Translations under genes and position numbers: made by a program | Shown here: piece after piece, positions 1 to 64,000 of the stretch | Layout of the letters: each line of letters opens with the position of its first letter | Position numbering within the stretch: the stretch's first letter is position 1 | Notes under the pieces: model-generated | Databases searched by the model: none | What the model was told of the DNA's origin: nothing | The model's input: only the letters and a program-made list of their open reading frames with translations | Assembly (NCBI GenBank): GCA_013178305.1 | Contig: JABLXB010000008.1 | Span: 1 to 64,000, forward strand | Reading direction: 5' to 3' | DNA length: 64,000 nucleotides | From: Bacillota bacterium | GTDB lineage: Bacteria > Bacillota > Sulfobacillia > JABLXB01

Positions 1-131
1 GAGACCGTTTGCGCACGGACTCCGAGGTCGGTCTCCACGAGGGCTGGGTTTAGCGGGGGAGGCAGGCGCAAGCCGGCTGAGTTCGCGGACCGCTTCGACG
101 CACACTGTTTAGTTTTGAGAGACCAAGTCAT
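1..131 (+). other. 16S-23S internal transcribed spacer, 5' part
   Basis: This stretch precedes tRNA-Ile in an rRNA operon. The 16S 3' end with its anti-Shine-Dalgarno is not in the window, so 16S must lie just upstream. The first 35 bases can fold through GAGACC and GGTCTC. The sequence TTTAGTTTTGAGAGACCA just before the tRNA resembles the conserved spacer block seen in Firmicutes rRNA operons. No protein gene is supported here. Confidence 0.8.
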
Positions 132-208
132 GGGCGCATAGCTCAGGTGGTAAGAGCGCACGCCTGATAAGCGTGAGGTCGGTGGTTCGAGTCCACCTGT
201 GCCCACCA
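132..208 (+). tRNA. tRNA-Ile (GAT anticodon)
   Basis: A full cloverleaf of 77 nt is visible. The acceptor GGGCGCA pairs with TGTGCCC, the anticodon loop CTGATAA carries GAT, the T loop is TTCGAGT and the CCA end is encoded. It sits in the rRNA spacer followed by tRNA-Ala, the usual Ile-Ala pair of bacterial rRNA operons, so it is processed from the rRNA precursor. Confidence 0.98.
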
Positions 209-227
209 TATAAGAAAAGGTTTGCGT

Positions 228-303
228 GGGGGCGTGGCTCAGTCGGGAGAGCGCCTGCTTTGCAAGCAGGAGGTCGGCGGTTCGATTCCGCCCGTCTCCA
301 CCA
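228..303 (+). tRNA. tRNA-Ala (TGC anticodon)
   Basis: A 76-nt cloverleaf with acceptor GGGGGCG paired to CGTCTCC, including the G3-U70 pair that identifies alanine tRNAs. The anticodon loop TTTGCAA carries TGC and the CCA end is encoded. It is the second tRNA of the 16S-23S spacer. Confidence 0.98.
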
Positions 304-469
304 ATTGCACCTTGACAACCGCACAGCGTGAGAAAGGCCGGGTAAAGACCTGCGCGTGGTTGGTGGCTGGTGGTTTGCCGGGGGCGCTCGAGAGGGTGTT
401 TCTGGTGGCCGTGAGGGCCTGGGGTATGATTGGAAGGATACTGCTGGGTATTAGCTGCCGACCTTGGAT

Positions 470-3470
<3,001 letters not shown>

Positions 3471-3584
3471 ATTACGATAGGTCGGCAACTAATACCTGGC
3501 GGTATCTCAGCGCTGTGCGGAAGCAAGGTGGCGGAGCAAGGAAGAATGTGCTCCGGTGGATGACATGTGAATAGGGAATAGAAT

Positions 3585-3702
3585 TCCCGGTGGAGATAGC
3601 GGAGGAGTCACACCCGATCCCATTCCGAACTCGGTCGTTAAGCCCTCCAGCGCCGATGGTACTTGGGGCGAAAGCCCCTGGGAGAGTAGGTCACTGCCGG
3701 GA
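3585..3702 (+). rRNA. 5S ribosomal RNA
   Basis: A 118-nt 5S RNA. The terminal stem TCCCGG pairs with CCGGGA, and the conserved blocks CACACCCGATCCCATTCCGA and GAGAGTAGGTCACTGCC are present. It follows 23S by about 115 nt and is the last RNA of the operon. Confidence 0.97.
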
Positions 3703-3712
3703 GCTAAATCGA

Positions 3713-3742
3713 AGCCCAGCCCAAGAGGACTGGGCTCCTTCA
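3713..3742 (+). terminator. Rho-independent terminator of the rRNA operon
   Basis: A perfect 7-bp stem AGCCCAG (3713-3719) and CTGGGCT (3730-3736) with a 10-nt loop, followed by CCTTCATTTCC, lies 10 nt after 5S. It closes the rRNA operon and faces the 3' end of the convergent HD-GYP gene, so it may work in both directions. Confidence 0.8.
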
Positions 3743-3750
3743 TTTCCCCG

Positions 3751-4884
3751 TCAGCCTCGCGGACTCGAGGCCGCGGTGTCGCCGGGGCCGGCGTGCCCCC
3801 CGCCGTTTGCGGTGAGTTCCGGGAGGTCGTGGAGCACTTCAACTATGTCGAGGTCCGGGCGGCGGTCCATCTCCACTTCATACGGGCGCACTGGGCCGAG
3901 CCGGTCGTCGGTGAGCACGATCACGATCGGCCGCGCAGGGTCGGAATACGACTGCCGGGAGACGATGCCTACCTGTCCTGTCGACAGCCTCACCGGTGTT
4001 CCCGATGGGAACATGGCAAGCCTCGCCAGCAGTGAGCGCACGTAACCAGGGTCGAGATGGTCACCCGCGAGGCTGAGGAGGTACGGTCCGGCACGGTGTG
4101 GCGGGAGGGCGTCCCGGTAGGGTCGTTCCGCGGTGAGCGCGTCCATTATGTCGGTAACCGAGGTCATCCGCGCGAAGCGGTGGATCTCACTGCCCTGGAG
4201 CCCCCGCGGGTAGCCCAGGCCGTTCATTCTCTCGTGATGCTGGTAGGCGACGTGCGCCGACAACAGGCTGATCCCGGGCTGGACGCGGAGTATTTCGAAA
4301 CCCTCCGTGGCGTGGATCTTTACGATCTCCATTTCTTCATTCGTAAGCTGCCCGGGCTTGTTCAACACCTCGACCGGTACGACGACCTTGCCGACGTCGT
4401 GCAGCAGGGCGCCCACGCCAAGGTCGATGAGGTCGTAGCGGTTGAGGCTGTTCTCGGCGCCGATAATCAGGGACAACACGCAGACGTTGAGGCTGTGGAC
4501 GAACGTGTACTCGTCGAGGTTCCTTATCGAGGCTATGCCCACTGCGACGCTCTTCCTGGAGTTGACGCTGTCCGCGATTTCCTCCACGACGCCGGTGACC
4601 CGAGACGAATCGAGCGGGCGCTTCTCGGCCAGGTCCATGAGGCCATCCTGCAGAGTCGCAAGCGCCCTGGCCTGCGTCATCTCGTCGAGGACGTCATCCG
4701 GCTCAATGCCCGCCGAGAAGTCGTCCTCAATGTACAGGAATCTGTAGCCTTTTGCCTGGAGACGAGTGATGTAGGACGACGTTAGCGAGGTCCCTGCCGT
4801 CAACAAGGCCCTCCCATCAGGGGAGAAGATGGTCTTGCCGAGGGTTTTCCCCTCCAATGTTGGGGAGAGGCGAGCGATTCTCAA
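3751..4884 (-). CDS. HD-GYP domain protein, probable cyclic-di-GMP phosphodiesterase
   Basis: HD-GYP proteins hydrolyse cyclic di-GMP and so affect motility, biofilm or development. From the TTG start at 4884 (377 aa) an N-terminal segment carries the family phrase GRALLTAGTSLT, followed by the HD core: HDVGK at about 162-166, a His pair near 216 and GYP at about 223-225, ending in RPYR. The usual VADVYDALT is VTDIMDALT here. No membrane or sensory domain is visible, so input comes from elsewhere or through the N-terminal part. The frame is open to 4950, but a promoter-like sequence lies in that extension and AAAGGA precedes 4884, so the shorter form is preferred. It converges on the rRNA operon. 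The catalytic residues look intact; the substrate is inferred from the family. Confidence 0.88.
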   Translation of the reverse strand: MRIARLSPTLEGKTLGKTIFSPDGRALLTAGTSLTSSYITRLQAKGYRFLYIEDDFSAGIEPDDVLDEMTQARALATLQDGLMDLAEKRPLDSSRVTGVVEEIADSVNSRKSVAVGIASIRNLDEYTFVHSLNVCVLSLIIGAENSLNRYDLIDLGVGALLHDVGKVVVPVEVLNKPGQLTNEEMEIVKIHATEGFEILRVQPGISLLSAHVAYQHHERMNGLGYPRGLQGSEIHRFARMTSVTDIMDALTAERPYRDALPPHRAGPYLLSLAGDHLDPGYVRSLLARLAMFPSGTPVRLSTGQVGIVSRQSYSDPARPIVIVLTDDRLGPVRPYEVEMDRRPDLDIVEVLHDLPELTANGGGHAGPGDTAASSPRG

Positions 4885-4921
4885 TCCAAACCGGGTCCTT
4901 TCAAGGCGCTGTTCTTTCCCT

Positions 4922-4950
4922 AGTCTACCATTTTCGGCTATTATGGACAA
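4922..4950 (-). promoter_or_regulatory. Possible sigma-A promoter of the HD-GYP gene
   Basis: On the minus strand TTGTCC (4950-4945) and TAGACT (4927-4922) are separated by 17 nt. Transcription would start near 4915, upstream of the TTG start at 4884. This is a moderate match. Confidence 0.45.
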
Positions 4951-5020
4951 CGCGCAGGCATACCGGCCGGCGGCGTTGAAATCACAAGGTTGTGACCGGA
5001 CTCGTATGGGGGTGGCGTGT

Positions 5021-6598
5021 GTGGCGACGATATACTTGAACGGCAGGATTCACACGATGGGACAGAAGGACTCCATAGCGCAGGGGATGCTGGTGGATAA
5101 CGGTGTTATCGCCGCGCTGGGTTCGGCGGACGAGGTCAGGAGCCTCGCTCCGAGGGGGACTCGCGAGGTCGACCTCGGCAGCCACGTGGTTGTGCCAGGG
5201 CTCACCGATTCGCACACCCACTTCATGATGTTTTCGCTGGGACTCAATAACGTGATCCTCGACGTGGTGCCGAGCCTCAGGGAGGCGCTCTCCAGGGTCG
5301 AAGCGGGGGCCCGGAAGCGTCCGAAAGGCTCGTGGGTACTCGGGGGCGGCTTCAACAAGAACCTGTGGGAAGGCGCGAGATTTCCGACGCGACACGACCT
5401 CGACTCCGTGTGCCCCGACCACCCTGTAGCGCTGAGAAGCAGCGACTATCACACGCTCTGGGTAAACACGCTCGCGCTGAGGATCGCCGGCATCACGGCG
5501 TCAACACCGGTCCCGGACGGGGGCAGGATAGATGCCGGGCCGGACGGGGAGCCGGCCGGGATTATCGGGGAGAACGCAATGCCCCTGATAGAGAAGCACA
5601 TTCCGAAGCCCACTGAACAGGAAATGGATGAGGCCGCGATTGAAGGCATGAAGCTCTCGAACAGGTACGGCCTGACCGGCGTCCACGTAATGGAAGGCGC
5701 CGACTCCCTCCGGACGTTCCAACGGCTCCTCGGGCGGGGGCTTCTCACGCTGAGGGTCTCCATGTATGTACCGGTAGACAACCTCGACGACGTGGCGCGG
5801 CTGGGGATCCAGTCGGGCTTCGGCGGGGACATGATCAGGATAGCGGGGATAAAGACGTTCACCGATGGGGCATTGAACTCGCAGACCGCCGACATGCTGG
5901 AGCCTTTCGAGGGCACAGACAGCCGCGGAATCGCGACGTTGTCGGAGGAGGAGCTGGACCGGATCGTCGGCAGGGCGGTCCAGTCAGGGCTCGCCGTGGC
6001 CATCCACGCGATCGGTGACAGGGCGAACCGGAAGACCCTCAACGCCCTCGCGAAGCACCAGGCGGCCTCCAGGGCAAAGGGCCTTCGGAACCGGATAGAG
6101 CACGCGCAGCTCCTCCACCCGGACGAGCTGCCGCGCTTCGCGAGCACCGGAACGATCGCGTCGGTCCAGCCCCTGCACGCGACCTCGGACCGCTACGTTG
6201 CGGACCGGCTGTGGGGCAAGCGGGCGAAGTACGCCTATCCGTTCAAGTCGCTCATAACGAACGGGGCCAGGGTCACGTTTGGTTCGGACGCGCCCGTCGA
6301 GACGATCGACCCGATGAAGGGGGTATACGCCGCGATCACACGGAAGCGGGAGGACGAGCCCGCCTCCAGACCGTGGTATCCTGAGGAGATCCTGTCCATA
6401 CAGGAGACCGTCCGCGGATACACGAACGGACCGGCCTTCGCATCTTACAGGGAGGGCACAGAGGGCTCCCTCGAACCCGGCAAGGTCGCCGACTTCATAG
6501 TGCTGTCGGAGGACATCTTCTCCGGTCCACCCGAGAGCGTGCTGAGGTGCAGGGTGCTGCTTAACGTGGTCGGAGGGCGCGTGGTGTACGAAGCGTGA
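5021..6598 (+). CDS. Amidohydrolase family 3 protein (YtcJ-like)
   Basis: This is a metal-dependent amidohydrolase of the YtcJ type, about 525 aa, predicted cytoplasmic. The N-terminal beta-sandwich start ATIYLNGRIHTM is followed by the first metal motif DSHTH near residue 68, the later HAIGDRA histidine segment near 330 and the C-terminal GSDAPVE aspartate near 425. The family hydrolyses C-N bonds in formamides and related amides, but the substrate cannot be read from sequence. The GTG start at 5021 is preferred because GGGGGTGG lies 5-8 nt before it; an in-frame ATG at 5006 has no ribosome site. It is divergent from the HD-GYP gene and closed by a hairpin at 6602. Confidence 0.9.
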   Translation: MATIYLNGRIHTMGQKDSIAQGMLVDNGVIAALGSADEVRSLAPRGTREVDLGSHVVVPGLTDSHTHFMMFSLGLNNVILDVVPSLREALSRVEAGARKRPKGSWVLGGGFNKNLWEGARFPTRHDLDSVCPDHPVALRSSDYHTLWVNTLALRIAGITASTPVPDGGRIDAGPDGEPAGIIGENAMPLIEKHIPKPTEQEMDEAAIEGMKLSNRYGLTGVHVMEGADSLRTFQRLLGRGLLTLRVSMYVPVDNLDDVARLGIQSGFGGDMIRIAGIKTFTDGALNSQTADMLEPFEGTDSRGIATLSEEELDRIVGRAVQSGLAVAIHAIGDRANRKTLNALAKHQAASRAKGLRNRIEHAQLLHPDELPRFASTGTIASVQPLHATSDRYVADRLWGKRAKYAYPFKSLITNGARVTFGSDAPVETIDPMKGVYAAITRKREDEPASRPWYPEEILSIQETVRGYTNGPAFASYREGTEGSLEPGKVADFIVLSEDIFSGPPESVLRCRVLLNVVGGRVVYEA

Positions 6599-6601
6599 CC
6601 C

Positions 6602-6638
6602 CGGCAGCCAGCGCGTGAGCGCGGGGCCGCTTTTCTTG
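6602..6638 (+). terminator. Likely terminator after the amidohydrolase gene
   Basis: Nested stems CGGC (6602-6605) with GCCG (6626-6629), and GCGC (6611-6614) with GCGC (6619-6622) around a GTGA loop, are followed by CTTTTCTTG. The T-rich tail merges into the -35 region of the next promoter. Confidence 0.5.
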
Positions 6639-6664
6639 AATGTTGGAAGTCTTTCGGGTATAAT
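6636..6664 (+). promoter_or_regulatory. Sigma-A promoter for the EF-G-like gene
   Basis: TTGAAT (6636-6641) and a perfect TATAAT (6659-6664) are separated by 17 nt. This would give a leader of about 110 nt before the start codon. Confidence 0.8.
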
Positions 6665-6780
6665 CAGTTTGCCTAACGACCAGTTGCGGACTGATATGGA
6701 TTTCCTGGCGCCGATGCCGGTTACGGCATCGCACCTGTTTGTGTGGACAGGGGCGCAATTCGAGGAGGAGTGCTGTGGTA

Positions 6781-8874
6781 ATGAAGCAGTACACTGCGGA
6801 AACGATTAAGAACGTGGGCCTCATATCACACGGTGGAGCCGGTAAGACCTCGTTCGCCGAGGCCATGCTGTTCGATGCAGGGATGGTCGATAGGCTCGGC
6901 AGGACCGAAGACGGCAACACCACGATGGACTACGACCCCGAAGAGATAAGACGGAAGGTCAGTATCAGCACCTCCATCGCCCCCGCCGAGTGGAACGGCG
7001 TCAAGATCAACATCCTCGATACCCCCGGATACTTCGACTTCGTAGGTGAGGTCAAGTCGGCGCTTCGTGTGGTCGACAGCGTCCTTGTGCTGGTCGACGC
7101 GGTCGCGGGGGTGGAGGTAGGCACCGAACTCGTCTGGCAGTACGCGGACGAGCGCCACCTTCCCAGGATGGTCGTCATAAATAAGATGGACCGTGAGAAC
7201 GCGAATTTCGACTCGACGCTCGCCACCCTTAAGCAGGCTTTCGGGGGTAAGGTCGTCCCCCTTCAGATGCCGGTGGGCCAGGAGGCGTCTTTCCGGGGCG
7301 TGATCGACCTAGTCGATGTGAGGGCCGTCACCTACCAGGACGGCCAGGGTCAGAAGCCGCAGAGCGGCGACATTCCGGCCGACCTCAAGGGCAGGGCCGG
7401 GGAGCTCAGGGATTCCCTCATCGAGGCGGCGGCCGAGGGTGACGACGAGATCCTCATGAAATACCTCGACGGCAACGAACTCACGGCGGAGGAGATCAGG
7501 ACCGGTCTTCGCAAGGGCGTGATGGTGGGCAAGATAGTGCCCGTTCTCTGCGCGTCTTCGACGAAAAACGTGGGCATCCAGCCGGTTATGGACGCCATCG
7601 TGAATTACCTCCCGTCTCCCGCCGGCGCTGGCGAGGTCAGGGGCCTCAACCCCAGGACGAAAGAAGAGGAAACGCGGAAGTGCGCGAAGGACGCGCCGTT
7701 CTCCGCGCTCGTGTTCAAGACGATGGCCGACCCGTACGTGGGCAAACTCACCGTTTTCCGCGTTTACTCCGGTACGCTCAAGTCCGACACTCAGACATAC
7801 AACGCCTCGAAGGATCGTACCGAGAGGATCGGCCAGCTGTTCGTCCTCAAGGGGAAGCAGCAGGAGGCGGTCCCCGAGGTTGGGACCGGCGACATAGGCG
7901 CGGTGGCCAAACTCCAGGAGACCACGACAAACGACACCCTGGCGGATGCCGCTAAGCCCGTGGTCTACGAGCCGACGAAGTTCCCAGCGCCGATTTTCTC
8001 CGTCGCCGTGCAGCCGAAGGCGAAGGGTGACGAGGAGAAGATCGGGTCGAGCCTCGCAAGGCTTACGGAGGAAGACCCCACTCTGAAGGTGGAACGCAAC
8101 GCCCAGACGCTCCAGACCATCCTGTCCGGCATGGGAGAACTCCACCTGGATATCACGACCGAGCGTCTCAAGAGGAAGTTCGGCGTCGACGTGACCCTGG
8201 GCGCCCCGCGGATCCCGTACAAGGAGACGATCAGGGGCAACACCAAGGTCGAGGGCAAGCACAAGAAGCAGACCGGCGGCCGCGGCCAGTATGGCCACGT
8301 TTTCCTTGAGCTCGAGCCGCTCGAGCCCGGCAAGGAGTTCGAGTTCGTCGACAAGATATTCGGTGGTGCGGTTCCGAGGCAGTACATCCCCGCGGTCGAG
8401 AAGGGTGTGCGCGAGGCCATGGTGGAGGGCGTGCTGGCGGGCTATCCCGTCACGAACCTCAGGGTGACGCTGTACGACGGCTCGTACCACCCCGTTGACT
8501 CGTCGGAAATGGCCTTCAAGATCGCGGCGTCGATGGCGTTCAAGAAGGGCTGCCTCGAAGCGCGACCCGTGATGCTCGAGCCTATCATGAACGTCGAGGT
8601 ACTCGTGCCAGACCAGTTCATGGGCGATGTCATGGGGGATCTCAACAAGAAGAGGGGAAAGATCCTGGGCATGGAGCCCCGCGGCAGGAATCAGGTAATC
8701 AAGGCGCTCGCGCCGCTGGCCGAGATGTCCAGGTATGCGATCGACCTCCGCTCGATCACTCAGGGTCGTGGTGTCTACAGCATGGAATTCTCCCACTACG
8801 AGGAGATACCGTCGAACGTCGCTGAGCAGGTCATCGAGCAGGCGAAGAAGGAGAAAGAGGCACAGTCGAAGTAA
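6781..8874 (+). CDS. Elongation factor G-like translational GTPase (second EF-G)
   Basis: A 697-aa paralogue of EF-G, distinct from the canonical fusA at 48268. It has the full EF-G domain order: G domain, domain II, III, IV with GGRGQYGHV near 500, and V. The P-loop reads HGGAGKT (17-23) instead of HIDAGKT, and the G3 motif reads DTPGY instead of DTPGH, so the histidine that activates water for GTP hydrolysis is Tyr. This matches the divergent EF-G-like class of Clostridia and Actinobacteria, whose role is poorly defined (translocation, ribosome rescue or regulation). AGGAGG at 6763-6768 precedes GTG 6775 by 6 nt and ATG 6781 by 12 nt, so the protein may start two codons earlier. Confidence 0.93.
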   Translation: MKQYTAETIKNVGLISHGGAGKTSFAEAMLFDAGMVDRLGRTEDGNTTMDYDPEEIRRKVSISTSIAPAEWNGVKINILDTPGYFDFVGEVKSALRVVDSVLVLVDAVAGVEVGTELVWQYADERHLPRMVVINKMDRENANFDSTLATLKQAFGGKVVPLQMPVGQEASFRGVIDLVDVRAVTYQDGQGQKPQSGDIPADLKGRAGELRDSLIEAAAEGDDEILMKYLDGNELTAEEIRTGLRKGVMVGKIVPVLCASSTKNVGIQPVMDAIVNYLPSPAGAGEVRGLNPRTKEEETRKCAKDAPFSALVFKTMADPYVGKLTVFRVYSGTLKSDTQTYNASKDRTERIGQLFVLKGKQQEAVPEVGTGDIGAVAKLQETTTNDTLADAAKPVVYEPTKFPAPIFSVAVQPKAKGDEEKIGSSLARLTEEDPTLKVERNAQTLQTILSGMGELHLDITTERLKRKFGVDVTLGAPRIPYKETIRGNTKVEGKHKKQTGGRGQYGHVFLELEPLEPGKEFEFVDKIFGGAVPRQYIPAVEKGVREAMVEGVLAGYPVTNLRVTLYDGSYHPVDSSEMAFKIAASMAFKKGCLEARPVMLEPIMNVEVLVPDQFMGDVMGDLNKKRGKILGMEPRGRNQVIKALAPLAEMSRYAIDLRSITQGRGVYSMEFSHYEEIPSNVAEQVIEQAKKEKEAQSK

Positions 8875-8906
8875 ACGACCAGAAAATCCAGTATTCGGAT
8901 AAGACT

Positions 8907-8940
8907 ATTCCCGGGCGCTTCTTCGGCCGGGAATTCTTGT
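8907..8940 (+). terminator. Hairpin after the EF-G-like gene
   Basis: ATTCCCGG (8907-8914) pairs with CCGGGAAT (8927-8934) and is followed by TCTTGT. It lies between the EF-G-like stop and the trxB ribosome site, so it may only partly terminate. Confidence 0.5.
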
Positions 8941-8957
8941 CCGGGGAGGTACGAGCG

Positions 8958-9887
8958 GTGGGTACGTACGATGTCGTGATAATGGGCGCGGGTCCGGCGG
9001 GACTCACAGCGGGGATCTACGCCTCGCGGGCGCGGTTGAGCGTGGCGATAATAGAACGAATGGCGCCGGGCGGCCAGGCGGCGACCACCATCCGGATAGA
9101 CAACTACCCCGGGTTTCCTGACGGGATAGAGGGGCCCGAACTCATGGCGCGGATGGAGCAGCAGGCCCGCAAGTTCGGCGCTGAGATGATCCCGGCGGAG
9201 GTGCAGTCCATCGGACAGGCCGCGGCCGGAGCGGCGCGGTTCACGGTGAGCACCACCGGGGGTGAGATCGGCGCGCGCGCGATCATCGTGGCGACGGGCA
9301 CCCGCGAGAAACCCCTGGGAGTGCCGGGGGAGCAGGAGTTCAGAGGGCGCGGCGTGTCTTACTGCGCCACGTGTGACGGGGCGTTCTTCAGGGATAAGAA
9401 GGTGGCAGTGATCGGCGGCGGGGATTCCGCCGTCACCGAAGCGATATTTCTGACGAGATTGGCCTCCAGCGTGACCGTGATACACCGCCGTGACGCGCTG
9501 AGGGCGAACAAGTACCTGCAAGAAAAGGCGATGGCCAACCCGAAGCTGCGTTTCCTGTGGGACACGGTGGTCACTTCCATCGACGGCGCCGGCCAGGTCG
9601 AGAGGCTGGGTGTCAGGAACGTCAAGACCGGCGAGGCGTCGAGTGTCGAAGCCGACGGGGTGTTCGTATACATTGGATTCCTGCCGAATACCGCGTTCCT
9701 CGGGGGACTGGTGAATCTGGACGCGGCCGGGTACGTCGTCGCCGACGACATGATGAGGACGCCGGTCGAGGGAATATTCGTGGCCGGGGACGTGAGGTCG
9801 AAGCAGCTCCGGCAGGTCGCCACAGCCGTCGGCGATGGCGCCGTCGCGGCCGTCTCAGTCGAGCGGTACCTTACCGGGACCCTGTAA
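8958..9887 (+). CDS. trxB: Thioredoxin reductase, NADPH type
   Basis: Flavoprotein that passes electrons from NADPH to thioredoxin in the cytoplasm. The 309-aa protein has the FAD motif GAGPAG at 10-15, the redox-active CATC at 136-139, the second dinucleotide fold GGGDSA near 153-158 and an HRRDALR segment near 178 that typically contacts the NADPH phosphate. ATG...DG and GD motifs for FAD follow at the C-terminus (VAGDVR). The GTG at 8958 is used because GGGGAGG (8943-8949) sits 8 nt upstream. No thioredoxin gene lies next to it. Confidence 0.95.
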   Translation: MGTYDVVIMGAGPAGLTAGIYASRARLSVAIIERMAPGGQAATTIRIDNYPGFPDGIEGPELMARMEQQARKFGAEMIPAEVQSIGQAAAGAARFTVSTTGGEIGARAIIVATGTREKPLGVPGEQEFRGRGVSYCATCDGAFFRDKKVAVIGGGDSAVTEAIFLTRLASSVTVIHRRDALRANKYLQEKAMANPKLRFLWDTVVTSIDGAGQVERLGVRNVKTGEASSVEADGVFVYIGFLPNTAFLGGLVNLDAAGYVVADDMMRTPVEGIFVAGDVRSKQLRQVATAVGDGAVAAVSVERYLTGTL

Positions 9888-9979
9888 GGGGCCGGAGCCG
9901 GGGGCCGGGTCTACCGGCATCGCGGGCTGAGTAACGGGTGTGCGGCGTACCGGGTGGCCGGTCTGAGGGGGGGCTACAC

Positions 9980-11152
9980 TTGGCGGTCGTCCAGTTGAAG
10001 AAGGGCATGCACCACCGGATTGCCTCGGGGCACCCGTGGCTGTACCGGACGGAGATCCTCGAGGTTAACGGCCAATTTCGCCCCGGGGACGTGGTGGACG
10101 TGGTGGACTTTCGCGGGAAGCCTCTTGGCCGGGGATACATCAATCCGAAGTCGCAGATAACCGTGCGCATGCTTACGTGGCGTGAGGAATCCGTGGACGA
10201 AGCGTTCTTCAGGCGGCGGATCGAGGCCGCCCTGGATTATCGCCGGAGGGTTCTCCCCGGGGAGCGCTCGTACAGGCTCGTGTTCGGCGAGGCGGATTTC
10301 ATCCCGGGTCTTATCGTCGACAAGTTCGAGGAGTACCTCGTAATACAGACGCTCGCCCTGGGCATCGACAGGTGGAAGGACACAGTAGTGGATATCCTGC
10401 GGGACCTGCTGTCGCCGAGGGGCATTTACGAACGGAACGACGCGCCGGTCAGGGAGCTCGAGGGACTCGACAGCCGTGCGGGCTTCATCGGCGAACCGTT
10501 CAACCCCACGATACGGATCGAGGAGAACGCACTGTCGTTCCTCGTCGACGTGGAGAAAGGGCAGAAGACAGGCCATTTCCTCGATCAAAGGGCGAACCGC
10601 CTCGTGGTGATGCGACTGGCTTCCGGCAGGCGCGTGCTGGACTGCTTCTGCTACACCGGGGGGTTCTCGGTCCACGCGGCCGCCGGTGGGGCGCTGTCGG
10701 TCGAAGGGATCGACGCTTCCGAGTGGGCCGCGGGCATGGCGCGGGAGAACGCCTCGCTCAACGGCGTCAGCGGGAGGTGCGCTTTCGTCGCCGGGAACGT
10801 GTTCGACGAACTGAGGGGAAGGGAGCATCGCCGCGAGCGCTACGACATGATAGTCCTCGATCCCCCTGCGTTCGCGAAGTCGAGGGGCGCGCTGGAGGGG
10901 GCCGTTCGCGGGTACAAGGAGATAAACCTCAGGGCGATGAAACTCTTGAACCCGGGCGGGATCCTGGTCACGTGCTCCTGCTCGAGACACCTGACAGAGG
11001 ATCTGTTAATCGACGTTGTCCGTGACGCGTCCGCCGACGCGGGGCGCCCAGTGCGTATCGTGGAGAAGCGCACCCAGGCGTCCGACCATCCGTTCCTGGT
11101 AGCGGCGCCTGAGAGCTACTACCTGAAATGCCTGGTGCTGCAGGTCATGTGA
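9980..11152 (+). CDS. Class I SAM-dependent rRNA methyltransferase (RlmI/YccW family)
   Basis: About 390 aa with the RlmI layout: an N-terminal PUA-like RNA-binding part (HPWLYRTEI, GDVVDVVD), a central RlmI-like region, and a C-terminal Rossmann methyltransferase with the SAM site DCFCYTGGFS near 215 and the catalytic-type motif LDPPAFAKS near 295. Family members make 5-methylcytosine in 23S rRNA (position 1962 in E. coli); the exact base here is inferred. The TTG start at 9980 is supported by GAGGGGGGG (9965-9973). It follows trxB by 92 nt. Confidence 0.88.
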   Translation: MAVVQLKKGMHHRIASGHPWLYRTEILEVNGQFRPGDVVDVVDFRGKPLGRGYINPKSQITVRMLTWREESVDEAFFRRRIEAALDYRRRVLPGERSYRLVFGEADFIPGLIVDKFEEYLVIQTLALGIDRWKDTVVDILRDLLSPRGIYERNDAPVRELEGLDSRAGFIGEPFNPTIRIEENALSFLVDVEKGQKTGHFLDQRANRLVVMRLASGRRVLDCFCYTGGFSVHAAAGGALSVEGIDASEWAAGMARENASLNGVSGRCAFVAGNVFDELRGREHRRERYDMIVLDPPAFAKSRGALEGAVRGYKEINLRAMKLLNPGGILVTCSCSRHLTEDLLIDVVRDASADAGRPVRIVEKRTQASDHPFLVAAPESYYLKCLVLQVM

Positions 11153-11267
11153 CCCCCGGAGAGCCCGATTCAGGCAGTGGGACTGAGAATGAAGAAGATA
11201 GGCCGCACCGTTGCCGGTGAAGAGCCGCAAGGCCGCCGGTTTTGACGCTGAGAGCCCACAATGGGTA

Positions 11268-11296
11268 TTGTGCAGGTTATCCAGGGGGGTTACTAT
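11268..11296 (+). promoter_or_regulatory. Candidate sigma-A promoter of the ctsR operon
   Basis: TTGTGC (11268-11273) and TACTAT (11291-11296) are 17 nt apart and place the start of transcription at the CtsR box. An alternative pair, TTGACG (11242-11247) and TATTGT (11266-11271) with an 18-nt spacer, lies just upstream. Either or both may be used. Confidence 0.5.
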
Positions 11297-11305
11297 ATAT
11301 GTTGA

Positions 11306-11323
11306 AGGTCAAAGAAAGTAAAA
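11306..11323 (+). promoter_or_regulatory. CtsR operator (heptad direct repeat)
   Basis: AGGTCAAA, a 3-nt spacer GAA and AGTAAAA reproduce the CtsR heptad repeat (A/G-GTCAAA-NAN-A/G-GTCAAA), with the second heptad degenerate. It overlaps the predicted transcription start, 32 nt before ctsR, as expected for autorepression released by heat or protein stress. Confidence 0.85.
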
Positions 11324-11354
11324 AACAAGGCGGGCTGTTGAGGCCGGTGGGATT

Positions 11355-11831
11355 ATGAGGAACCTGTGCGACATCATTGAAGCTCACATAAAGGGTCTTC
11401 TGGAGGGCGCGGGCGCGGGGCCCATCCTCATCAGGCGCAATACCCTGGCGGAGAAGATCGGGTGCGCGCCTTCGCAGATAAACTACGTCCTCGAGACGCG
11501 GTTCAACATCGAAAGGGGTTATTTCGTCGAGTCGAGGAGGGGCGGAGGCGGCTACGTAAGGATAGAGCGCAGGAGACTGGGGCCGGATCGGGATATCATC
11601 ACCGTTGTGTTCTCGAAGCTTCCCGAAACGGTATCCCGGGCCAAGGCGGAAGATTACGTAACGCTCCTGGAGGAAGAGGGGCTGGTTACCGCGAGAGAGG
11701 CGTCCATGCTCAGGCAGGCTTTAGGAGAGGGTATCTCTAGGGTCGACCCCGAGTACAGGGACGTCATCCGCGCCACGCTCCTGCGGTGCATGCTGCTGGG
11801 GTTGGCGAAGGCGCAGGCGTCCGGTGTCTAG
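11355..11831 (+). CDS. ctsR: Transcriptional repressor of class III stress genes CtsR
   Basis: DNA-binding repressor of clp genes, 158 aa. The N-terminal winged helix-turn-helix includes PSQINYVLETRF and the glycine-rich wing RRGGGGYVRI near residues 60-70, which reads the heptad box and acts as the heat sensor. The C-terminal dimer and McsB-interacting domain follows (LPETVSRAKAEDYV onward). It is the first gene of ctsR-mcsA-mcsB-clpC and its operator lies in its own promoter. Confidence 0.96.
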   Translation: MRNLCDIIEAHIKGLLEGAGAGPILIRRNTLAEKIGCAPSQINYVLETRFNIERGYFVESRRGGGGYVRIERRRLGPDRDIITVVFSKLPETVSRAKAEDYVTLLEEEGLVTAREASMLRQALGEGISRVDPEYRDVIRATLLRCMLLGLAKAQASGV

Positions 11832-11894
11832 GGCGGTTCGAACACCGCCGGCCGGTCGCAGCCGGGGTGACACCCAGTCTAGGAGGATGGGCTC

Positions 11895-12404
11895 ATGTTG
11901 TGCGAAAAGTGCGGGAAGCGACCCGCAACCGTACATGTCCAGAGAATAGTGAACGGGGAGAAGTCCGAAAGCCATCTATGCCAGAAGTGCGCGGCGGAGA
12001 ACAACGAGCTTGGCGTATTCATACAGCCGCTCTCGGTGAACAGCCTCCTCTCCGCTATGCTGGGTGGGGCGGAGTCGGCCACCCCGCGAATGCTGGGCGG
12101 CGGGAAGATGGTCAGGTGCCCCTCCTGCGGTCTTAGCTACGTGGACTTCGCTCAAAATGGCAGGCTTGGCTGTGGGCGCTGCTACAGCGCGTTTGAGAAG
12201 CAACTCGAGGGACTGCTGAGAAGGATTCACGGGTCTGACAAGCACATCGGGAAGATGCCGAAGAAGGCCGCTTCGGATGTCGTAAGAAAGCGCGAGATAG
12301 ACGAATTGAGGGCCGAGATGGCCCGCGCCGTCGAGGCCGAGGAGTACGAGAAGGCAGCGAGTATCCGCGACAGGATCCGGAACCTCGAGAAGGCGCGAAG
12401 CTGA
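11895..12404 (+). CDS. mcsA: Protein-arginine kinase activator McsA
   Basis: A 169-aa zinc-binding partner that activates the arginine kinase McsB. CxxC pairs occur at CEKCGK and CQKCAAE in the first 35 residues and again at CPSCGLSY and CGRCY in the middle, and a UVR motif (EEYEKAASIRDRIRNLE) forms the C-terminus. AGGAGGATGG precedes the ATG at 11895. It is followed closely by mcsB. Confidence 0.95.
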   Translation: MLCEKCGKRPATVHVQRIVNGEKSESHLCQKCAAENNELGVFIQPLSVNSLLSAMLGGAESATPRMLGGGKMVRCPSCGLSYVDFAQNGRLGCGRCYSAFEKQLEGLLRRIHGSDKHIGKMPKKAASDVVRKREIDELRAEMARAVEAEEYEKAASIRDRIRNLEKARS

Positions 12405-12418
12405 GTGGGGGATGAGTG

Positions 12419-13474
12419 ATGCTCGAGGAGATACTCTCAAGGCCGTCTCCTGAATGGATGGGGGGCTCGGGCCCCGAGCCGGACGTAGTCATTTCCAGCC
12501 GGATCCGGCTCGCGCGGAACGTCTCCCGCTACCCGTTCCCCCATATGATGACCAAGCCCATGTCCGAGTCGTTCATGAAGGACATGGCGGCCGCGACGAG
12601 GGCGCTCAACGATAACGGCGGCTACGGCAGGTTCGAGATCGTCCGCATGGGCGAGCTGTCGGAGCTCGAGAGGGAAGTGCTGGTCGAGAAGCACCTGATC
12701 AGCCCACAGCACGCCCAGGACCCGGCGGAGAAGGGCGTCATCCTCCGCGACGACGAGGTCGTGAGCGTCATGGTGAACGAGGAGGACCACCTCCGGATCC
12801 AGGCGCTTTTCTCGGGGCTCCAGCTCGAACATGCCGTGGTACTGGCCAGCGGCGTGGACGACGTCCTCGAATCGTCTCTGGACTACGCGTACTCGTCGCA
12901 ACACGGTTACCTGACGGCGTGTCCCACCAATGCCGGCACGGGCCTCCGCGCGTCCGTGATGGTTCACCTGCCCGCGCTCGCGGCTCTCAATCAGGCAGGC
13001 AATGTCCTGTCTGCCACGGGAAAGCTCGGCGTGGCCGTGAGGGGGCTCTACGGCGAGGGTACGGAAGCGGGCGGGAACCTGTTCCAGATCTCCAACCAGA
13101 TTACGCTCGGCCAGACGGAAGCCGAGCTTATAAACAATCTCCACGGGTTAGCGGGGCAGATTACCGACCAGGAGAGAAAGGCCAGGTCATACCTGCTCAA
13201 CAAGGCGAAGGAGCAGGTTGAGGACAGGGTTTGGAGGGCGTACGCGCTCCTGAGTTCGGCGCGGGTGCTTACCTCCGACGAGGCCCTGAAGCTCTGGTCC
13301 GAGGTCAGACTCGGGTTTGAGATGGGCCTACTGAAAGGTGTGTCGAGGAAGACAATCAACGAAGTGCTGATAATAACGAGGCCGGCTTACCTGCAGTACG
13401 TTGAAGGGCGCGAGATGACGCCATTAGAGCGTGACGCGAAGAGGGCCGCCCTCGTGCGAGAAAGGTTCAAGTAA
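12419..13474 (+). CDS. mcsB: Protein arginine kinase McsB
   Basis: Phosphorylates arginine residues on CtsR and unfolded proteins, marking them for ClpC-ClpP degradation. The 351-aa phosphagen-kinase-type protein has SSRIRLARN near 26-34 for nucleotide binding, the catalytic NEEDH near 120 and the conserved CPTN cysteine near 168, followed by [11 protein letters not shown] 12419 has GGGGGA 6 nt upstream; a GTG one codon earlier is also possible. Its stop overlaps the ribosome site of clpC, so translation is probably coupled. Confidence 0.96.
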
Positions 13475-13487
13475 GGAGGGATTCTTT

Positions 13488-15947
13488 GTGTTCGGGAGAT
13501 TCACGGAGAGAGCCCAGAAGGTGCTCTTCCTTGCTCAAGAAGAGGCGAGGCGGCTCGGACACGACTACGTCGGGACCGAGCACCTGCTCCTGGGTCTCAT
13601 AAAAGAGGGAGGCGGGATCGCCGCGAAGACGCTCCAGAGCATGGGCGTGGACCTCGAGACAGTCCAGGCTGAGGTAGAGAAGGTGATCGGTAGAGGCGAG
13701 GCCAAGCCCGGCGGCGAGATCGGCATCACCCCCAGGGCCAAGAAGGTGTTGGAGCTCACGGCCGAAGAGGCAAGGCTCCTGGGCCACAACTACATCGGCA
13801 CGGAGCACATACTGCTCGGCCTGGTGAAGGAGGGCGAGGGCGTCGCCGCGCAGGTCCTGGGCAGGCTGGGGGTCGACCTCGAGAGGGTCAGGTTACAGGT
13901 AATGCAGCTGCTCGGGAGCCCCGGGCAGCAGGCCGGCGCGGCCCCGCAGCCTAAAGGTAAGGCGAGGTCTGACACCCCCACGCTCGACGCGTACGGTAGG
14001 GACCTCACCGGCCTGGGGCGGGAGGGCAAGCTCGACCCCGTCATCGGCAGGGAAAACGAGATCGAAAGGGTCATCCAGATACTATCGAGGAGGACCAAGA
14101 ACAACCCCGTCCTTATCGGCGACCCTGGGGTCGGCAAGACGGCAATCGTCGAGGGCCTGGCGCAGAAGATCGTCGAGGGCAAGGTCCCCGAAATCCTGAG
14201 GGAGAAACGCGTCATGACGCTGGACCTCGCGTCGGTCGTGGCGGGGACCAAGTACAGGGGCGAGTTCGAGGAGCGGCTCAAGAAGATAGTCGACGAGATC
14301 CGGCACTCGGGCAACGTCGTGCTGTTCATCGACGAGATGCACACGATAATCGGCGCAGGCGCGGCCGAGGGCGCCATCGACGCGGCCAACATACTCAAGC
14401 CGGCGCTGGCGAGGGGCGAACTGCAGTGTATCGGCGCGACGACACTCGACGAGTACCGCAAGTACGTCGAGAAGGACCCAGCGCTGGAGCGGAGGTTCCA
14501 GCCGATACAGGTAGACGAACCATCTGTCGAGGAGACCATCGCGATACTCAAGGGGCTCAGGGACAGGTACGAGGCTCACCACAGGGTGAAGATAACGGAC
14601 GAGGCGCTCGAGGCCGCCACCAGGCTGTCGGACCGTTTCGTGACCGACCGGTTCTTGCCGGACAAGGCGATCGACCTCATCGACGAGGCCGCGTCCAGGG
14701 TGAGGCTTCGTTCATACGTGGCGCCTCCCGATTTGAAGAAGATCGAGGAGGAACTGGCGCAGACCACCAAGGAGAAGGAAGCGGCCGTCCAAAACCAGGA
14801 GTTCGAGAAGGCGGCGCGCCTCCGCGACCAGGAGCAGAAACTCAAGGCCGAACTCGAGCGCCAGAAAGGTGAATGGCAGAAGAAGACCGTCACGGACAAG
14901 GCGACGGTCACCGACGAGGACATCGCCCAGATCGTGGCGTCGTGGACGGGGATCCCGGTGCAGAAGCTGGCGACCGAGGAGTCGCAGAGGCTGCTGAACC
15001 TCGAGGAAGAGCTCCACAAGCGCCTCATCGGGCAGGACGAGGCAGTCAAGGCGGTCGCGAAGGCGATACGACGCGCGCGGTCCGGCCTCAAGGACCCGAA
15101 GCGCCCGATCGGATCGTTCATATTCCTCGGGCCGACGGGTGTGGGCAAGACGGAGCTCGCGAGGGCCCTGGCGGAGGCCGTGTTCGGTGACGAGGACGCG
15201 ATGACGCGGCTCGACATGTCCGAGTACCAGGAGAGGCACACGGTGTCGAGGCTCGTCGGCGCGCCTCCCGGGTACGTCGGGTACGAAGAGGGCGGCCAGC
15301 TCACGGAGGCCGTCAGGCGAAGGCCGTACTCGGTCGTGCTGCTCGACGAGATCGAGAAGGCTCACCCCGACGTGTTCAACGTCCTGCTGCAAGTGCTGGA
15401 GGACGGCAGGCTCACCGAGGCCAAGGGGCGCACGGTCGACTTCAAGAACTCGATAATCATCATGACCTCGAACGCGGGGGCGCACCTGCTTAAGGGGACC
15501 GGAGCGCTGGGCTTCAGGCCCCAGCACGACGAGGAGCGCACCTACGAGGACATGAAGGACAGGATCATGGAGGAGGTCAAGCACACCTTCCGTCCGGAGT
15601 TCCTGAATAGGGTCGACGAGATCATAGTGTTCCACCCCCTGACGGAAGAGCAGCTCGGCCAGATCGTCGATCTGATGCTGAAGCAGGTCTACAAGCGGGT
15701 GCGCGAGAACGGCATAACGCTCGACGTCACCGGCGCCGTGAAGGAGAAGCTCCGTAAGGAGGGCATGGACCCGGTCTACGGCGCGAGGCCCTTGAGGCGG
15801 GCGATACAGCGAATGCTGGAAGACGAGCTGTCGGAGGCCATACTCCAGGGGCAGTTCGGGCCGGGGGACACGGCCGAGGCGGTACTCGACGAACAGGGCA
15901 AGATCGTGTTCTCCAAGAAGGTCGAGGCCTCAGCTGAGTCGAAGTAA
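13488..15947 (+). CDS. clpC: ATP-dependent Clp protease ATPase subunit ClpC
   Basis: Hsp100 unfoldase that feeds ClpP, 819 aa. Two ClpN repeats (GTEHLLLG and GTEHILLG) form the substrate and adaptor domain at 1-150. AAA1 has GDPGVGKT near 210; a UVR-containing coiled middle segment lies near 430 ([11 protein letters not shown]); AAA2 has GPTGVGKT near 547 and a C-terminal Clp-D2 domain. GTG 13488 is set by AAGGAGGG at 13473-13480, which overlaps the mcsB stop. It is the last gene of the CtsR operon. Confidence 0.97.
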
Positions 15948-15959
15948 CCCGCAGGGTGT

Positions 15960-15990
15960 GGGCGGAGGAATAATCTCCGCCCGGGGTTTG
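15960..15990 (+). terminator. Hairpin between clpC and radA
   Basis: GGGCGGAG (15960-15967) pairs perfectly with CTCCGCCC (15975-15982) around a 7-nt loop. The tail GGGGTTTGCC has no long T run, so termination may be partial and radA may be partly co-transcribed. Confidence 0.4.
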
Positions 15991-16015
15991 CCGGCGGCAG
16001 CCGGAGGTGTAGTTG

Positions 16016-17401
16016 TTGTCGAAGGATCGATCCACGTTCGTGTGCTCGAGCTGCGGGTACGAAAGCCCCAGGTGGCTTGGGCGCTGTCCGGGCTGCGGAG
16101 AATGGAATACGCTTGTTGAGGATGTGGAGACCCGGGGGACCGGCAACCCGACGTCGGGGGGGCGGCCCCCCGTGTCCATTTCCAGCGTGGACGCCTCGCC
16201 CGAGGACAGGCTACCCACGGGGTCACCCGAGTTCGACAGGGTACTCGGCGGAGGGATAGTCCCGGGTTCGCTGGTGCTCGTGGGCGGTGACCCGGGGATT
16301 GGCAAGTCCACGCTTCTACTGCAGGTTTCCATCAGGGCCGCCGCCGGCGGCAGGGTCCTGTACGTTACCGGGGAGGAATCGGCTACCCAGGTCCGGATGA
16401 GGGCCGACCGCCTCGGCCTGCCGGCGAGGCCGTCGCCCGCGCTTCCCCCGGACCTGTTCGTTATGGCCGATACGGACATCACAAGGATAGAGGCTCAGAT
16501 ATCGGAGACAGACCCCGTCCTCGTAGTAGTCGACTCGATCCAGACGGTTTTCGACCCCGGCCTTTCGTCGGCCCCGGGCAGCGTCGCCCAGGTTCGTCAG
16601 TGTGCGGCCGCCTTCCTCCGGCTCAGCAAGGAGCGTGGGATACCCGTATTCCTGATCGGTCACGTCACGAAAGGCGGCGACATCGCCGGCCCGAGGGTCC
16701 TCGAGCATGTCGTTGACACCGTGCTTTACTTCGAAGGTGAGCGCTACCAGGCGTACAGGATACTGAGGGCGGTCAAGAACCGGTTCGGGTCCACGAACGA
16801 GATCGGGATATTCGAGATGAGAGGCGACGGACTGAAGGACGTGGCGAACCCGTCGGGGGTATTCCTCGAGGAGAGGAGCAGGGACGGGATCGGATCGGTA
16901 GTGGCGCCCTGCGTGGAGGGGACCAGGCCCCTGCTCGTGGAGGTGCAGGCGCTGGTCACGCCGGCGGTGTTCGGCGTCGCCAGGCGAACCGCGATCGGCG
17001 TGGACCACAACAGGGTCTGCCTTATTGCGGCGGTCCTGGAGAAGCGCGCCGGCCTCAACCTGGCATCCCAGGACATCTACGTGAAGGTCGCCGGGGGTCT
17101 GGAGGCGGTCGAGCCCGCGGCCGACCTCGCCGTGGCGGTCGCGGTGGCATCGAGCCTGCGCAACCGGCCCGTACCGGGGGACGCGGTGATGATGGGCGAG
17201 GTCGGGCTGGGTGGCGAAGTCAGGGCGGCCGGGAAGGCGGGGCTCAGGGTGTCAGAGGCCGTCAGGCTGGGCTTCAGGAGGATCGTGCTTCCCGCGGGGG
17301 ACCTCCCGTCGATCGAGGACGTCGCCAGCCTGGAGAAACACGGCGCCGTGCTTGCCGGCGCGAGGACGGTCGCGGAGGCCCTGGACGCGGCAGGGCTCTA
17401 G
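16016..17401 (+). CDS. radA: DNA repair protein RadA (Sms), RecA-like branch migration ATPase
   Basis: Processes recombination intermediates during repair and transformation. The 461-aa protein has a C4 zinc finger CSSCGYES...CPGCGEW at 10-30, Walker A GGDPGIGKST near 90, the RadA signature KNRFGS near 255 and a C-terminal Lon-protease-like domain. GGAGGT at 16003-16008 is 7 nt before TTG 16016 and 4 nt before TTG 16013, so the first is preferred. It follows clpC, a common order in Firmicutes. Confidence 0.96.
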   Translation: MSKDRSTFVCSSCGYESPRWLGRCPGCGEWNTLVEDVETRGTGNPTSGGRPPVSISSVDASPEDRLPTGSPEFDRVLGGGIVPGSLVLVGGDPGIGKSTLLLQVSIRAAAGGRVLYVTGEESATQVRMRADRLGLPARPSPALPPDLFVMADTDITRIEAQISETDPVLVVVDSIQTVFDPGLSSAPGSVAQVRQCAAAFLRLSKERGIPVFLIGHVTKGGDIAGPRVLEHVVDTVLYFEGERYQAYRILRAVKNRFGSTNEIGIFEMRGDGLKDVANPSGVFLEERSRDGIGSVVAPCVEGTRPLLVEVQALVTPAVFGVARRTAIGVDHNRVCLIAAVLEKRAGLNLASQDIYVKVAGGLEAVEPAADLAVAVAVASSLRNRPVPGDAVMMGEVGLGGEVRAAGKAGLRVSEAVRLGFRRIVLPAGDLPSIEDVASLEKHGAVLAGARTVAEALDAAGL

Positions 17402-17426
17402 TCACGGATTCAGCGTTGAAAACGAA

Positions 17427-17452
17427 GTGGCCGGGGCGTTTTCCCCGGCCAC
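17427..17452 (-). terminator. Bidirectional terminator between radA and the minus-strand gene
   Basis: GTGGCCGGGG (17427-17436) and CCCCGGCCAC (17443-17452) form a perfect 10-bp stem. On the minus strand it is followed by TTCGTTTTC, a good T-rich tail, 26 nt after the stop of the conserved small gene. On the plus strand it lies 26 nt after radA with a weaker tail. Confidence 0.8.
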
Positions 17453-17478
17453 GCAGTTCTCTGGGACTTAACCAAGGA

Positions 17479-17874
17479 TCACGTGAAGTTGAACAGGCCC
17501 AGTGCGGATACTTTCTTGTGCTCGGTCAGCATGATGTCGTAGAGGTTGAGGTTCAGGAGGTTACACAGCGCCGCGAGGTAGAACAGCGACGCGCCGATTT
17601 CGCTTTCGACAACTTCCTTACAGTGCTCGCAGAGCTCCCCCTGGAGGTGGGTCCCCATGTAGTTCTTGAGGTCCTGAAGACTCACGTCCACGGGTACCCG
17701 CTGCTTCCCCGCCGCTATCTGTACGCAACCGCACGACGTGACGGCCTTGGCGATCGCCCGGTTTATCCTGGCGTTGGCCTCCTGGAGCTTAGACTCGACG
17801 TCCAGTATACTCCTGTGGCGCACGAGAAACTCCTCCACCGCTTCCTGAAAGCCGTCGCATAACAGGTCCTTCAT
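17479..17874 (-). CDS. Conserved small protein of unknown function
   Basis: A 131-aa soluble protein that I do not recognise with certainty, although it resembles a conserved clostridial family. Features are an amphipathic helical N-terminus (MKDLLCDGFQEAVEEFL), a cysteine region SCGC near 48-51 and CEHC near 81-84, and a C-terminal helix ASLFYLAALCNLLNLNLYD that recalls MazG-type helical pyrophosphohydrolases. The four cysteines could bind a metal; this is inference. The start ATG at 17874 follows GGGGTGAG by about 11 nt. It lies 29 nt after tRNA-Ala(CGC) on the same strand with no separate promoter seen, so the two may share a transcript. Confidence 0.75.
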   Translation of the reverse strand: MKDLLCDGFQEAVEEFLVRHRSILDVESKLQEANARINRAIAKAVTSCGCVQIAAGKQRVPVDVSLQDLKNYMGTHLQGELCEHCKEVVESEIGASLFYLAALCNLLNLNLYDIMLTEHKKVSALGLFNFT

Positions 17875-17903
17875 CCTGATATGCTCACCCCGCACCAAAA
17901 ACT

Positions 17904-17978
17904 TGGTGGACGTGGCGGGATTCGAACCCGCGACCTTTCGGATGCGAACCGAACGCTCTCCCACTGAGCCACACGCCC
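17904..17978 (-). tRNA. tRNA-Ala (CGC anticodon)
   Basis: On the minus strand the acceptor GGGCGTG pairs with CACGTCC including the alanine identity pair G3-U70. The anticodon loop TTCGCAT carries CGC, the T arm is GCGGG-TTCGAAT-CCCGC and CCA is encoded. It decodes GCG, a codon common in this GC-rich genome, and complements tRNA-Ala(TGC) at 228. Confidence 0.95.
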
Positions 17979-18016
17979 ACACTTCACAACTATTTCCCTC
18001 TTGAGCACGCGATCTA

Positions 18017-18045
18017 ATTCTAACCGACTTGCCGGGGCGCGTCAA
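18017..18045 (-). promoter_or_regulatory. Sigma-A promoter of tRNA-Ala(CGC)
   Basis: On the minus strand TTGACG (18045-18040) and TAGAAT (18022-18017) are separated by exactly 17 nt, about 38 nt upstream of the tRNA. Confidence 0.8.
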
Positions 18046-18150
18046 GCGCGGCACACTCCTTGCATGTACCGGATTCCGGCACTTGGCAGCGGCGCTTCGC
18101 CGAACGCGGCCGCTCGGGCCTACACTTGACCGGAGGCGGCCGGCTATGGA

Positions 18151-18180
18151 TTGACTCCACGTGGGGGGCGGTGTTACCAT
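18151..18180 (+). promoter_or_regulatory. Possible promoter of the sulfhydrylase gene
   Basis: TTGACT (18151-18156) and TACCAT (18175-18180) are 18 nt apart, with TG one base before the -10 giving an extended -10. I looked for a SAM riboswitch in 18050-18270 and saw none of the family motifs. Confidence 0.45.
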
Positions 18181-18270
18181 TCAAGCACCGTGCCAGGATG
18201 TCTGAGGCAGGTAAACGGTCCTGCGGGCCGGACGGAAGTCCCGGTTGAGGCATTCGAGGAGGCTTGGATA

Positions 18271-19560
18271 ATGGCGAGCAAGCGACCCGGATTCGGCACG
18301 CTGGCGGTCCACGGTGGGCTGCGACCCGACCCGGCTACGGGGGCGTGCGCGGTCCCGATATACCAGACCGCGGCGTATGTGTTCAAGGACTGCGATCACG
18401 CGGCCTCGCTGTTCACGCACGACGCCGAGGGCTGCATTTACACGCGGATATCGAATCCCACCTGCGAGGTTTTTGAGGCGCGGATGTCGGCCCTCGAGGA
18501 AGGCAGGGCGGCGGTAGCCACGGCGTCCGGACAGGCGGCCACTGCGTATGCGGTACTCACCCTGGCCTCACAGGGTGATCACATCGTCGCCATGTCGAAC
18601 CTGTACGGCGGGACCTACAGCATGTTCTCGGCCACATTCAAGAGGTTCGGGATTTCAGCGACGTTCGTTCCGCCGAACGACGTACGCCTGCTTGAGAACG
18701 CCATTACCCCCCGGACCAAGGCGGTTTACGGCGAAACCATCGGGAACCCGTCACTGGACGTCCTCGACATCCGGGAGGTGGCGTCGGTCGCCCACGACCA
18801 CGGGCTCCCGCTCATCATGGACAACACGTTCGCGACTCCGTACCTGTGCAGGCCGATCGAGCACGGCGCGGACATCGTGCTCCATTCCGCGACGAAGTAC
18901 ATCTGCGGCCACGGTACGTCCATCGGGGGCGTCATAGTCGATTCGGGCCGGTTCGACTGGTCGGGCGGGCGGTTCCCCGAGTTCACCCGCGCCGAGCAAG
19001 GCGTGGCCGGGGTGAGCTGGGTCGACAAGTTCGGTGACCTGGCGTACTCGAACAAGGTTCGTTCGCAGATGGTCAGGGACCTGGGCGCGTGCCTCGCCCC
19101 CCTGAACGCATTCATGTTCATAGTCGGCCTCGAGACACTCCACGTCCGGATGGACAGGCATTGCTCCAACGCGCTGGCTGTAGCCAGGCACCTGGCGGGC
19201 CACCCTTCCGTCGCCTGGGTCAGATACCCCGGGCTCGAGGGAGACCCGGCGCACGGCGTGGCGAAGACCTATCTCTCGGGCGGTTTCGGGGCGATGATAG
19301 CGTTCGGAGTCAAGGGAGGGATGGGTGCGGGGCGCAAGTTTGCGGATTCGGTGGAGCTCGTATCTCTCGTAGCCAACCTCGGCGACGCGAGGTCGCTGGT
19401 GGTACATCCGGCCAGCACCACGCACCAGCAGCTGGCCCCGGAGCAGCGTAGGGCGGTTGGTATAACCGACGACATGCTCAGGCTTTCGGTGGGTATAGAG
19501 GATCTTGACGACATCATCGCAGACGTGGACCAGGCACTCGCCGCGGCCACTCGCCCTTAA
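18271..19560 (+). CDS. O-acetylhomoserine sulfhydrylase / aminocarboxypropyltransferase
   Basis: PLP enzyme of the Cys/Met metabolism family that makes homocysteine (or methionine) from O-acetylhomoserine and sulfide (or methanethiol). At 429 aa it has the length of the MetY branch rather than the shorter cystathionine enzymes. The PLP lysine lies in HSATKY near 208, followed by GHGTSIGG; the substrate segments SNPTCEVFE-like and VHPASTTHQQL near 375 are present. ATG 18271 is preceded by GAGGAGG (18255-18262). It stands alone behind its own promoter. The exact sulfur donor is inferred. Confidence 0.9.
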   Translation: MASKRPGFGTLAVHGGLRPDPATGACAVPIYQTAAYVFKDCDHAASLFTHDAEGCIYTRISNPTCEVFEARMSALEEGRAAVATASGQAATAYAVLTLASQGDHIVAMSNLYGGTYSMFSATFKRFGISATFVPPNDVRLLENAITPRTKAVYGETIGNPSLDVLDIREVASVAHDHGLPLIMDNTFATPYLCRPIEHGADIVLHSATKYICGHGTSIGGVIVDSGRFDWSGGRFPEFTRAEQGVAGVSWVDKFGDLAYSNKVRSQMVRDLGACLAPLNAFMFIVGLETLHVRMDRHCSNALAVARHLAGHPSVAWVRYPGLEGDPAHGVAKTYLSGGFGAMIAFGVKGGMGAGRKFADSVELVSLVANLGDARSLVVHPASTTHQQLAPEQRRAVGITDDMLRLSVGIEDLDDIIADVDQALAAATRP

Positions 19561-19790
19561 CGCCGGCCTCGCGGGTTTTGTCGGGGGTATCCGCTTTGGA
19601 AGCCTGACGCGACGCGCGAGCCGGATTAACGGGTTTGCCGCCGGGTCTCGCGGGGACCCGGTGCCTGTGGGTTCGATCCAGCGTCTGTACGGGCAAGATT
19701 CGCGGATTCACACGGTTCGGCGTGGGGCTCGCGGCCTGGCTTCCGCCGGCGCTCCGGAGGCTGGAAAGCCTTCTCCCAGCGGGGGTTTCC

Positions 19791-19819
19791 TTGACTTCCC
19801 CCCCTGGGTATGCTATCCT
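19791..19819 (+). promoter_or_regulatory. Sigma-A promoter of carD
   Basis: TTGACT (19791-19796) and TATCCT (19814-19819) are 17 nt apart, with an extended -10 TGC before TATCCT. The ribosome site of carD begins 17 nt downstream. The preceding gap from 19561 holds only a GC-rich hairpin at 19641-19661. Confidence 0.8.
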
Positions 19820-19851
19820 GTTTGTAGATGTTGCCAGGGAGGCAAGCGGAA

Positions 19852-20328
19852 GTGTTCAGCGTCGGCGATAAGGTCGTTTACCCCATGCACGGCGCCGGGG
19901 TAATCGAGGCGATCGAAGAGAGGGAAGTTCTCGGGCAGAAGCAAGAGTACTACATCATGCGTCTTCCGGTTGGGGACATGAAGGTCATGATCCCTATTAG
20001 CAGTGTGGATAACGTGGGTCTGCGCCAGGTGATTCAGGAAACCGAGGTAGACAAGGTATTCGACGTGCTGAAGGCTTCGAGGACGAAGATGTCGTCCAAC
20101 TGGAACCGGAGATACAGGGCGAACCTGGAGAAGATCAAAAGCGGTAATATCTACGAGGTCGCCGAGGTCGTCAGGAATCTCGTGCTGAGGGACAGGGAGA
20201 AGGGCCTGTCGACCGGCGAGCGGAAGATGCTCGACAGCGCGCGACAGATACTTGTTTCGGAACTTGTGCTAGCCAAAGGTATAGAGGAGAAAGCTGCGAA
20301 CGTCCTTGTGGACGAGGTGCTGGCCTGA
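19852..20328 (+). CDS. CarD family transcriptional regulator
   Basis: RNA-polymerase-binding regulator that contacts the beta subunit and stabilises promoter complexes. The 158-aa protein has the N-terminal RNAP-interaction Tudor-like fold (VGDKVVYPMHGAGVIEAIEE) and a helical C-terminal DNA-binding part (MSSNWNRRYRANLEKIKSG onward). GTG 19852 follows AGGGAGG (19836-19842). It precedes yacL, a common Firmicutes pairing. Confidence 0.93.
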   Translation: MFSVGDKVVYPMHGAGVIEAIEEREVLGQKQEYYIMRLPVGDMKVMIPISSVDNVGLRQVIQETEVDKVFDVLKASRTKMSSNWNRRYRANLEKIKSGNIYEVAEVVRNLVLRDREKGLSTGERKMLDSARQILVSELVLAKGIEEKAANVLVDEVLA

Positions 20329-20406
20329 GGCCGGTTCCTGGACTCTTTGGATTGCGTGTTGGGTGTTCGGTAATCACCGGTACACTAAAGTTACTTCCAG
20401 CAGCCG

Positions 20407-20456
20407 GTTTGCGGGCACGTGGCGGGTCCTGGGACGCGCAGCCACGGCCCGCAAAC
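20407..20456 (+). repeat. Long inverted repeat between carD and yacL
   Basis: GTTTGCGGGC (20407-20416) pairs perfectly with GCCCGCAAAC (20447-20456). After one bulged A the stem continues with CGTGGC (20418-20423) and GCCACG (20441-20446), and GTCC/GGAC can close the loop. There is no T tail. The right arm ends 3 nt before the -35 of the yacL promoter. Confidence 0.75.
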
Positions 20457-20459
20457 AGC

Positions 20460-20488
20460 TTGAAAGGGGTAGGGCCGCACCGTATAAT
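20460..20488 (+). promoter_or_regulatory. Sigma-A promoter of the yacL gene
   Basis: TTGAAA (20460-20465) and a perfect TATAAT (20483-20488) are spaced by 17 nt. Confidence 0.85.
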
Positions 20489-20538
20489 GGTTTGGGTGTG
20501 ACAGGCTATCCTGCAAGTTGAGGGGGAGGTTGAGAGAT

Positions 20539-21642
20539 TTGAGCCAGGTAATCCGCAGGATAGTGTTCTTTGCGGGTCTTGGCCTGGGGGGCGTTGCGGG
20601 GTTTTACAGTGTAAGTCCTCTGCTCAGGCTGGGCAACCTGGAGTTCGGCGGAAGCCAATTCCTGGGAGTCGTAATTTTCGGCACCGCGCTCGGGTCGCTC
20701 CTGGGAGCGCTGATCGGACCGCGACTTGGGGCCGCGGGCTGGCAACTCGTATCGTGGGCTGAGGGCAGGCTTCAGCGAGCTTCCTTCCAGGACATCGTTT
20801 CGGGGGCCCTGGGACTGGTAATTGGACTTATAATAGCTAATCTCCTGAGCCCCGCGCTCACCAGGATCCCCGCAATCGGCTCGTATCTGTCCACGGCGGT
20901 GATGCTTCTCTTCGGATACCTGGGCGCCGCCGTGCTCACCCGAAAGAAGGACGACCTGGCCGGCCTGATAGGCCTGGTCAAGTCGGGTTCCCGTGGTGAG
21001 CGGGCTTCCGTCGGGGCCGGTACCGCGGTACAGCCCAAGATCCTCGATACCAGCGTGATCATCGATGGGCGGATCGCTGACATCTGTAAGACCGGCTTCA
21101 TTGAGGGGCCGATAGTCATCCCCGGCTTTGTTCTGGAGGAGCTGCGGCACATCGCCGATTCGTCGGACGTCCTCAAGCGGAACCGCGGCAGGCGCGGCCT
21201 CGAGGTTCTCAACAGGATCCAGAAGGAACTGGACGTCCAGGTGCAGATATACGAAAAGGACATTGGGGGCATGTCCGAGGTCGACTCGAAGCTCGTCAAG
21301 TTGGCCAGGATACTCGGCGGGAGGATAATCACGAACGACTTCAACCTGAACAAGGTTGCCGAGCTCCAGGGGGTCAGGGTCCTCAACATAAACGAACTCG
21401 CCAATTCGGTTAAGCCGGTCGTTCTCCCCGGCGAGGAGATGACTGTCCACGTAATCAAGGACGGCAAGGAGGCCGGCCAGGGCGTGGCCTACCTCGACGA
21501 CGGCACGATGATAGTCATCGACGGCGGGAAGCGGCACATCGGCGAGACCATCGGCGTAATGGTCACGAGTGTGCTCCAGACGGCGGCGGGCCGCATGATA
21601 TTCGCAAAGCCGAAGTATCCATACGAGCGCGCCGTGCAGTAA
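20539..21642 (+). CDS. yacL: PIN/TRAM domain membrane-anchored protein (YacL family)
   Basis: About 367 aa. The N-terminal 135 residues hold four hydrophobic membrane segments (for example [17 protein letters not shown]). They are followed by a PIN nuclease domain starting [12 protein letters not shown] near 167 with acidic residues and [11 protein letters not shown] near 265, and a C-terminal TRAM RNA-binding domain ([21 protein letters not shown]). The fold suggests a membrane-tethered RNase; the physiological substrate is unknown. The TTG at 20539 is chosen because GGGGGAGG (20522-20529) lies 9 nt upstream. In many Firmicutes it sits between carD and ispD, as here. Confidence 0.92.
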
Positions 21643-21665
21643 TATCCGGGTTGTAATGCGTCAGG

Positions 21666-21702
21666 AGCCGGACCGTCCGACTCGATCGGGCGCGGTCCGG
21701 CT
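21666..21702 (+). terminator. Bidirectional terminator between yacL and the ferritin-like gene
   Basis: AGCCGGACCG (21666-21675) and CGGTCCGGCT (21693-21702) form a perfect 10-bp stem with an inner CCGA/TCGG helix. It sits between two convergent genes, ending directly at the stop codon of the minus-strand gene. Confidence 0.75.
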
Positions 21703-22197
21703 TCAGTCTTCGCCCTCCGCCTCTTCGGCCAGGTAAAGCAGCCTGTTGAGGCGGATTGCATGCTCCATCTCGTCCGTCATGGCCTCGAAGAACACCCTCT
21801 GTACCTGCCCGTCGCACGTCGAGAGCAGGATCGACCGGTAGAACTCCGCCGCTTCGAGCTCGTCGTAGTAAGCCCCCTTCAGGCCCTCCATGTACGTCGT
21901 GAACGTTGGCGGGGTGACCTGTGCCGGCGGCGGGCTCATGCAGGTTAGCCGGGCGTACAGGTCAGTGAACATCCTCAGGTGCTTGAGTTCGTCATCGAGT
22001 ATCTGCTGCAGGTTTTCCCTATCCTCCTGGGTGGTGGCCATCTGGAGCAAACGCCTGTAAACCTGCGCCGCTTTCAACTCACCCTGGATGGCCTCGAGGA
22101 TGTTAAGCGCTAGCTGCTGTGTGGGCCCGTAGGGCGGCACCGGGTAGGGACCGCCGGGGACGCTGGCACCAGGGTAGCCGGGGTAATACGGCATCAC
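21703..22197 (-). CDS. Ferritin-like domain protein, possibly spore-coat associated
   Basis: A 164-aa protein. The first 25 residues are rich in Pro, Tyr and Gly (MMPYYPGYPG), then a four-helix ferritin-like bundle follows with two ExxH motifs (DDELKH near 68-73 and TDEMEH near 142-147) and matching upstream glutamates (GELKAAQVY, DELEAAEFY), the pattern of a diiron site. In Bacillota such short proteins include CotJC-like and other coat-associated catalases or oxidases; that link is inferred from the head composition. GTG 22197 follows GGGGGAG by 8 nt, with ATG one codon later. It is divergent from ispDF. Confidence 0.8.
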   Translation of the reverse strand: MMPYYPGYPGASVPGGPYPVPPYGPTQQLALNILEAIQGELKAAQVYRRLLQMATTQEDRENLQQILDDELKHLRMFTDLYARLTCMSPPPAQVTPPTFTTYMEGLKGAYYDELEAAEFYRSILLSTCDGQVQRVFFEAMTDEMEHAIRLNRLLYLAEEAEGED

Positions 22198-22381
22198 GTT
22201 CTCAACTCCCCCATTCTATAAGAGTACTCTCACGGGTCCTATCCTTGTAGTCATAATACTCACGCGCCTCGTGTACGGTGACCCCGCACGCGGCTGTCGC
22301 CGCGAACGCTGGGTGGCGGGCCGGGCTCCGGCTTGCCGCCATTCCACCACGCGGTCCGGGACACGGCCGGCCAGCCCGTCC

Positions 22382-22411
22382 TTGAATCGCCGTAATGCAG
22401 GAGGTTATAAT
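22382..22411 (+). promoter_or_regulatory. Sigma-A promoter abutting the ispDF start codon
   Basis: TTGAAT (22382-22387) and a perfect TATAAT (22406-22411) are 18 nt apart. The expected first transcribed base is near 22418, the A of the ispDF ATG. AGGAGGT at 22399-22405 lies inside the promoter spacer. Confidence 0.7.
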
Positions 22412-22417
22412 TGACGT

Positions 22418-23701
22418 ATGCAAATCGTGGAAGGCGTGGGCGCGGCGAAAGGCCGCGCCGCGGCCGTGATTGTGGCGGCGGGGCGCTCGGAGCGGTTCGG
22501 CTGCCCGAAGAAGCAGTTCGTAGAGGTAGCTGGAGCGCCGGTGCTTGTACATACCGTCCGGGCGCTCGCCGTGAGCCCGCTTGTCGAATACACTGTCATC
22601 GTCGTACCCTCGGAGGATCTGGAACAGGTCAGGGACAGGATGGTCCCGCAGTACGCCCTGACCAGAGTGGCTGCGGTTGTCGCGGGGGGCGCCGACAGGC
22701 AGGAGTCGGTGTACAGGGGGCTCCAGGCGCTTACGGGGGACGTCGAGTGGGTGTTGATCCACGACGGCGTGAGGCCCCTGGTGACGCCGGACCTGGTGGA
22801 CCGGCTGATATCGGCCGCTTCCAGGACAGGGGCTGCGACGCTGGGCGTGCCCGTGAGGGACACGATCAAGCAGGCCTCGCCGGACGGCACTGTGCGGCGG
22901 ACGATCGACAGGTCGGGTCTCTGGAGGATACAAACCCCGCAGGCGTTCCGGCTGGACGTGATACTCAATACCCACGCGTCCGCGGCGGCCGGGCCGGTGC
23001 GGTTCACGGACGACGCGGGGCTGGTCGAGTCGGCCGGCGGCGCGGTGACGGTGGTTGAGGGGAACGAGGCGAACGTAAAGGTCACCACTCGCGGCGACCT
23101 GTTCGTGGTGGAGAGCCTCTTGCTCCGGAAAGTAGGACCCGCGGGTGGCCGCGAAGTCGCGGGCGAGTCCCGCGCGCCCGCCACGGATCACGGCGGCCCG
23201 GCGCCTGACCGCATTGGCATAGGCTACGACGTCCACCGGGCACGGCCGGGCGATGGAGTCACGCTGGGCGGGGTTTTCATCCCGTGCGGCATGTCGCTCG
23301 AGGGCCATTCGGACGCCGACGTGCTCTGCCACGCGGTGATGGACGCGATACTGGGCGCCTGCGGTGAAAGGGACATCGGCACTCACTTCCCACCCGGCGA
23401 TCCGGCTTACAGGAACGCGTCGAGCGTACGCCTCCTGGGGCGGGTGAGGGAGATGGCGCTCTCGAAGGGGCTCCGGGTGGGCAACGTGGACACGGTGCTG
23501 GTTGCGGAGAAGCCGAAGGTATCCGGATATGTCGCCGAGATGAAGCGCGTGCTCGGCGGGGTGCTGGGAGTGAGCGAGGACCGCGTCGGCATTAAGGCGA
23601 CTACTTCGGAAGGGGTCGGATTCGCGGGGCGCGGCGAAGGGGTGTGCGCGTGGGCGACGGTAAGGCTTGAACCGATTGGGGGCGCTGGTAGTTGCCGCTG
23701 A
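22418..23701 (+). CDS. ispDF: Bifunctional IspD/IspF enzyme of the MEP isoprenoid pathway
   Basis: Fusion of 4-diphosphocytidyl-2C-methylerythritol synthase (IspD) and 2C-methylerythritol 2,4-cyclodiphosphate synthase (IspF), 427 aa. IspD spans about 1-235 with AAGRSERFG for CTP binding and the HDGVRP motif. A short linker follows, then IspF from about 266 with GYDVHR, the zinc-binding SLEGHSDADV and the C-terminal KATTSEGVGF. The two steps are separated by IspE, which is not in the window. In most Firmicutes they are two adjacent genes; here the frame runs through without a stop. ATG 22418 lies 12 nt after AGGAGGT. It overlaps cysS by 10 nt. Confidence 0.95.
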   Translation: MQIVEGVGAAKGRAAAVIVAAGRSERFGCPKKQFVEVAGAPVLVHTVRALAVSPLVEYTVIVVPSEDLEQVRDRMVPQYALTRVAAVVAGGADRQESVYRGLQALTGDVEWVLIHDGVRPLVTPDLVDRLISAASRTGAATLGVPVRDTIKQASPDGTVRRTIDRSGLWRIQTPQAFRLDVILNTHASAAAGPVRFTDDAGLVESAGGAVTVVEGNEANVKVTTRGDLFVVESLLLRKVGPAGGREVAGESRAPATDHGGPAPDRIGIGYDVHRARPGDGVTLGGVFIPCGMSLEGHSDADVLCHAVMDAILGACGERDIGTHFPPGDPAYRNASSVRLLGRVREMALSKGLRVGNVDTVLVAEKPKVSGYVAEMKRVLGGVLGVSEDRVGIKATTSEGVGFAGRGEGVCAWATVRLEPIGGAGSCR

Positions 23702-25140
23702 AGGTATACAACACGATGTCCCGCCGGAAGGAACTACTCGAGACCAGGGAGCCCGGGAAGGCCTCGATATATGTGTGCGGGATCACGCCGTACTCGAAGA
23801 GCCACGCCGGCCACGCCCGGCCCAGCATCGTCTGGGACACCATTCGCCGTTACCTGGAGTACAAGGGCTACGAGGTGTTCATGGTCCAGAACTTCACGGA
23901 CATTGACGACAAGATAATCGCCGCCTCGCAGCGCGAGGGGATTCACTTCAAGGAGCTCGCCGGGAAGTACAGCGAGGACTACCTGCGGTCCATGGACCTG
24001 CTCAAGGTGAAAAGGGCGAACGTCTACCCGCGCGCCACCAACCACGTCGGCGACATAATTGACATGGTGAAGACGCTGGTCGACAAGGGTTACGCCTACG
24101 AGTCGGGCGGTGACGTGTATTTCGACGTCAGCAAATTCGATGGATACGGGAAGCTGTCTCACCGCTCCCTCGACGAGATGCTAGCGGGCGCGCGCGTCGA
24201 TCCCGGCGAGAAGAAGCGCGATCCCATGGACTTCGCGCTCTGGAAGGCCGCGAAACCGGGTGAGCCTCACTGGGACAGCCCGTGGGGGCCCGGCAGGCCC
24301 GGTTGGCACATAGAATGCTCCGCAATGTCGCTCCAGTTCCTGGGGAACGGCTTCGACTTCCACGGTGGTGGCAGTGACCTCATATTCCCGCACCACGAGA
24401 ACGAGGTGGCTCAATCCGAGGCTTACACCGGCGAGAAGCCGTTCGTAAGGTACTGGTTGCACAACGAGCTGCTCAACATCAAGGGCGAGAAGATGGCGAA
24501 GTCGGTCGGCAACGTGGTCGCTCTGAGCGACGTACTGGATAGATACCCGCCCGAGGTCATAAGGCTGCAGATGCTCTCGGCGCATTACAGGACGCCGGTC
24601 GAGTTCTCCGACGAAGCCCTCGAGTCGGCCCGGAGTGGGTGGCGCAGACTCGAAGAGACGTTGGCAGAAGCACGGCTGCTGTTAGCGGGCAAAGACGTAG
24701 CGCCCGCGGAAGCGGAGGCGGCGCGGGCGGCGCGCGGCAGGTTCGAGGAAGCGATGGACGACGACTTCAACACGGCGCTAGCCGTAGGAGTGCTGTTCGA
24801 CCTCGCGCGTGATATCAAGGACGTCCGTAACAGACTGGCCAACGCCACCCTGAGTTCCAGCGTCGACCTCGCCGAACTGGCAGGGCTTGTCAAGATCCTT
24901 GAGGATCTCGGTGGGATACTGGGTATCCTCAAGGAACCCGCGCAGGCCGGCGTTGCCGGGACGGTGGATGAGAGAACGATTGATGGCCTGATGCGGGTCA
25001 TTCTGGACCTCAGAGAGGTCGCGAGACGCAAGAAAGACTGGGAAACCGCGGACACCATCAGGGAGCGGCTCGGTGAGATCGGATTCGTCATTGAGGACAC
25101 CGCGGCGGGTCCAAGGTGGAAGCGGGAAAGGCGGGACTAG
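23692..25140 (+). CDS. cysS: Cysteinyl-tRNA synthetase
   Basis: Class I synthetase charging tRNA-Cys, 482 aa. The HIGH-type motif is HAGH near 41-44 (SKSHAGHAR), the second signature is KMAKS near 270, and zinc ligands are seen at YVCGIT, HIECSAM and FPHHENE. The C-terminal DALR-like helical domain follows. The TTG start at 23692 lies inside the 3' end of ispDF, suggesting translational coupling; the ribosome site is weak. Confidence 0.96.
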
Positions 25141-25144
25141 ACTG

Positions 25145-25879
25145 TTGCAGGTGATTCTGCTCGGCCATACCCCCGAACCGGAAAAAGCCGTGGCCATGGC
25201 CGCCAGGCTGTGCTATTCAGCGTCGGAGATTGCCTCTTTGCGGGACAAGCTTGACGGGCCCGAGGTCGAGCGGCTCGTCAGGAGCCTGAGGGACATGGGT
25301 CACATGTCGCCGTTCGAGCACGCGTCGTTCACCTTCGGCGTCTCGGGTGTGAGCAGGGCTCTATCGCACCAGCTCGTCCGCCACAGGATCGCCTCCTACT
25401 CTCAGAAGTCACAGCGATACGTGAGCGAGAAGCAGTTCGAATTCGTCACGCCGCCATCCATAGCGGGCAAGCCCGAAGCGATCGACACGTTCAACGAAGG
25501 GATGCGCTTGATCCAGGATTGGTACAACCGCCTCGTGGGGCTCGGGATCCCAAAAGAAGACGCCCGCTACGTCCTGCCCAATGCATGTACCACCCAGGTC
25601 ATCTGCACGTTCAACGCCCGTAGCCTGTTCAATTTCTTCACGCTCAGGTGCTGCGCCAGGGCGCAGTGGGAGATCCGCTCGATGGCCGAGTCGATGCTCG
25701 CCCTCGTCAGGGAGGTCGCGCCAGTCATCTTCGAGAACGCGGGGCCGGCGTGCGTGAGCGAGGGCCGGTGCAGAGAAGGCGAGATGTCGTGCGGGCGATA
25801 CAGGACCGTGCAGGAGCGGCGCGATGGGCGTCGCACCGGCCGGTCAGGGCCAGGAATGTCCAGAGGGGAAGGCTCATAG
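25145..25879 (+). CDS. thyX: Flavin-dependent thymidylate synthase ThyX
   Basis: Makes dTMP from dUMP with methylenetetrahydrofolate, FAD and NADPH. The 244-aa protein has the ThyX signature RHRIASYSQKSQRY near 78-91 (RHR with the distal serine) and the C-terminal CTTQVICTFNARSL and QWEIR segments. TTG 25145, 4 nt after the cysS stop, matches the family N-terminus (TPEPEKAVAMAARLCYS). Many clostridia keep it between cysS and rlmB. No ThyA is in the window. Confidence 0.95.
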   Translation: MQVILLGHTPEPEKAVAMAARLCYSASEIASLRDKLDGPEVERLVRSLRDMGHMSPFEHASFTFGVSGVSRALSHQLVRHRIASYSQKSQRYVSEKQFEFVTPPSIAGKPEAIDTFNEGMRLIQDWYNRLVGLGIPKEDARYVLPNACTTQVICTFNARSLFNFFTLRCCARAQWEIRSMAESMLALVREVAPVIFENAGPACVSEGRCREGEMSCGRYRTVQERRDGRRTGRSGPGMSRGEGS

Positions 25880-25880
25880 A

Positions 25881-26651
25881 TTGGGTGAGGAGTTGGTCCT
25901 CGGCCGGAACCCGGTAATGGAGGCGCTCCGCGGGGGCAGGGCCGCCAGGGTGATGATCGCGCGCGGCTCCCGGGGAGGCGCTTTCGAAGTGCTACTCCGT
26001 GAAGCGCGTTCCAGGGGCGTCCGGGTCGAGGAGATGGACAGGTCGAGGCTCGACCGTATGGCCGCGGAGCACTGCGGGGATCAGGGGCCTCTGAGACACC
26101 AGGGCGTGATCGCGTACGTCGCCCCTCTTCCACCCTCCGACATCCCTTCAATCCTGGAGTCGGCTCGTTCCCGCGGGCAGGACCCGCTCGTCGTGGCGCT
26201 CGACGGGATTGAGGACCCCATGAACCTGGGTTCCATAATACGTACCGCGGAGGCTTCAGGCGCGCACGGCGTCATAGTGCCGCGCAGGCGCGCCGCGGGG
26301 CTCACCCCTGCCGTTGCGCGGGCATCGGCGGGCGCCATCGAGCACCTGCCCGTGGTGGTTGTCTCCAATCTGGTCTACGAATTGCGTGCTCTCAAGGAGC
26401 GGGGACTGTGGATCGCCGGGTTGGATGCCGGCGGCGACCCGCTATGGGAGACGGATCTCAAGGGGCCCCTGGCCATCGTCGTGGGTGGCGAGGGAAAAGG
26501 CATCGGCCGCCTGGTCAAGGAGACCTGTGATTTTCTGGTCGGGATCCCGATGATGGGGAGAATGGAATCCCTGAACGCCGGCGTAGCGGCGGCCCTGGTC
26601 ATGTACGAGGCGCTTCACCAGAGGATGATCGGCCGGAGCCCGGCCACTTGA
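25881..26651 (+). CDS. rlmB: 23S rRNA (guanosine-2'-O-)-methyltransferase RlmB (TrmH/SpoU family)
   Basis: SPOUT enzyme that methylates the ribose of G2251 in the 23S P-loop. The 256-aa protein has an N-terminal L30e-like substrate domain (VLGRNPVMEALRGG) and the SpoU motifs DPMNLGSIIRTAEA near 115, VVGGEGKGIG near 205 and MGRMESLNAGVAAALVMYE near 228. TTG 25881 starts one base after the thyX stop with GGGGAAGG upstream. Confidence 0.94.
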   Translation: MGEELVLGRNPVMEALRGGRAARVMIARGSRGGAFEVLLREARSRGVRVEEMDRSRLDRMAAEHCGDQGPLRHQGVIAYVAPLPPSDIPSILESARSRGQDPLVVALDGIEDPMNLGSIIRTAEASGAHGVIVPRRRAAGLTPAVARASAGAIEHLPVVVVSNLVYELRALKERGLWIAGLDAGGDPLWETDLKGPLAIVVGGEGKGIGRLVKETCDFLVGIPMMGRMESLNAGVAAALVMYEALHQRMIGRSPAT

Positions 26652-26677
26652 TCGGCCGGAATAGGGCGGGGTATAAT
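26648..26677 (+). promoter_or_regulatory. Sigma-A promoter of sigH
   Basis: TTGATC (26648-26653), overlapping the rlmB stop, and a perfect TATAAT (26672-26677) are 18 nt apart and about 50 nt upstream of the sigH start. Confidence 0.75.
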
Positions 26678-26726
26678 CAGTGTATGGCCGGGGACGAGGC
26701 CTGGGGTATCGGGGAGGGGAAGCCTG

Positions 26727-27410
26727 GTGGGAGTCAGCCCGCAGAGAGACGTTTTCCATGAGTACGAGGCAATGATCGATGAAGACATCGTGGAATACGC
26801 GCGGGAAGGTTCCGATGTCGCCCTCGAATACCTTATCAATAAATATAAGAACTTCGTTCGAGCCAAGGCGCGGTCGTACTTCCTGATCGGCGCCGACAGA
26901 GAAGACATAATACAGGAAGGCATGATCGGGCTCTACAAGGCGATAAGGGACTTCAGGAGCGACAAGCTCTCATCCTTCAGGGCGTTCGCCGAGTTATGCA
27001 TCACCCGCCAGATCATCACGGCCATCAAGACCGCAACTCGCCAGAAGCACATACCGTTGAATTCTTACGTATCGCTCAACAAACCGATATACGACGAGGA
27101 CTCCGACAGGACGCTCCTCGACGTGATCTCGGGCTCCAAGATAACCGACCCCGAGGAACTTATCATCAACAGGGAAGAATTCGGGGACATCGAGGAGAAG
27201 ATGGGCGAAATCCTGAGCGACCTCGAGTGGAAGGTCCTCATGTCGTACCTCGACGGGAAGTCGTACCAGGAGATCGCCTGCGACCTCAACCGCCACGTCA
27301 AGTCCATCGACAACGCCCTTCAGAGGGTCAAGAGGAAGCTCGAGCGGTACCTCGAAGACCGCAACGGACGCCGTTACCCGGACGCGGGGAAGGTCGAACT
27401 GGCCCGGTAG
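26727..27410 (+). CDS. sigH: RNA polymerase sporulation sigma factor SigH
   Basis: Sigma-70 family factor of the sigma-H type that drives early sporulation and stationary-phase genes, 227 aa. Region 2 has the core-binding and melting segment DREDIIQEGMIGLYKAI near 50-70 and FRAFAELCITRQI; region 4 ends with the helix-turn-helix YQEIACDLNRHVKSIDNALQR. GTG 26727 follows GGGGAGGGG (26711-26719) by 7 nt. The yacP gene often found just before it is absent. Its presence supports an endospore former. Confidence 0.95.
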   Translation: MGVSPQRDVFHEYEAMIDEDIVEYAREGSDVALEYLINKYKNFVRAKARSYFLIGADREDIIQEGMIGLYKAIRDFRSDKLSSFRAFAELCITRQIITAIKTATRQKHIPLNSYVSLNKPIYDEDSDRTLLDVISGSKITDPEELIINREEFGDIEEKMGEILSDLEWKVLMSYLDGKSYQEIACDLNRHVKSIDNALQRVKRKLERYLEDRNGRRYPDAGKVELAR

Positions 27411-27469
27411 GCCGGCGTTGAGCGGCAGCCGGTTCGACAACGGGTGCGCGTTCTGGCAAACTCCGGTCC

Positions 27470-27498
27470 TTGACCCGCCGCTGTAAAAGTCGTATAAT
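27470..27498 (+). promoter_or_regulatory. Sigma-A promoter of the tRNA cluster
   Basis: TTGACC (27470-27475) and TATAAT (27493-27498) with a 17-nt spacer, 16 nt before tRNA-Thr. Confidence 0.88.
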
Positions 27499-27514
27499 CT
27501 GTTATTGCTGAGAT

Positions 27515-27589
27515 GCTGGCGTAGCTCAACGGCAGAGCAGCTGATTTGTAATCAGCAGGTTGCGGGTTCGAATCCCATCGCCAGCTCCA
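27515..27589 (+). tRNA. tRNA-Thr (TGT anticodon)
   Basis: Acceptor GCTGGCG pairs with CGCCAGC, the anticodon loop TTTGTAA carries TGT, and CCA is encoded. The T stem GCGGG/CCCAT holds a C50-A64 mismatch next to a G-U pair, which is unusual but leaves three strong pairs. Confidence 0.93.
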
Positions 27590-27614
27590 CTATTGGGAAC
27601 ATGTTTGACAGAGT

Positions 27615-27700
27615 GGAGAGGTACCCAAGTGGCTAAAGGGGGCAGACTGTAAATCTGTTGGCTGGCGCCTTCGCTGGTTCAAATCCAGCCCTCTCCACCA
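27615..27700 (+). tRNA. tRNA-Tyr (GTA anticodon)
   Basis: An 86-nt class II tRNA with a long variable arm. Acceptor GGAGAGG pairs with CCTCTCC, the anticodon loop CTGTAAA carries GTA and CCA is encoded. Confidence 0.96.
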
Positions 27701-27713
27701 TAAAAAGATGCGT

Positions 27714-27790
<77 letters not shown>

Positions 27791-27799
27791 AGAAATCGA

Positions 27800-27830
27800 C
27801 GCCCGGCCCGATTCGGGCCGGGCGTATCAT
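27800..27830 (+). terminator. Hairpin after tRNA-fMet
   Basis: CGCCCGGCCCG (27800-27810) pairs perfectly with CGGGCCGGGCG (27814-27824) around ATT, followed by TATCATAAAT. It is very stable but has a poor T tail, so it could be a processing or pausing element rather than a full terminator. The following tRNA-Thr has no clear own promoter. Confidence 0.6.
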
Positions 27831-27865
27831 AAATGAAGACGTAAGAGGCCTTTTCTAGGCAGCGG

Positions 27866-27941
<76 letters not shown>

Positions 27942-27995
27942 TTTATTTTGCGTTGAGACCGCGCACGTCGGCGTGCCGGGGCGCGAGTAAGCGCG

Positions 27996-28343
27996 TCAGG
28001 GTGTGCCCACGTCGCTGCCTGATTCCTCGCTCATGCCTGGGCCCCAGCCGCCACCCCAGCCCATTCCCGGGTCCCAGCCACCGCCCCAGCCCATACCTGG
28101 GCCCCAGCCACCGCCAGGCGTACCGCCCCAGCCCATACCTGGGCCCCAGCCACCGCCAGGCGTACCACCCCAGCCCATACCTGGGCCCCAGCCACCGCCA
28201 GGTGTACCACCCCACCATGGACCCCACGGACGCCACCACCACGGGGGCATCGACCTCCGCCACCACCACGGGGGCATAGGCCTCCGCCGCCACCACGGAC
28301 CCCACGGGCTCCAGCCCGGCTGTCCAAAACCACCCTCGGGCAT
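27996..28343 (-). CDS. Gly/Trp/Pro-rich tandem repeat protein of unknown function
   Basis: A 115-aa protein not recognised as any family. After a short N-terminus (MPEGGFGQPGW) comes a Trp/Arg/Pro stretch with PPWWW twice, then three perfect copies of a 14-residue unit (GGTPGGGWGPGMGW), then shorter degenerate copies (GGGWDPGMGW, GGGWGPGM) and an acidic tail. There is no signal peptide or membrane helix. The start is well supported: GGGAGG lies 8 nt before ATG 28343. CATATTAT upstream (28384-28377 on the minus strand) fits the CATANNNT pattern of sigma-E/K -10 boxes, which would suit a spore surface protein, but no matching -35 was found. It is downstream of the membrane protein gene on the same strand. 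Confidence 0.7.
   Translation of the reverse strand: MPEGGFGQPGWSPWGPWWRRRPMPPWWWRRSMPPWWWRPWGPWWGGTPGGGWGPGMGWGGTPGGGWGPGMGWGGTPGGGWGPGMGWGGGWDPGMGWGGGWGPGMSEESGSDVGTP
28084..28209. repeat. Three tandem 42-bp repeats inside the Gly/Trp-rich gene
   Basis: Units at 28084-28125, 28126-28167 and 28168-28209 are nearly identical, differing at one or two bases (for example GGCGTA to GGTGTA). Shorter related units precede them at 28034-28083. The 42-bp period keeps the frame, giving three copies of a 14-residue repeat. Confidence 0.95.
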
Positions 28344-28463
28344 TTCCGGATCCTCCCTTCGCAGCACGGTTGTTACATAATATGTAGATCCGGTACCGTT
28401 GGGGACTTCACCTTGCCGCGAGATTCTGTCGGTTCCCGGATGCTCAATCATAGAGGCGGGGTA

Positions 28464-28919
28464 TTACGGCCGTTCACTGTCCCGGTTCATATTGGGTGCG
28501 GTTCTGGCGGACGTCAACGTCCCTCCCAGGACGCTTCCGATGATAGGAAGGAGCATTGCCGCCGCCAGCCATGTGCGGCGAGTCAATGCGCTGCGGTTTA
28601 CCAGGTTTATGAAGAGAAACAGGACGTCTGTTAATGCGGGGCCCCTGCCGCGGTACATGTAATAGACCATCAACCACCAGCCACCCGTGAGTCCGAGCAC
28701 CAGAAGCGCTCCAGGCAGCCAGAGGAGTAGGTGGGGCAACTCCCGGGAGACCATTCGCCCGGAAGCGAACCCCAGCGTAAGCAAGATAAGCCCGGAAACG
28801 GTCATATGGACATAATGCGAATTGCTGTGAACGAAGAACCAGAAGTAGGTCAAGTACAGGAACGGGCTGACAATAAGGCACTTGGCCACCGCAACCAGGA
28901 CAGCAAGAGTTGCCTTCAA
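28464..28919 (-). CDS. Small integral membrane protein of unknown function
   Basis: A 151-aa protein with about four hydrophobic segments: residues 3-27 (LAVLVAVAKCLIVSPFLYL), 38-55, 63-88 (LLLWLPGALLVLGLTGGWWL) and 118-135. The ends are charged. No family motif is visible. TTG 28919 follows GGGAGTGG by 6 nt. Codon use and GC are lower than in the neighbouring housekeeping genes. It lies 120 nt upstream of the Gly/Trp repeat gene on the same strand, so the two may be co-expressed. Confidence 0.72.
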   Translation of the reverse strand: MKATLAVLVAVAKCLIVSPFLYLTYFWFFVHSNSHYVHMTVSGLILLTLGFASGRMVSRELPHLLLWLPGALLVLGLTGGWWLMVYYMYRGRGPALTDVLFLFINLVNRSALTRRTWLAAAMLLPIIGSVLGGTLTSARTAPNMNRDSERP

Positions 28920-29349
28920 GTGCTACCACTCCCGTGTGCAGATTAGAATCGCTTGTTAGCGTGAAGGAAAGAGAAGCTCTGTGAAGAATTCCGCGTTGGT
29001 GGATCTGGCCACCTGCAGTTTTCCGCTGAGATACCGCACCTTCTCCGCTCAATTGTGGTGTTTCGAGGGCAAGAGTTGTCGTAGTGTGGGAGTTCGAACT
29101 GGCTGGATACCTGGGGAAGATCGGCAGGTTTGTATCCTACTAACTAGACGAATGAAAGCGGCCCTCGGTTCCCTTTATGTGGTTGAACAGGGCACATCCT
29201 CCAATTCGTCGTGGAGCGTTCATGCTCTACAACATTCATGAATGCCCGGGTGCGCCCCGGTGGCAGGATTTTTTTGGAGCGCTAAGGAAATACTTGTCCC
29301 GCAAATTACAAAAGAATAACCTGGGTTGTCCGGGTTCGGTATGGCGAGG
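28920..29349. other. Low-GC gap upstream of tuf1
   Basis: About 430 bases between the divergent membrane protein gene and tuf1, clearly poorer in G+C than the rest. A plus-strand frame of 86 codons (28981-29241) has a weak ribosome site and no recognisable product, and I do not call it. A terminator-like hairpin with seven Ts follows directly at 29243. TTGTCC (29294-29299) and TAACCT (29317-29322), 17 nt apart, are a weak candidate promoter for tuf1. Confidence 0.6.
29243..29276 (+). terminator. Orphan Rho-independent terminator-like hairpin
   Basis: TGCC-CGGG on the left pairs with CCCG-GT-GGCA on the right (a two-base bulge) around TGCGC, and is followed within 2 nt by TTTTTTT. No confirmed plus-strand gene ends here. 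It either closes a small unannotated transcript or acts as an attenuator in a tuf1 leader. Confidence 0.55.
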
Positions 29350-30572
29350 GGAGGATTTTCGAGATGGGCAAGAAGAGGTTTGAGAGGACGAAGCCGCACG
29401 TCAACGTAGGAACGATTGGACATATCGACCACGGGAAGACGACGCTGACGGCGTGCATCACGAAGGTTTTGGCGGGTGCAGGATTTGCTGAGTACACGCC
29501 GTTCGACCAGATAGACAAGGCGCCGGAGGAGAAGGCGCGGGGGATCACGATCGCGACTGCGCACGTTGAGTACGAGACTGCGGCGAGGCACTACGCGCAC
29601 GTGGACTGCCCGGGTCACGCGGACTACATCAAGAACATGATTACTGGTGCGGCGCAGATGGACGGAGCGATCCTGGTGGTGAGCGCGGCTGACGGTCCGA
29701 TGCCGCAGACGAGGGAGCACATACTGCTTGCGCACCAGGTAGGCGTACCCACGATGGTGGTATTTTTGAACAAGGCTGACATGGTGGACGACCCCGAGCT
29801 ATTGGAGCTTGTAGAGATTGAAGTGAGGGAGCTTCTGACGAAGTACCAGTTCCCCGGGGACGAGACTCCTGTGATAGCGGGTTCAGCGCTCAAGGCTCTG
29901 GAATGCGGATGTGGTAAGAGGGATTGTCCGTGGTGCGGGAAGATATGGGAGTTGATGGATGCGGTAGACAGGTACATTCCGACTCCTGTGAGGGATACTG
30001 AGAAGCCGTTCCTGATGGCGATAGAGGACGTATTCACGATAACTGGTCGTGGGACAGTTGTGACGGGCAGGATAGAGCGCGGCCAGGTGAAGGTAGGGGA
30101 CGAGATCGAGATAGTTGGGTTCATAGAGAGGCCGAAGAAGACTGTAGTGACGGGTGTAGAGATGTTCCGGAAGCTGCTGGACCAGGGACAGGCTGGGGAC
30201 AACGTTGGGTGTTTGCTCCGGGGTATAGATAAGGACGAGGTATTCCGTGGGATGGTGCTGGCGAAGCCGGCGTCGATAAAGCCACACACGAAGTTCGACG
30301 CCGAGGTGTATGTGCTGACGAAGGAAGAAGGGGGGCGGCACACGCCGTTTTTCAACGGATACAGGCCGCAGTTCTACTTCAGGACGACGGACGTGACGGG
30401 CGTGGTTAAGTTGCCCGACGGAGTGGAGATGGTGATGCCTGGAGACAACATCCGGATGGAGCTCGAGTTGATCGCGCCGATAGCGATGGAGGAAGGCTTG
30501 AGGTTCGCGATCCGCGAGGGCGGCAGGACGGTTGGAGCGGGGGTTGTCACCAAGATCAACGAGTGACCAGCC
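29350..30572 (+). repeat. Direct repeat, copy 1 (tuf1)
   Basis: This 1,223-bp segment appears identical to 50417-51639. The match begins 14 nt before the tuf ATG, at the ribosome site, and ends 6 nt after the stop. It lies 21,067 bp from the second copy in the same orientation. Confidence 0.9.
29364..30566 (+). CDS. tuf: Elongation factor Tu (copy 1)
   Basis: GTPase that delivers aminoacyl-tRNA to the ribosome, 400 aa. G motifs are GHIDHGKT (near 19-26), DCPGH near 84 and NKADM near 139, and domains II and III are complete. Cysteines 181, 183, 188 and 191 ([11 protein letters not shown]) form a cluster near the end of the G domain where the B. subtilis and E. coli proteins have a shorter acidic stretch. 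Codon choice (GCG, GGG, ACG, GTG) differs from the C-ending codons of nearby ribosomal genes. GGGGAGGA precedes ATG. The position before rpmG-secE-nusG is common in other phyla. Protein and gene match copy 2. Confidence 0.97.
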
Positions 30573-30602
30573 CAGGGGGCAAGTCGGCCGTCCTGACTGC
30601 TA

Positions 30603-30631
30603 TTGACAGTGATGTGGGCCTATGCTAAATT
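30603..30631 (+). promoter_or_regulatory. Sigma-A promoter of rpmG-tRNA-Trp-secE-nusG
   Basis: A perfect TTGACA (30603-30608) and TAAATT (30626-30631) are 17 nt apart, with an extended -10 TGC. The rpmG start is about 45 nt downstream. Confidence 0.85.
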
Positions 30632-30676
30632 GAAGGGGCGACTGTGCGGCCGTTGAAATTTGAACGGGGGATAGAG

Positions 30677-30826
30677 ATGCGGCAGATCATTACTCTGGCT
30701 TGCGGCGAATGCAAGCGCAGGAACTATACGACGATGAAGAATAAGAAGAACGACCCCAACCGCCTGGAGATGAAGAAGTACTGCAGGTGGTGCCGCGAGC
30801 ACACTGTTCACAAGGAGACGAGGTAG
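30677..30826 (+). CDS. rpmG: Ribosomal protein L33
   Basis: A 49-aa large-subunit protein of the zinc-binding type: CGEC near 9-12 and CRWC near 36-39. ATG 30677 is used because GGGGG lies 6 nt before it and the family begins [12 protein letters not shown]. It is the first gene of the rpmG-secE-nusG unit. Confidence 0.95.
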
Positions 30827-30865
30827 GGCGTAAGCTCTAACGAAAGCGGTCAATAGGAACCCCGC

Positions 30866-30942
30866 AGGCCCGTAGCTCCAATCGGTAGAGCAGCGGACTC
30901 CAAATCCGCGAGTTGGGGGTTCGAGTCCCTCCGGGCCTGCCA
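30866..30942 (+). tRNA. tRNA-Trp (CCA anticodon)
   Basis: Acceptor AGGCCCG pairs with CGGGCCT, discriminator G, anticodon loop CTCCAAA with CCA, and an encoded CCA end. It sits between rpmG and secE, a position found in many bacteria, and is presumably excised from that transcript. Confidence 0.97.
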
Positions 30943-30971
30943 TTTGATTTAGAGGAACGGATCAGGGGGAC

Positions 30972-31190
30972 GTGATCGTCCAGATGAAGTTCAACGTCAA
31001 GGGAACCGCGAACAGGGTCGTACGATACCTTCGAGAGACCAGGTCGGAACTGAAGAAGGTGCTTTGGCCCAGCCGGAAGGAGACCATCGTATTCACGTCG
31101 GTGGTCGTGCTCATGGTTGTGGTTGTATCAGGAGTAATGTGGGTCATGGACGCGGTATTCAGCACCATACTGGGCCTCATAATAAAGTAG
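30972..31190 (+). CDS. secE: Preprotein translocase subunit SecE
   Basis: A 72-aa single-span protein that clamps SecY in the Sec channel. An amphipathic segment ([20 protein letters not shown]) precedes one membrane helix ([18 protein letters not shown]). GTG 30972 lies very close to AGGGGGA; ATG 30984 (MKFNVKG) is an alternative start with a longer spacing. Confidence 0.95.
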
Positions 31191-31200
31191 TCTGGGGGTG

Positions 31201-31235
31201 AGGGACCCCGGGGGCTCGACCCCCTGCCGGTCCCT
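31201..31235 (+). promoter_or_regulatory. GC-rich hairpin directly before nusG
   Basis: AGGGACC (31201-31207) pairs with GGTCCCT (31229-31235), and inside it GGGGG (31210-31214) pairs with CCCCC (31220-31224) around CTCGA. It ends 6 nt before the nusG ATG, where a ribosome site would be expected. None is seen outside the stem. Confidence 0.7.
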
Positions 31236-31241
31236 TGTGTT

Positions 31242-31769
31242 ATGGAAAAGAAGTGGTACGTGGTACATACGTACTCGGGATACGAAAATAAGGTGATGGC
31301 TAACCTCCAGAGGCGCGTGCAGTCGATGGCCATGGAGGACAAGATCTTTCGCATCGTCGTCCCCACCGAGGAAGAAGTCGAGATCAAGGACGGCAAGCGG
31401 AAGATTACGAAGCGCAAAACCTACCCGGGCTACGTGATGGTGGAAATGATAATGAGCGACGACTCCTGGTACGTGGTGCGGAACACGCCCGGCGTAACCG
31501 GTTTCGTCGGTTCGGGATCGAAGCCGATCCCGCTGCAGCCGTCGGAGGTAAGGTCCATACTCCGGCAGATGGGCATCGACGAACCCAGGCCCAAGGTCCA
31601 GTTCAAAGTCGACCAGAACGTGAAGGTCGCGTTCGGGCCATTCGCGGGGTTCATCGGGACCATCCAGGAGATCAACAACGAGAAGCAAAAGGTCAGGGTC
31701 CTGGTATCCATGTTCGGGAGAGAAACGCCCCTCGAATTGGACTACATGCAGGTCGAGGAGCTCGAATAG
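31242..31769 (+). CDS. nusG: Transcription termination/antitermination factor NusG
   Basis: A 175-aa factor that binds RNA polymerase and couples it to Rho or the ribosome. The NGN domain starts [16 protein letters not shown] and includes PGYVMVEM; the C-terminal KOW domain has [25 protein letters not shown]. The N-terminus fits the family, so ATG 31242 is the likely start although no Shine-Dalgarno sequence is visible before it. Confidence 0.96.
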
Positions 31770-31782
31770 GGAGGAAGCGTTC

Positions 31783-32208
31783 GTGGCCAAGAAAATTGCC
31801 GCAATAGTGAAACTACAGATCGTGGGCGGAAAGGCGACCCCGGCACCGCCGGTGGGTCCCGCGCTGGCGCCCCACGGCATCAACCTCATGCAGTTCTGCA
31901 AGGAATTCAACGATCGCACCAAGGACCAGGCGGGAACAGTAATCCCGATCGAGCTCACCGTATACGAGGACAGGTCGTTCACTTTCATCACCAAGACCCC
32001 GCCCGCGGCCGTCCTCCTGAAGAAGGTGCTGGGGATCGAGACCGCGTCGGGCGAGCCGAACAAGAAGAAGGTTGGCAAGGTGAGCCGCGCGAAGGTGCGC
32101 GAGATCGCCGAGATGAAGATGCAGGACCTCAACGCGGCGAGCGTCGAGGCGGCTATGCGGATGATAGAGGGTACCGCCAGGAGCATGGGAGTCGAGATCA
32201 CGGAATAA
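31783..32208 (+). CDS. rplK: Ribosomal protein L11
   Basis: A 141-aa protein of the GTPase-associated centre. It has the N-terminal [22 protein letters not shown] stalk-base motif and the C-terminal rRNA-binding domain. GTG 31783 follows GGGAGG. It is 13 nt after nusG. Confidence 0.97.
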
Positions 32209-32301
32209 ACGCCCTTGCGGCGTATACGGCTACGGGCCGGATGGCCGGTGGCTGTTGTGTGGGAGGAGCAATCCGCTAACACCACAGGGAGGGGTATTGA
32301 G

Positions 32302-33009
32302 ATGGCATCCCGCGGCAAGAAGTACCAGGAAGCGGCAAAGCAGATCGACGGGGCGAAACTCTTCGACCCCGCCGAGGCGCTCGACCTCGTGAAGAAGACG
32401 GCGGCCGCGAAGTTCGATGAGACTGTCGAGGCGGCGATCAGGCTCGGGGTCGACCCGAAACACGCGGACCAGATGGTCAGGGGCGCCGTGGCGCTCCCTA
32501 ACGGGATCGGCAAGAGCGTGAGGATCCTCGTGTTCGCCAAGGGCGATAAGGCGAAAGAGGCCGAGGAGGCCGGCGCCGATTTCGTCGGGGCCGAGGACGT
32601 GGTCGAGAAGATAAAGGGAGGCTGGATCGATTTCGACATGACCATAGCCACGCCCGACATGATGGGCGCGGTCGGCAAGCTGGGCAAGATCCTCGGTCCG
32701 AAGGGCCTCATGCCTAACCCGAAGACCGGCACCGTCACGTTTGAAGTGAAGAACGCCGTCAAGGAATTCAAGGCCGGCAAGATCGAGTACCGCACGGAGA
32801 AGGCGGGCATAGTGCACGCCCCGATCGGCAAGGTCTCGTTCCCGTCAGAGAAGCTCGCCGAGAACTTCTACGCGCTGATGGACGCCCTGATCAGGGCAAA
32901 GCCGGCGGCCGCGAAGGGCACGTACATCAAGAGTGTCACGGTGTCCTCGACGATGGGCCCCGGTGTGAAGATCAATCCGTTGAAGGTCACCAGGCCGGCG
33001 GAAAAGTAG
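32302..33009 (+). CDS. rplA: Ribosomal protein L1
   Basis: A 235-aa protein of the L1 stalk, which helps release deacylated tRNA and often autoregulates its operon. It has the family signature [20 protein letters not shown] near 120-140. ATG 32302 is set by AGGGAGGGG (32286-32294). The gap of 93 nt after rplK shows no obvious structure. Confidence 0.97.
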
Positions 33010-33034
33010 CGGCGCGCGAGCGCCAAGCTGCGGA

Positions 33035-33195
33035 CCACCGTTACAAGTGAACAGGTCTCCTGCCGCAGACAGCAGGCGCGGCGCCGGGAAGCGCGCTTAA
33101 TGGGACGGTTCAGGCTGGACCGCCTGCCGAGGCGAGGGCTATGAGTCTACGGAGTCATTTCGGCCCCCGTGTCTGCGGGGGCCTGTATCTTTTTC
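33035..33195 (+). promoter_or_regulatory. L10 leader with intrinsic attenuator
   Basis: The untranslated region before rplJ holds the conserved L10-leader blocks CCGCAGACAGCAGG and CCTGCCGAGG that form the binding site of the L10-L12 complex. They are followed by a terminator: GGCCCCCG (33162-33169) pairs with CGGGGGCC (33176-33183), then TGTATCTTTTT. Excess L10-L12 would favour termination before rplJL. Confidence 0.88.
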
Positions 33196-33210
33196 AAAGG
33201 AGGTGTGAGT

Positions 33211-33756
33211 TTGGCGAACGAGAAGGCGCTCGAAGAGAAGAAGCAAGCCGTTTCCGAGATCAAGGACTCGATATCTCGCTCGAAGAGTGCGATACTCACG
33301 AACTACCGCGGGCTGAACGTGGCCCAGGTTACGAAGCTCCGCAGGGGCCTGCGTGAGGCTGGGATCGAGTACAAGGTCGCGAAGAACACCCTGATCAGGC
33401 TGGCGGCGCGCGAGGCGGGGATAGAGGGGCTCGACAAGTTCCTGGAGGGCCCAACGGCCATCGCGTTCGGTTACGCCGATCCTGCGCTGCCCGCGAAGCT
33501 CCTTGCAGATTTCGCGCGGGAAAACTGGCAGCTCGAGGTCAAGGCCGGCATACTCGAGGGGCGCATCATCCAGGCGGACCAGGTAAGGTGGTTGGCGGAC
33601 CTCCCGTCGAGGGAAGTGCTCCTGGCCAGGGTCGCGGGCGCGATGCAGGCCCCGATGGCCGGTTTTGCCGGGGTATTGCAGGGTACTATCAGGTCGTTCG
33701 TGTACGCCGTTGACGCCCTGAGGAAGCAGCGCGAGGCCGGCGAGGCCACGACTTGA
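33211..33756 (+). CDS. rplJ: Ribosomal protein L10
   Basis: A 181-aa stalk-base protein that carries the L7/L12 dimers. It has the N-terminal rRNA-binding part with VLTNYRGL-like AILTNYRGLNVAQVTKLR and VAKNTL, and a C-terminal helix for L12. TTG 33211 is chosen from AAAGGAGGTG (33196-33205) immediately upstream. Expression is controlled by the leader attenuator. Confidence 0.96.
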   Translation: MANEKALEEKKQAVSEIKDSISRSKSAILTNYRGLNVAQVTKLRRGLREAGIEYKVAKNTLIRLAAREAGIEGLDKFLEGPTAIAFGYADPALPAKLLADFARENWQLEVKAGILEGRIIQADQVRWLADLPSREVLLARVAGAMQAPMAGFAGVLQGTIRSFVYAVDALRKQREAGEATT

Positions 33757-33809
33757 CGACTTGACGGCCGCCAATTGCGGCATCCAAATCTTGAGGAGGT
33801 CATATAAGA

Positions 33810-34193
33810 ATGTCGAAGGTCCAGGAAGTTCTCGAGATCGTAAAGGGAATGACAGTACTCGAGCTCGCGGAGCTCGTAAAGGCGTTCGAGGATGAATTCG
33901 GCGTCAGCGCAGCGGCACCCGTAATGGCGGCAGCCCCGGCAGCGGCCGCGCCGGCGGCGGCCCCCGCGGCCCCGGCTGAGCAGACGGAGTTCGACGTGAT
34001 CCTCACCTCGACCGGCGACAAGAAGGTCCAGGTAATCAAGGTCGTGAAAGACATCACCGGTCTCGGGCTGAAGGAGTCCAAGGACCTCGTGGACAGCGCC
34101 CCGAAGGCCGTGAAGGAGAAGGTCTCGAAGCAGGACGCCGAGGCTATCAAAGTGAAGCTCGTTGAGGCGGGCGCTACCGTAGAGATAAAGTAA
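33810..34193 (+). CDS. rplL: Ribosomal protein L7/L12
   Basis: A 127-aa acidic stalk protein that recruits translational GTPases. The N-terminal dimerisation helix is followed by an Ala/Pro-rich hinge ([13 protein letters not shown] near 45-65) and the C-terminal domain with [23 protein letters not shown] precedes ATG. Here it is the last gene of its unit, because rpoB lies 5.3 kb away. Confidence 0.97.
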
Positions 34194-34253
34194 GAAGGCT
34201 GGCAATTGTGGCTTGAGCGTTCCGGCGAGCGAACGTCGCCGCCGGGAAGGGGA

Positions 34254-34282
34254 GGAAGGGGTCCCGCCGCGGGACCCCTTCC
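34254..34282 (+). terminator. Bidirectional terminator between rplL and fabF
   Basis: GGAAGGGGTCCC (34254-34265) and GGGACCCCTTCC (34271-34282) form a perfect 12-bp stem around GCCGC, between two convergent genes. The tails are not T-rich. Confidence 0.65.
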
Positions 34283-34293
34283 GGCTGCCCGGC

Positions 34294-35529
34294 TCAGGGT
34301 TCGAATTGCTTGACTATCAGCGATACATTCTGTCCTCCGAAGCCGAAGGAGTTCGACATGGCGGCCCTGACCCCTCGCTTCCTCGCGGTGTTTGGGACGT
34401 AGTCGAGGTCGCAGTCGGGATCCGGCTCCTCGTAGTTGATCGTCGGAGGTATCATCCCTTCCACAATAGCCTTTACACACGCGATCAGCTCCACTATCCC
34501 GGCTGCGCCGAGCAGATGACCGGTCATGGATTTCGTGGAACTCACCGCGAGGCTGCGGGCGTGTTCACCAAACACACGCTTTACCGCGATTGTCTCCGTC
34601 TTGTCGTTCAACGGTGTGGACGTCCCGTGAGCATTGATGTAGTCGATCTGGCCGGGGGACATCCCGGCGTCCTCGAGCGCCGCCGCCATAGCCCTGGCGG
34701 CGCCGTCGCCGTCCGCGGCGGGCGCCGTTATGTGGTAGGCGTCAGCGGACTGCCCGTACCCCGCCATCTCGGCGAGGATCTTCGCCCCTCGCGACTTCGC
34801 GTGCTCCAGGGACTCGAAAACGACGACCCCGCCGCCCTCGCCCATGACGAACCCGTCTCGGCCCTTGTCGAAGGGCCGGACCGCCCTGGCGGGCTCGTCG
34901 TTGCGGGTCGACATCGCCTTCATCGAGCAGAACCCCGCGAACGATATCGGGGTTACCGGCGCCTCGCTGCCGCCAGCGAGCATGACGTCGGCGCGCCCGC
35001 GCCTGATCGCCTCGAACGCCTCACCCGCGGAGTGGGCCGAGGCGGCGCACGCCGTCGTGAGCGTGGCGTTGGGCCCCTTCAGGCCGAATTGTATGGCGAT
35101 GTTCCCCGCCGCCATGTTGGATATCATCATGGGGATGAAGAACGGGCTCACCCTCGATGGTCCTTTCTCGAAGAGCACCCTGAACTGCTGTTCGAGCGTT
35201 TCCATTCCGCCGATGCCCGTCCCGAAGCACACGCCGCCCCGCTCGGGGTCGAATCCCGAGAGTCGCGCGTCCGCGACAGCCTGGGCAGCCGCCACGACGC
35301 CGAACTGCGTGTAGCGGTCCATGCGCCTGGCTTCCTTCCGGTCGATCACGGTCGTGGGGTCGAACTCCTTGACCTCCGCCGCGATCCGCGTTTCGTATTC
35401 CGAAGTGTCGAAACGCGTCACGGGGCCGATCCCCGATACACCTCGGATCAGGCTGGTCCAGAGCGCATCGACTCCGGAGCCGATCGGCGTTACCGCTCCC
35501 ATGCCCGTGATCACTACGCGGGTGTTCAA
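34294..35529 (-). CDS. fabF: 3-oxoacyl-[acyl-carrier-protein] synthase II
   Basis: Condensing enzyme that elongates acyl-ACP with malonyl-ACP, about 411 aa. The catalytic triad is visible as TACAASAHS (Cys near 163), NAHGTST (His near 304) and GHLLGAAG (His near 341). TTG 35529 follows GAGGGAG by 8 nt; GTG 35538 would sit directly on that site. It is the last gene of a minus-strand fab cluster, 26 nt after acpP. Confidence 0.96.
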
Positions 35530-35555
35530 TGTGACCACTCCCTCAGGCCCGCGGG

Positions 35556-35810
35556 CTAAAGCCGGCCCGCGATGTACTCCACGACGTGCTTGACGCGGCT
35601 GAGCTTCTCGGCGTCCTCGTCGGGTATCTCTATTCCGAACTCTTCCTCCAGACTCATAACGACCTCCACGATGTCGAGGGAGTCGGCGCCCAGATCGTCG
35701 ATGATCGACGCATCGGGCGTGACTTTCTCCTCTTCCACCTCGAGCTGGGACGCGATTACCTTGCGGACCTTCCCGACGATTTCCTCTCTGGTCATGGTCT
35801 TATCCGGCAT
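35556..35810 (-). CDS. acpP: Acyl carrier protein
   Basis: An 84-aa acidic carrier of fatty-acyl chains. The phosphopantetheine serine is in GADSLDIVE near residue 44. AAAGGAGGC lies about 10 nt before ATG 35810. It sits between fabG and fabF, the standard order. Confidence 0.97.
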
Positions 35811-35864
35811 TCGAAAACAGCCTCCTTTGTCACCGTTGTCAGCACCTGCGAAGACTGAACTCCA

Positions 35865-36623
35865 TCAACACGTAAGCCCGCCGTCGACGACTAGCACGTG
35901 CCCCGTTATGTAAGAGGCTCCGGGGGCCGCGAGGAACGCCACCACGGGTGCGACATCCTCCGGTGTCCCGGGGCGACCGAGCGCTATCCGCGACTGGAGC
36001 GAATCCCTCGCCTCAGCGGGCAGTGCCTGCGTCATCGAGGTCTCAATGAGACCCGGCGCCACCGCGTTAACGGTAATACCGAACGGCCCGAGCTCGCGCG
36101 CCAGCGTCCTTGTCATCCCGATAAGCCCCGCCTTCGCGGCCGAGTACGCCGCCTGGCCCGGGTTCCCGACGATCCCCGAAACCGAGACCACGTTGATGAC
36201 CCTGCCCCACCTCTGCTTCATCATCGGTCTCATGACGGCGCGGCAGCAGTTGAACGCGCCGGTGAGGTTGACGCCTATCACGTCGGCCCAGTCTTGCGGC
36301 CTCATCCTTGCCAGCAGCCGGTCCCTCGTAATACCGGCGTTGTTGACGAGAATGTCGACGCGACCCCACTCGGACACCACCCGCTCGAACATCCCCGCCA
36401 CGGCCTCGTAATCCGCGACGTCGGCCTTCGCGTCCATGGCGCCGGCCCCGCACTCCCGCACGAGGCGCGTCGTCTCGGCGCCGCCGGCCGAGTCGGCGGA
36501 GTAGTTGACCACCACGTCCGCCCCGGCCCGCGCAAGCGCCACGCAGACGGCCCTCCCGATCCCCCGAGACGCGCCCGTGACCACCGCTTTCCTTCCCCCG
36601 AGCGCCGCCAACTCAGGCTCCAA
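35865..36623 (-). CDS. fabG: 3-oxoacyl-[acyl-carrier-protein] reductase
   Basis: NADPH-dependent short-chain dehydrogenase that reduces the beta-keto group, 252 aa. It shows [10 protein letters not shown] near 16-25, NNAGITRD near 92-99 and the catalytic [20 protein letters not shown] (Ser, Tyr, Lys). TTG 36623 overlaps the end of fabD by 11 nt, with GGAGG 9 nt upstream, so translation is coupled. Confidence 0.96.
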
Positions 36624-37554
36624 CCGTCGCCGCCTCCTTCCACGCCATCACGCCGTCGAAAGACGCCCTGTCCTGCACGCTGAACACGGAGACCGAGTGA
36701 TCGATCTTGCGGATCATCGAGGTGAGGGTCTTGCCCGGCCCCACCTCCACGAACGCTCGCGCTCCCGCCGCTATCATCGCGCGGATACTGGCCTCCCACT
36801 GGACGGGCGAGTATACCTGGCGGTAAAGGAGTTCGCGTATCCCGGAGGGATTCTCCACCGGCTGTGCCGTGACGTTGGCGTAGACCGGGATAGAGGGCCG
36901 GGTTATCTCGACGGATTCCAGGTGAGGCAGCAGCCGGTCGGCAGCCGGCTTCATGAGGCTGCAGTGGAACGGCGCGCTCACCTTGAGATGCACCGCCGAT
37001 CCGCCCCTGGATTTCGCGAGCGACATCACCTTGAGTACCGCGGGGACGTGGCCCGATACCGATACCTGCCCCGGGCTGTTCAGGTTGGCGACCTCGACGA
37101 TTCCAATCGCCAACGCCTCGCGGCACAGGTCACGGACGGCGGGCTCGTCGAGGCCGATGATCGCGGCCATCGTGCCCCCACCCTCGGGCACCGCCTCCTG
37201 CATGTATGTACCCCGCGCCCTGACGAGCCTTATCGCGTCCGGGAAAGACACGGCCCCCGCGGCGACAAGCGCGGAATATTCGCCGAGGCTGAGCCCCGCA
37301 ACCGCGGCGGGAGCGAGCCCCGCCGGAGCGAGCGCCCTCAGTATCGCCACGCTCGCCGTGAGTATGGCCGGCTGGGCGTTCGCCGTCAGGGTCAGTTCGG
37401 ATTCGGGCCCGGAGAAGCACAGGTGCGCCATGTCGCGGCCGAGGGAATCCGATGCCTCGTCGAACACCGCCTTCGCCTCGCCGGAACCATCGTGGATGTC
37501 CCTGGCCATTCCCACGTATTGAGTGCCCTGGCCTGGGAACACGAATGCTATCAT
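36613..37554 (-). CDS. fabD: Malonyl-CoA:acyl carrier protein transacylase
   Basis: Loads malonate onto ACP, 313 aa. It has [11 protein letters not shown] at the N-terminus, the nucleophile [10 protein letters not shown] (Ser near 89), and the APFHCSLM histidine near 200. It lies 13 nt after fabH. The enoyl reductase gene fabK, often found between fabH and fabD in Firmicutes, is missing here. Confidence 0.96.
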
Positions 37555-37567
37555 TGATTTCCCTCCC

Positions 37568-38572
37568 CTACCAGCGCAGCGTCATAGCCGCCCACGTAAG
37601 GCCGCCACCGAACGCCACCATCACGACGGTGTCGCCCTTCTCCAGGCGCCCCGAGCGCACTGCCTCGTCGAGCGCGACCGGGATAGACGCTGACGACATG
37701 TTTCCGTACCGGTCGATGTTGACCGCTATCTTTTCCAGGGGGATCTTGAACCTGGTCGACGCCGACTCAATTATCCGCGTGTTGGCCTGGTGCGGTATGA
37801 GGAGATCGATGTCGGCGTGGGTGAGGCCGCATTTCTCGAGACACTCGTTAACGGCGTTGCCCATCGCGCGTACCGCGAACTTGAATACCTGGTTCCCGTT
37901 CATCTTGATGGTGTGCAGGCGTTGCGCCACCGTTTCCTCCGACGCGGGCATCCGCGATCCCCCCGCGGGCTGCATCAGGGTGTCCCACCCGGTCCCGTCT
38001 GCGCCGAGGCACCACCCGAGTATTCCGCGGTCGTCCCCGGACCGATTGGCGGCCTCGAGCACCACGGCGCCCGCGCCGTCCCCGAACAGCACGCAGGTCG
38101 CCCTGTCCGTCCAGTCGGTTATCCTCGACAGCGTCTCGGCCCCTATCACCAGAACCGTCCTGTAACACCCCGCCTCGATGAACGAGGCGGCGGTCGCCAT
38201 TGCGTACAGGAACCCCGAGCACGCCGCACCGACGTCGAAGGCGGCCGCGCGGCCGGCGCCGAGGTTGCGCTGGACCAGGCAGGAAGCGGAGGGGAACACC
38301 ATGTCGGGCGTTACAGTGGCCACTATGATCAGGTCGACGTCGGCCGGACCACGGCCGGCGCACTCCAGCGCCTTTCTCGCGGCAGCGGTGGCCATGTCGG
38401 AGGTCGCCTGATCGCGGGGGAGGATCCTGCGCTCGCGCACCCCCGTGCGCTCCAGGATCCATTCGTTCGAAGTGTCGACCATCTTCTCGAGGTCCGAGTT
38501 GCGGAGGACGTTGTTGGGAACGAACGACCCCACTCCAGTTACGATCGCCCTGGATGTACTCGAGCCCACCAC
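37568..38572 (-). CDS. fabH: 3-oxoacyl-[acyl-carrier-protein] synthase III
   Basis: Starts fatty-acid synthesis by condensing acyl-CoA with malonyl-ACP, 334 aa. The catalytic residues are Cys in VGAACSGFLYA near 118, His in IPHQANTRI near 258 and Asn in GNMSSAS near 289. GTG 38572 or the next GTG (38569) follows GGAGGGATGGG. It is the first gene of the minus-strand cluster fabH-fabD-fabG-acpP-fabF. Confidence 0.96.
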   Translation of the reverse strand: MVGSSTSRAIVTGVGSFVPNNVLRNSDLEKMVDTSNEWILERTGVRERRILPRDQATSDMATAAARKALECAGRGPADVDLIIVATVTPDMVFPSASCLVQRNLGAGRAAAFDVGAACSGFLYAMATAASFIEAGCYRTVLVIGAETLSRITDWTDRATCVLFGDGAGAVVLEAANRSGDDRGILGWCLGADGTGWDTLMQPAGGSRMPASEETVAQRLHTIKMNGNQVFKFAVRAMGNAVNECLEKCGLTHADIDLLIPHQANTRIIESASTRFKIPLEKIAVNIDRYGNMSSASIPVALDEAVRSGRLEKGDTVVMVAFGGGLTWAAMTLRW

Positions 38573-38612
38573 CCCATCCCTCCATTGGACCGGATCATGA
38601 TATAATCCAGCT

Positions 38613-38649
38613 ATTAATACCTGGGTACTAATATCTGCTACTAATACCT
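38613..38649. promoter_or_regulatory. Operator-like repeat cluster in the fabH/fabZ intergenic region
   Basis: Three direct copies of AYTAATAYCT lie at 38613-38622, 38627-38636 and 38640-38649. The first two also form an imperfect palindrome, ATTAATACC (38613-38621) and GGTACTAAT (38624-38632), one mismatch in nine. This resembles the AT-rich FapR operator of fatty-acid genes in Bacillota. No fapR gene is in the window, so the regulator is inferred. The site is 40-80 nt upstream of fabH. Confidence 0.65.
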
Positions 38650-38729
38650 ATCATAATCTGGTGCCAGTCCGCGGTCAAGTTGCTGTGTGCGTCGTGTTTC
38701 GACGGGAAACGACCGCCGCGGTTGCCCTT

Positions 38730-38757
38730 TTGACACACCGGCATTGAATGGTAGAAT
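38730..38757 (+). promoter_or_regulatory. Sigma-A promoter of fabZ
   Basis: TTGACA (38730-38735) and TAGAAT (38752-38757) are 16 nt apart, 34 nt before the fabZ start. Confidence 0.75.
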
Positions 38758-38791
38758 CATTACTAGCCGTGTCAACCCGGGGGTGTGCTCG

Positions 38792-39241
38792 ATGATGTCG
38801 GTGCAGGAGATCCGCAGGATACTGCCACACAGGGAGCCGTTCCTGTTCCTGGACAGGATCGTCGAGCTCGACCCCGGCCGCAGGGCGGTGGGTGAGAAGG
38901 ACGTGCTGGAGTCCGAGCCGTTCTTCCAGGGACACTTCCCCGGCATGCCGGTGATGCCCGGTGTGCTAATCATCGAAGCCATGGCGCAGTGTGGGGCGGT
39001 GGCGGTGCTGTCATGCCCTGAGTATCAAGGGAAGATCCCGCTCTTCGCCGGGATCGATGGCGCCAGGTTCAGGAGGGTGGTCCGCCCCGGGGACAGGCTC
39101 GTGATCGAGGTGGAAATACTGAAGATGCGTTCGGGTGTCGGCAAGGGCAAGGGGGTAGCCCGTGTGGGCGACGAGGTGGCAGCCGAGGCCGAGCTCATGT
39201 TCAAAATCGCCAGCAAGCCGGGAACACCAGGTGCGCCGTGA
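38792..39241 (+). CDS. fabZ: 3-hydroxyacyl-[acyl-carrier-protein] dehydratase FabZ
   Basis: Hot-dog-fold dehydratase of fatty-acid elongation, 149 aa. It begins with the family phrase [14 protein letters not shown] and has the catalytic His in [16 protein letters not shown] near 57, with Glu in IIEAMAQ. ATG 38792 follows CCGGGGGTG. It is divergent from the other fab genes and co-directional with rpoB, 250 nt upstream of it. Confidence 0.96.
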
Positions 39242-39278
39242 CGGCGGCGCGATGATCGCGAAGATGATCGCGATGCTG

Positions 39279-39307
39279 TTGACAAGCTCGATTCCTGGTG
39301 ATAGTAT
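39279..39307 (+). promoter_or_regulatory. Sigma-A promoter of rpoBC
   Basis: TTGACA (39279-39284) and TAGTAT (39302-39307) with a 17-nt spacer. It gives a leader of about 180 nt before rpoB, which here has its own promoter because it is not joined to rplL. Confidence 0.82.
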
Positions 39308-39430
39308 GGGTTATTGCCATCCGCTCACTGCGGAGCGCACGTCATAGCGAGAATACCGTTAGATTGGTGCGGCACAGGTGGGGATTGGCGATATCAGGCT
39401 TCAGGATGTTAACCCAAAGGTGAAGTGAGG

Positions 39431-39472
39431 CGGGCTACGGCCCGGAGCATTTTACTTTTGGTTATTTTGCTT
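39431..39472 (+). terminator. Possible attenuator in the rpoB leader
   Basis: CGGGC (39431-39435) pairs with GCCCG (39440-39444) around TACG, followed by a very T-rich stretch (CATTTTACTTTTGGTTATTTTGCTTTT). The stem is short. It lies 48-60 nt before the rpoB ATG and could cause partial termination or pausing. Confidence 0.45.
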
Positions 39473-39491
39473 TTAGAGGAGTGAACCATGG

Positions 39492-42400
39492 ATGGCCCGT
39501 CCACTCAGGGTTGGCCGGCGTGAGAGACTCAGCTTTTCCCGCATCGAGGAAGTCCTCGAAGTCCCGAATCTGATCGAGATACAGCAGAACTCATACCAGT
39601 GGTTCTTGCGGGAAGGCCTTCGCGAGGTCTTTCGCGACATCTCTCCGATCCAGGACTTCACGGGAAACCTGATCCTCGAGTTCACCGATTACAGCCTTGG
39701 AGAGCCCAAGTACTCGGTGGATGAGTGCAAGGAGCGGGACGTCACTTTCGCCGCGCCCTTGAGAGTGAAGGTCCGCCTGATCAATAAGGAGACAGGCGAG
39801 GTCAAGGAGCAGGAGGTCTTCATGGGGGACTTCCCCCTGATGACCGACAAGGGCACGTTCATCATCAACGGGGCTGAGCGGGTCATCGTCAGCCAGCTCG
39901 TGAGGTCGTCGGGCGTCTACTACAGCGAGCAGATCGATCTCACGGGCAAGAAGCTGTACTTCGCCACGGTAATCCCCAACAGGGGCGCCTGGCTCGAGTT
40001 CGAGACCGACCCGTCGGACGTGATTTCCGTCCGGATCGACCGGACCAGGAAGGTCCCCGTGACCGTGCTCCTCAGGGCGGTCGGCCTCGGCACGGACGCG
40101 TCCATTCTCGAGACCCTTGGCGAGAGCGCGCAGCTCAGAACCACTCTCGACAAAGACTCGACCGACTCCGAGGAAGAGGCGCTGGTCGAGATATACAAGC
40201 GCCTCAGGCCGGGCGAGCCGCCGACAATCGAGAACGCGAGAAACCTGCTCGAGAGCCTGTTCTTCGAGCCTAGGCGGTACGATCTGGCGAGTGTCGGGCG
40301 GTACAAGCTCAATAAGAAGCTGACGTTAAGGCGGAGGATCATAGGTGCCACCACGGCTCAGGCGGTGCGCGTTCCGGCGACAAACGAACTCATCGCGGAC
40401 GCCGGCGTGTTCATCGACAAGAGGCTGGCGGAGAGGATCGAAGCCGCCGGCGTGACCCAGATCGAGGTGCAGACCAGAGACCAGTCCATCGTAAAAGTCG
40501 TGTCCAACGGTCTCCCGGGAATAAACGTGCGCACTATCACCAGGGAGGACATCGTTGCCTCCATAAGTTATCTCCTGAACCTGTTCAAGGGGATCGGCAC
40601 ACTGGACGACATCGACCACCTCGGGAACAGGCGGCTCCGTTCGGTCGGCGAGCTCCTGCAGAACCAGTTCAGGATCGGCCTCGCCAGGATGGAACGAGTC
40701 GTTCGCGAGAGGATGACCATCCAGGACGTCGACATCATTACGCCACAGGCGCTGATAAACATAAGACCGGTGGTCGCCGCGGTTAAGGAGTTCTTTGGGT
40801 CGAGCCAATTGAGCCAGTTCATGGACCAGACGAACCCGCTGGCGGAGCTTACCCACAAGAGGAGGCTCAGCGCGCTCGGGCCGGGTGGCCTGTCCAGGGA
40901 GCGGGCGGGGTTCGAGGTCCGCGACGTGCACAACTCCCACTACGGCAGGATGTGCCCGATCGAGACCCCTGAAGGTCCGAACATCGGCCTCATCGGCTCG
41001 CTCAGCACGTACGCGAGGATAAACGAGTTCGGTTTCATCGAGACGCCGTACCGCAAGGTCGACAAGGAGAAAGGGGTCGTAACGGATCAGGTCGACTACC
41101 TCACCGCGGACGAGGAGGACGAGTGCGTCATCGCCCAGGCCAACGAGCCCCTCGACGAGAGCGGCCGCTTTTTCGAGCCGCGCGTAACCGCGAGGTACAG
41201 GGATGAAATACTCGAAGTGCCAGTGGGCCAGGTGGACTACATGGACGTCTCGCCCAAGCAGGTGGTCAGCATCGCGACCGCCTTGATCCCGTTCCTCGAG
41301 CACGACGACGCGAACCGTGCGCTCATGGGCTCCAACATGCAGCGCCAGGCCGTTCCGCTTATACGGACCGAGGCCCCGCTCATCGGCACCGGCATGGAGT
41401 ACCGCGCGGCGCGTGATTCGGGCGTGGTCATGATCGCCCCCGAGGCGGGGGTCGTCGAGAAGGCGACGGCGGACGAGATCGTGCTGAAGAGCGACCAGGG
41501 TGAGATTCACCGCTACCCGCTCATGAAGTTCTCGAGGTCGAACCAGGGGACGTGCATGAACCAGCGGCCCATCGTGGCCCCGTCGCAGAGGGTCGAGAAG
41601 GGTGAAGTCATCGGCGACGGCCCGTGCACCGACCAGGGCGAGCTCGCGCTCGGCCGGAACGTCCTCGTGGCGTTCATGCCGTGGGAGGGCTACAACTACG
41701 AGGACGCCATACTCATCAGCGAAAAACTGGTCCGCGAGGATACGTTCACTTCGATTCACATAGAGGAATACGAATGCGACGCCCGCGACACCAAGCTGGG
41801 ACCCGAGGAGATAACCCGCGACATTCCCAACGTGGGTGAGGACGTTCTGAAGGACCTCGACGACCGCGGGATCATCAGGATCGGCGCCGAGGTGCGGCCC
41901 GGCGACATCCTGGTGGGCAAGGTCACGCCGAAGGGCGAAACGGAGCTCACCGCCGAGGAGCGCCTGCTGCGCGCGATATTCGGCGAGAAGGCTCGGGAGG
42001 TCCGGGATACCTCGTTACGCGTCCCGCACGGTGAGAGCGGGATCGTCGTCGAGGTAAAGGTGTTCTCGAGGGAAAACGGCGACGAACTCGCCCCCGGCGT
42101 AAACCAGCTCGTGCGCGCCTACATCGCGCAAAAGCGCAAGATCAGCGTCGGTGACAAGATGGCTGGCCGCCACGGCAACAAGGGCGTCATTGCGCGCATA
42201 CTGCCTGCGGAGGACATGCCTTTCCTGCCTGACGGTACCCCCGTCGAGATAGTCCTGAATCCGCTGGGTGTGCCGTCCCGTATGAACCTGGGACAGATTC
42301 TCGAGTGTCACCTCGGCTGGGCGGCCAGGACACTCGGGTTGTGGATAGCCAGCCCCGTATTCGACGGCGCCAGGGAAAGCGAGATCATAGAGTTCCTGAA

Positions 42401-43415
42401 CAAAGCAGGGCTTTCTCGCGAGGGCAAGACGGAACTGCGTGACGGCAGGAACGGCGAGAAGTTCGCCAACCAGGTCACCGTCGGATACGTGTACATGCTG
42501 AAACTGGCGCACCTGGTCGACGACAAGATCCACGCGCGTTCGACCGGCCCTTACTCCCTCGTTACCCAGCAACCGCTGGGTGGCAAGGCACAGTTCGGTG
42601 GGCAGAGGTTCGGCGAGATGGAGGTGTGGGCGCTTTACGCGTACGGAGCCGCGTACACCCTCCAGGAACTGATCACCGTCAAGTCCGACGACGTGGTCGG
42701 GCGCGTGAAAACGTATGAGGCGATAGTGAAGGGTGAGAACGTGCCCGACCCGGGTGTGCCTGAGTCGTTCAAGGTCCTGATCAAGGAACTCCAGAGCCTC
42801 GGGCTCGATTTCAAGGTACTTACCGAGGACAGCCGCGAGATCGAGATGAGGGAGGCCGACGAGGATATAGCCGAGACCGCCAGGGAGCTCGAGATCCCGA
42901 TCGAGGGCGAGGAGGTCAGGATACCGCCTTCCCCCGACCGCAGCCGCCAAGCTGTACGGGTTATCGACACCGAAACCGCCGGCGTTGAGGCTGACGAGGC
43001 CGAAGACGACGAGATCATTGCGGAGGAGGTCCCCGGCATCGACGAGGTCGCCGACGTGCTGGTCGAGGGGGCGGAGCCGGCCGGTGAGGTTGCGGACGAG
43101 ATACCGGCGTTCGAGGATGAACTGGAGCCGGTAGAGACACCCGAAGAGGCCGTCGAGGGCGAACCGGATGATGGTGTTGAGCCGGGATTGCTCGAGCCGG
43201 TAGCCGGCGAACCCGTCGTGGTCGACCTCCAACAGGAGGAACAGGCGGAGGAGCGCGAGGCCTCCCGGAAAAAGAAGAAGACCCTGAAGACCAAGGTCGA
43301 GAGGCGTAAGCCGACCAAGAGGGATATCGAGGAGGAGATCGACCTCCGCGGGCTGAGCGCCGTGGGCGAAAACCCCGGAGACGAGGCCGGCGAGGCGGAA
43401 GACGCGAACGACTGA
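39492..43415 (+). CDS. rpoB: DNA-directed RNA polymerase subunit beta
   Basis: The beta subunit, 1307 aa. The conserved body runs to about residue 1120. The rifampicin region is wild-type in appearance ([26 protein letters not shown] near 440-465), and later motifs such as [13 protein letters not shown] are intact. Beyond it lies an unusual tail of about 185 residues, first strongly acidic ([27 protein letters not shown]), then a lysine/arginine block ([16 protein letters not shown]) and a short acidic end. Typical bacterial beta subunits stop soon after the conserved part. ATG 39492 follows GAGGAG by 10 nt. Confidence 0.98.
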
Positions 43416-43442
43416 GACGACTACTAGGCCGGGAGGAGAGCG

Positions 43443-46400
43443 TTGTTGGACGTCAACAACTTTGATTCCGTACGGATTGGCCTGGCATCCCCCGATCAGA
43501 TCAGGCAGTGGTCGCGGGGCGAGGTCAGGAAGCCCGAGACGATAAACTACAGGACCCTCAAGCCGGAAAGGGAGGGCCTGTTCTGCGAGAGGATTTTCGG
43601 CCCGACCAGGGACTGGGAGTGCCATTGTGGCAAGTACAAGCGCGTCCGGTATAAGGGTATCATCTGCGACAGGTGCGGCGTCGAGGTCACGCGGTCGAAG
43701 GTCAGGCGCGAGCGCATGGGTCACATCGAGCTCGCCGCGCCCGTGTCGCACATCTGGTACTTCAAAGGTATCCCGAGCCGGATGGGCTTGCTCCTCGACA
43801 TGTCTCCGAGGTCGCTGGAGAAGGTCCTGTACTATGCCGCCTACATCGTGACGGACCCGGGCGACACGCCGCTCATGCAGAAACAGCTCCTCGTAGAGAG
43901 CGAATACCGCGACGCCCGAGAGAAGTACGGGAGCGGGTTCAAGGCCGGCATGGGCGCCGAAGCGATCAAGAAGCTTCTCGAGATCATCGACCTCGACCAG
44001 ATGTCCAGGGATCTCAGACAGGAGCTCAAGCAAGTAAGCGGGCAGAGAAGGGTCCGGGCCGTTCGCCGGCTGGAGGTTGTGGAATCGTTCCGCAAGTCGG
44101 GCAACAGGCCGGAGTGGATGGTACTCGACGTAGTTCCAGTCATACCGCCGGAGCTCAGGCCGATGGTACAGCTCGATGGCGGACGCTTCGCCACGTCCGA
44201 CCTGAACGATCTTTACAGGCGCGTCATCAACCGAAACAACAGGCTCAAGAGGCTGCTCGACCTGGGCGCCCCGGACATAATCGTGCGGAACGAGAAGCGC
44301 ATGCTGCAGGAGGCCGTCGACGCGTTGATCGACAACGGCCGCCGCGGCAGGCCCGTCACCGGACCCGGCAACAGGCCCCTCAAATCGCTGAGTGACATGC
44401 TCAAGGGCAAGCAGGGCCGGTTCCGCCAGAACCTGCTCGGCAAGCGCGTGGACTACTCCGGGCGTTCGGTCATCGTGGTCGGTCCGAACCTGAAGTTCCA
44501 CCAGTGCGGGCTGCCCAAGGAGATGGCGCTGGAGCTGTTCAAGCCGTTCGTGATGAAGAGGCTCGTCAAGGACGGCCTTGCGCACAACATTAAGAGCGCC
44601 AAGCGCATGGTCGAAAGGGTCAAGCCCGAGGTGTGGGACGTACTCGAGGACGTCATCAAGGAGCACCCCGTGCTCCTGAACCGCGCGCCCACGCTTCACA
44701 GGCTGGGTATCCAGGCGTTCGAGCCCGTGCTCGTCGAGGGCCGCGCGATCCAGATTCATCCCCTGGTGTGCACTGCATACAACGCCGACTTCGACGGTGA
44801 CCAGATGGCCGTGCACGTTCCGCTTTCCGCGGAGGCTCAGGCGGAGGCGCGTGTTCTGATGCTCTCGGCCCACAACATATTGAACCCGAAGGACGGGTCG
44901 CCGGTGGTTACCCCGACCCAGGACATGGTGCTCGGCTCGTACTACCTCACGATCGAAGACCCGAACGGCAAGGGTAAGGACAGGAAGTTCTCGAGCCTGG
45001 ACGAGGCGATCATGGCCTTCAGCGACGGCATGATTAGCCTGCAGGCGCCCATCGAACTCCGCCTGGGCGGGCGGCGGGTCAAGACTACCCTCGGACGGGC
45101 GATGCTCAACGAGAGGCTGCCCGAGGACATGAGATTCATCAACCAGATGGTCGACCGCAAGATGCTGACGAGGCTCGTGGCCACCTGCTACCGCAGGCAC
45201 GGCGCGGGAGTCACCGCGATGGTGCTGGACGGGATCAAGGAGCTTGGCTTCACCTTCGCTACCAGGGCGGGGACCACGATCGGAATCGAGGACATCGCGA
45301 TTCCGGAGGACAAGGAGCAGATCATACGCGACACCGAGGCCGAGGTCGAGAAGATACAGCAGCAGTTCAACAGGGGACTGATCACTTCGGAGGAGCGGTA
45401 CCAGAAGGTCGTGGCGCTCTGGAACGAGGCGAAGGACAAGATCACCTCCTCGCTGATGGACGGCCTGTCCAGGTTCAACCCGGTGTACATGATGGCCATA
45501 TCCGGGGCCCGTGGTAACGTGCAGCAGATTTCCCAGCTGGGCGGCATGCGCGGCCTCATGGCCGACCCGTCCGGCCGGATCCTCGAGATGCCCATCCGGG
45601 CCAACTTCCGCGAGGGCCTGACGGTGCTCGAGTTCTTCACGTCGACCCACGGCGCCAGGAAGGGTCTCGCGGACACTGCGCTCAGGACGGCGGACTCGGG
45701 ATACCTTACGAGGCGACTCGTGGACGTCTCGCAAGACATCATAGTCAGGGAAGAGGACTGCCACGGCCACGAGGGTATCCTGGTTAGCGAGGTTCGGGAC
45801 GGCTCGGAGATCATCGAGTACCTCAAGGACCGCATAATCGGCCGCACCGCGCTGAACGACATCGTAGACCCGAGGGACGGGGGCGTGATCGTTCCCGCGG
45901 GTGAGGAAATAATGGAAGAGCATGCGGACAAGATCGTGGAGGCCGGTATACAGGAGGTCGCCATCAGGTCCGTGCTGACTTGCCGGACGAGGTACGGCGT
46001 GTGCGTCAAGTGCTACGGCCGTAACCTGGCGACAGGGGGAATGGTGGAAGTCGGCGAGGCCGTGGGCATCATCGCGGCGCAGTCCATCGGCGAGCCGGGC
46101 ACGCAGCTCACGATGAGGACGTTCCACACCGGCGGCGTCGCGGGCGAGGACATCACCCAGGGTCTGCCCAGGGTCGAGGAGCTGTTCGAGGCGCGCAAGC
46201 CGAAGGGCCAGGCGATCGTCTCCGAATTGGGCGGCGCTGTCCGCATCACCGAGGGCAAGGACAAGCGCGAGGTCGAGGTCGTTTCGGACGAGGGCGAGGT
46301 CGCTTCGTATTCGGTCCCCTACGGGGCCAGGCTTCGCGTCAAGAACGGCGACCGCATACAGACAGGGGACGTGCTGACCGAGGGCTCGATCAACCCGCAT

Positions 46401-46913
46401 GACCTGCTCAGGATCAAGGGCGTGCGCTCGGCGCAGGTTTACCTGCTGAGCGAGGTTCAGCGTGTGTACAGGCTGCAGGGCGTCGATATCAACGACAAGC
46501 ACATCGAGATAATCATCAAGCAGATGCTGCGCAAGGTGAAGGTGGAGGAACCGGGCGATACCGAAATGCTGCCGGGCGGGCTGATAGACCTGTTCGAGTT
46601 CGAGGACGAGAACGTCACCGTCATCGCCGGCGGCGGGGTGCCCGCCGTGGCGCGGCCGGTGCTGCTCGGCATCACGAAGGCCTCCCTCGCGACCGACTCG
46701 TTCCTGTCGGCGGCGTCCTTCCAGGAGACCACGCGCGTCCTGACCGAGGCCTCGATTAAGGGCAAGCGCGACCCGCTGATCGGGTTGAAAGAGAACGTCA
46801 TTATCGGCAAGCTGATCCCGGCCGGCACGGGGATGTCGAGGTACCAGAACATAAGGCCGGTGGAGACGTACGTGCCCGAGCCGGAGTACGAAGACCCCGC
46901 CGGTGAAAGCTGA
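43443..46913 (+). CDS. rpoC: DNA-directed RNA polymerase subunit beta'
   Basis: The beta-prime subunit, 1156 aa. Zinc site 1 is [20 protein letters not shown] near 60-78; the catalytic magnesium motif NADFDGDQM is near 447; zinc site 2 uses EDCHGH and [11 protein letters not shown] near 770-857. The trigger loop segment with [16 protein letters not shown] is present. There is no large lineage-specific insertion. TTG 43443 (or 43446) follows GGGAGGAGAG, 27 nt after rpoB. Confidence 0.98.
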
Positions 46914-46997
46914 CGTCGGGGGGCGGCACGACGCCGGCAGGGGCGCGCGCGTCCGCCATTGGCGCGGCCGGAGCCCTTGCGGGACGACTGGCGCTGA

Positions 46998-47038
46998 TTG
47001 ACACGCACTTTCGCTGGTGCTAAAATCATAAAGTGCGT
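46998..47038 (+). promoter_or_regulatory. str operon promoter with flanking dyad
   Basis: TTGACA (46998-47003) and TAAAAT (47021-47026) are spaced by 17 nt, with an extended -10 TGC. A 9-bp perfect inverted repeat, ACGCACTTT (47003-47011) and AAAGTGCGT (47030-47038), brackets the -10 box. The promoter starts the L7Ae-rpsL-rpsG-fusA-tuf unit independently of rpoBC. Confidence 0.82.
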
Positions 47039-47062
47039 CTGTGCTGCCGGGGGGAAAGTCCT

Positions 47063-47332
47063 ATGCCGCTTGAGGCTTTGAGGAAGGCGAAGAGGCGCAC
47101 TGTCGGAACCAAGCAAACCGCAAAGGCGCTCGAGAGGAACGTCGTGGAGATGGTGTTCGTCGCGAGAGACGCCGACGAGCGGGTGATCCGGGACATCGTC
47201 AAGCGATGCGGTGACAGCGCCGTCAAGGTGGAGTACGTTGACACCATGTCCGCCCTGGGCAAGGCCTGCGGGATCGAGGTCGGGGCGGCGTCGGCGGCGA
47301 TATTGAAAGAGGAAGCGGAAAGCGGGAGGTGA
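47063..47332 (+). CDS. L7Ae family ribosomal / K-turn RNA-binding protein
   Basis: An 89-aa protein of the L7Ae/L30e family (YbxF/RplGB type) that binds kink-turn RNA. Family features are [17 protein letters not shown] and the C-terminal [19 protein letters not shown] 47063 follows GGGGGG. It sits between rpoC and rpsL, its normal Firmicutes place. Confidence 0.92.
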
Positions 47333-47336
47333 CAGT

Positions 47337-47714
47337 GTGCCGACCATCAGCCAGCTGGTGCGCAAGGGAAGGGAAGCGGTAGGGCAGAAGTCCAAGGCCC
47401 CCGCGCTCAAGCAGAACCCCTTCAAACGGGGCGTATGCACCGTGGTCAAGACGACCACCCCGAAGAAGCCCAACTCCGCCCTCCGGAAGATCGCGAGGGT
47501 CAGGTTGACGAACGGCATTGAGGTAACGGCGTACATCCCGGGTATAGGCCATAACCTGCAGGAGCACTCGGTCGTGCTCGTACGCGGAGGCAGGGTAAAG
47601 GACCTTCCCGGTGTACGATACCACATCGTTCGCGGCGCCCTTGACTCGGCGGGAGTAGCCAAAAGGATGCAGGGGCGTTCGAAGTACGGGGCCAAGGCCC
47701 CGAAGAAGGCGTAA
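47337..47714 (+). CDS. rpsL: Ribosomal protein S12
   Basis: A 125-aa decoding-centre protein. [13 protein letters not shown] near 40-52 carries the wild-type lysines associated with streptomycin sensitivity, and the second block is [18 protein letters not shown] near 88. GTG 47337 follows GGGAGGTGA. It ends in the basic tail [10 protein letters not shown]. Confidence 0.97.
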
Positions 47715-47745
47715 CGCGGAACTCCGCTCAGAAGGGGGGAGATGG

Positions 47746-48216
47746 ATGCCCAGGAGAGGTATTGTTTCGAAGCGGGAAATACTGCCGGACCCGGTTTACA
47801 GCAACGTCACAGCCGCCCGATTCATGAACAAGATCATGTGGGACGGCAAGAAGTCCCTCGCTCAGCGGATATTCTACGGTGCGATGGACATGATCGCGAA
47901 GAAAACGGGCAAGAACCCGATTGAGGTTTTCGAGCAGGCAGTGAAGAACGCGATGCCGGCTGTCGAGGTGCGGCCGAGGCGGGTAGGCGGCGCCACTTAC
48001 CAGGTCCCGATGGAGGTAAGGCCCGACAGGCGACTTTCGCTGGCGTTCCGCTGGCTCATTCAGTACTCGCGCGACAGGTCCGAGCGGACCATGCAGGAGA
48101 GGCTTGCCAACGAGTTGATGGATGCAGCCAACAATACGGGATCGACCATAAAGAAGAAGGAAGACACTCACAAGATGGCTGATGCCAACAAGGCGTTCGC
48201 GCATTACAGGTGGTAA
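47746..48216 (+). CDS. rpsG: Ribosomal protein S7
   Basis: A 156-aa head protein of the small subunit. It starts [18 protein letters not shown] and has the conserved [27 protein letters not shown] 47746 follows AAGGGGGGAG. It lies between rpsL and fusA. Confidence 0.97.
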
Positions 48217-48267
48217 GGGACCGATTTCTAGTCCATGTCGAAGATTACGGTGAAAGGAGGGGATACC

Positions 48268-50349
48268 ATGCCGCGGGCGTACCCGCTTGAACGGACCAGG
48301 AACATCGGAATAATGGCCCACATCGATGCGGGCAAGACCACCACCACGGAGCGGATCCTCTTCTACACCGGCCGGGTTCACAGGATGGGAGAGGTGGACC
48401 AGGGCTCGGCGACCATGGACTGGATGGTCCAGGAGCAGGAGCGAGGGATAACGATCACCTCCGCCGCTACTACCTGTTTCTGGAAAGACCACCGGATTAA
48501 TATTATAGACACACCAGGCCACGTTGACTTTACGGTGGAGGTCGAACGCTCCCTCAGGGTGCTCGACGGCGCGATCGCGATATTCTGCGCCAGGAACGGC
48601 GTCGAGCCTCAGTCCGAGACGGTATGGCGCCAGGCGGACAGATACCACGTCCCCAGGATGGCCTACGTCAACAAGATGGACTCTGTCGGGGCCGACTTTT
48701 TCCGCGTCGTGGACATGATTGAGGAACGCCTCGGGATGAAGCCCGTCGCGGTGCAGATCCCGATCGGAGCCGAGGATTCGTTCAGGGGTGTCGTCGACGT
48801 CGTGACGATGAAGGCGACCACCTGGGCGGACGACCTGGGTACCCAGGTCGTCGAGGAAGAAATCCCCGCGGAACTCCGCGAGTTGGCGGAGGCGACCCGC
48901 ACGTCCGTGCTCGAGGCGGTTGCGGAGTTCGACGACCGCTTGATGGAGATCTACCTCGAGGGCGGCGAGATCTCGCCCGGCGACATACGCCGCGCCATAC
49001 GCAATGGGACGCTCGCCGCGAAGATTGTCCCCGTCCTGTGCGGAGCTTCCTTCAGGAACAAGGGAGTGCAGCCGCTACTCGACGCGGTCGTGGACTATCT
49101 CCCGTCTCCGCTCGACATCCCACCCGTCAAGGGCACGAACCCCGAAACCGGCGCCGAGGAAGAGCGCAGGCCGTCCGACGACGACCCGTTCTCCGCGCTG
49201 GCGTTCAAGATCGCGGTGGACCCGTACGTGGGCAAGCTCACATACGTCAGGGTATACTCCGGCGTGCTGTCGGCGGGGTCGTACGTGTACAACGCCACGC
49301 GCGGTAGGCGCGAGCGGGTCGCGCGACTCGTGATGATGCACGCGAACCGGCGCGAGGATGTGCCCGACATCCGCGCGGGTGATATTGCCGCGACCCTCGG
49401 GATGAAGGAAACGACCACCGGCGACACGCTCGCGGTGGATGCTCACCCGATCGTGCTCGAGGCCATGCATTTCCCGGTCCCGGTGATATCGGTGGCGATT
49501 GAGCCCCGCACCAAGGCGGACCAGGATAAGCTGGCGCTCGCGCTGGCAAGGCTCGCGGACGAGGATCCGACGTTCCGGACTCACACCGACCCCGAAACTG
49601 GCCAGACGCTGATATCGGGGATGGGCGAGCTTCACCTCGAGATCATCGTCGACAGGCTGCTTCGCGAGTTCGGGGCTGAGGCCGAGGTCGGAAAGCCGCA
49701 GGTCGCCTACAAGGAGACCGTCACCAGATCCGTGTCCGCCGAGGGCCGCTACGTGAAGCAGACCGGCGGGCGGGGCCAATACGGGCACGTGGAGGTCGAG
49801 GTCGAGCCGCTCAAGCGCGGCAGCGGCTTCGAGTTCGTCGATGCCGTGCAGGGCGGGGCCGTACCAAGAGAGTTCATCCCCGCCGTGGAGGCCGGCGTTC
49901 GTGAGGCGATGGAGAGCGGAGTGATCGCGGGGTATCCGGTCGTCGACGCGAGGGTAACGCTTACCGGCGGGTCGTACCACGAGGTTGACTCGTCCGAGGT
50001 GTCGTTCAAGATCGCCGGCTCGATGGCGTTCAAGAACGCCTGCCAGGATGCCAATCCCGTGCTCCTCGAGCCGATAATGGAGGCCGAGGTCGTGGTTCCG
50101 GAGGCATACGTGGGCGACGTCCTCGGGGACCTCAGCGCCCGGCGGGGCGAGGTCCAGGGCATAGAGCGACGTTCCGGTCTGCAGGCGATCCGCGCGCTGG
50201 TGCCGCTTGCGGAGATGTTCGGCTACGCAACCGACCTGCGTTCGAGGACTCAGGGGCGTGGCACGTACACCATGCAGTTCTCCCAGTACAGGGACGTGCC
50301 GCCCAACGTCAAGGAGCAGATCCTGCAGAATCTGTTGGGTATCGTGTAA
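48268..50349 (+). CDS. fusA: Elongation factor G (canonical)
   Basis: Translocase GTPase, 693 aa. It has the classical motifs HIDAGKT near 18-24, DTPGH with the catalytic histidine, and NKMDSVG near 139, followed by domain [15 protein letters not shown] and domain V. ATG 48268 is chosen because AAAGGAGGGG ends 5 nt before it; an ATG at 48235 has only a weak site. It differs from the EF-G-like gene at 6781, which lacks the G3 histidine. Confidence 0.97.
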
Positions 50350-50416
50350 TCCGGTAGGGGTTCCGGCAGTCTGTAAACCGTTTGATACAATCTTGATCCC
50401 AATCTACCACGGGTAA

Positions 50417-51639
50417 GGAGGATTTTCGAGATGGGCAAGAAGAGGTTTGAGAGGACGAAGCCGCACGTCAACGTAGGAACGATTGGACATATCGACCACG
50501 GGAAGACGACGCTGACGGCGTGCATCACGAAGGTTTTGGCGGGTGCAGGATTTGCTGAGTACACGCCGTTCGACCAGATAGACAAGGCGCCGGAGGAGAA
50601 GGCGCGGGGGATCACGATCGCGACTGCGCACGTTGAGTACGAGACTGCGGCGAGGCACTACGCGCACGTGGACTGCCCGGGTCACGCGGACTACATCAAG
50701 AACATGATTACTGGTGCGGCGCAGATGGACGGAGCGATCCTGGTGGTGAGCGCGGCTGACGGTCCGATGCCGCAGACGAGGGAGCACATACTGCTTGCGC
50801 ACCAGGTAGGCGTACCCACGATGGTGGTATTTTTGAACAAGGCTGACATGGTGGACGACCCCGAGCTATTGGAGCTTGTAGAGATTGAAGTGAGGGAGCT
50901 TCTGACGAAGTACCAGTTCCCCGGGGACGAGACTCCTGTGATAGCGGGTTCAGCGCTCAAGGCTCTGGAATGCGGATGTGGTAAGAGGGATTGTCCGTGG
51001 TGCGGGAAGATATGGGAGTTGATGGATGCGGTAGACAGGTACATTCCGACTCCTGTGAGGGATACTGAGAAGCCGTTCCTGATGGCGATAGAGGACGTAT
51101 TCACGATAACTGGTCGTGGGACAGTTGTGACGGGCAGGATAGAGCGCGGCCAGGTGAAGGTAGGGGACGAGATCGAGATAGTTGGGTTCATAGAGAGGCC
51201 GAAGAAGACTGTAGTGACGGGTGTAGAGATGTTCCGGAAGCTGCTGGACCAGGGACAGGCTGGGGACAACGTTGGGTGTTTGCTCCGGGGTATAGATAAG
51301 GACGAGGTATTCCGTGGGATGGTGCTGGCGAAGCCGGCGTCGATAAAGCCACACACGAAGTTCGACGCCGAGGTGTATGTGCTGACGAAGGAAGAAGGGG
51401 GGCGGCACACGCCGTTTTTCAACGGATACAGGCCGCAGTTCTACTTCAGGACGACGGACGTGACGGGCGTGGTTAAGTTGCCCGACGGAGTGGAGATGGT
51501 GATGCCTGGAGACAACATCCGGATGGAGCTCGAGTTGATCGCGCCGATAGCGATGGAGGAAGGCTTGAGGTTCGCGATCCGCGAGGGCGGCAGGACGGTT
51601 GGAGCGGGGGTTGTCACCAAGATCAACGAGTGACCAGCC
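50417..51639 (+). repeat. Direct repeat, copy 2 (tuf2)
   Basis: This segment appears identical to 29350-30572 over 1,223 bp, from the ribosome site GGAGGA to 6 nt after the stop. Upstream and downstream sequences then diverge at once. Confidence 0.9.
50431..51633 (+). CDS. tuf: Elongation factor Tu (copy 2)
   Basis: A 400-aa EF-Tu that appears identical to copy 1 in protein and gene, including the cysteine cluster 181/183/188/191. This copy is in the classical str-operon place after fusA and before rpsJ. AAGGAGGA precedes ATG by 8 nt. Its codon use differs from fusA and rpsJ on either side. Confidence 0.97.
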
Positions 51640-51660
51640 ACGTAGCGAGGAGGGGAATTG

Positions 51661-51969
51661 ATGCCTGCCCAAAAGATCAGGATCCGCCTCAGGGCGTTTG
51701 ACCATAAGATCCTCGACCGCTCGGCGGAGAGGATAGTGGACACCGCGAAACGTACCGGCGCCTCGGTTTCGGGCCCGGTGCCGCTCCCGACGGAGAAGAG
51801 CGTGTACACGATCCTGGTCGCGCCCAACGGCGAGAAGGACATTCGCGAGCAGTTCGAGATGCGGATTCACAAGCGCCTGATAGATATAGTCGAACCGACG
51901 TCCAAGACGGTGGACGCCCTCATGCGGCTGGATCTGCCGGCAGGGGTTGATATCGAGATCAAGCTCTAG
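51661..51969 (+). CDS. rpsJ: Ribosomal protein S10
   Basis: A 102-aa small-subunit protein, also the NusE antitermination partner. It has [15 protein letters not shown] and [18 protein letters not shown] 51661 follows AGGAGGGG; a TTG lies one codon earlier. It opens the S10 cluster 28 nt after tuf2, with no separate promoter seen. Confidence 0.97.
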
Positions 51970-52007
51970 GTCGGGCGGATACCAGGTTACTGAGGGAGGT
52001 GGACTCG

Positions 52008-52637
52008 ATGCGGAAGGGAATCATTGGCCGTAAACTCGGCATGACCCAGGTGTTCGACGACAAAGGGGTGCTCATCCCCGTGACGGTCGTCGAAGCCGGG
52101 CCGTGCGTGATCGTACAGAAGAAGACGGTCGAGAGCGACGGGTACCAGGCGCTCCAGGTCGGGTTCGGGCCCGCACGCGAGAAGTCGCTGCGCAAGCCGG
52201 TCAAGGGGCACTTTGCGAAGGCGAGGGTACCCCTGGCGAGGCGCCTGCGCGAGCTCAGGCTCGACAAGGTGGACGGGTACGAGGTCGGCAGCGAGATCAA
52301 GGCCGACATATTCTCGGCCGGCGAACTCGTGGACGTGATAGGCCTCACCAAGGGCCGTGGCTTCGCCGGCGGCGTCAAGAGGTGGGGGTTCCACCGCGGG
52401 CCGATGGCCCACGGCTCCAAGTACCACCGCGGACCCGGTTCGCTCCAGTCCCGTAAAGCCGCCCGCGTATTCAAGGGCAGGCTCATGCCGGGCAGGTACG
52501 GCCAGGAGCGCGTGACGATCCAGAATCTCAGGGTCGTGAAGATCGATCCTGACAGGAACCTCATGTTGATACGGGGCGCGATCCCCGGGGCTAACGGCTC
52601 CCTGGTCACGATCAAGAATGCCGTGAAGGCCTCGTAG
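52008..52637 (+). CDS. rplC: Ribosomal protein L3
   Basis: A 209-aa protein near the peptidyl-transferase centre. It starts MRKGIIGRKLGMTQVF and has GLTKGRGFAGGVKRWGFHRGPMAHGS near 110. ATG 52008 is set by GAGGGAGGT (51992-52000); a GTG at 51999 overlaps that site and is rejected. Confidence 0.97.
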   Translation: MRKGIIGRKLGMTQVFDDKGVLIPVTVVEAGPCVIVQKKTVESDGYQALQVGFGPAREKSLRKPVKGHFAKARVPLARRLRELRLDKVDGYEVGSEIKADIFSAGELVDVIGLTKGRGFAGGVKRWGFHRGPMAHGSKYHRGPGSLQSRKAARVFKGRLMPGRYGQERVTIQNLRVVKIDPDRNLMLIRGAIPGANGSLVTIKNAVKAS

Positions 52638-52653
52638 AGGGGAGGGACCAGGA

Positions 52654-53286
52654 GTGCCTAAGGTCGACGTTGTGAATGTAACCGGCGCAAAAGTCGGCGA
52701 GATGGATCTGAACGATTCGGTGTTCGGGGTCGAGGAAAACGAGCACCTGATGCACATGGCTGTCAGGATGCACCTCGACAACTCCCGCGTGGGGACTGCG
52801 GATACGAAGACCCGCGCGGAGGTCGACGGTGGCGGCCGGAAACCGTGGAGGCAGAAGGGGACCGGTCGCGCGAGACAGGGGACTATTCGTTCCCCGCTCT
52901 GGCGCAAGGGCGGTGTCGTGTTCGGCCCGCACCCGAGGGATTTTGGGTTCGAGATGCCGAGGAAGCAGAGGAGACTCGCTTTGAAGTCGGCGCTGTCGTC
53001 GAAGCTCCGTTCGGGGGAGATCATCGTGTTGGACGAGCTTCGCCTGAGCGAGCCCAGGACCAGAGAGATGGTCAAGGTGCTTTCGAACCTGAACGTAGGG
53101 GGGCGTACCGCTCTGGTGGTTACCGCGGCTCCCGACGAAAGCGTCTCGAGGTCTTCGAGGAACATAGCCGGAGTCACCACATCGACGGCGCAAAACCTTA
53201 ACGTGTACGACGTCCTCGCTCACGAGAAGGTCGTTCTCACAAAGGACGCCGCCAAACGCGTCGAGGAGGTGCTCGGCACGCCATGA
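52654..53286 (+). CDS. rplD: Ribosomal protein L4
   Basis: A 210-aa protein with an exit-tunnel extension (KPWRQKGTGRARQGTIRSPLWRKGGVVFGP near 66-95). GTG 52654 has the purine-rich GGAGGGACCAGGA before it. It overlaps rplW by 4 nt (ATGA). Confidence 0.97.
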   Translation: MPKVDVVNVTGAKVGEMDLNDSVFGVEENEHLMHMAVRMHLDNSRVGTADTKTRAEVDGGGRKPWRQKGTGRARQGTIRSPLWRKGGVVFGPHPRDFGFEMPRKQRRLALKSALSSKLRSGEIIVLDELRLSEPRTREMVKVLSNLNVGGRTALVVTAAPDESVSRSSRNIAGVTTSTAQNLNVYDVLAHEKVVLTKDAAKRVEEVLGTP

Positions 53287-53567
53287 CGGCGAGAGACATA
53301 ATCATCCGGCCGATAGTGACTGAGAAGAGCAACACCGCGATGGGCCACTCGATTTACACGTTCGTCGTGGCCGAGAGGGCCAACAAGACCCAGATCAGGG
53401 ACGCGGTGGAAGAGATATTCAAGGTCAAGGTGAAGGCCGTCAACACAATGCGGATGCTGGGCAAGGTCAGAAGGATGGGCGTCCACAGCGGGCGGCGGCC
53501 CAACTGGAAGAAAGCCATGGTGACCCTCGAGGAAGGCCAGAAGATACAGTTCTTCGAGGGCATGTAA
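53283..53567 (+). CDS. rplW: Ribosomal protein L23
   Basis: A 94-aa protein at the tunnel exit, where trigger factor and SRP dock. It has IIIRPIVTEKSN at the start and ANKTQIRDAVEEIFKVKV. The start overlaps the stop of rplD. Confidence 0.97.
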   Translation: MTARDIIIRPIVTEKSNTAMGHSIYTFVVAERANKTQIRDAVEEIFKVKVKAVNTMRMLGKVRRMGVHSGRRPNWKKAMVTLEEGQKIQFFEGM

Positions 53568-53596
53568 GCGACTTGCTCGCTGGGAGGTAGTCGCAG

Positions 53597-54424
53597 ATGG
53601 GTGTGAAATCGTTCAAGCCGACGTCCCCCGGCATCAGGGGGATGACGGTCAGCACATTTGAAGAGATAACCAGGACCAGGCCCGAGCGGTCGCTTATCGC
53701 CAATCTCAAGAAGCATGCAGGCCGCAACGCGCGCGGCAAGATCACCGTCCGTCACCAGGGGGGCGGCTCGAGGCGGGCGTACCGCATCGTCGACTTCCGC
53801 CGCGACAAGGACGGGATTCCTGCCAAAGTGGCGACGATCGAGTACGACCCGAACCGCTCGGCGAGGATCGCGCTGCTTCACTACGCCGACGGCGAGAAGC
53901 GCTACATCCTCGCGCCGGTGGGCGTGGCGGTGGGCGATACACTTCTCTCGGGGCCGGACGCCGACATAAAGGCCGGCAACAACCTGCCCCTGAGGAACAT
54001 CCCGACCGGCACGATGGTGCATCATATCGAGCTGCAACCGGGAAAGGGCGCCCAGATCGCCCGCGCGGCGGGCGTCAGCGCGCAGATAATGGCGAAGGAA
54101 GGACCGCACGCCTTGCTCAGGATGCCGTCAGGCGAGCAAAGGCTGGTCAGCCTCGATTGCAGGGCGACCATAGGCCAGGTCGGCAACGTGGAGCATGAGA
54201 ACATCTCGATAGGCAAGGCAGGGCGGAGCCGCTGGATGGGCAAGCGGCCGGCGGTGCGCGGGGTCGTCATGAACCCCGTAGACCACCCGCACGGCGGCGG
54301 CGAGGGCAAGTCGCCGATCGGGCGCAAGCACCCCGTTACGCCGTGGGGCAAGCCGACGCTGGGTTATAAGACGCGGAAGAAGCGCAAGCCGTCCGACATC
54401 TACATCGTCAAGCGGCGGAAGTAA
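53597..54424 (+). CDS. rplB: Ribosomal protein L2
   Basis: A 275-aa protein of the peptidyl-transferase region. It has the late block [20 protein letters not shown] near 222-241 with the conserved histidine, and a basic end ([12 protein letters not shown]). GGGAGGT precedes ATG. Confidence 0.97.
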
Positions 54425-54440
54425 GAAGGGAGGCCTGTGA

Positions 54441-54725
54441 ATGTCCAGGTCCGTCAAGAAGGGGCCGTTTGTGGACGAGAAGCTGCACGCTCGAGTCAAG
54501 GCCATGAACGCGAAGGGCGACAAGAGGGTCATCCGCACGTGGTCCAGGGATTCGACCATTATCCCCGACATGGTCGGGCACACCATAGCGGTATACGACG
54601 GGCGGAAGCACGTCCCCGTGTACATCACTGAGGAAATGATCGGTCACAAGCTGGGAGAGTTCGCTCCCACGCGCACCTTCCGCGGTCACGGTGCTCACAC
54701 GGAGCGGTCGACCGCGTTGAAGTGA
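54441..54725 (+). CDS. rpsS: Ribosomal protein S19
   Basis: A 94-aa protein in the small-subunit head. It starts [15 protein letters not shown] and has [24 protein letters not shown]. It is 16 nt after rplB with GGGAGG upstream. Confidence 0.97.
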
Positions 54726-54745
54726 CCTTAGGGAGGGGTCTTTCG

Positions 54746-55105
54746 GTGGAGACGGGTTCGGCCGGAGCAAGAGCGGTGGCCAGGCACATCCGCATATCGC
54801 CGACGAAGGTCAGGATAGTCGCGAACCTGATCAAGGGCAAGAAAGTGGATGAGGCTTTCGCAATACTGCGCTTCACGCCCAAGAGGGCTTCGGTGATCAT
54901 AAGTAAGGTGCTCAAGTCGGCGGTTGCCAACGCTGAGAACAACTTCGAAATGAACGGGAAGAACCTCTACGTCGCTGAGGCGATAGTCGACCAGGGCCCG
55001 ACCTGGAAGCGGTATCAACCCCGGCAGAGGGGGCAGGCTTTCCCGATTCTCAAACGTACCAGCCACATCACCGTGGTTGTCAAGGAGAGAAAGGAGGGGA
55101 AGTAA
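54746..55105 (+). CDS. rplV: Ribosomal protein L22
   Basis: A 119-aa tunnel protein. It has [20 protein letters not shown] near the N-terminus and [21 protein letters not shown] near the end. GTG 54746 is used because GGGAGGGG (54731-54738) lies 7 nt upstream. Its stop shares one base with the rpsC start. Confidence 0.96.
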
Positions 55106-55788
55106 TGGGCCAGAAGGTCCATCCAAAGGGACTCAGGATAGGCATCATCAAGGATTGGGACGCAAAGTGGTTCGCGGATAAGAAGGAGTTTCCGTCCATC
55201 CTCATGGAAGACGTGAAGATCCGCGAGTTCTTGAAGAAGAAGCTTTACATCACGGGCGTGTCTCGGATTGAGATAGAAAGGGCGGCCAACAGGCTGAAGG
55301 TCACCATCTACACGGCCAAACCCGGTATGGTCATCGGCCGCGGCGGGGCCGGCGTGGAGGACATCAGGAAGCAGGTTGAAGCCCTGACAGGCAAACAGGT
55401 CGCCCTCAACATCGTCGAGGTCAAGTCGCCCGAAACGGATGCTCAGCTCGTGGCCGAGAACGTCGCGCAGCAGCTCGAGAAGAGGATATCGTTCAGAAGG
55501 GCCATGAAGCAGGCGATATCCAGGGCGATGAGGCTCGGGGCCAGGGGCTGCAAGGTGAGGATCTCGGGACGTCTCGGCGGCGCCGAAATGGCGCGTAGGG
55601 AGAGGGATGTCGAGGGCACGGTCCCGCTCCACACCCTGAGAGCCGACATAGACTACGGCTTCGCGGAAGCGACGACGACTTACGGCAAGATCGGCATCAA
55701 GGTGTGGATATACAAGGGCGAAGTCCTTCCGGCGGCGCCCCGCAGAGACAAGGAGAAGCCCAAGGCGGCGGTTGAGGGAGGAGAGTAA
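55105..55788 (+). CDS. rpsC: Ribosomal protein S3
   Basis: A 227-aa mRNA-entry protein with a KH domain ([17 protein letters not shown] near 74) and the C-terminal block [19 protein letters not shown] couples it to rplV. Confidence 0.97.
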
Positions 55789-55791
55789 CCC

Positions 55792-56226
55792 ATGTTGATG
55801 CCCAAGAGGGTCAAGTACCGGAAGCAGCACCGCGGGCGCATGACCGGAAAGGCCTACAGGGGTTCGGAAGTGCTTTACGGCGAGTACGGCCTGCAGGCTC
55901 TCGAGCCGGCGTGGGTTTCCGATCGCCAGATTGAGGCAGCGCGTGTGGCCCTGACCAGGTATATCAAGAGGGGCGGGAAGGTCTGGATCAAAATATTCCC
56001 CGACAAGCCCGTTACCCAGAAGCCTGCCGAAACCCGGATGGGCTCCGGCAAGGGCAACCCCGAATTTTGGGTCGCCGTGGTGAAGCCGGGCCGCGTGCTG
56101 TTCGAACTTGCCGGGGTTAGCGAAGATGTCGCGAGGGAGGCCATGAGGCTTGCCGCGTTCAAGCTGCCCTTGAAGACGCGCTTCGTGAAGCGCGAGGAAG
56201 TGGGTGGTGAAGCGAATGAAGGCTAA
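55792..56226 (+). CDS. rplP: Ribosomal protein L16
   Basis: A 144-aa protein near the A-site tRNA. It begins [17 protein letters not shown] and has [30 protein letters not shown] precedes ATG 55792. It overlaps rpmC by 11 nt. Confidence 0.97.
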
Positions 56227-56425
56227 GGATCTTCGCGATATGGAGGGCGCCGAGCTGGCCAAGAAGCTCGAAGGCCTCAAGGAGGAATTGTTTAACCTGC
56301 GGTTTCAGCTGGCCACAAACCAGCTCGAAAACCCGATGAGGATCAGGGAAGTCCGTCGCGACATCGCAAAGATCAAGACGATCCTCAGGGAGCGGGAACT
56401 CCAGGCCGGCCGGGCCAGGGCATAG
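56216..56425 (+). CDS. rpmC: Ribosomal protein L29
   Basis: A 69-aa helical protein at the tunnel exit: MKAKDLRDM and [20 protein letters not shown] 56216 fits the family start, with GGGTGG 8 nt upstream inside rplP. Confidence 0.95.
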
Positions 56426-56442
56426 AACAGGGGGACGCTGAC

Positions 56443-56703
56443 ATGGAAGAGAGGCGGGGAGCGAGGAAGGTAAGGGTGGGGACGGTCGTGTCCGACAAGA
56501 TGGACAAGACAGTCGTGGTCGCCATTGAAAGGTTCACGTCCCACCCATTGTACGGGCGCCGCCTTAAGGTTACCAAGAAGCTGAAGGCACACGATGAAAC
56601 GAACGACTGCAAGGTCGGCGACAAGGTGAGAGTGATGGAAACGCGACCGCTCTCCAGGGAGAAGCGGTGGCGCGTGGTAGAGGTGCTCGAGCGAGCCAAG
56701 TAA
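56443..56703 (+). CDS. rpsQ: Ribosomal protein S17
   Basis: An 86-aa OB-fold protein: [19 protein letters not shown] and [22 protein letters not shown]. It follows rpmC by 17 nt. Confidence 0.97.
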
Positions 56704-56737
56704 CCGGAAGGCCGGCGATCGAGGGGAGGTTACGGGC

Positions 56738-57106
56738 GTGATACAGAGTTACACCAGGCTGACGGTTGCCGACAACACCGGGGCCAAGAAGATCATGTGT
56801 ATCAGGGTGCTCGGCGGGCATTATCGCAGGTATGCCAACATCGGCGATGTGATCGTGGCGTCGGTGAAGGAGTCGACCCCCGGCGGAGTAGTCAAGAAGG
56901 GCGACGTCGTGAAGGCTGTCATCGTGAGGTCCAGGAAGGGCCTCAGGCGCCCGGACGGGTCGTACATCAAGTTCGACGAGAACGCCGCCGTCATACTGAA
57001 GGACGACAAGGAGCCAAGAGGTACCCGCATATTCGGACCCGTGGCGAGGGAATTGCGTGAGAGGGAATTCATGAAGATCATATCCCTCGCGCCCGAGGTG
57101 CTCTAG
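56738..57106 (+). CDS. rplN: Ribosomal protein L14
   Basis: A 122-aa interface protein: [22 protein letters not shown] and the end [17 protein letters not shown] 56738 follows GAGGGGAGGT by 7 nt. Confidence 0.97.
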
Positions 57107-57118
57107 GGAGGTATCCCG

Positions 57119-57442
57119 ATGGAACGGGAACGGATTCACGTAAAGAGCGGCGATACGGTGTACGTCACCGCGGGGAAGTACAAGGGTAAGAAGGGGAAGG
57201 TTCTGAAGGTGATCCCGGATAAAGGCGCCGTCGTGGTTGAGGGCGTTAACATAGTCAAGAAGCATCAGAAACCTACCCAGAAGGTCATGCAGGGCGGAAT
57301 CATCGAGAAGGAAGCGCCGTTTCCCAGCTCCAAGGTCATGTGGGTTTGCCCTCGGTGCGGAAAGCCGTCCAGGGTGGGCAACAAGGTGCTTGAGGCCGGC
57401 AAGACCGCCAGGGTCTGCAAGCAGTGCGGCGAGGTAGTATAG
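57119..57442 (+). CDS. rplX: Ribosomal protein L24
   Basis: A 107-aa protein with a KOW motif (VTAGKYKGKKGKVLKVIPDKGAV). Its C-terminus carries two CxxC pairs, CPRC near 77 and CKQC near 101, so this is a potentially zinc-binding L24; many L24 proteins lack these cysteines. ATG 57119 follows AGGGAGGT. Confidence 0.95.
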   Translation: MERERIHVKSGDTVYVTAGKYKGKKGKVLKVIPDKGAVVVEGVNIVKKHQKPTQKVMQGGIIEKEAPFPSSKVMWVCPRCGKPSRVGNKVLEAGKTARVCKQCGEVV

Positions 57443-57485
57443 GCGGTAACGCAGGCAGGCCGGAGGCTCGAAAGGAGGTACGGAA

Positions 57486-58025
57486 GTGGCGTACCTGAAG
57501 GACAAGTACGTTAATGAAATCGTCCCGCAAATGATGAAGACATTCGAGTACAAGAACCGCCTCGAGGTGCCGAAAGTCAAGAAGGTCGTCCTTAACATGG
57601 GCGTGGGCGACGCCATCCAGAACCCGAAGGCGCTCGACGCCGCCGCGGCCGACCTGGCCGCCATCACGGGGCAGAAGCCGGTGATCACGCGCGCGAAGAA
57701 GTCCATCGCGGCATTCAAGCTCAGGGCCGGGATGTCAATAGGCTGCAAGGTCACCCTTCGCGGCGAGCGGATGTACGATTTCCTTGCGAAGTTGTTCCAC
57801 GTCGCGCTCCCGAGGGTGAGGGATTTTCGCGGGGTTTCGTCCAAGGGGTTCGATGGCCGTGGTAACTACTCGCTCGGTCTCAAGGAGCAGCTCATATTCC
57901 CCGAGATCGACTACGACAAGGTGGAGAAGATCAGGGGAATGGACGTCGTCATAGTCACGAGCGCGAAGACGGATGAGGAGGCCCACCAGCTCTTGAAGCT
58001 GATGGGGCTGCCGTTGAAGGATTGA
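57486..58025 (+). CDS. rplE: Ribosomal protein L5
   Basis: A 179-aa 5S rRNA-binding protein: [28 protein letters not shown] and the end [18 protein letters not shown] 57486 follows AAAGGAGGT. Confidence 0.97.
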
Positions 58026-58037
58026 GGAGGGAAAGCG

Positions 58038-58223
58038 TTGGCCACTAAGGCGAAGGTTGAGGCCACCAAGCGGGAGCCCAAGTTCATCGTCAGAAAGCAC
58101 AACAGGTGTAAGCTGTGCGGTCGCCCTCACGCGTACATGAGGCACTTCGGCATCTGCAGGCTGTGCTTCAGGCGCATGGCGCACCGGGGCGAGATCCCGG
58201 GCATCACCAAGGCGAGCTGGTAA
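58038..58223 (+). CDS. rpsN: Ribosomal protein S14, zinc-binding type
   Basis: A 61-aa C+ form with CKLC and CRLC pairs ([23 protein letters not shown]). TTG 58038 follows GAGGAGGGAAA. It is in its normal place between rplE and rpsH. Confidence 0.96.
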
Positions 58224-58260
58224 GCTTGGCGGCCCCGCCGGAGGGGAAGGGGGTTTCAAG

Positions 58261-58653
58261 ATGACTGATCCTATTGCGGATATGCTCACCAGGGTACGGA
58301 ACGCCGTCATGGTCAACCATGATCAGCTCGAGGTGCCTGGTTCTAAAGTCAAGAGAGAGATTGCCCAGATACTGAAAGAAGAGGGCTTTATCAGGGATTA
58401 CGACTGGATAGATGACGGAAAGCAGGGCGTAATCAAGATATACCTCAAGTACGGGCCCAGCAAGACCAGGGTAATCACCGGGCTGAAGAGGATTTCTAAA
58501 CCCGGGTTGCGGGTTTACGCGCAGCACGACGCGGTGCCCAAGGTCCTGGGAGGTCTCGGACTTGCCATCCTGTCCACCTCTAGGGGCATCATGACCGACA
58601 AGAGGGCGCGGAAGGAAGGCGTCGGGGGAGAGGTCCTCTGCTACATCTGGTAA
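58261..58653 (+). CDS. rpsH: Ribosomal protein S8
   Basis: A 130-aa protein that organises the 16S central domain: [15 protein letters not shown] at the start and [31 protein letters not shown] at the end. GGGAAGGGGG precedes ATG. Confidence 0.97.
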
Positions 58654-58692
58654 TCCCTCATAGCAGCGGCACGGCGAGGAGGTGGACGTAGT

Positions 58693-59232
58693 ATGTCGAG
58701 ACTGGGTCGTCTCCCGGTAGCCATACCGGCGGGCGTTCAGATAAGCGTCGATGGGAACGTGGTCAAGGTAAAGGGCCCGAAGGGCGAGCTGTCGAGGCAG
58801 TTGCACGAATCGATGAAGGTGACCGTGAACGACGGGTCGATCCTGGTCGAGAGGCCCTCGGACGAGAAGATCCACAAGTCGCTTCACGGGCTGACCCGCG
58901 CCCTCATATCCAACATGATCACGGGCGTCACCAAGGGGTACGATAAGTCGCTCGAGCTGGTCGGCGTCGGTTACAGGGCGTCGAAGTCGGGTAAGAAGAT
59001 CGTCATCACCGTGGGTTTCTCGCACCCCGTCGAGATCGACCCGCCTGAGGGAATAGAGTTCGATGTCCCCAACCCAACGCTGATCGTGGTCAGGGGGCGG
59101 GACAAGGAAGCGGTCGGGCAGATGGCCGCTTCCATCAGGGACGTCAGGCCGCCCGAGCCTTACCAGGGCAAGGGCATCAGATACGCGGGCGAGAAGGTCC
59201 GCCGCAAGGCGGGCAAGGCCGGCAAGAAGTAG
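58693..59232 (+). CDS. rplF: Ribosomal protein L6
   Basis: A 179-aa protein near the sarcin-ricin loop: [14 protein letters not shown] and the C-terminal [32 protein letters not shown] precedes ATG. Confidence 0.97.
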
Positions 59233-59248
59233 CTCGGGGGTGCTTCAA

Positions 59249-59617
59249 GTGCTCGATTCAAACAGCAAGCGCGCAGGAAGAATTCGGCGGCACCTCAGGG
59301 TGCGCAAGCGCATGTCCGGCGCACCTGAGCGTCCGAGGCTGTCCGTATTCAGGAGCCTCAAGCATATATACGCCCAGATCATCACGGACTTCGACGGCCG
59401 AACGCTGGTTCAGGCGTCAAGCGCGGACCCGGAGATGAAGGCCAGGGTCAAGCACGGCGGTAACCTGGCCGCCGCGAAGATGGTCGGCGAGCTGGTGGCC
59501 AGAAGGGCCCTGGACAAGGGCATCAAGTCGGTCGTGTTCGACCGTGGAGGGTACCTGTACCACGGCCGCGTTAAAGCGCTCGCCGAGGCCGCCCGAGAGG
59601 CGGGGCTCGAGTTCTGA
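59249..59617 (+). CDS. rplR: Ribosomal protein L18
   Basis: A 122-aa 5S rRNA-binding protein: [31 protein letters not shown] and [27 protein letters not shown] 59249 is preferred over GTG 59240 because GGGGG(TG) lies 7 nt before it. Confidence 0.95.
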
Positions 59618-59634
59618 GTAAGGGAGGGGAATAG

Positions 59635-60150
59635 ATGCCAAGGCCTGAGAGGGATAGGACTGACGCTTCCCAGCAGGAGTTCAAGGAGAAGGTCGTGTCG
59701 ATAAACAGGGTGGCCAAGGTAGTGAAGGGCGGCCGGAGGTTCAGCTTTTCAGCGCTGGTCGTGGTCGGAGACGGCAACGGCCGCGTTGGGGTGGGGCTGG
59801 GCAAGGCTGCGGAGATCCCCGACGCCATCCGCAAGGGCATCGAGGACGCGAAGAAGGCCTTGATCGCGGTGCCGCGGGTCGGCACCACCATTCCGCACGA
59901 AGTAACGGGTCATTTCGGGGCGGGCCAGGTGTTTATGAAGCCTGCCTCCCAGGGTACCGGCGTCATCGCCGGCGGCCCCGTACGCGCGATCATGGAACTC
60001 GCGGGGATAAGGGACGTTCTCACGAAGTCGATCGGGTCCTCCAACGCGTGTAACGTTACGTACGCAACACTCGAGGGGCTCAAGCAGCTGAAAGTGGCGA
60101 ACGACGTGGCCAAGCTGCGGGGCAAGCCGGTCGAAGAACTAGTCGGGTAG
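59635..60150 (+). CDS. rpsE: Ribosomal protein S5
   Basis: A 171-aa protein at the mRNA entry: [34 protein letters not shown] and a C-terminal [29 protein letters not shown] precedes ATG. Confidence 0.97.
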
Positions 60151-60165
60151 CCGGGGGGAGCCAGA

Positions 60166-60363
60166 GTGGCAGAAAAGATCAGGATTACGCTGAAACGGAG
60201 CCTGGCCGGCAAACCGGAGACGATGAGGGCCACGGCAGCGGCGCTCGGCCTTCACAGGCGGGAGCAGTCGGTGATCCAGAGCGATACGCCCTCGATTCGC
60301 GGCATGATCCACAAGATCTCGCATCTGGTCGCCGTCGATCAGGTCGAGGGGGAGGTGGACTAG
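60166..60363 (+). CDS. rpmD: Ribosomal protein L30
   Basis: A 65-aa large-subunit protein: [26 protein letters not shown] and [17 protein letters not shown] 60166 follows GGGGGGAG. It sits between rpsE and rplO as usual. Confidence 0.95.
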
Positions 60364-60367
60364 TAAG

Positions 60368-60817
60368 GTGAGGATCCACGAACTCAAGCCTGCTCCCGGC
60401 TCTGTGAAGAAGTCTTTCAGGGTCGGCAGGGGTATAGGATCGGGGCTCGGCAAGACGTCGGGCCGCGGGCACAAGGGTCAGAAGGCCCGCGCGGGCGGGG
60501 CGAAGGGCCGCGGATTTGAAGGCGGCCAGATGCCGCTCCAGCGAAGGATACCCAAGCGAGGCTTCACCAACATATTCAAGACCGTCTACGCAACGCTCAA
60601 CGTTTCGGACCTGAACAGGTTCGAGGACGGAACGGTCGTCACCCCCGAGCTCCTCAGGGAGGCGGGATTGGTAAAGGGCGCTTTCGACGGGATCAAGGTC
60701 CTGGGTGACGGCGACCTGGAAAAGTCGCTGACCGTGAAGGCTGACAGGTTCTCGGGGGCCGCCGTGCAGAAGATCGAGGCTGCCGGCGGGAAGGCCGAGG
60801 TGATAGCGGGTGCTTGA
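60368..60817 (+). CDS. rplO: Ribosomal protein L15
   Basis: A 149-aa protein: [37 protein letters not shown]-type start with its Gly/Lys/Arg-rich extension, then a globular C-terminus. The GTG start follows GGAGGTG. It overlaps secY by 8 nt. Confidence 0.96.
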
Positions 60818-62069
60818 GACGCTGCGGGGTGCCCTGAGGATAGGTGACCTCCGGCGCAGGATAGTGTTCACGTTCTGGATGTTCCTCGTGTTCAGGGCGG
60901 GGGCGCACGTGCCGGTGCCGGGCATCAAAACCGAAGTGATCTCCCAGCTGTTCAAGGAAGGCACCATATTCGCTTTCCTGGACATGTTCTCCGGGGGCGC
61001 GCTGAAGACGTTCTCAATATTCGCTATGAGCATAACGCCGTACATCAACTCCTCGATCATCATGCAGCTCCTGACCATCATCATCCCGAGCTGGGAGAAG
61101 CTGGCGAAGGAAGAGGATGGACGCAAGAAGCTCAACGAGTTCACGCGGTACGGCACGGTCGTGCTCGCCCTGATCCAGGGCTTCAGCATGGCCATAGCGA
61201 TAAGCAGGATGGGCGCGCTCGTGCAGGGTGGCGTGATGGCGATCGCCATCGTGGTCATCTCGCTGACGGCGGGGACGGCGTTCCTCATGTGGCTCGGCGA
61301 GCAGATAACGGAGAAGGGGATCGGCAACGGGATATCGCTGATAATCTTCGCCGGCATTATCTCGAGGCTCCCGTCGGGGCTTTACAGTATGGTGCAGTAC
61401 CTGCTGGCGGGCCGCATCGGCATAATCAACATCGCGGTGTTGCTCGTCATCGCGGCCGCCGTGATCGCCGCGATCGTCTGGATTAACGAGGGTGAGCGCA
61501 GGATACCGGTCCAGTACTCGAAGAGGGTCGTCGGGCGCAAGGTTTACGGCGGGGCAAGCACCCACATACCGATGAAGATCAACCAGGCCGGCGTCATCCC
61601 CGTGATCTTCGCATCGTCGGTGCTGGCGTTCCCTGCCACTATAGCGAGCTTCATCAACGCGCCGTGGGCGCGGGCTGTCGAGCAGCTTTTCGACTACCGG
61701 AGACCCGGGTACCTGATTGCGTATACGGTTCTCATCCTGTTCTTCACGTACTTCTACACGGCGATCACATTCAATCCGATAGAGATATCCAACAATATGA
61801 AGAAGTACGGCGGGTTCATACCCGGGATAAGGCCCGGCAAGCCGACTGCGGAGCACCTGTTCAAGATCTCGAACAGGATCACCCTGGCCGGTTCCGTGTT
61901 CCTGGCGATCATCGCGATACTGCCGAACTTCGTACTTACGGTGACGAATATACCGGGGCTCCAGTTTGGCGGCACGGGCCTGCTCATCGTGGTCAGCGTC
62001 GCGCTGGAGACCATGAGGCAGATCGAGGCACAGATGCTGCTGCGGCACTACCAGGGATTTATCAAGTAG
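60810..62069 (+). CDS. secY: Preprotein translocase subunit SecY
   Basis: The Sec channel, 419 aa with about ten membrane helices. Landmarks are the plug region near 60-75 ([23 protein letters not shown]), [11 protein letters not shown] near 170, and a cytoplasmic loop [10 protein letters not shown] near 230. GTG 60810 lies within rplO. It is followed by adk and map, the common Firmicutes arrangement. Confidence 0.97.
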
Positions 62070-62080
62070 GAGGGACCGTG

Positions 62081-62743
62081 TTGCGGTTGGTTTTCCTGGG
62101 TCCTCCGGGCGCTGGGAAGGGCACGCAGGCCGACATATTGAGCGAGAAAACGGGCCTGCCCCACATATCACCCGGGGACATGTTTCGCAAGGCCGTGAGG
62201 GACGGCACCCCGCTCGGCCGCAAGGCCAAGGAATACATGGACGCAGGGCAGCTCGTTCCCGACGACGTTACGGTGGGGATCATCAGGGAGAAGATCACGT
62301 CACAGGACTGCGCGAATGGTTTCATTCTCGACGGTTTTCCGAGGAACCTGAGACAGGCCGAGGCGCTTGACGAAATGATGGCGGGCGCAGGACTCGCGCT
62401 GGACGCGGCGATCGATTTCCACGTCCCGGCTGAGGTGCTGATCGACAGGTCGGTGGGCAGGCGCGTGTGCAAGTCGTGCGGCGCCACCTACCACGTGGCG
62501 CACAACCCGAGCAGGGCCGGTTCCAGGTGTGGGGCCTGCGGCGGCCCGCTCATCCAGCGGGACGACGACAGGGAGGAGACCGTCAGGCGGAGGCTCGAGG
62601 TTTACGAGGAGCAGACGGCGCCGCTGGTCGAGTTCTATCGCGCGAAGGGATTGCTGAGGCGAGTGAACGGGAACCAGCCGTTTGCCGCGGTCACCTCGGA
62701 GGTCGAGGCCGTCCTGTCCGGCGTCATGGGGGCGGCGCGATGA
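62081..62743 (+). CDS. adk: Adenylate kinase
   Basis: Interconverts ATP, AMP and ADP, 220 aa. P-loop GPPGAGKGTQ near 7-16, AMP-site DGFPRN near 85, and a zinc-binding LID with CKSC and CGAC pairs (near 130-154), the long form typical of Gram-positives. TTG 62081 gives the family start RLVFLGPPGAGKG and lies 7 nt after GGAGG; GTG 62078 is one codon earlier. Its stop overlaps the map start as ATGA. Confidence 0.96.
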   Translation: MRLVFLGPPGAGKGTQADILSEKTGLPHISPGDMFRKAVRDGTPLGRKAKEYMDAGQLVPDDVTVGIIREKITSQDCANGFILDGFPRNLRQAEALDEMMAGAGLALDAAIDFHVPAEVLIDRSVGRRVCKSCGATYHVAHNPSRAGSRCGACGGPLIQRDDDREETVRRRLEVYEEQTAPLVEFYRAKGLLRRVNGNQPFAAVTSEVEAVLSGVMGAAR

Positions 62744-63489
62744 TAATCATCAAGTCTCCGGCGGAGATCCGCAAGATGAAAGCCGCGGGGGCTGTTGTGG
62801 CCGGGGCTCTAAGACAGGTTAGGAGCCTGATCGCTCCAGGCGTACGGACCGCGGACATTGACATGGTCGTCAAGGAGTTCATAGTGAAAAGCGGCGCGGT
62901 TCCGGCGTTCAAGGGGTTCAAGGGTTTCCCCGCCTCGGCGTGCGTTTCGGTCAACGAGGAGGTCGTACATGGGATTCCCGGCCCGCGCCGGTTGAAAGAC
63001 GGCGACATCGTCTCGGTTGACGTGGGGGCCGTGCTGGATGGTTTCGTGGGAGACTCGTCGGTGACTTTCACGGTCGGGGAGGTCGACGACGTTACTCGCC
63101 GGCTGATCGACGTCACGAGGGAGTGCCTCGAGAAGGCGATCGCGGCGTGCGTTCCCGGCGGCAGGCTCAGCGACATCGGTCATGCGGTTCAGTCCCACGC
63201 GGAGGCCAACGGGTTTTCCGTGGTGCGCGAGTATGTAGGCCATGGCGTGGGGCGCAGTATGCACGAGGACCCGCAGGTCCCGAACTTCGGACCACCCGGG
63301 TTGGGCCCGCTCCTCCGGACCGGGATGACCCTGGCGCTGGAGCCGATGGTCAACGTGGGCGGCCACGGGGTCAGGCTGCTGCAGAACAGGTGGACGGTGG
63401 TGACGCAGGACGGCTCGCTGTCGGCGCATTTCGAGCACACCGTGGCGATCACGGATTCGGGGCCGGTGGTCCTGACCGTGGAGGAATGA
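62740..63489 (+). CDS. map: Methionine aminopeptidase type I
   Basis: Removes the initiator methionine, 249 aa. Metal ligands are seen as SVDVGAVLDGFVGDSS (two Asp), GHGVGRSMHEDPQVPNF (His), ALEPMVN (Glu) and HFEHTVAIT (final Glu). It overlaps adk by 4 nt. Confidence 0.97.
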   Translation: MIIIKSPAEIRKMKAAGAVVAGALRQVRSLIAPGVRTADIDMVVKEFIVKSGAVPAFKGFKGFPASACVSVNEEVVHGIPGPRRLKDGDIVSVDVGAVLDGFVGDSSVTFTVGEVDDVTRRLIDVTRECLEKAIAACVPGGRLSDIGHAVQSHAEANGFSVVREYVGHGVGRSMHEDPQVPNFGPPGLGPLLRTGMTLALEPMVNVGGHGVRLLQNRWTVVTQDGSLSAHFEHTVAITDSGPVVLTVEE

Positions 63490-63519
63490 TATGGAATTCC
63501 TGGAGGGAACATATCACTT

Positions 63520-63804
63520 ATGCCGGGTTTCAGGATCGGCCAGGTGGTAACCTCGAAGGCTGGAAGAGACGCCGGCAGGAGTTTTGTTGTGCTGAAGATC
63601 GAGGAAACCCGTGTGGTCCTGGCCGATGGGGATGTCAGGAAGGTAGAAAACGCGAAGAGGAAGAACGTCAGGCACCTCATCCCCCACGAATTCGTATCGG
63701 AGTCGATCCAATCGAGGATCGGCCGGGGGGACCGCGTGACGAACGCGGAACTGAGGAGGACCATAGAGACCTGGCGGAGAGAGACGGCGGGAGAGGAGCG
63801 TTAG
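63520..63804 (+). CDS. KOW domain RNA-binding protein (L14e/L6e/L27e-like)
   Basis: A 94-aa protein with an N-terminal KOW-type segment (FRIGQVVTSKAGRDAGRSFVVLKI, DGDVRKVENAKRKNVRHL) and a polar helical tail. The family is found between map and infA in many clostridia; a ribosome-associated role is inferred. GGAGGG lies about 13 nt before ATG 63520, a wide spacing. Confidence 0.88.
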   Translation: MPGFRIGQVVTSKAGRDAGRSFVVLKIEETRVVLADGDVRKVENAKRKNVRHLIPHEFVSESIQSRIGRGDRVTNAELRRTIETWRRETAGEER

Positions 63805-63807
63805 AGC

Positions 63808-64000
63808 ATGGCCAAAGAAGACGTTATCGAGGTTGAGGGCACGGTCGTGGAGCCGCTTCCGAACGCCATGTTCCGCGTGGAGCTCGACAACGGGCACAAG
63901 GTGTTGGCACACGCGTCTGGCAAAATCCGTATGAACTTTATCCGGATCCTTTCGGGTGACCGCGTCCTGGTGGAACTGTCTCCGTACGACCTGTCGCGTG
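63808..64000 (+). CDS. infA: Translation initiation factor IF-1 (truncated by window end)
   Basis: ATG 63808 follows GAGAGGAGCG and opens [20 protein letters not shown], then [20 protein letters not shown] and a late [16 protein letters not shown], the S1-like OB fold of IF-1. About 64 of an expected 72 residues are present before the window ends. It binds the A site of the 30S subunit during initiation. Confidence 0.95.

Follow-up and report, generated by a model that had tools for sequence, protein, structure and literature searches.

A tryptophan-rich repeat reading frame between tRNA-Thr and tuf: a probable orphan gene and candidate for a disordered, self-associating protein in a predicted spore-former

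Evenly spaced aromatic residues among glycine and proline act as stickers in low-complexity proteins, and orphan proteins made of repeats are common. CotB and CotG of Bacillus subtilis carry no signal peptide and are produced in the mother cell; the Trp-rich peptides indolicidin and tritrpticin are 13-residue animal host-defence peptides that are cut from a secreted precursor. The repeats of CotB are rich in serine and phosphorylated by a kinase (PMC7821199), and the class of Trp/Pro/Arg-rich antimicrobial peptides has been described as well (PMC6017362, PMC4790384). Our search of the literature on Gly/Trp-rich or low-complexity coat proteins returned nothing relevant to a Gly/Trp protein as described here.

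The open reading frame (ORF) analysed here lies on the minus strand of a window of 64,000 nucleotides, by which we mean the whole stretch of DNA under analysis, from an uncultured Bacillota bacterium of the class Sulfobacillia. A first-pass annotation had drawn attention to a 115-aa Gly/Trp-rich protein with a strong ribosome site and an unusual density of tryptophan, and sequence and translation bear out its position, strand and length as well as the GGGAGG and its distance from the start codon (Table 1). An alternative in-frame start at ATG 28451 would give 151 aa, and it has no ribosome site and a poor codon usage. The protein contains 42 Gly, 22 Trp, 20 Pro, 8 Met and 6 Arg and is devoid of C, K, H, I, L, A, N and Y; its 77 C-terminal residues hold neither Lys nor Arg. 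With a Trp share of 19% and up to 16 Trp within 60 residues, compared to at most 7 in any other unrelated frame of the window, its Trp density is indeed exceptional.

Table 1. Features of the Trp-rich gene and its surroundings (positions in the window).
Feature	Position	Strand	Remarks
tRNA-Thr(GGT)-to-tuf stretch	27942-29363		1.42 kb long; the seven relatives in which both ends were found have about 113-270 bp
Trp/Gly-rich ORF	27996-28343	-	115 aa; start ATG 28341-28343, stop 27996-27998 (translation)
GGGW[GD]PGMGW, one full and one partial copy	28032-28085	-	repeat and codon comparison
Three perfect 14-residue copies of GGTPGGGWGPGMGW	28086-28211	-	42 bp each; TRF and codons
Three copies of a 9-codon repeat of PWW[WR]RRxMP type, cationic Trp/Pro/Arg block	28218-28298	-	TRF 27-bp array and codons
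Ribosome site GGGAGG	28352-28357 (CCTCCC on plus strand)	-	8 nt before ATG 28343
13-bp perfect palindrome TACATATTATGTA, contains CATATTAT	28374-28386		16 nt upstream of ribosome site
Gene of 151-aa hydrophobic protein; start codon TTG, which aligns to the ATG in a relative	28464-28919	-	upstream, same strand

The three perfect 14-residue repeats reported at first pass are present with nearly identical DNA (97% matches between the 42-bp copies in TRF), but two 10-codon and three 9-codon units had been overlooked. The 10-codon units are further copies of the last ten residues of the 14-residue unit, and with the 9-, 10- and 14-codon units taken together nearly the whole protein is repetitive. 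AlphaFold gave a model without a fold (pLDDT 51.6, pTM 0.14), which, as the run used a single sequence and a lone orphan sequence often models badly, is consistent with an intrinsically disordered protein.

Protein search of 153 further genomes from the class and of 397 others sampled from the phylum yielded no homologue, and the same holds for genome contigs, viral contigs and plasmids. A protein search of 101 relatives returned only the protein's own copy or composition-driven fragments; the weak matches follow composition throughout and many of them have internal stops. A paralogue in the own genome was not seen either, where the protein search finds only this locus and TGGTGGTGG exceeds its reversed control only slightly. 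Neither Pfam, NCBIfam and PHROGs nor the PDB hold a family match, in line with the first-pass statement that no family was recognised, and known spore-coat families in Pfam, NCBIfam and PHROGs showed no sequence match. Since confirmation by tblastn was possibly blunted by low-complexity masking, the genome contigs were also scanned with a DNA pattern for WGPGMGW, which gave 25 loci with no homologue and some convergent tails. WGPGMGW occurs inside stretches rich in Gly, Trp, Met and Pro in proteins of Acidobacteria (L133, L135), Acetobacter (L122, L125) and Bacteroidota (L126, L127). Those proteins are longer, otherwise unrelated and contain 2-5% Trp in total, and the tract forms one segment or the C-terminal tail of them, whereas here it makes up the entire protein; judged from these sequences convergence is more likely than descent. 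The two Acidobacteria proteins carry the motif in tandem or near-tandem Gly/Trp/Met runs (L133, 2522-2614, minus; L135, 966-986, plus), and these are independent expansions of one motif.

The Trp-rich gene is convergent to tRNA-Thr(GGT) and belongs to some 1.1-1.3 kb of additional DNA found between this tRNA and tuf. A search for Gly/Trp repeat homologues near tuf in relatives, as proposed at first pass, found none there, and the sigma-H/tRNA/tuf junction was not recovered in either of two same-family genome assemblies. Integration carried by the tRNA was considered and rejected, as the sequence up to tuf showed no second copy, 10 bases or longer, of the 3' end of tRNA-Thr, and an RNA element was rejected because the Rfam matches are four tRNAs only. 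The window holds two tuf genes on the plus strand (29364-30566 and 50431-51633) with 100% identical proteins, which is what gene conversion would lead one to expect.

Apart from the Trp-rich gene, the extra DNA holds a single gene-like ORF. It encodes the 151-aa hydrophobic protein, from its sequence probably a multi-spanning membrane protein, which has no known family in Pfam, NCBIfam or PHROGs. Homologues were found in G001 (60% identity) and G058 (45%), and the own genome G000 has a further copy that is broken; among the genomes covered the small family thus occurs only in G000 (two copies, of which a TGA interrupts one), G001 (two) and G058. A conserved partnership with the Trp-rich gene was rejected: none of these relatives has a Trp-rich ORF beside it, and the two genes are therefore neighbours and not a conserved pair. 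This bears on the idea that the Trp-rich product is a membrane-active peptide rich in Trp, Arg and Pro with the adjacent membrane protein as its partner or immunity protein. Residues 17-44 (WWRRRPMPPWWWRRSMPPWWWRPWGPWW) form a cationic Trp-Pro-Arg block like that of indolicidin and tritrpticin, and the membrane-protein gene lies upstream on the same strand; however, its relatives lack a neighbour of this kind in both G001 and G058, neither a leader nor a secretion signal or processing site was seen, and most of the protein is Gly-rich and not cationic. We consider a membrane-active peptide very improbable.

Whether the minus frame is coding at all was judged against chance and against the opposite strand. 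Its length is no argument, because open frames of 115 codons or more arise in 72% of the mononucleotide shuffles of the GC-rich region, and across most of the ORF region five out of six reading frames are open. Both observations suit a reading without any functional gene, in which a slippage-prone, low-complexity GC-rich tract in the lineage-specific DNA between tRNA-Thr and tuf is open in most frames by chance; the missing homologues in the searched genomes of class and phylum, the position in extra DNA and an ordinary-to-poor codon usage fit it as well. The conditional codon usage of the minus ORF is neutral (0.012 nats per codon) and lies below all but one of 34 training frames of the window, 33 of which score 0.06-0.32, the frames having been chosen mechanically by length without curation so that some are probably not genes. 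Against a chance frame stand the good ribosome site at the correct spacing and the differences between the repeat copies, which fall on third codon positions in seven of eight events (p about 0.003) or, without the partial unit, in four of five (p=0.045), p-values that are optimistic because the copies are not independent. Moreover, TGN and ATN codons of the minus frame are always TGG and ATG, while the adjacent GGN, CCN and ACN codons vary. We regard the absence of a functional gene as rather unlikely.

The first-pass annotation had named conservation in favour of the Pro-rich frame on the plus strand as evidence against its reading. This frame, in which the true gene would run from GTG 28003 to 28380 and encode 125 aa with PGPQPPPGVPPQPI repeats followed by HHGPHGRHHHGG, is open and has a slightly better codon score (0.066 vs 0.012 nats per codon), and since its third positions coincide with those of the minus frame the synonymous differences between repeat copies alone suit both. 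However, its GTG start has no clear ribosome site, and its mostly four-fold degenerate Pro, Arg, Ser and Leu codons always end in C where they lie opposite Trp or Met, whereas the others vary: C is found at 24 of 24 such sites vs 12 of 56 elsewhere (nominal p 8e-12) or, counting only one 14-mer copy and the N-terminal half, at 12 of 12 vs 7 of 24 (p 5e-5), values again optimistic for non-independent copies. Thus Trp and Met are held and not Pro. Since no homologue was found, the case for the minus frame comes from this comparison between repeat copies, which is good evidence but falls short of proof, and a plus-strand gene appears highly improbable. Taken together, the minus-strand ORF is probably a real, lineage-specific low-complexity orphan gene.

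Upstream of the gene CATATTAT is present on the minus strand (28377-28384), as stated in the first-pass annotation, but its interpretation as a sporulation -10 box is weak: no -35 element was seen by eye upstream of it, the full sigma-K box CATANNNTA is not matched there and the window holds 31 occurrences of CATANNNT. A sigma-70 promoter or a terminator was not found at the gene, and from its sequence the palindrome is a possible operator. The genome encodes Spo0A (156 bits over a cut-off of 25) and a sigma-K gene whose two halves flank a recombinase, and, judged on gene content alone, the organism is a spore-former. The sigma-K halves (L155, G000:C3:262500-267500; 1037-3719) are about 1.96 kb apart and have the residues NEI in common at the break, and the gap is filled by a serine recombinase of 559 aa with Pfam matches to Resolvase, Recombinase and Zn_ribbon_recom. 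By its sequence this insertion is a skin-like element of minimal size, which would have to be excised when the cell sporulates.

For the product we propose, with a probability of roughly 45%, a young, lineage-restricted real gene for a disordered, self-associating structural protein of the sticker-and-spacer type, most likely in a layer of the spore coat. The gene would have grown by tandem duplication of its 9-, 10- and 14-codon units, and its product, lacking a signal peptide, would be synthesised in the cytoplasm. Trp and also Arg side chains would serve as stickers and Gly and Pro as spacers, so that aromatic stacking and cation-pi contacts might lead to self-association into a structural layer or condensate, whose likeliest site in a spore-former would be the coat, built from the mother-cell side. 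As evenly spaced aromatics among Gly and Pro act as stickers, self-association would be the likeliest physical property of the protein. The first-pass annotation had suggested a surface, coat or phase-separating protein. A secreted surface protein is disfavoured, because the N-terminus MPEGGFGQPGWSPWG shows by eye no hydrophobic signal or signal peptide, and the coat is plausible given Spo0A and the sigma-K gene. With these genes and the lack of a signal peptide, a coat component made in the mother cell would be the most likely specific role, a step that draws only on the organism and the missing signal peptide and that, taken on its own, is speculative and rather doubtful. Quite unlikely is the further-reaching possibility of a newborn gene whose product, a sticker-and-spacer protein of almost nothing but Gly, Trp and Pro, forms a condensate or spore-coat polymer based on Trp, a type of material of which we know no described bacterial example.

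If the product is made, this bacterium would provide a naturally occurring extreme of the Trp-driven low-complexity protein and a candidate for a young gene grown by duplication of codon units, and aromatic self-association could be tested on it in a simple way; if it is not made, the locus shows that GC-rich slippage tracts yield tempting open frames. To our knowledge a Gly/Trp composition is not known for repeat-rich spore coat proteins. In comparison to the described systems, the protein shares the PWWWRR-type cationic aromatic block with indolicidin and tritrpticin, but here it comes without a leader and is attached to a repeat domain rich in Gly. With 19% Trp it also differs from the WGPGMGW proteins of other phyla. 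CotB and CotG, as they have been described, are likewise repetitive (PMC7821199), with serine-rich repeats in CotB (PMC7821199) in contrast to the Gly/Trp repeats found here.
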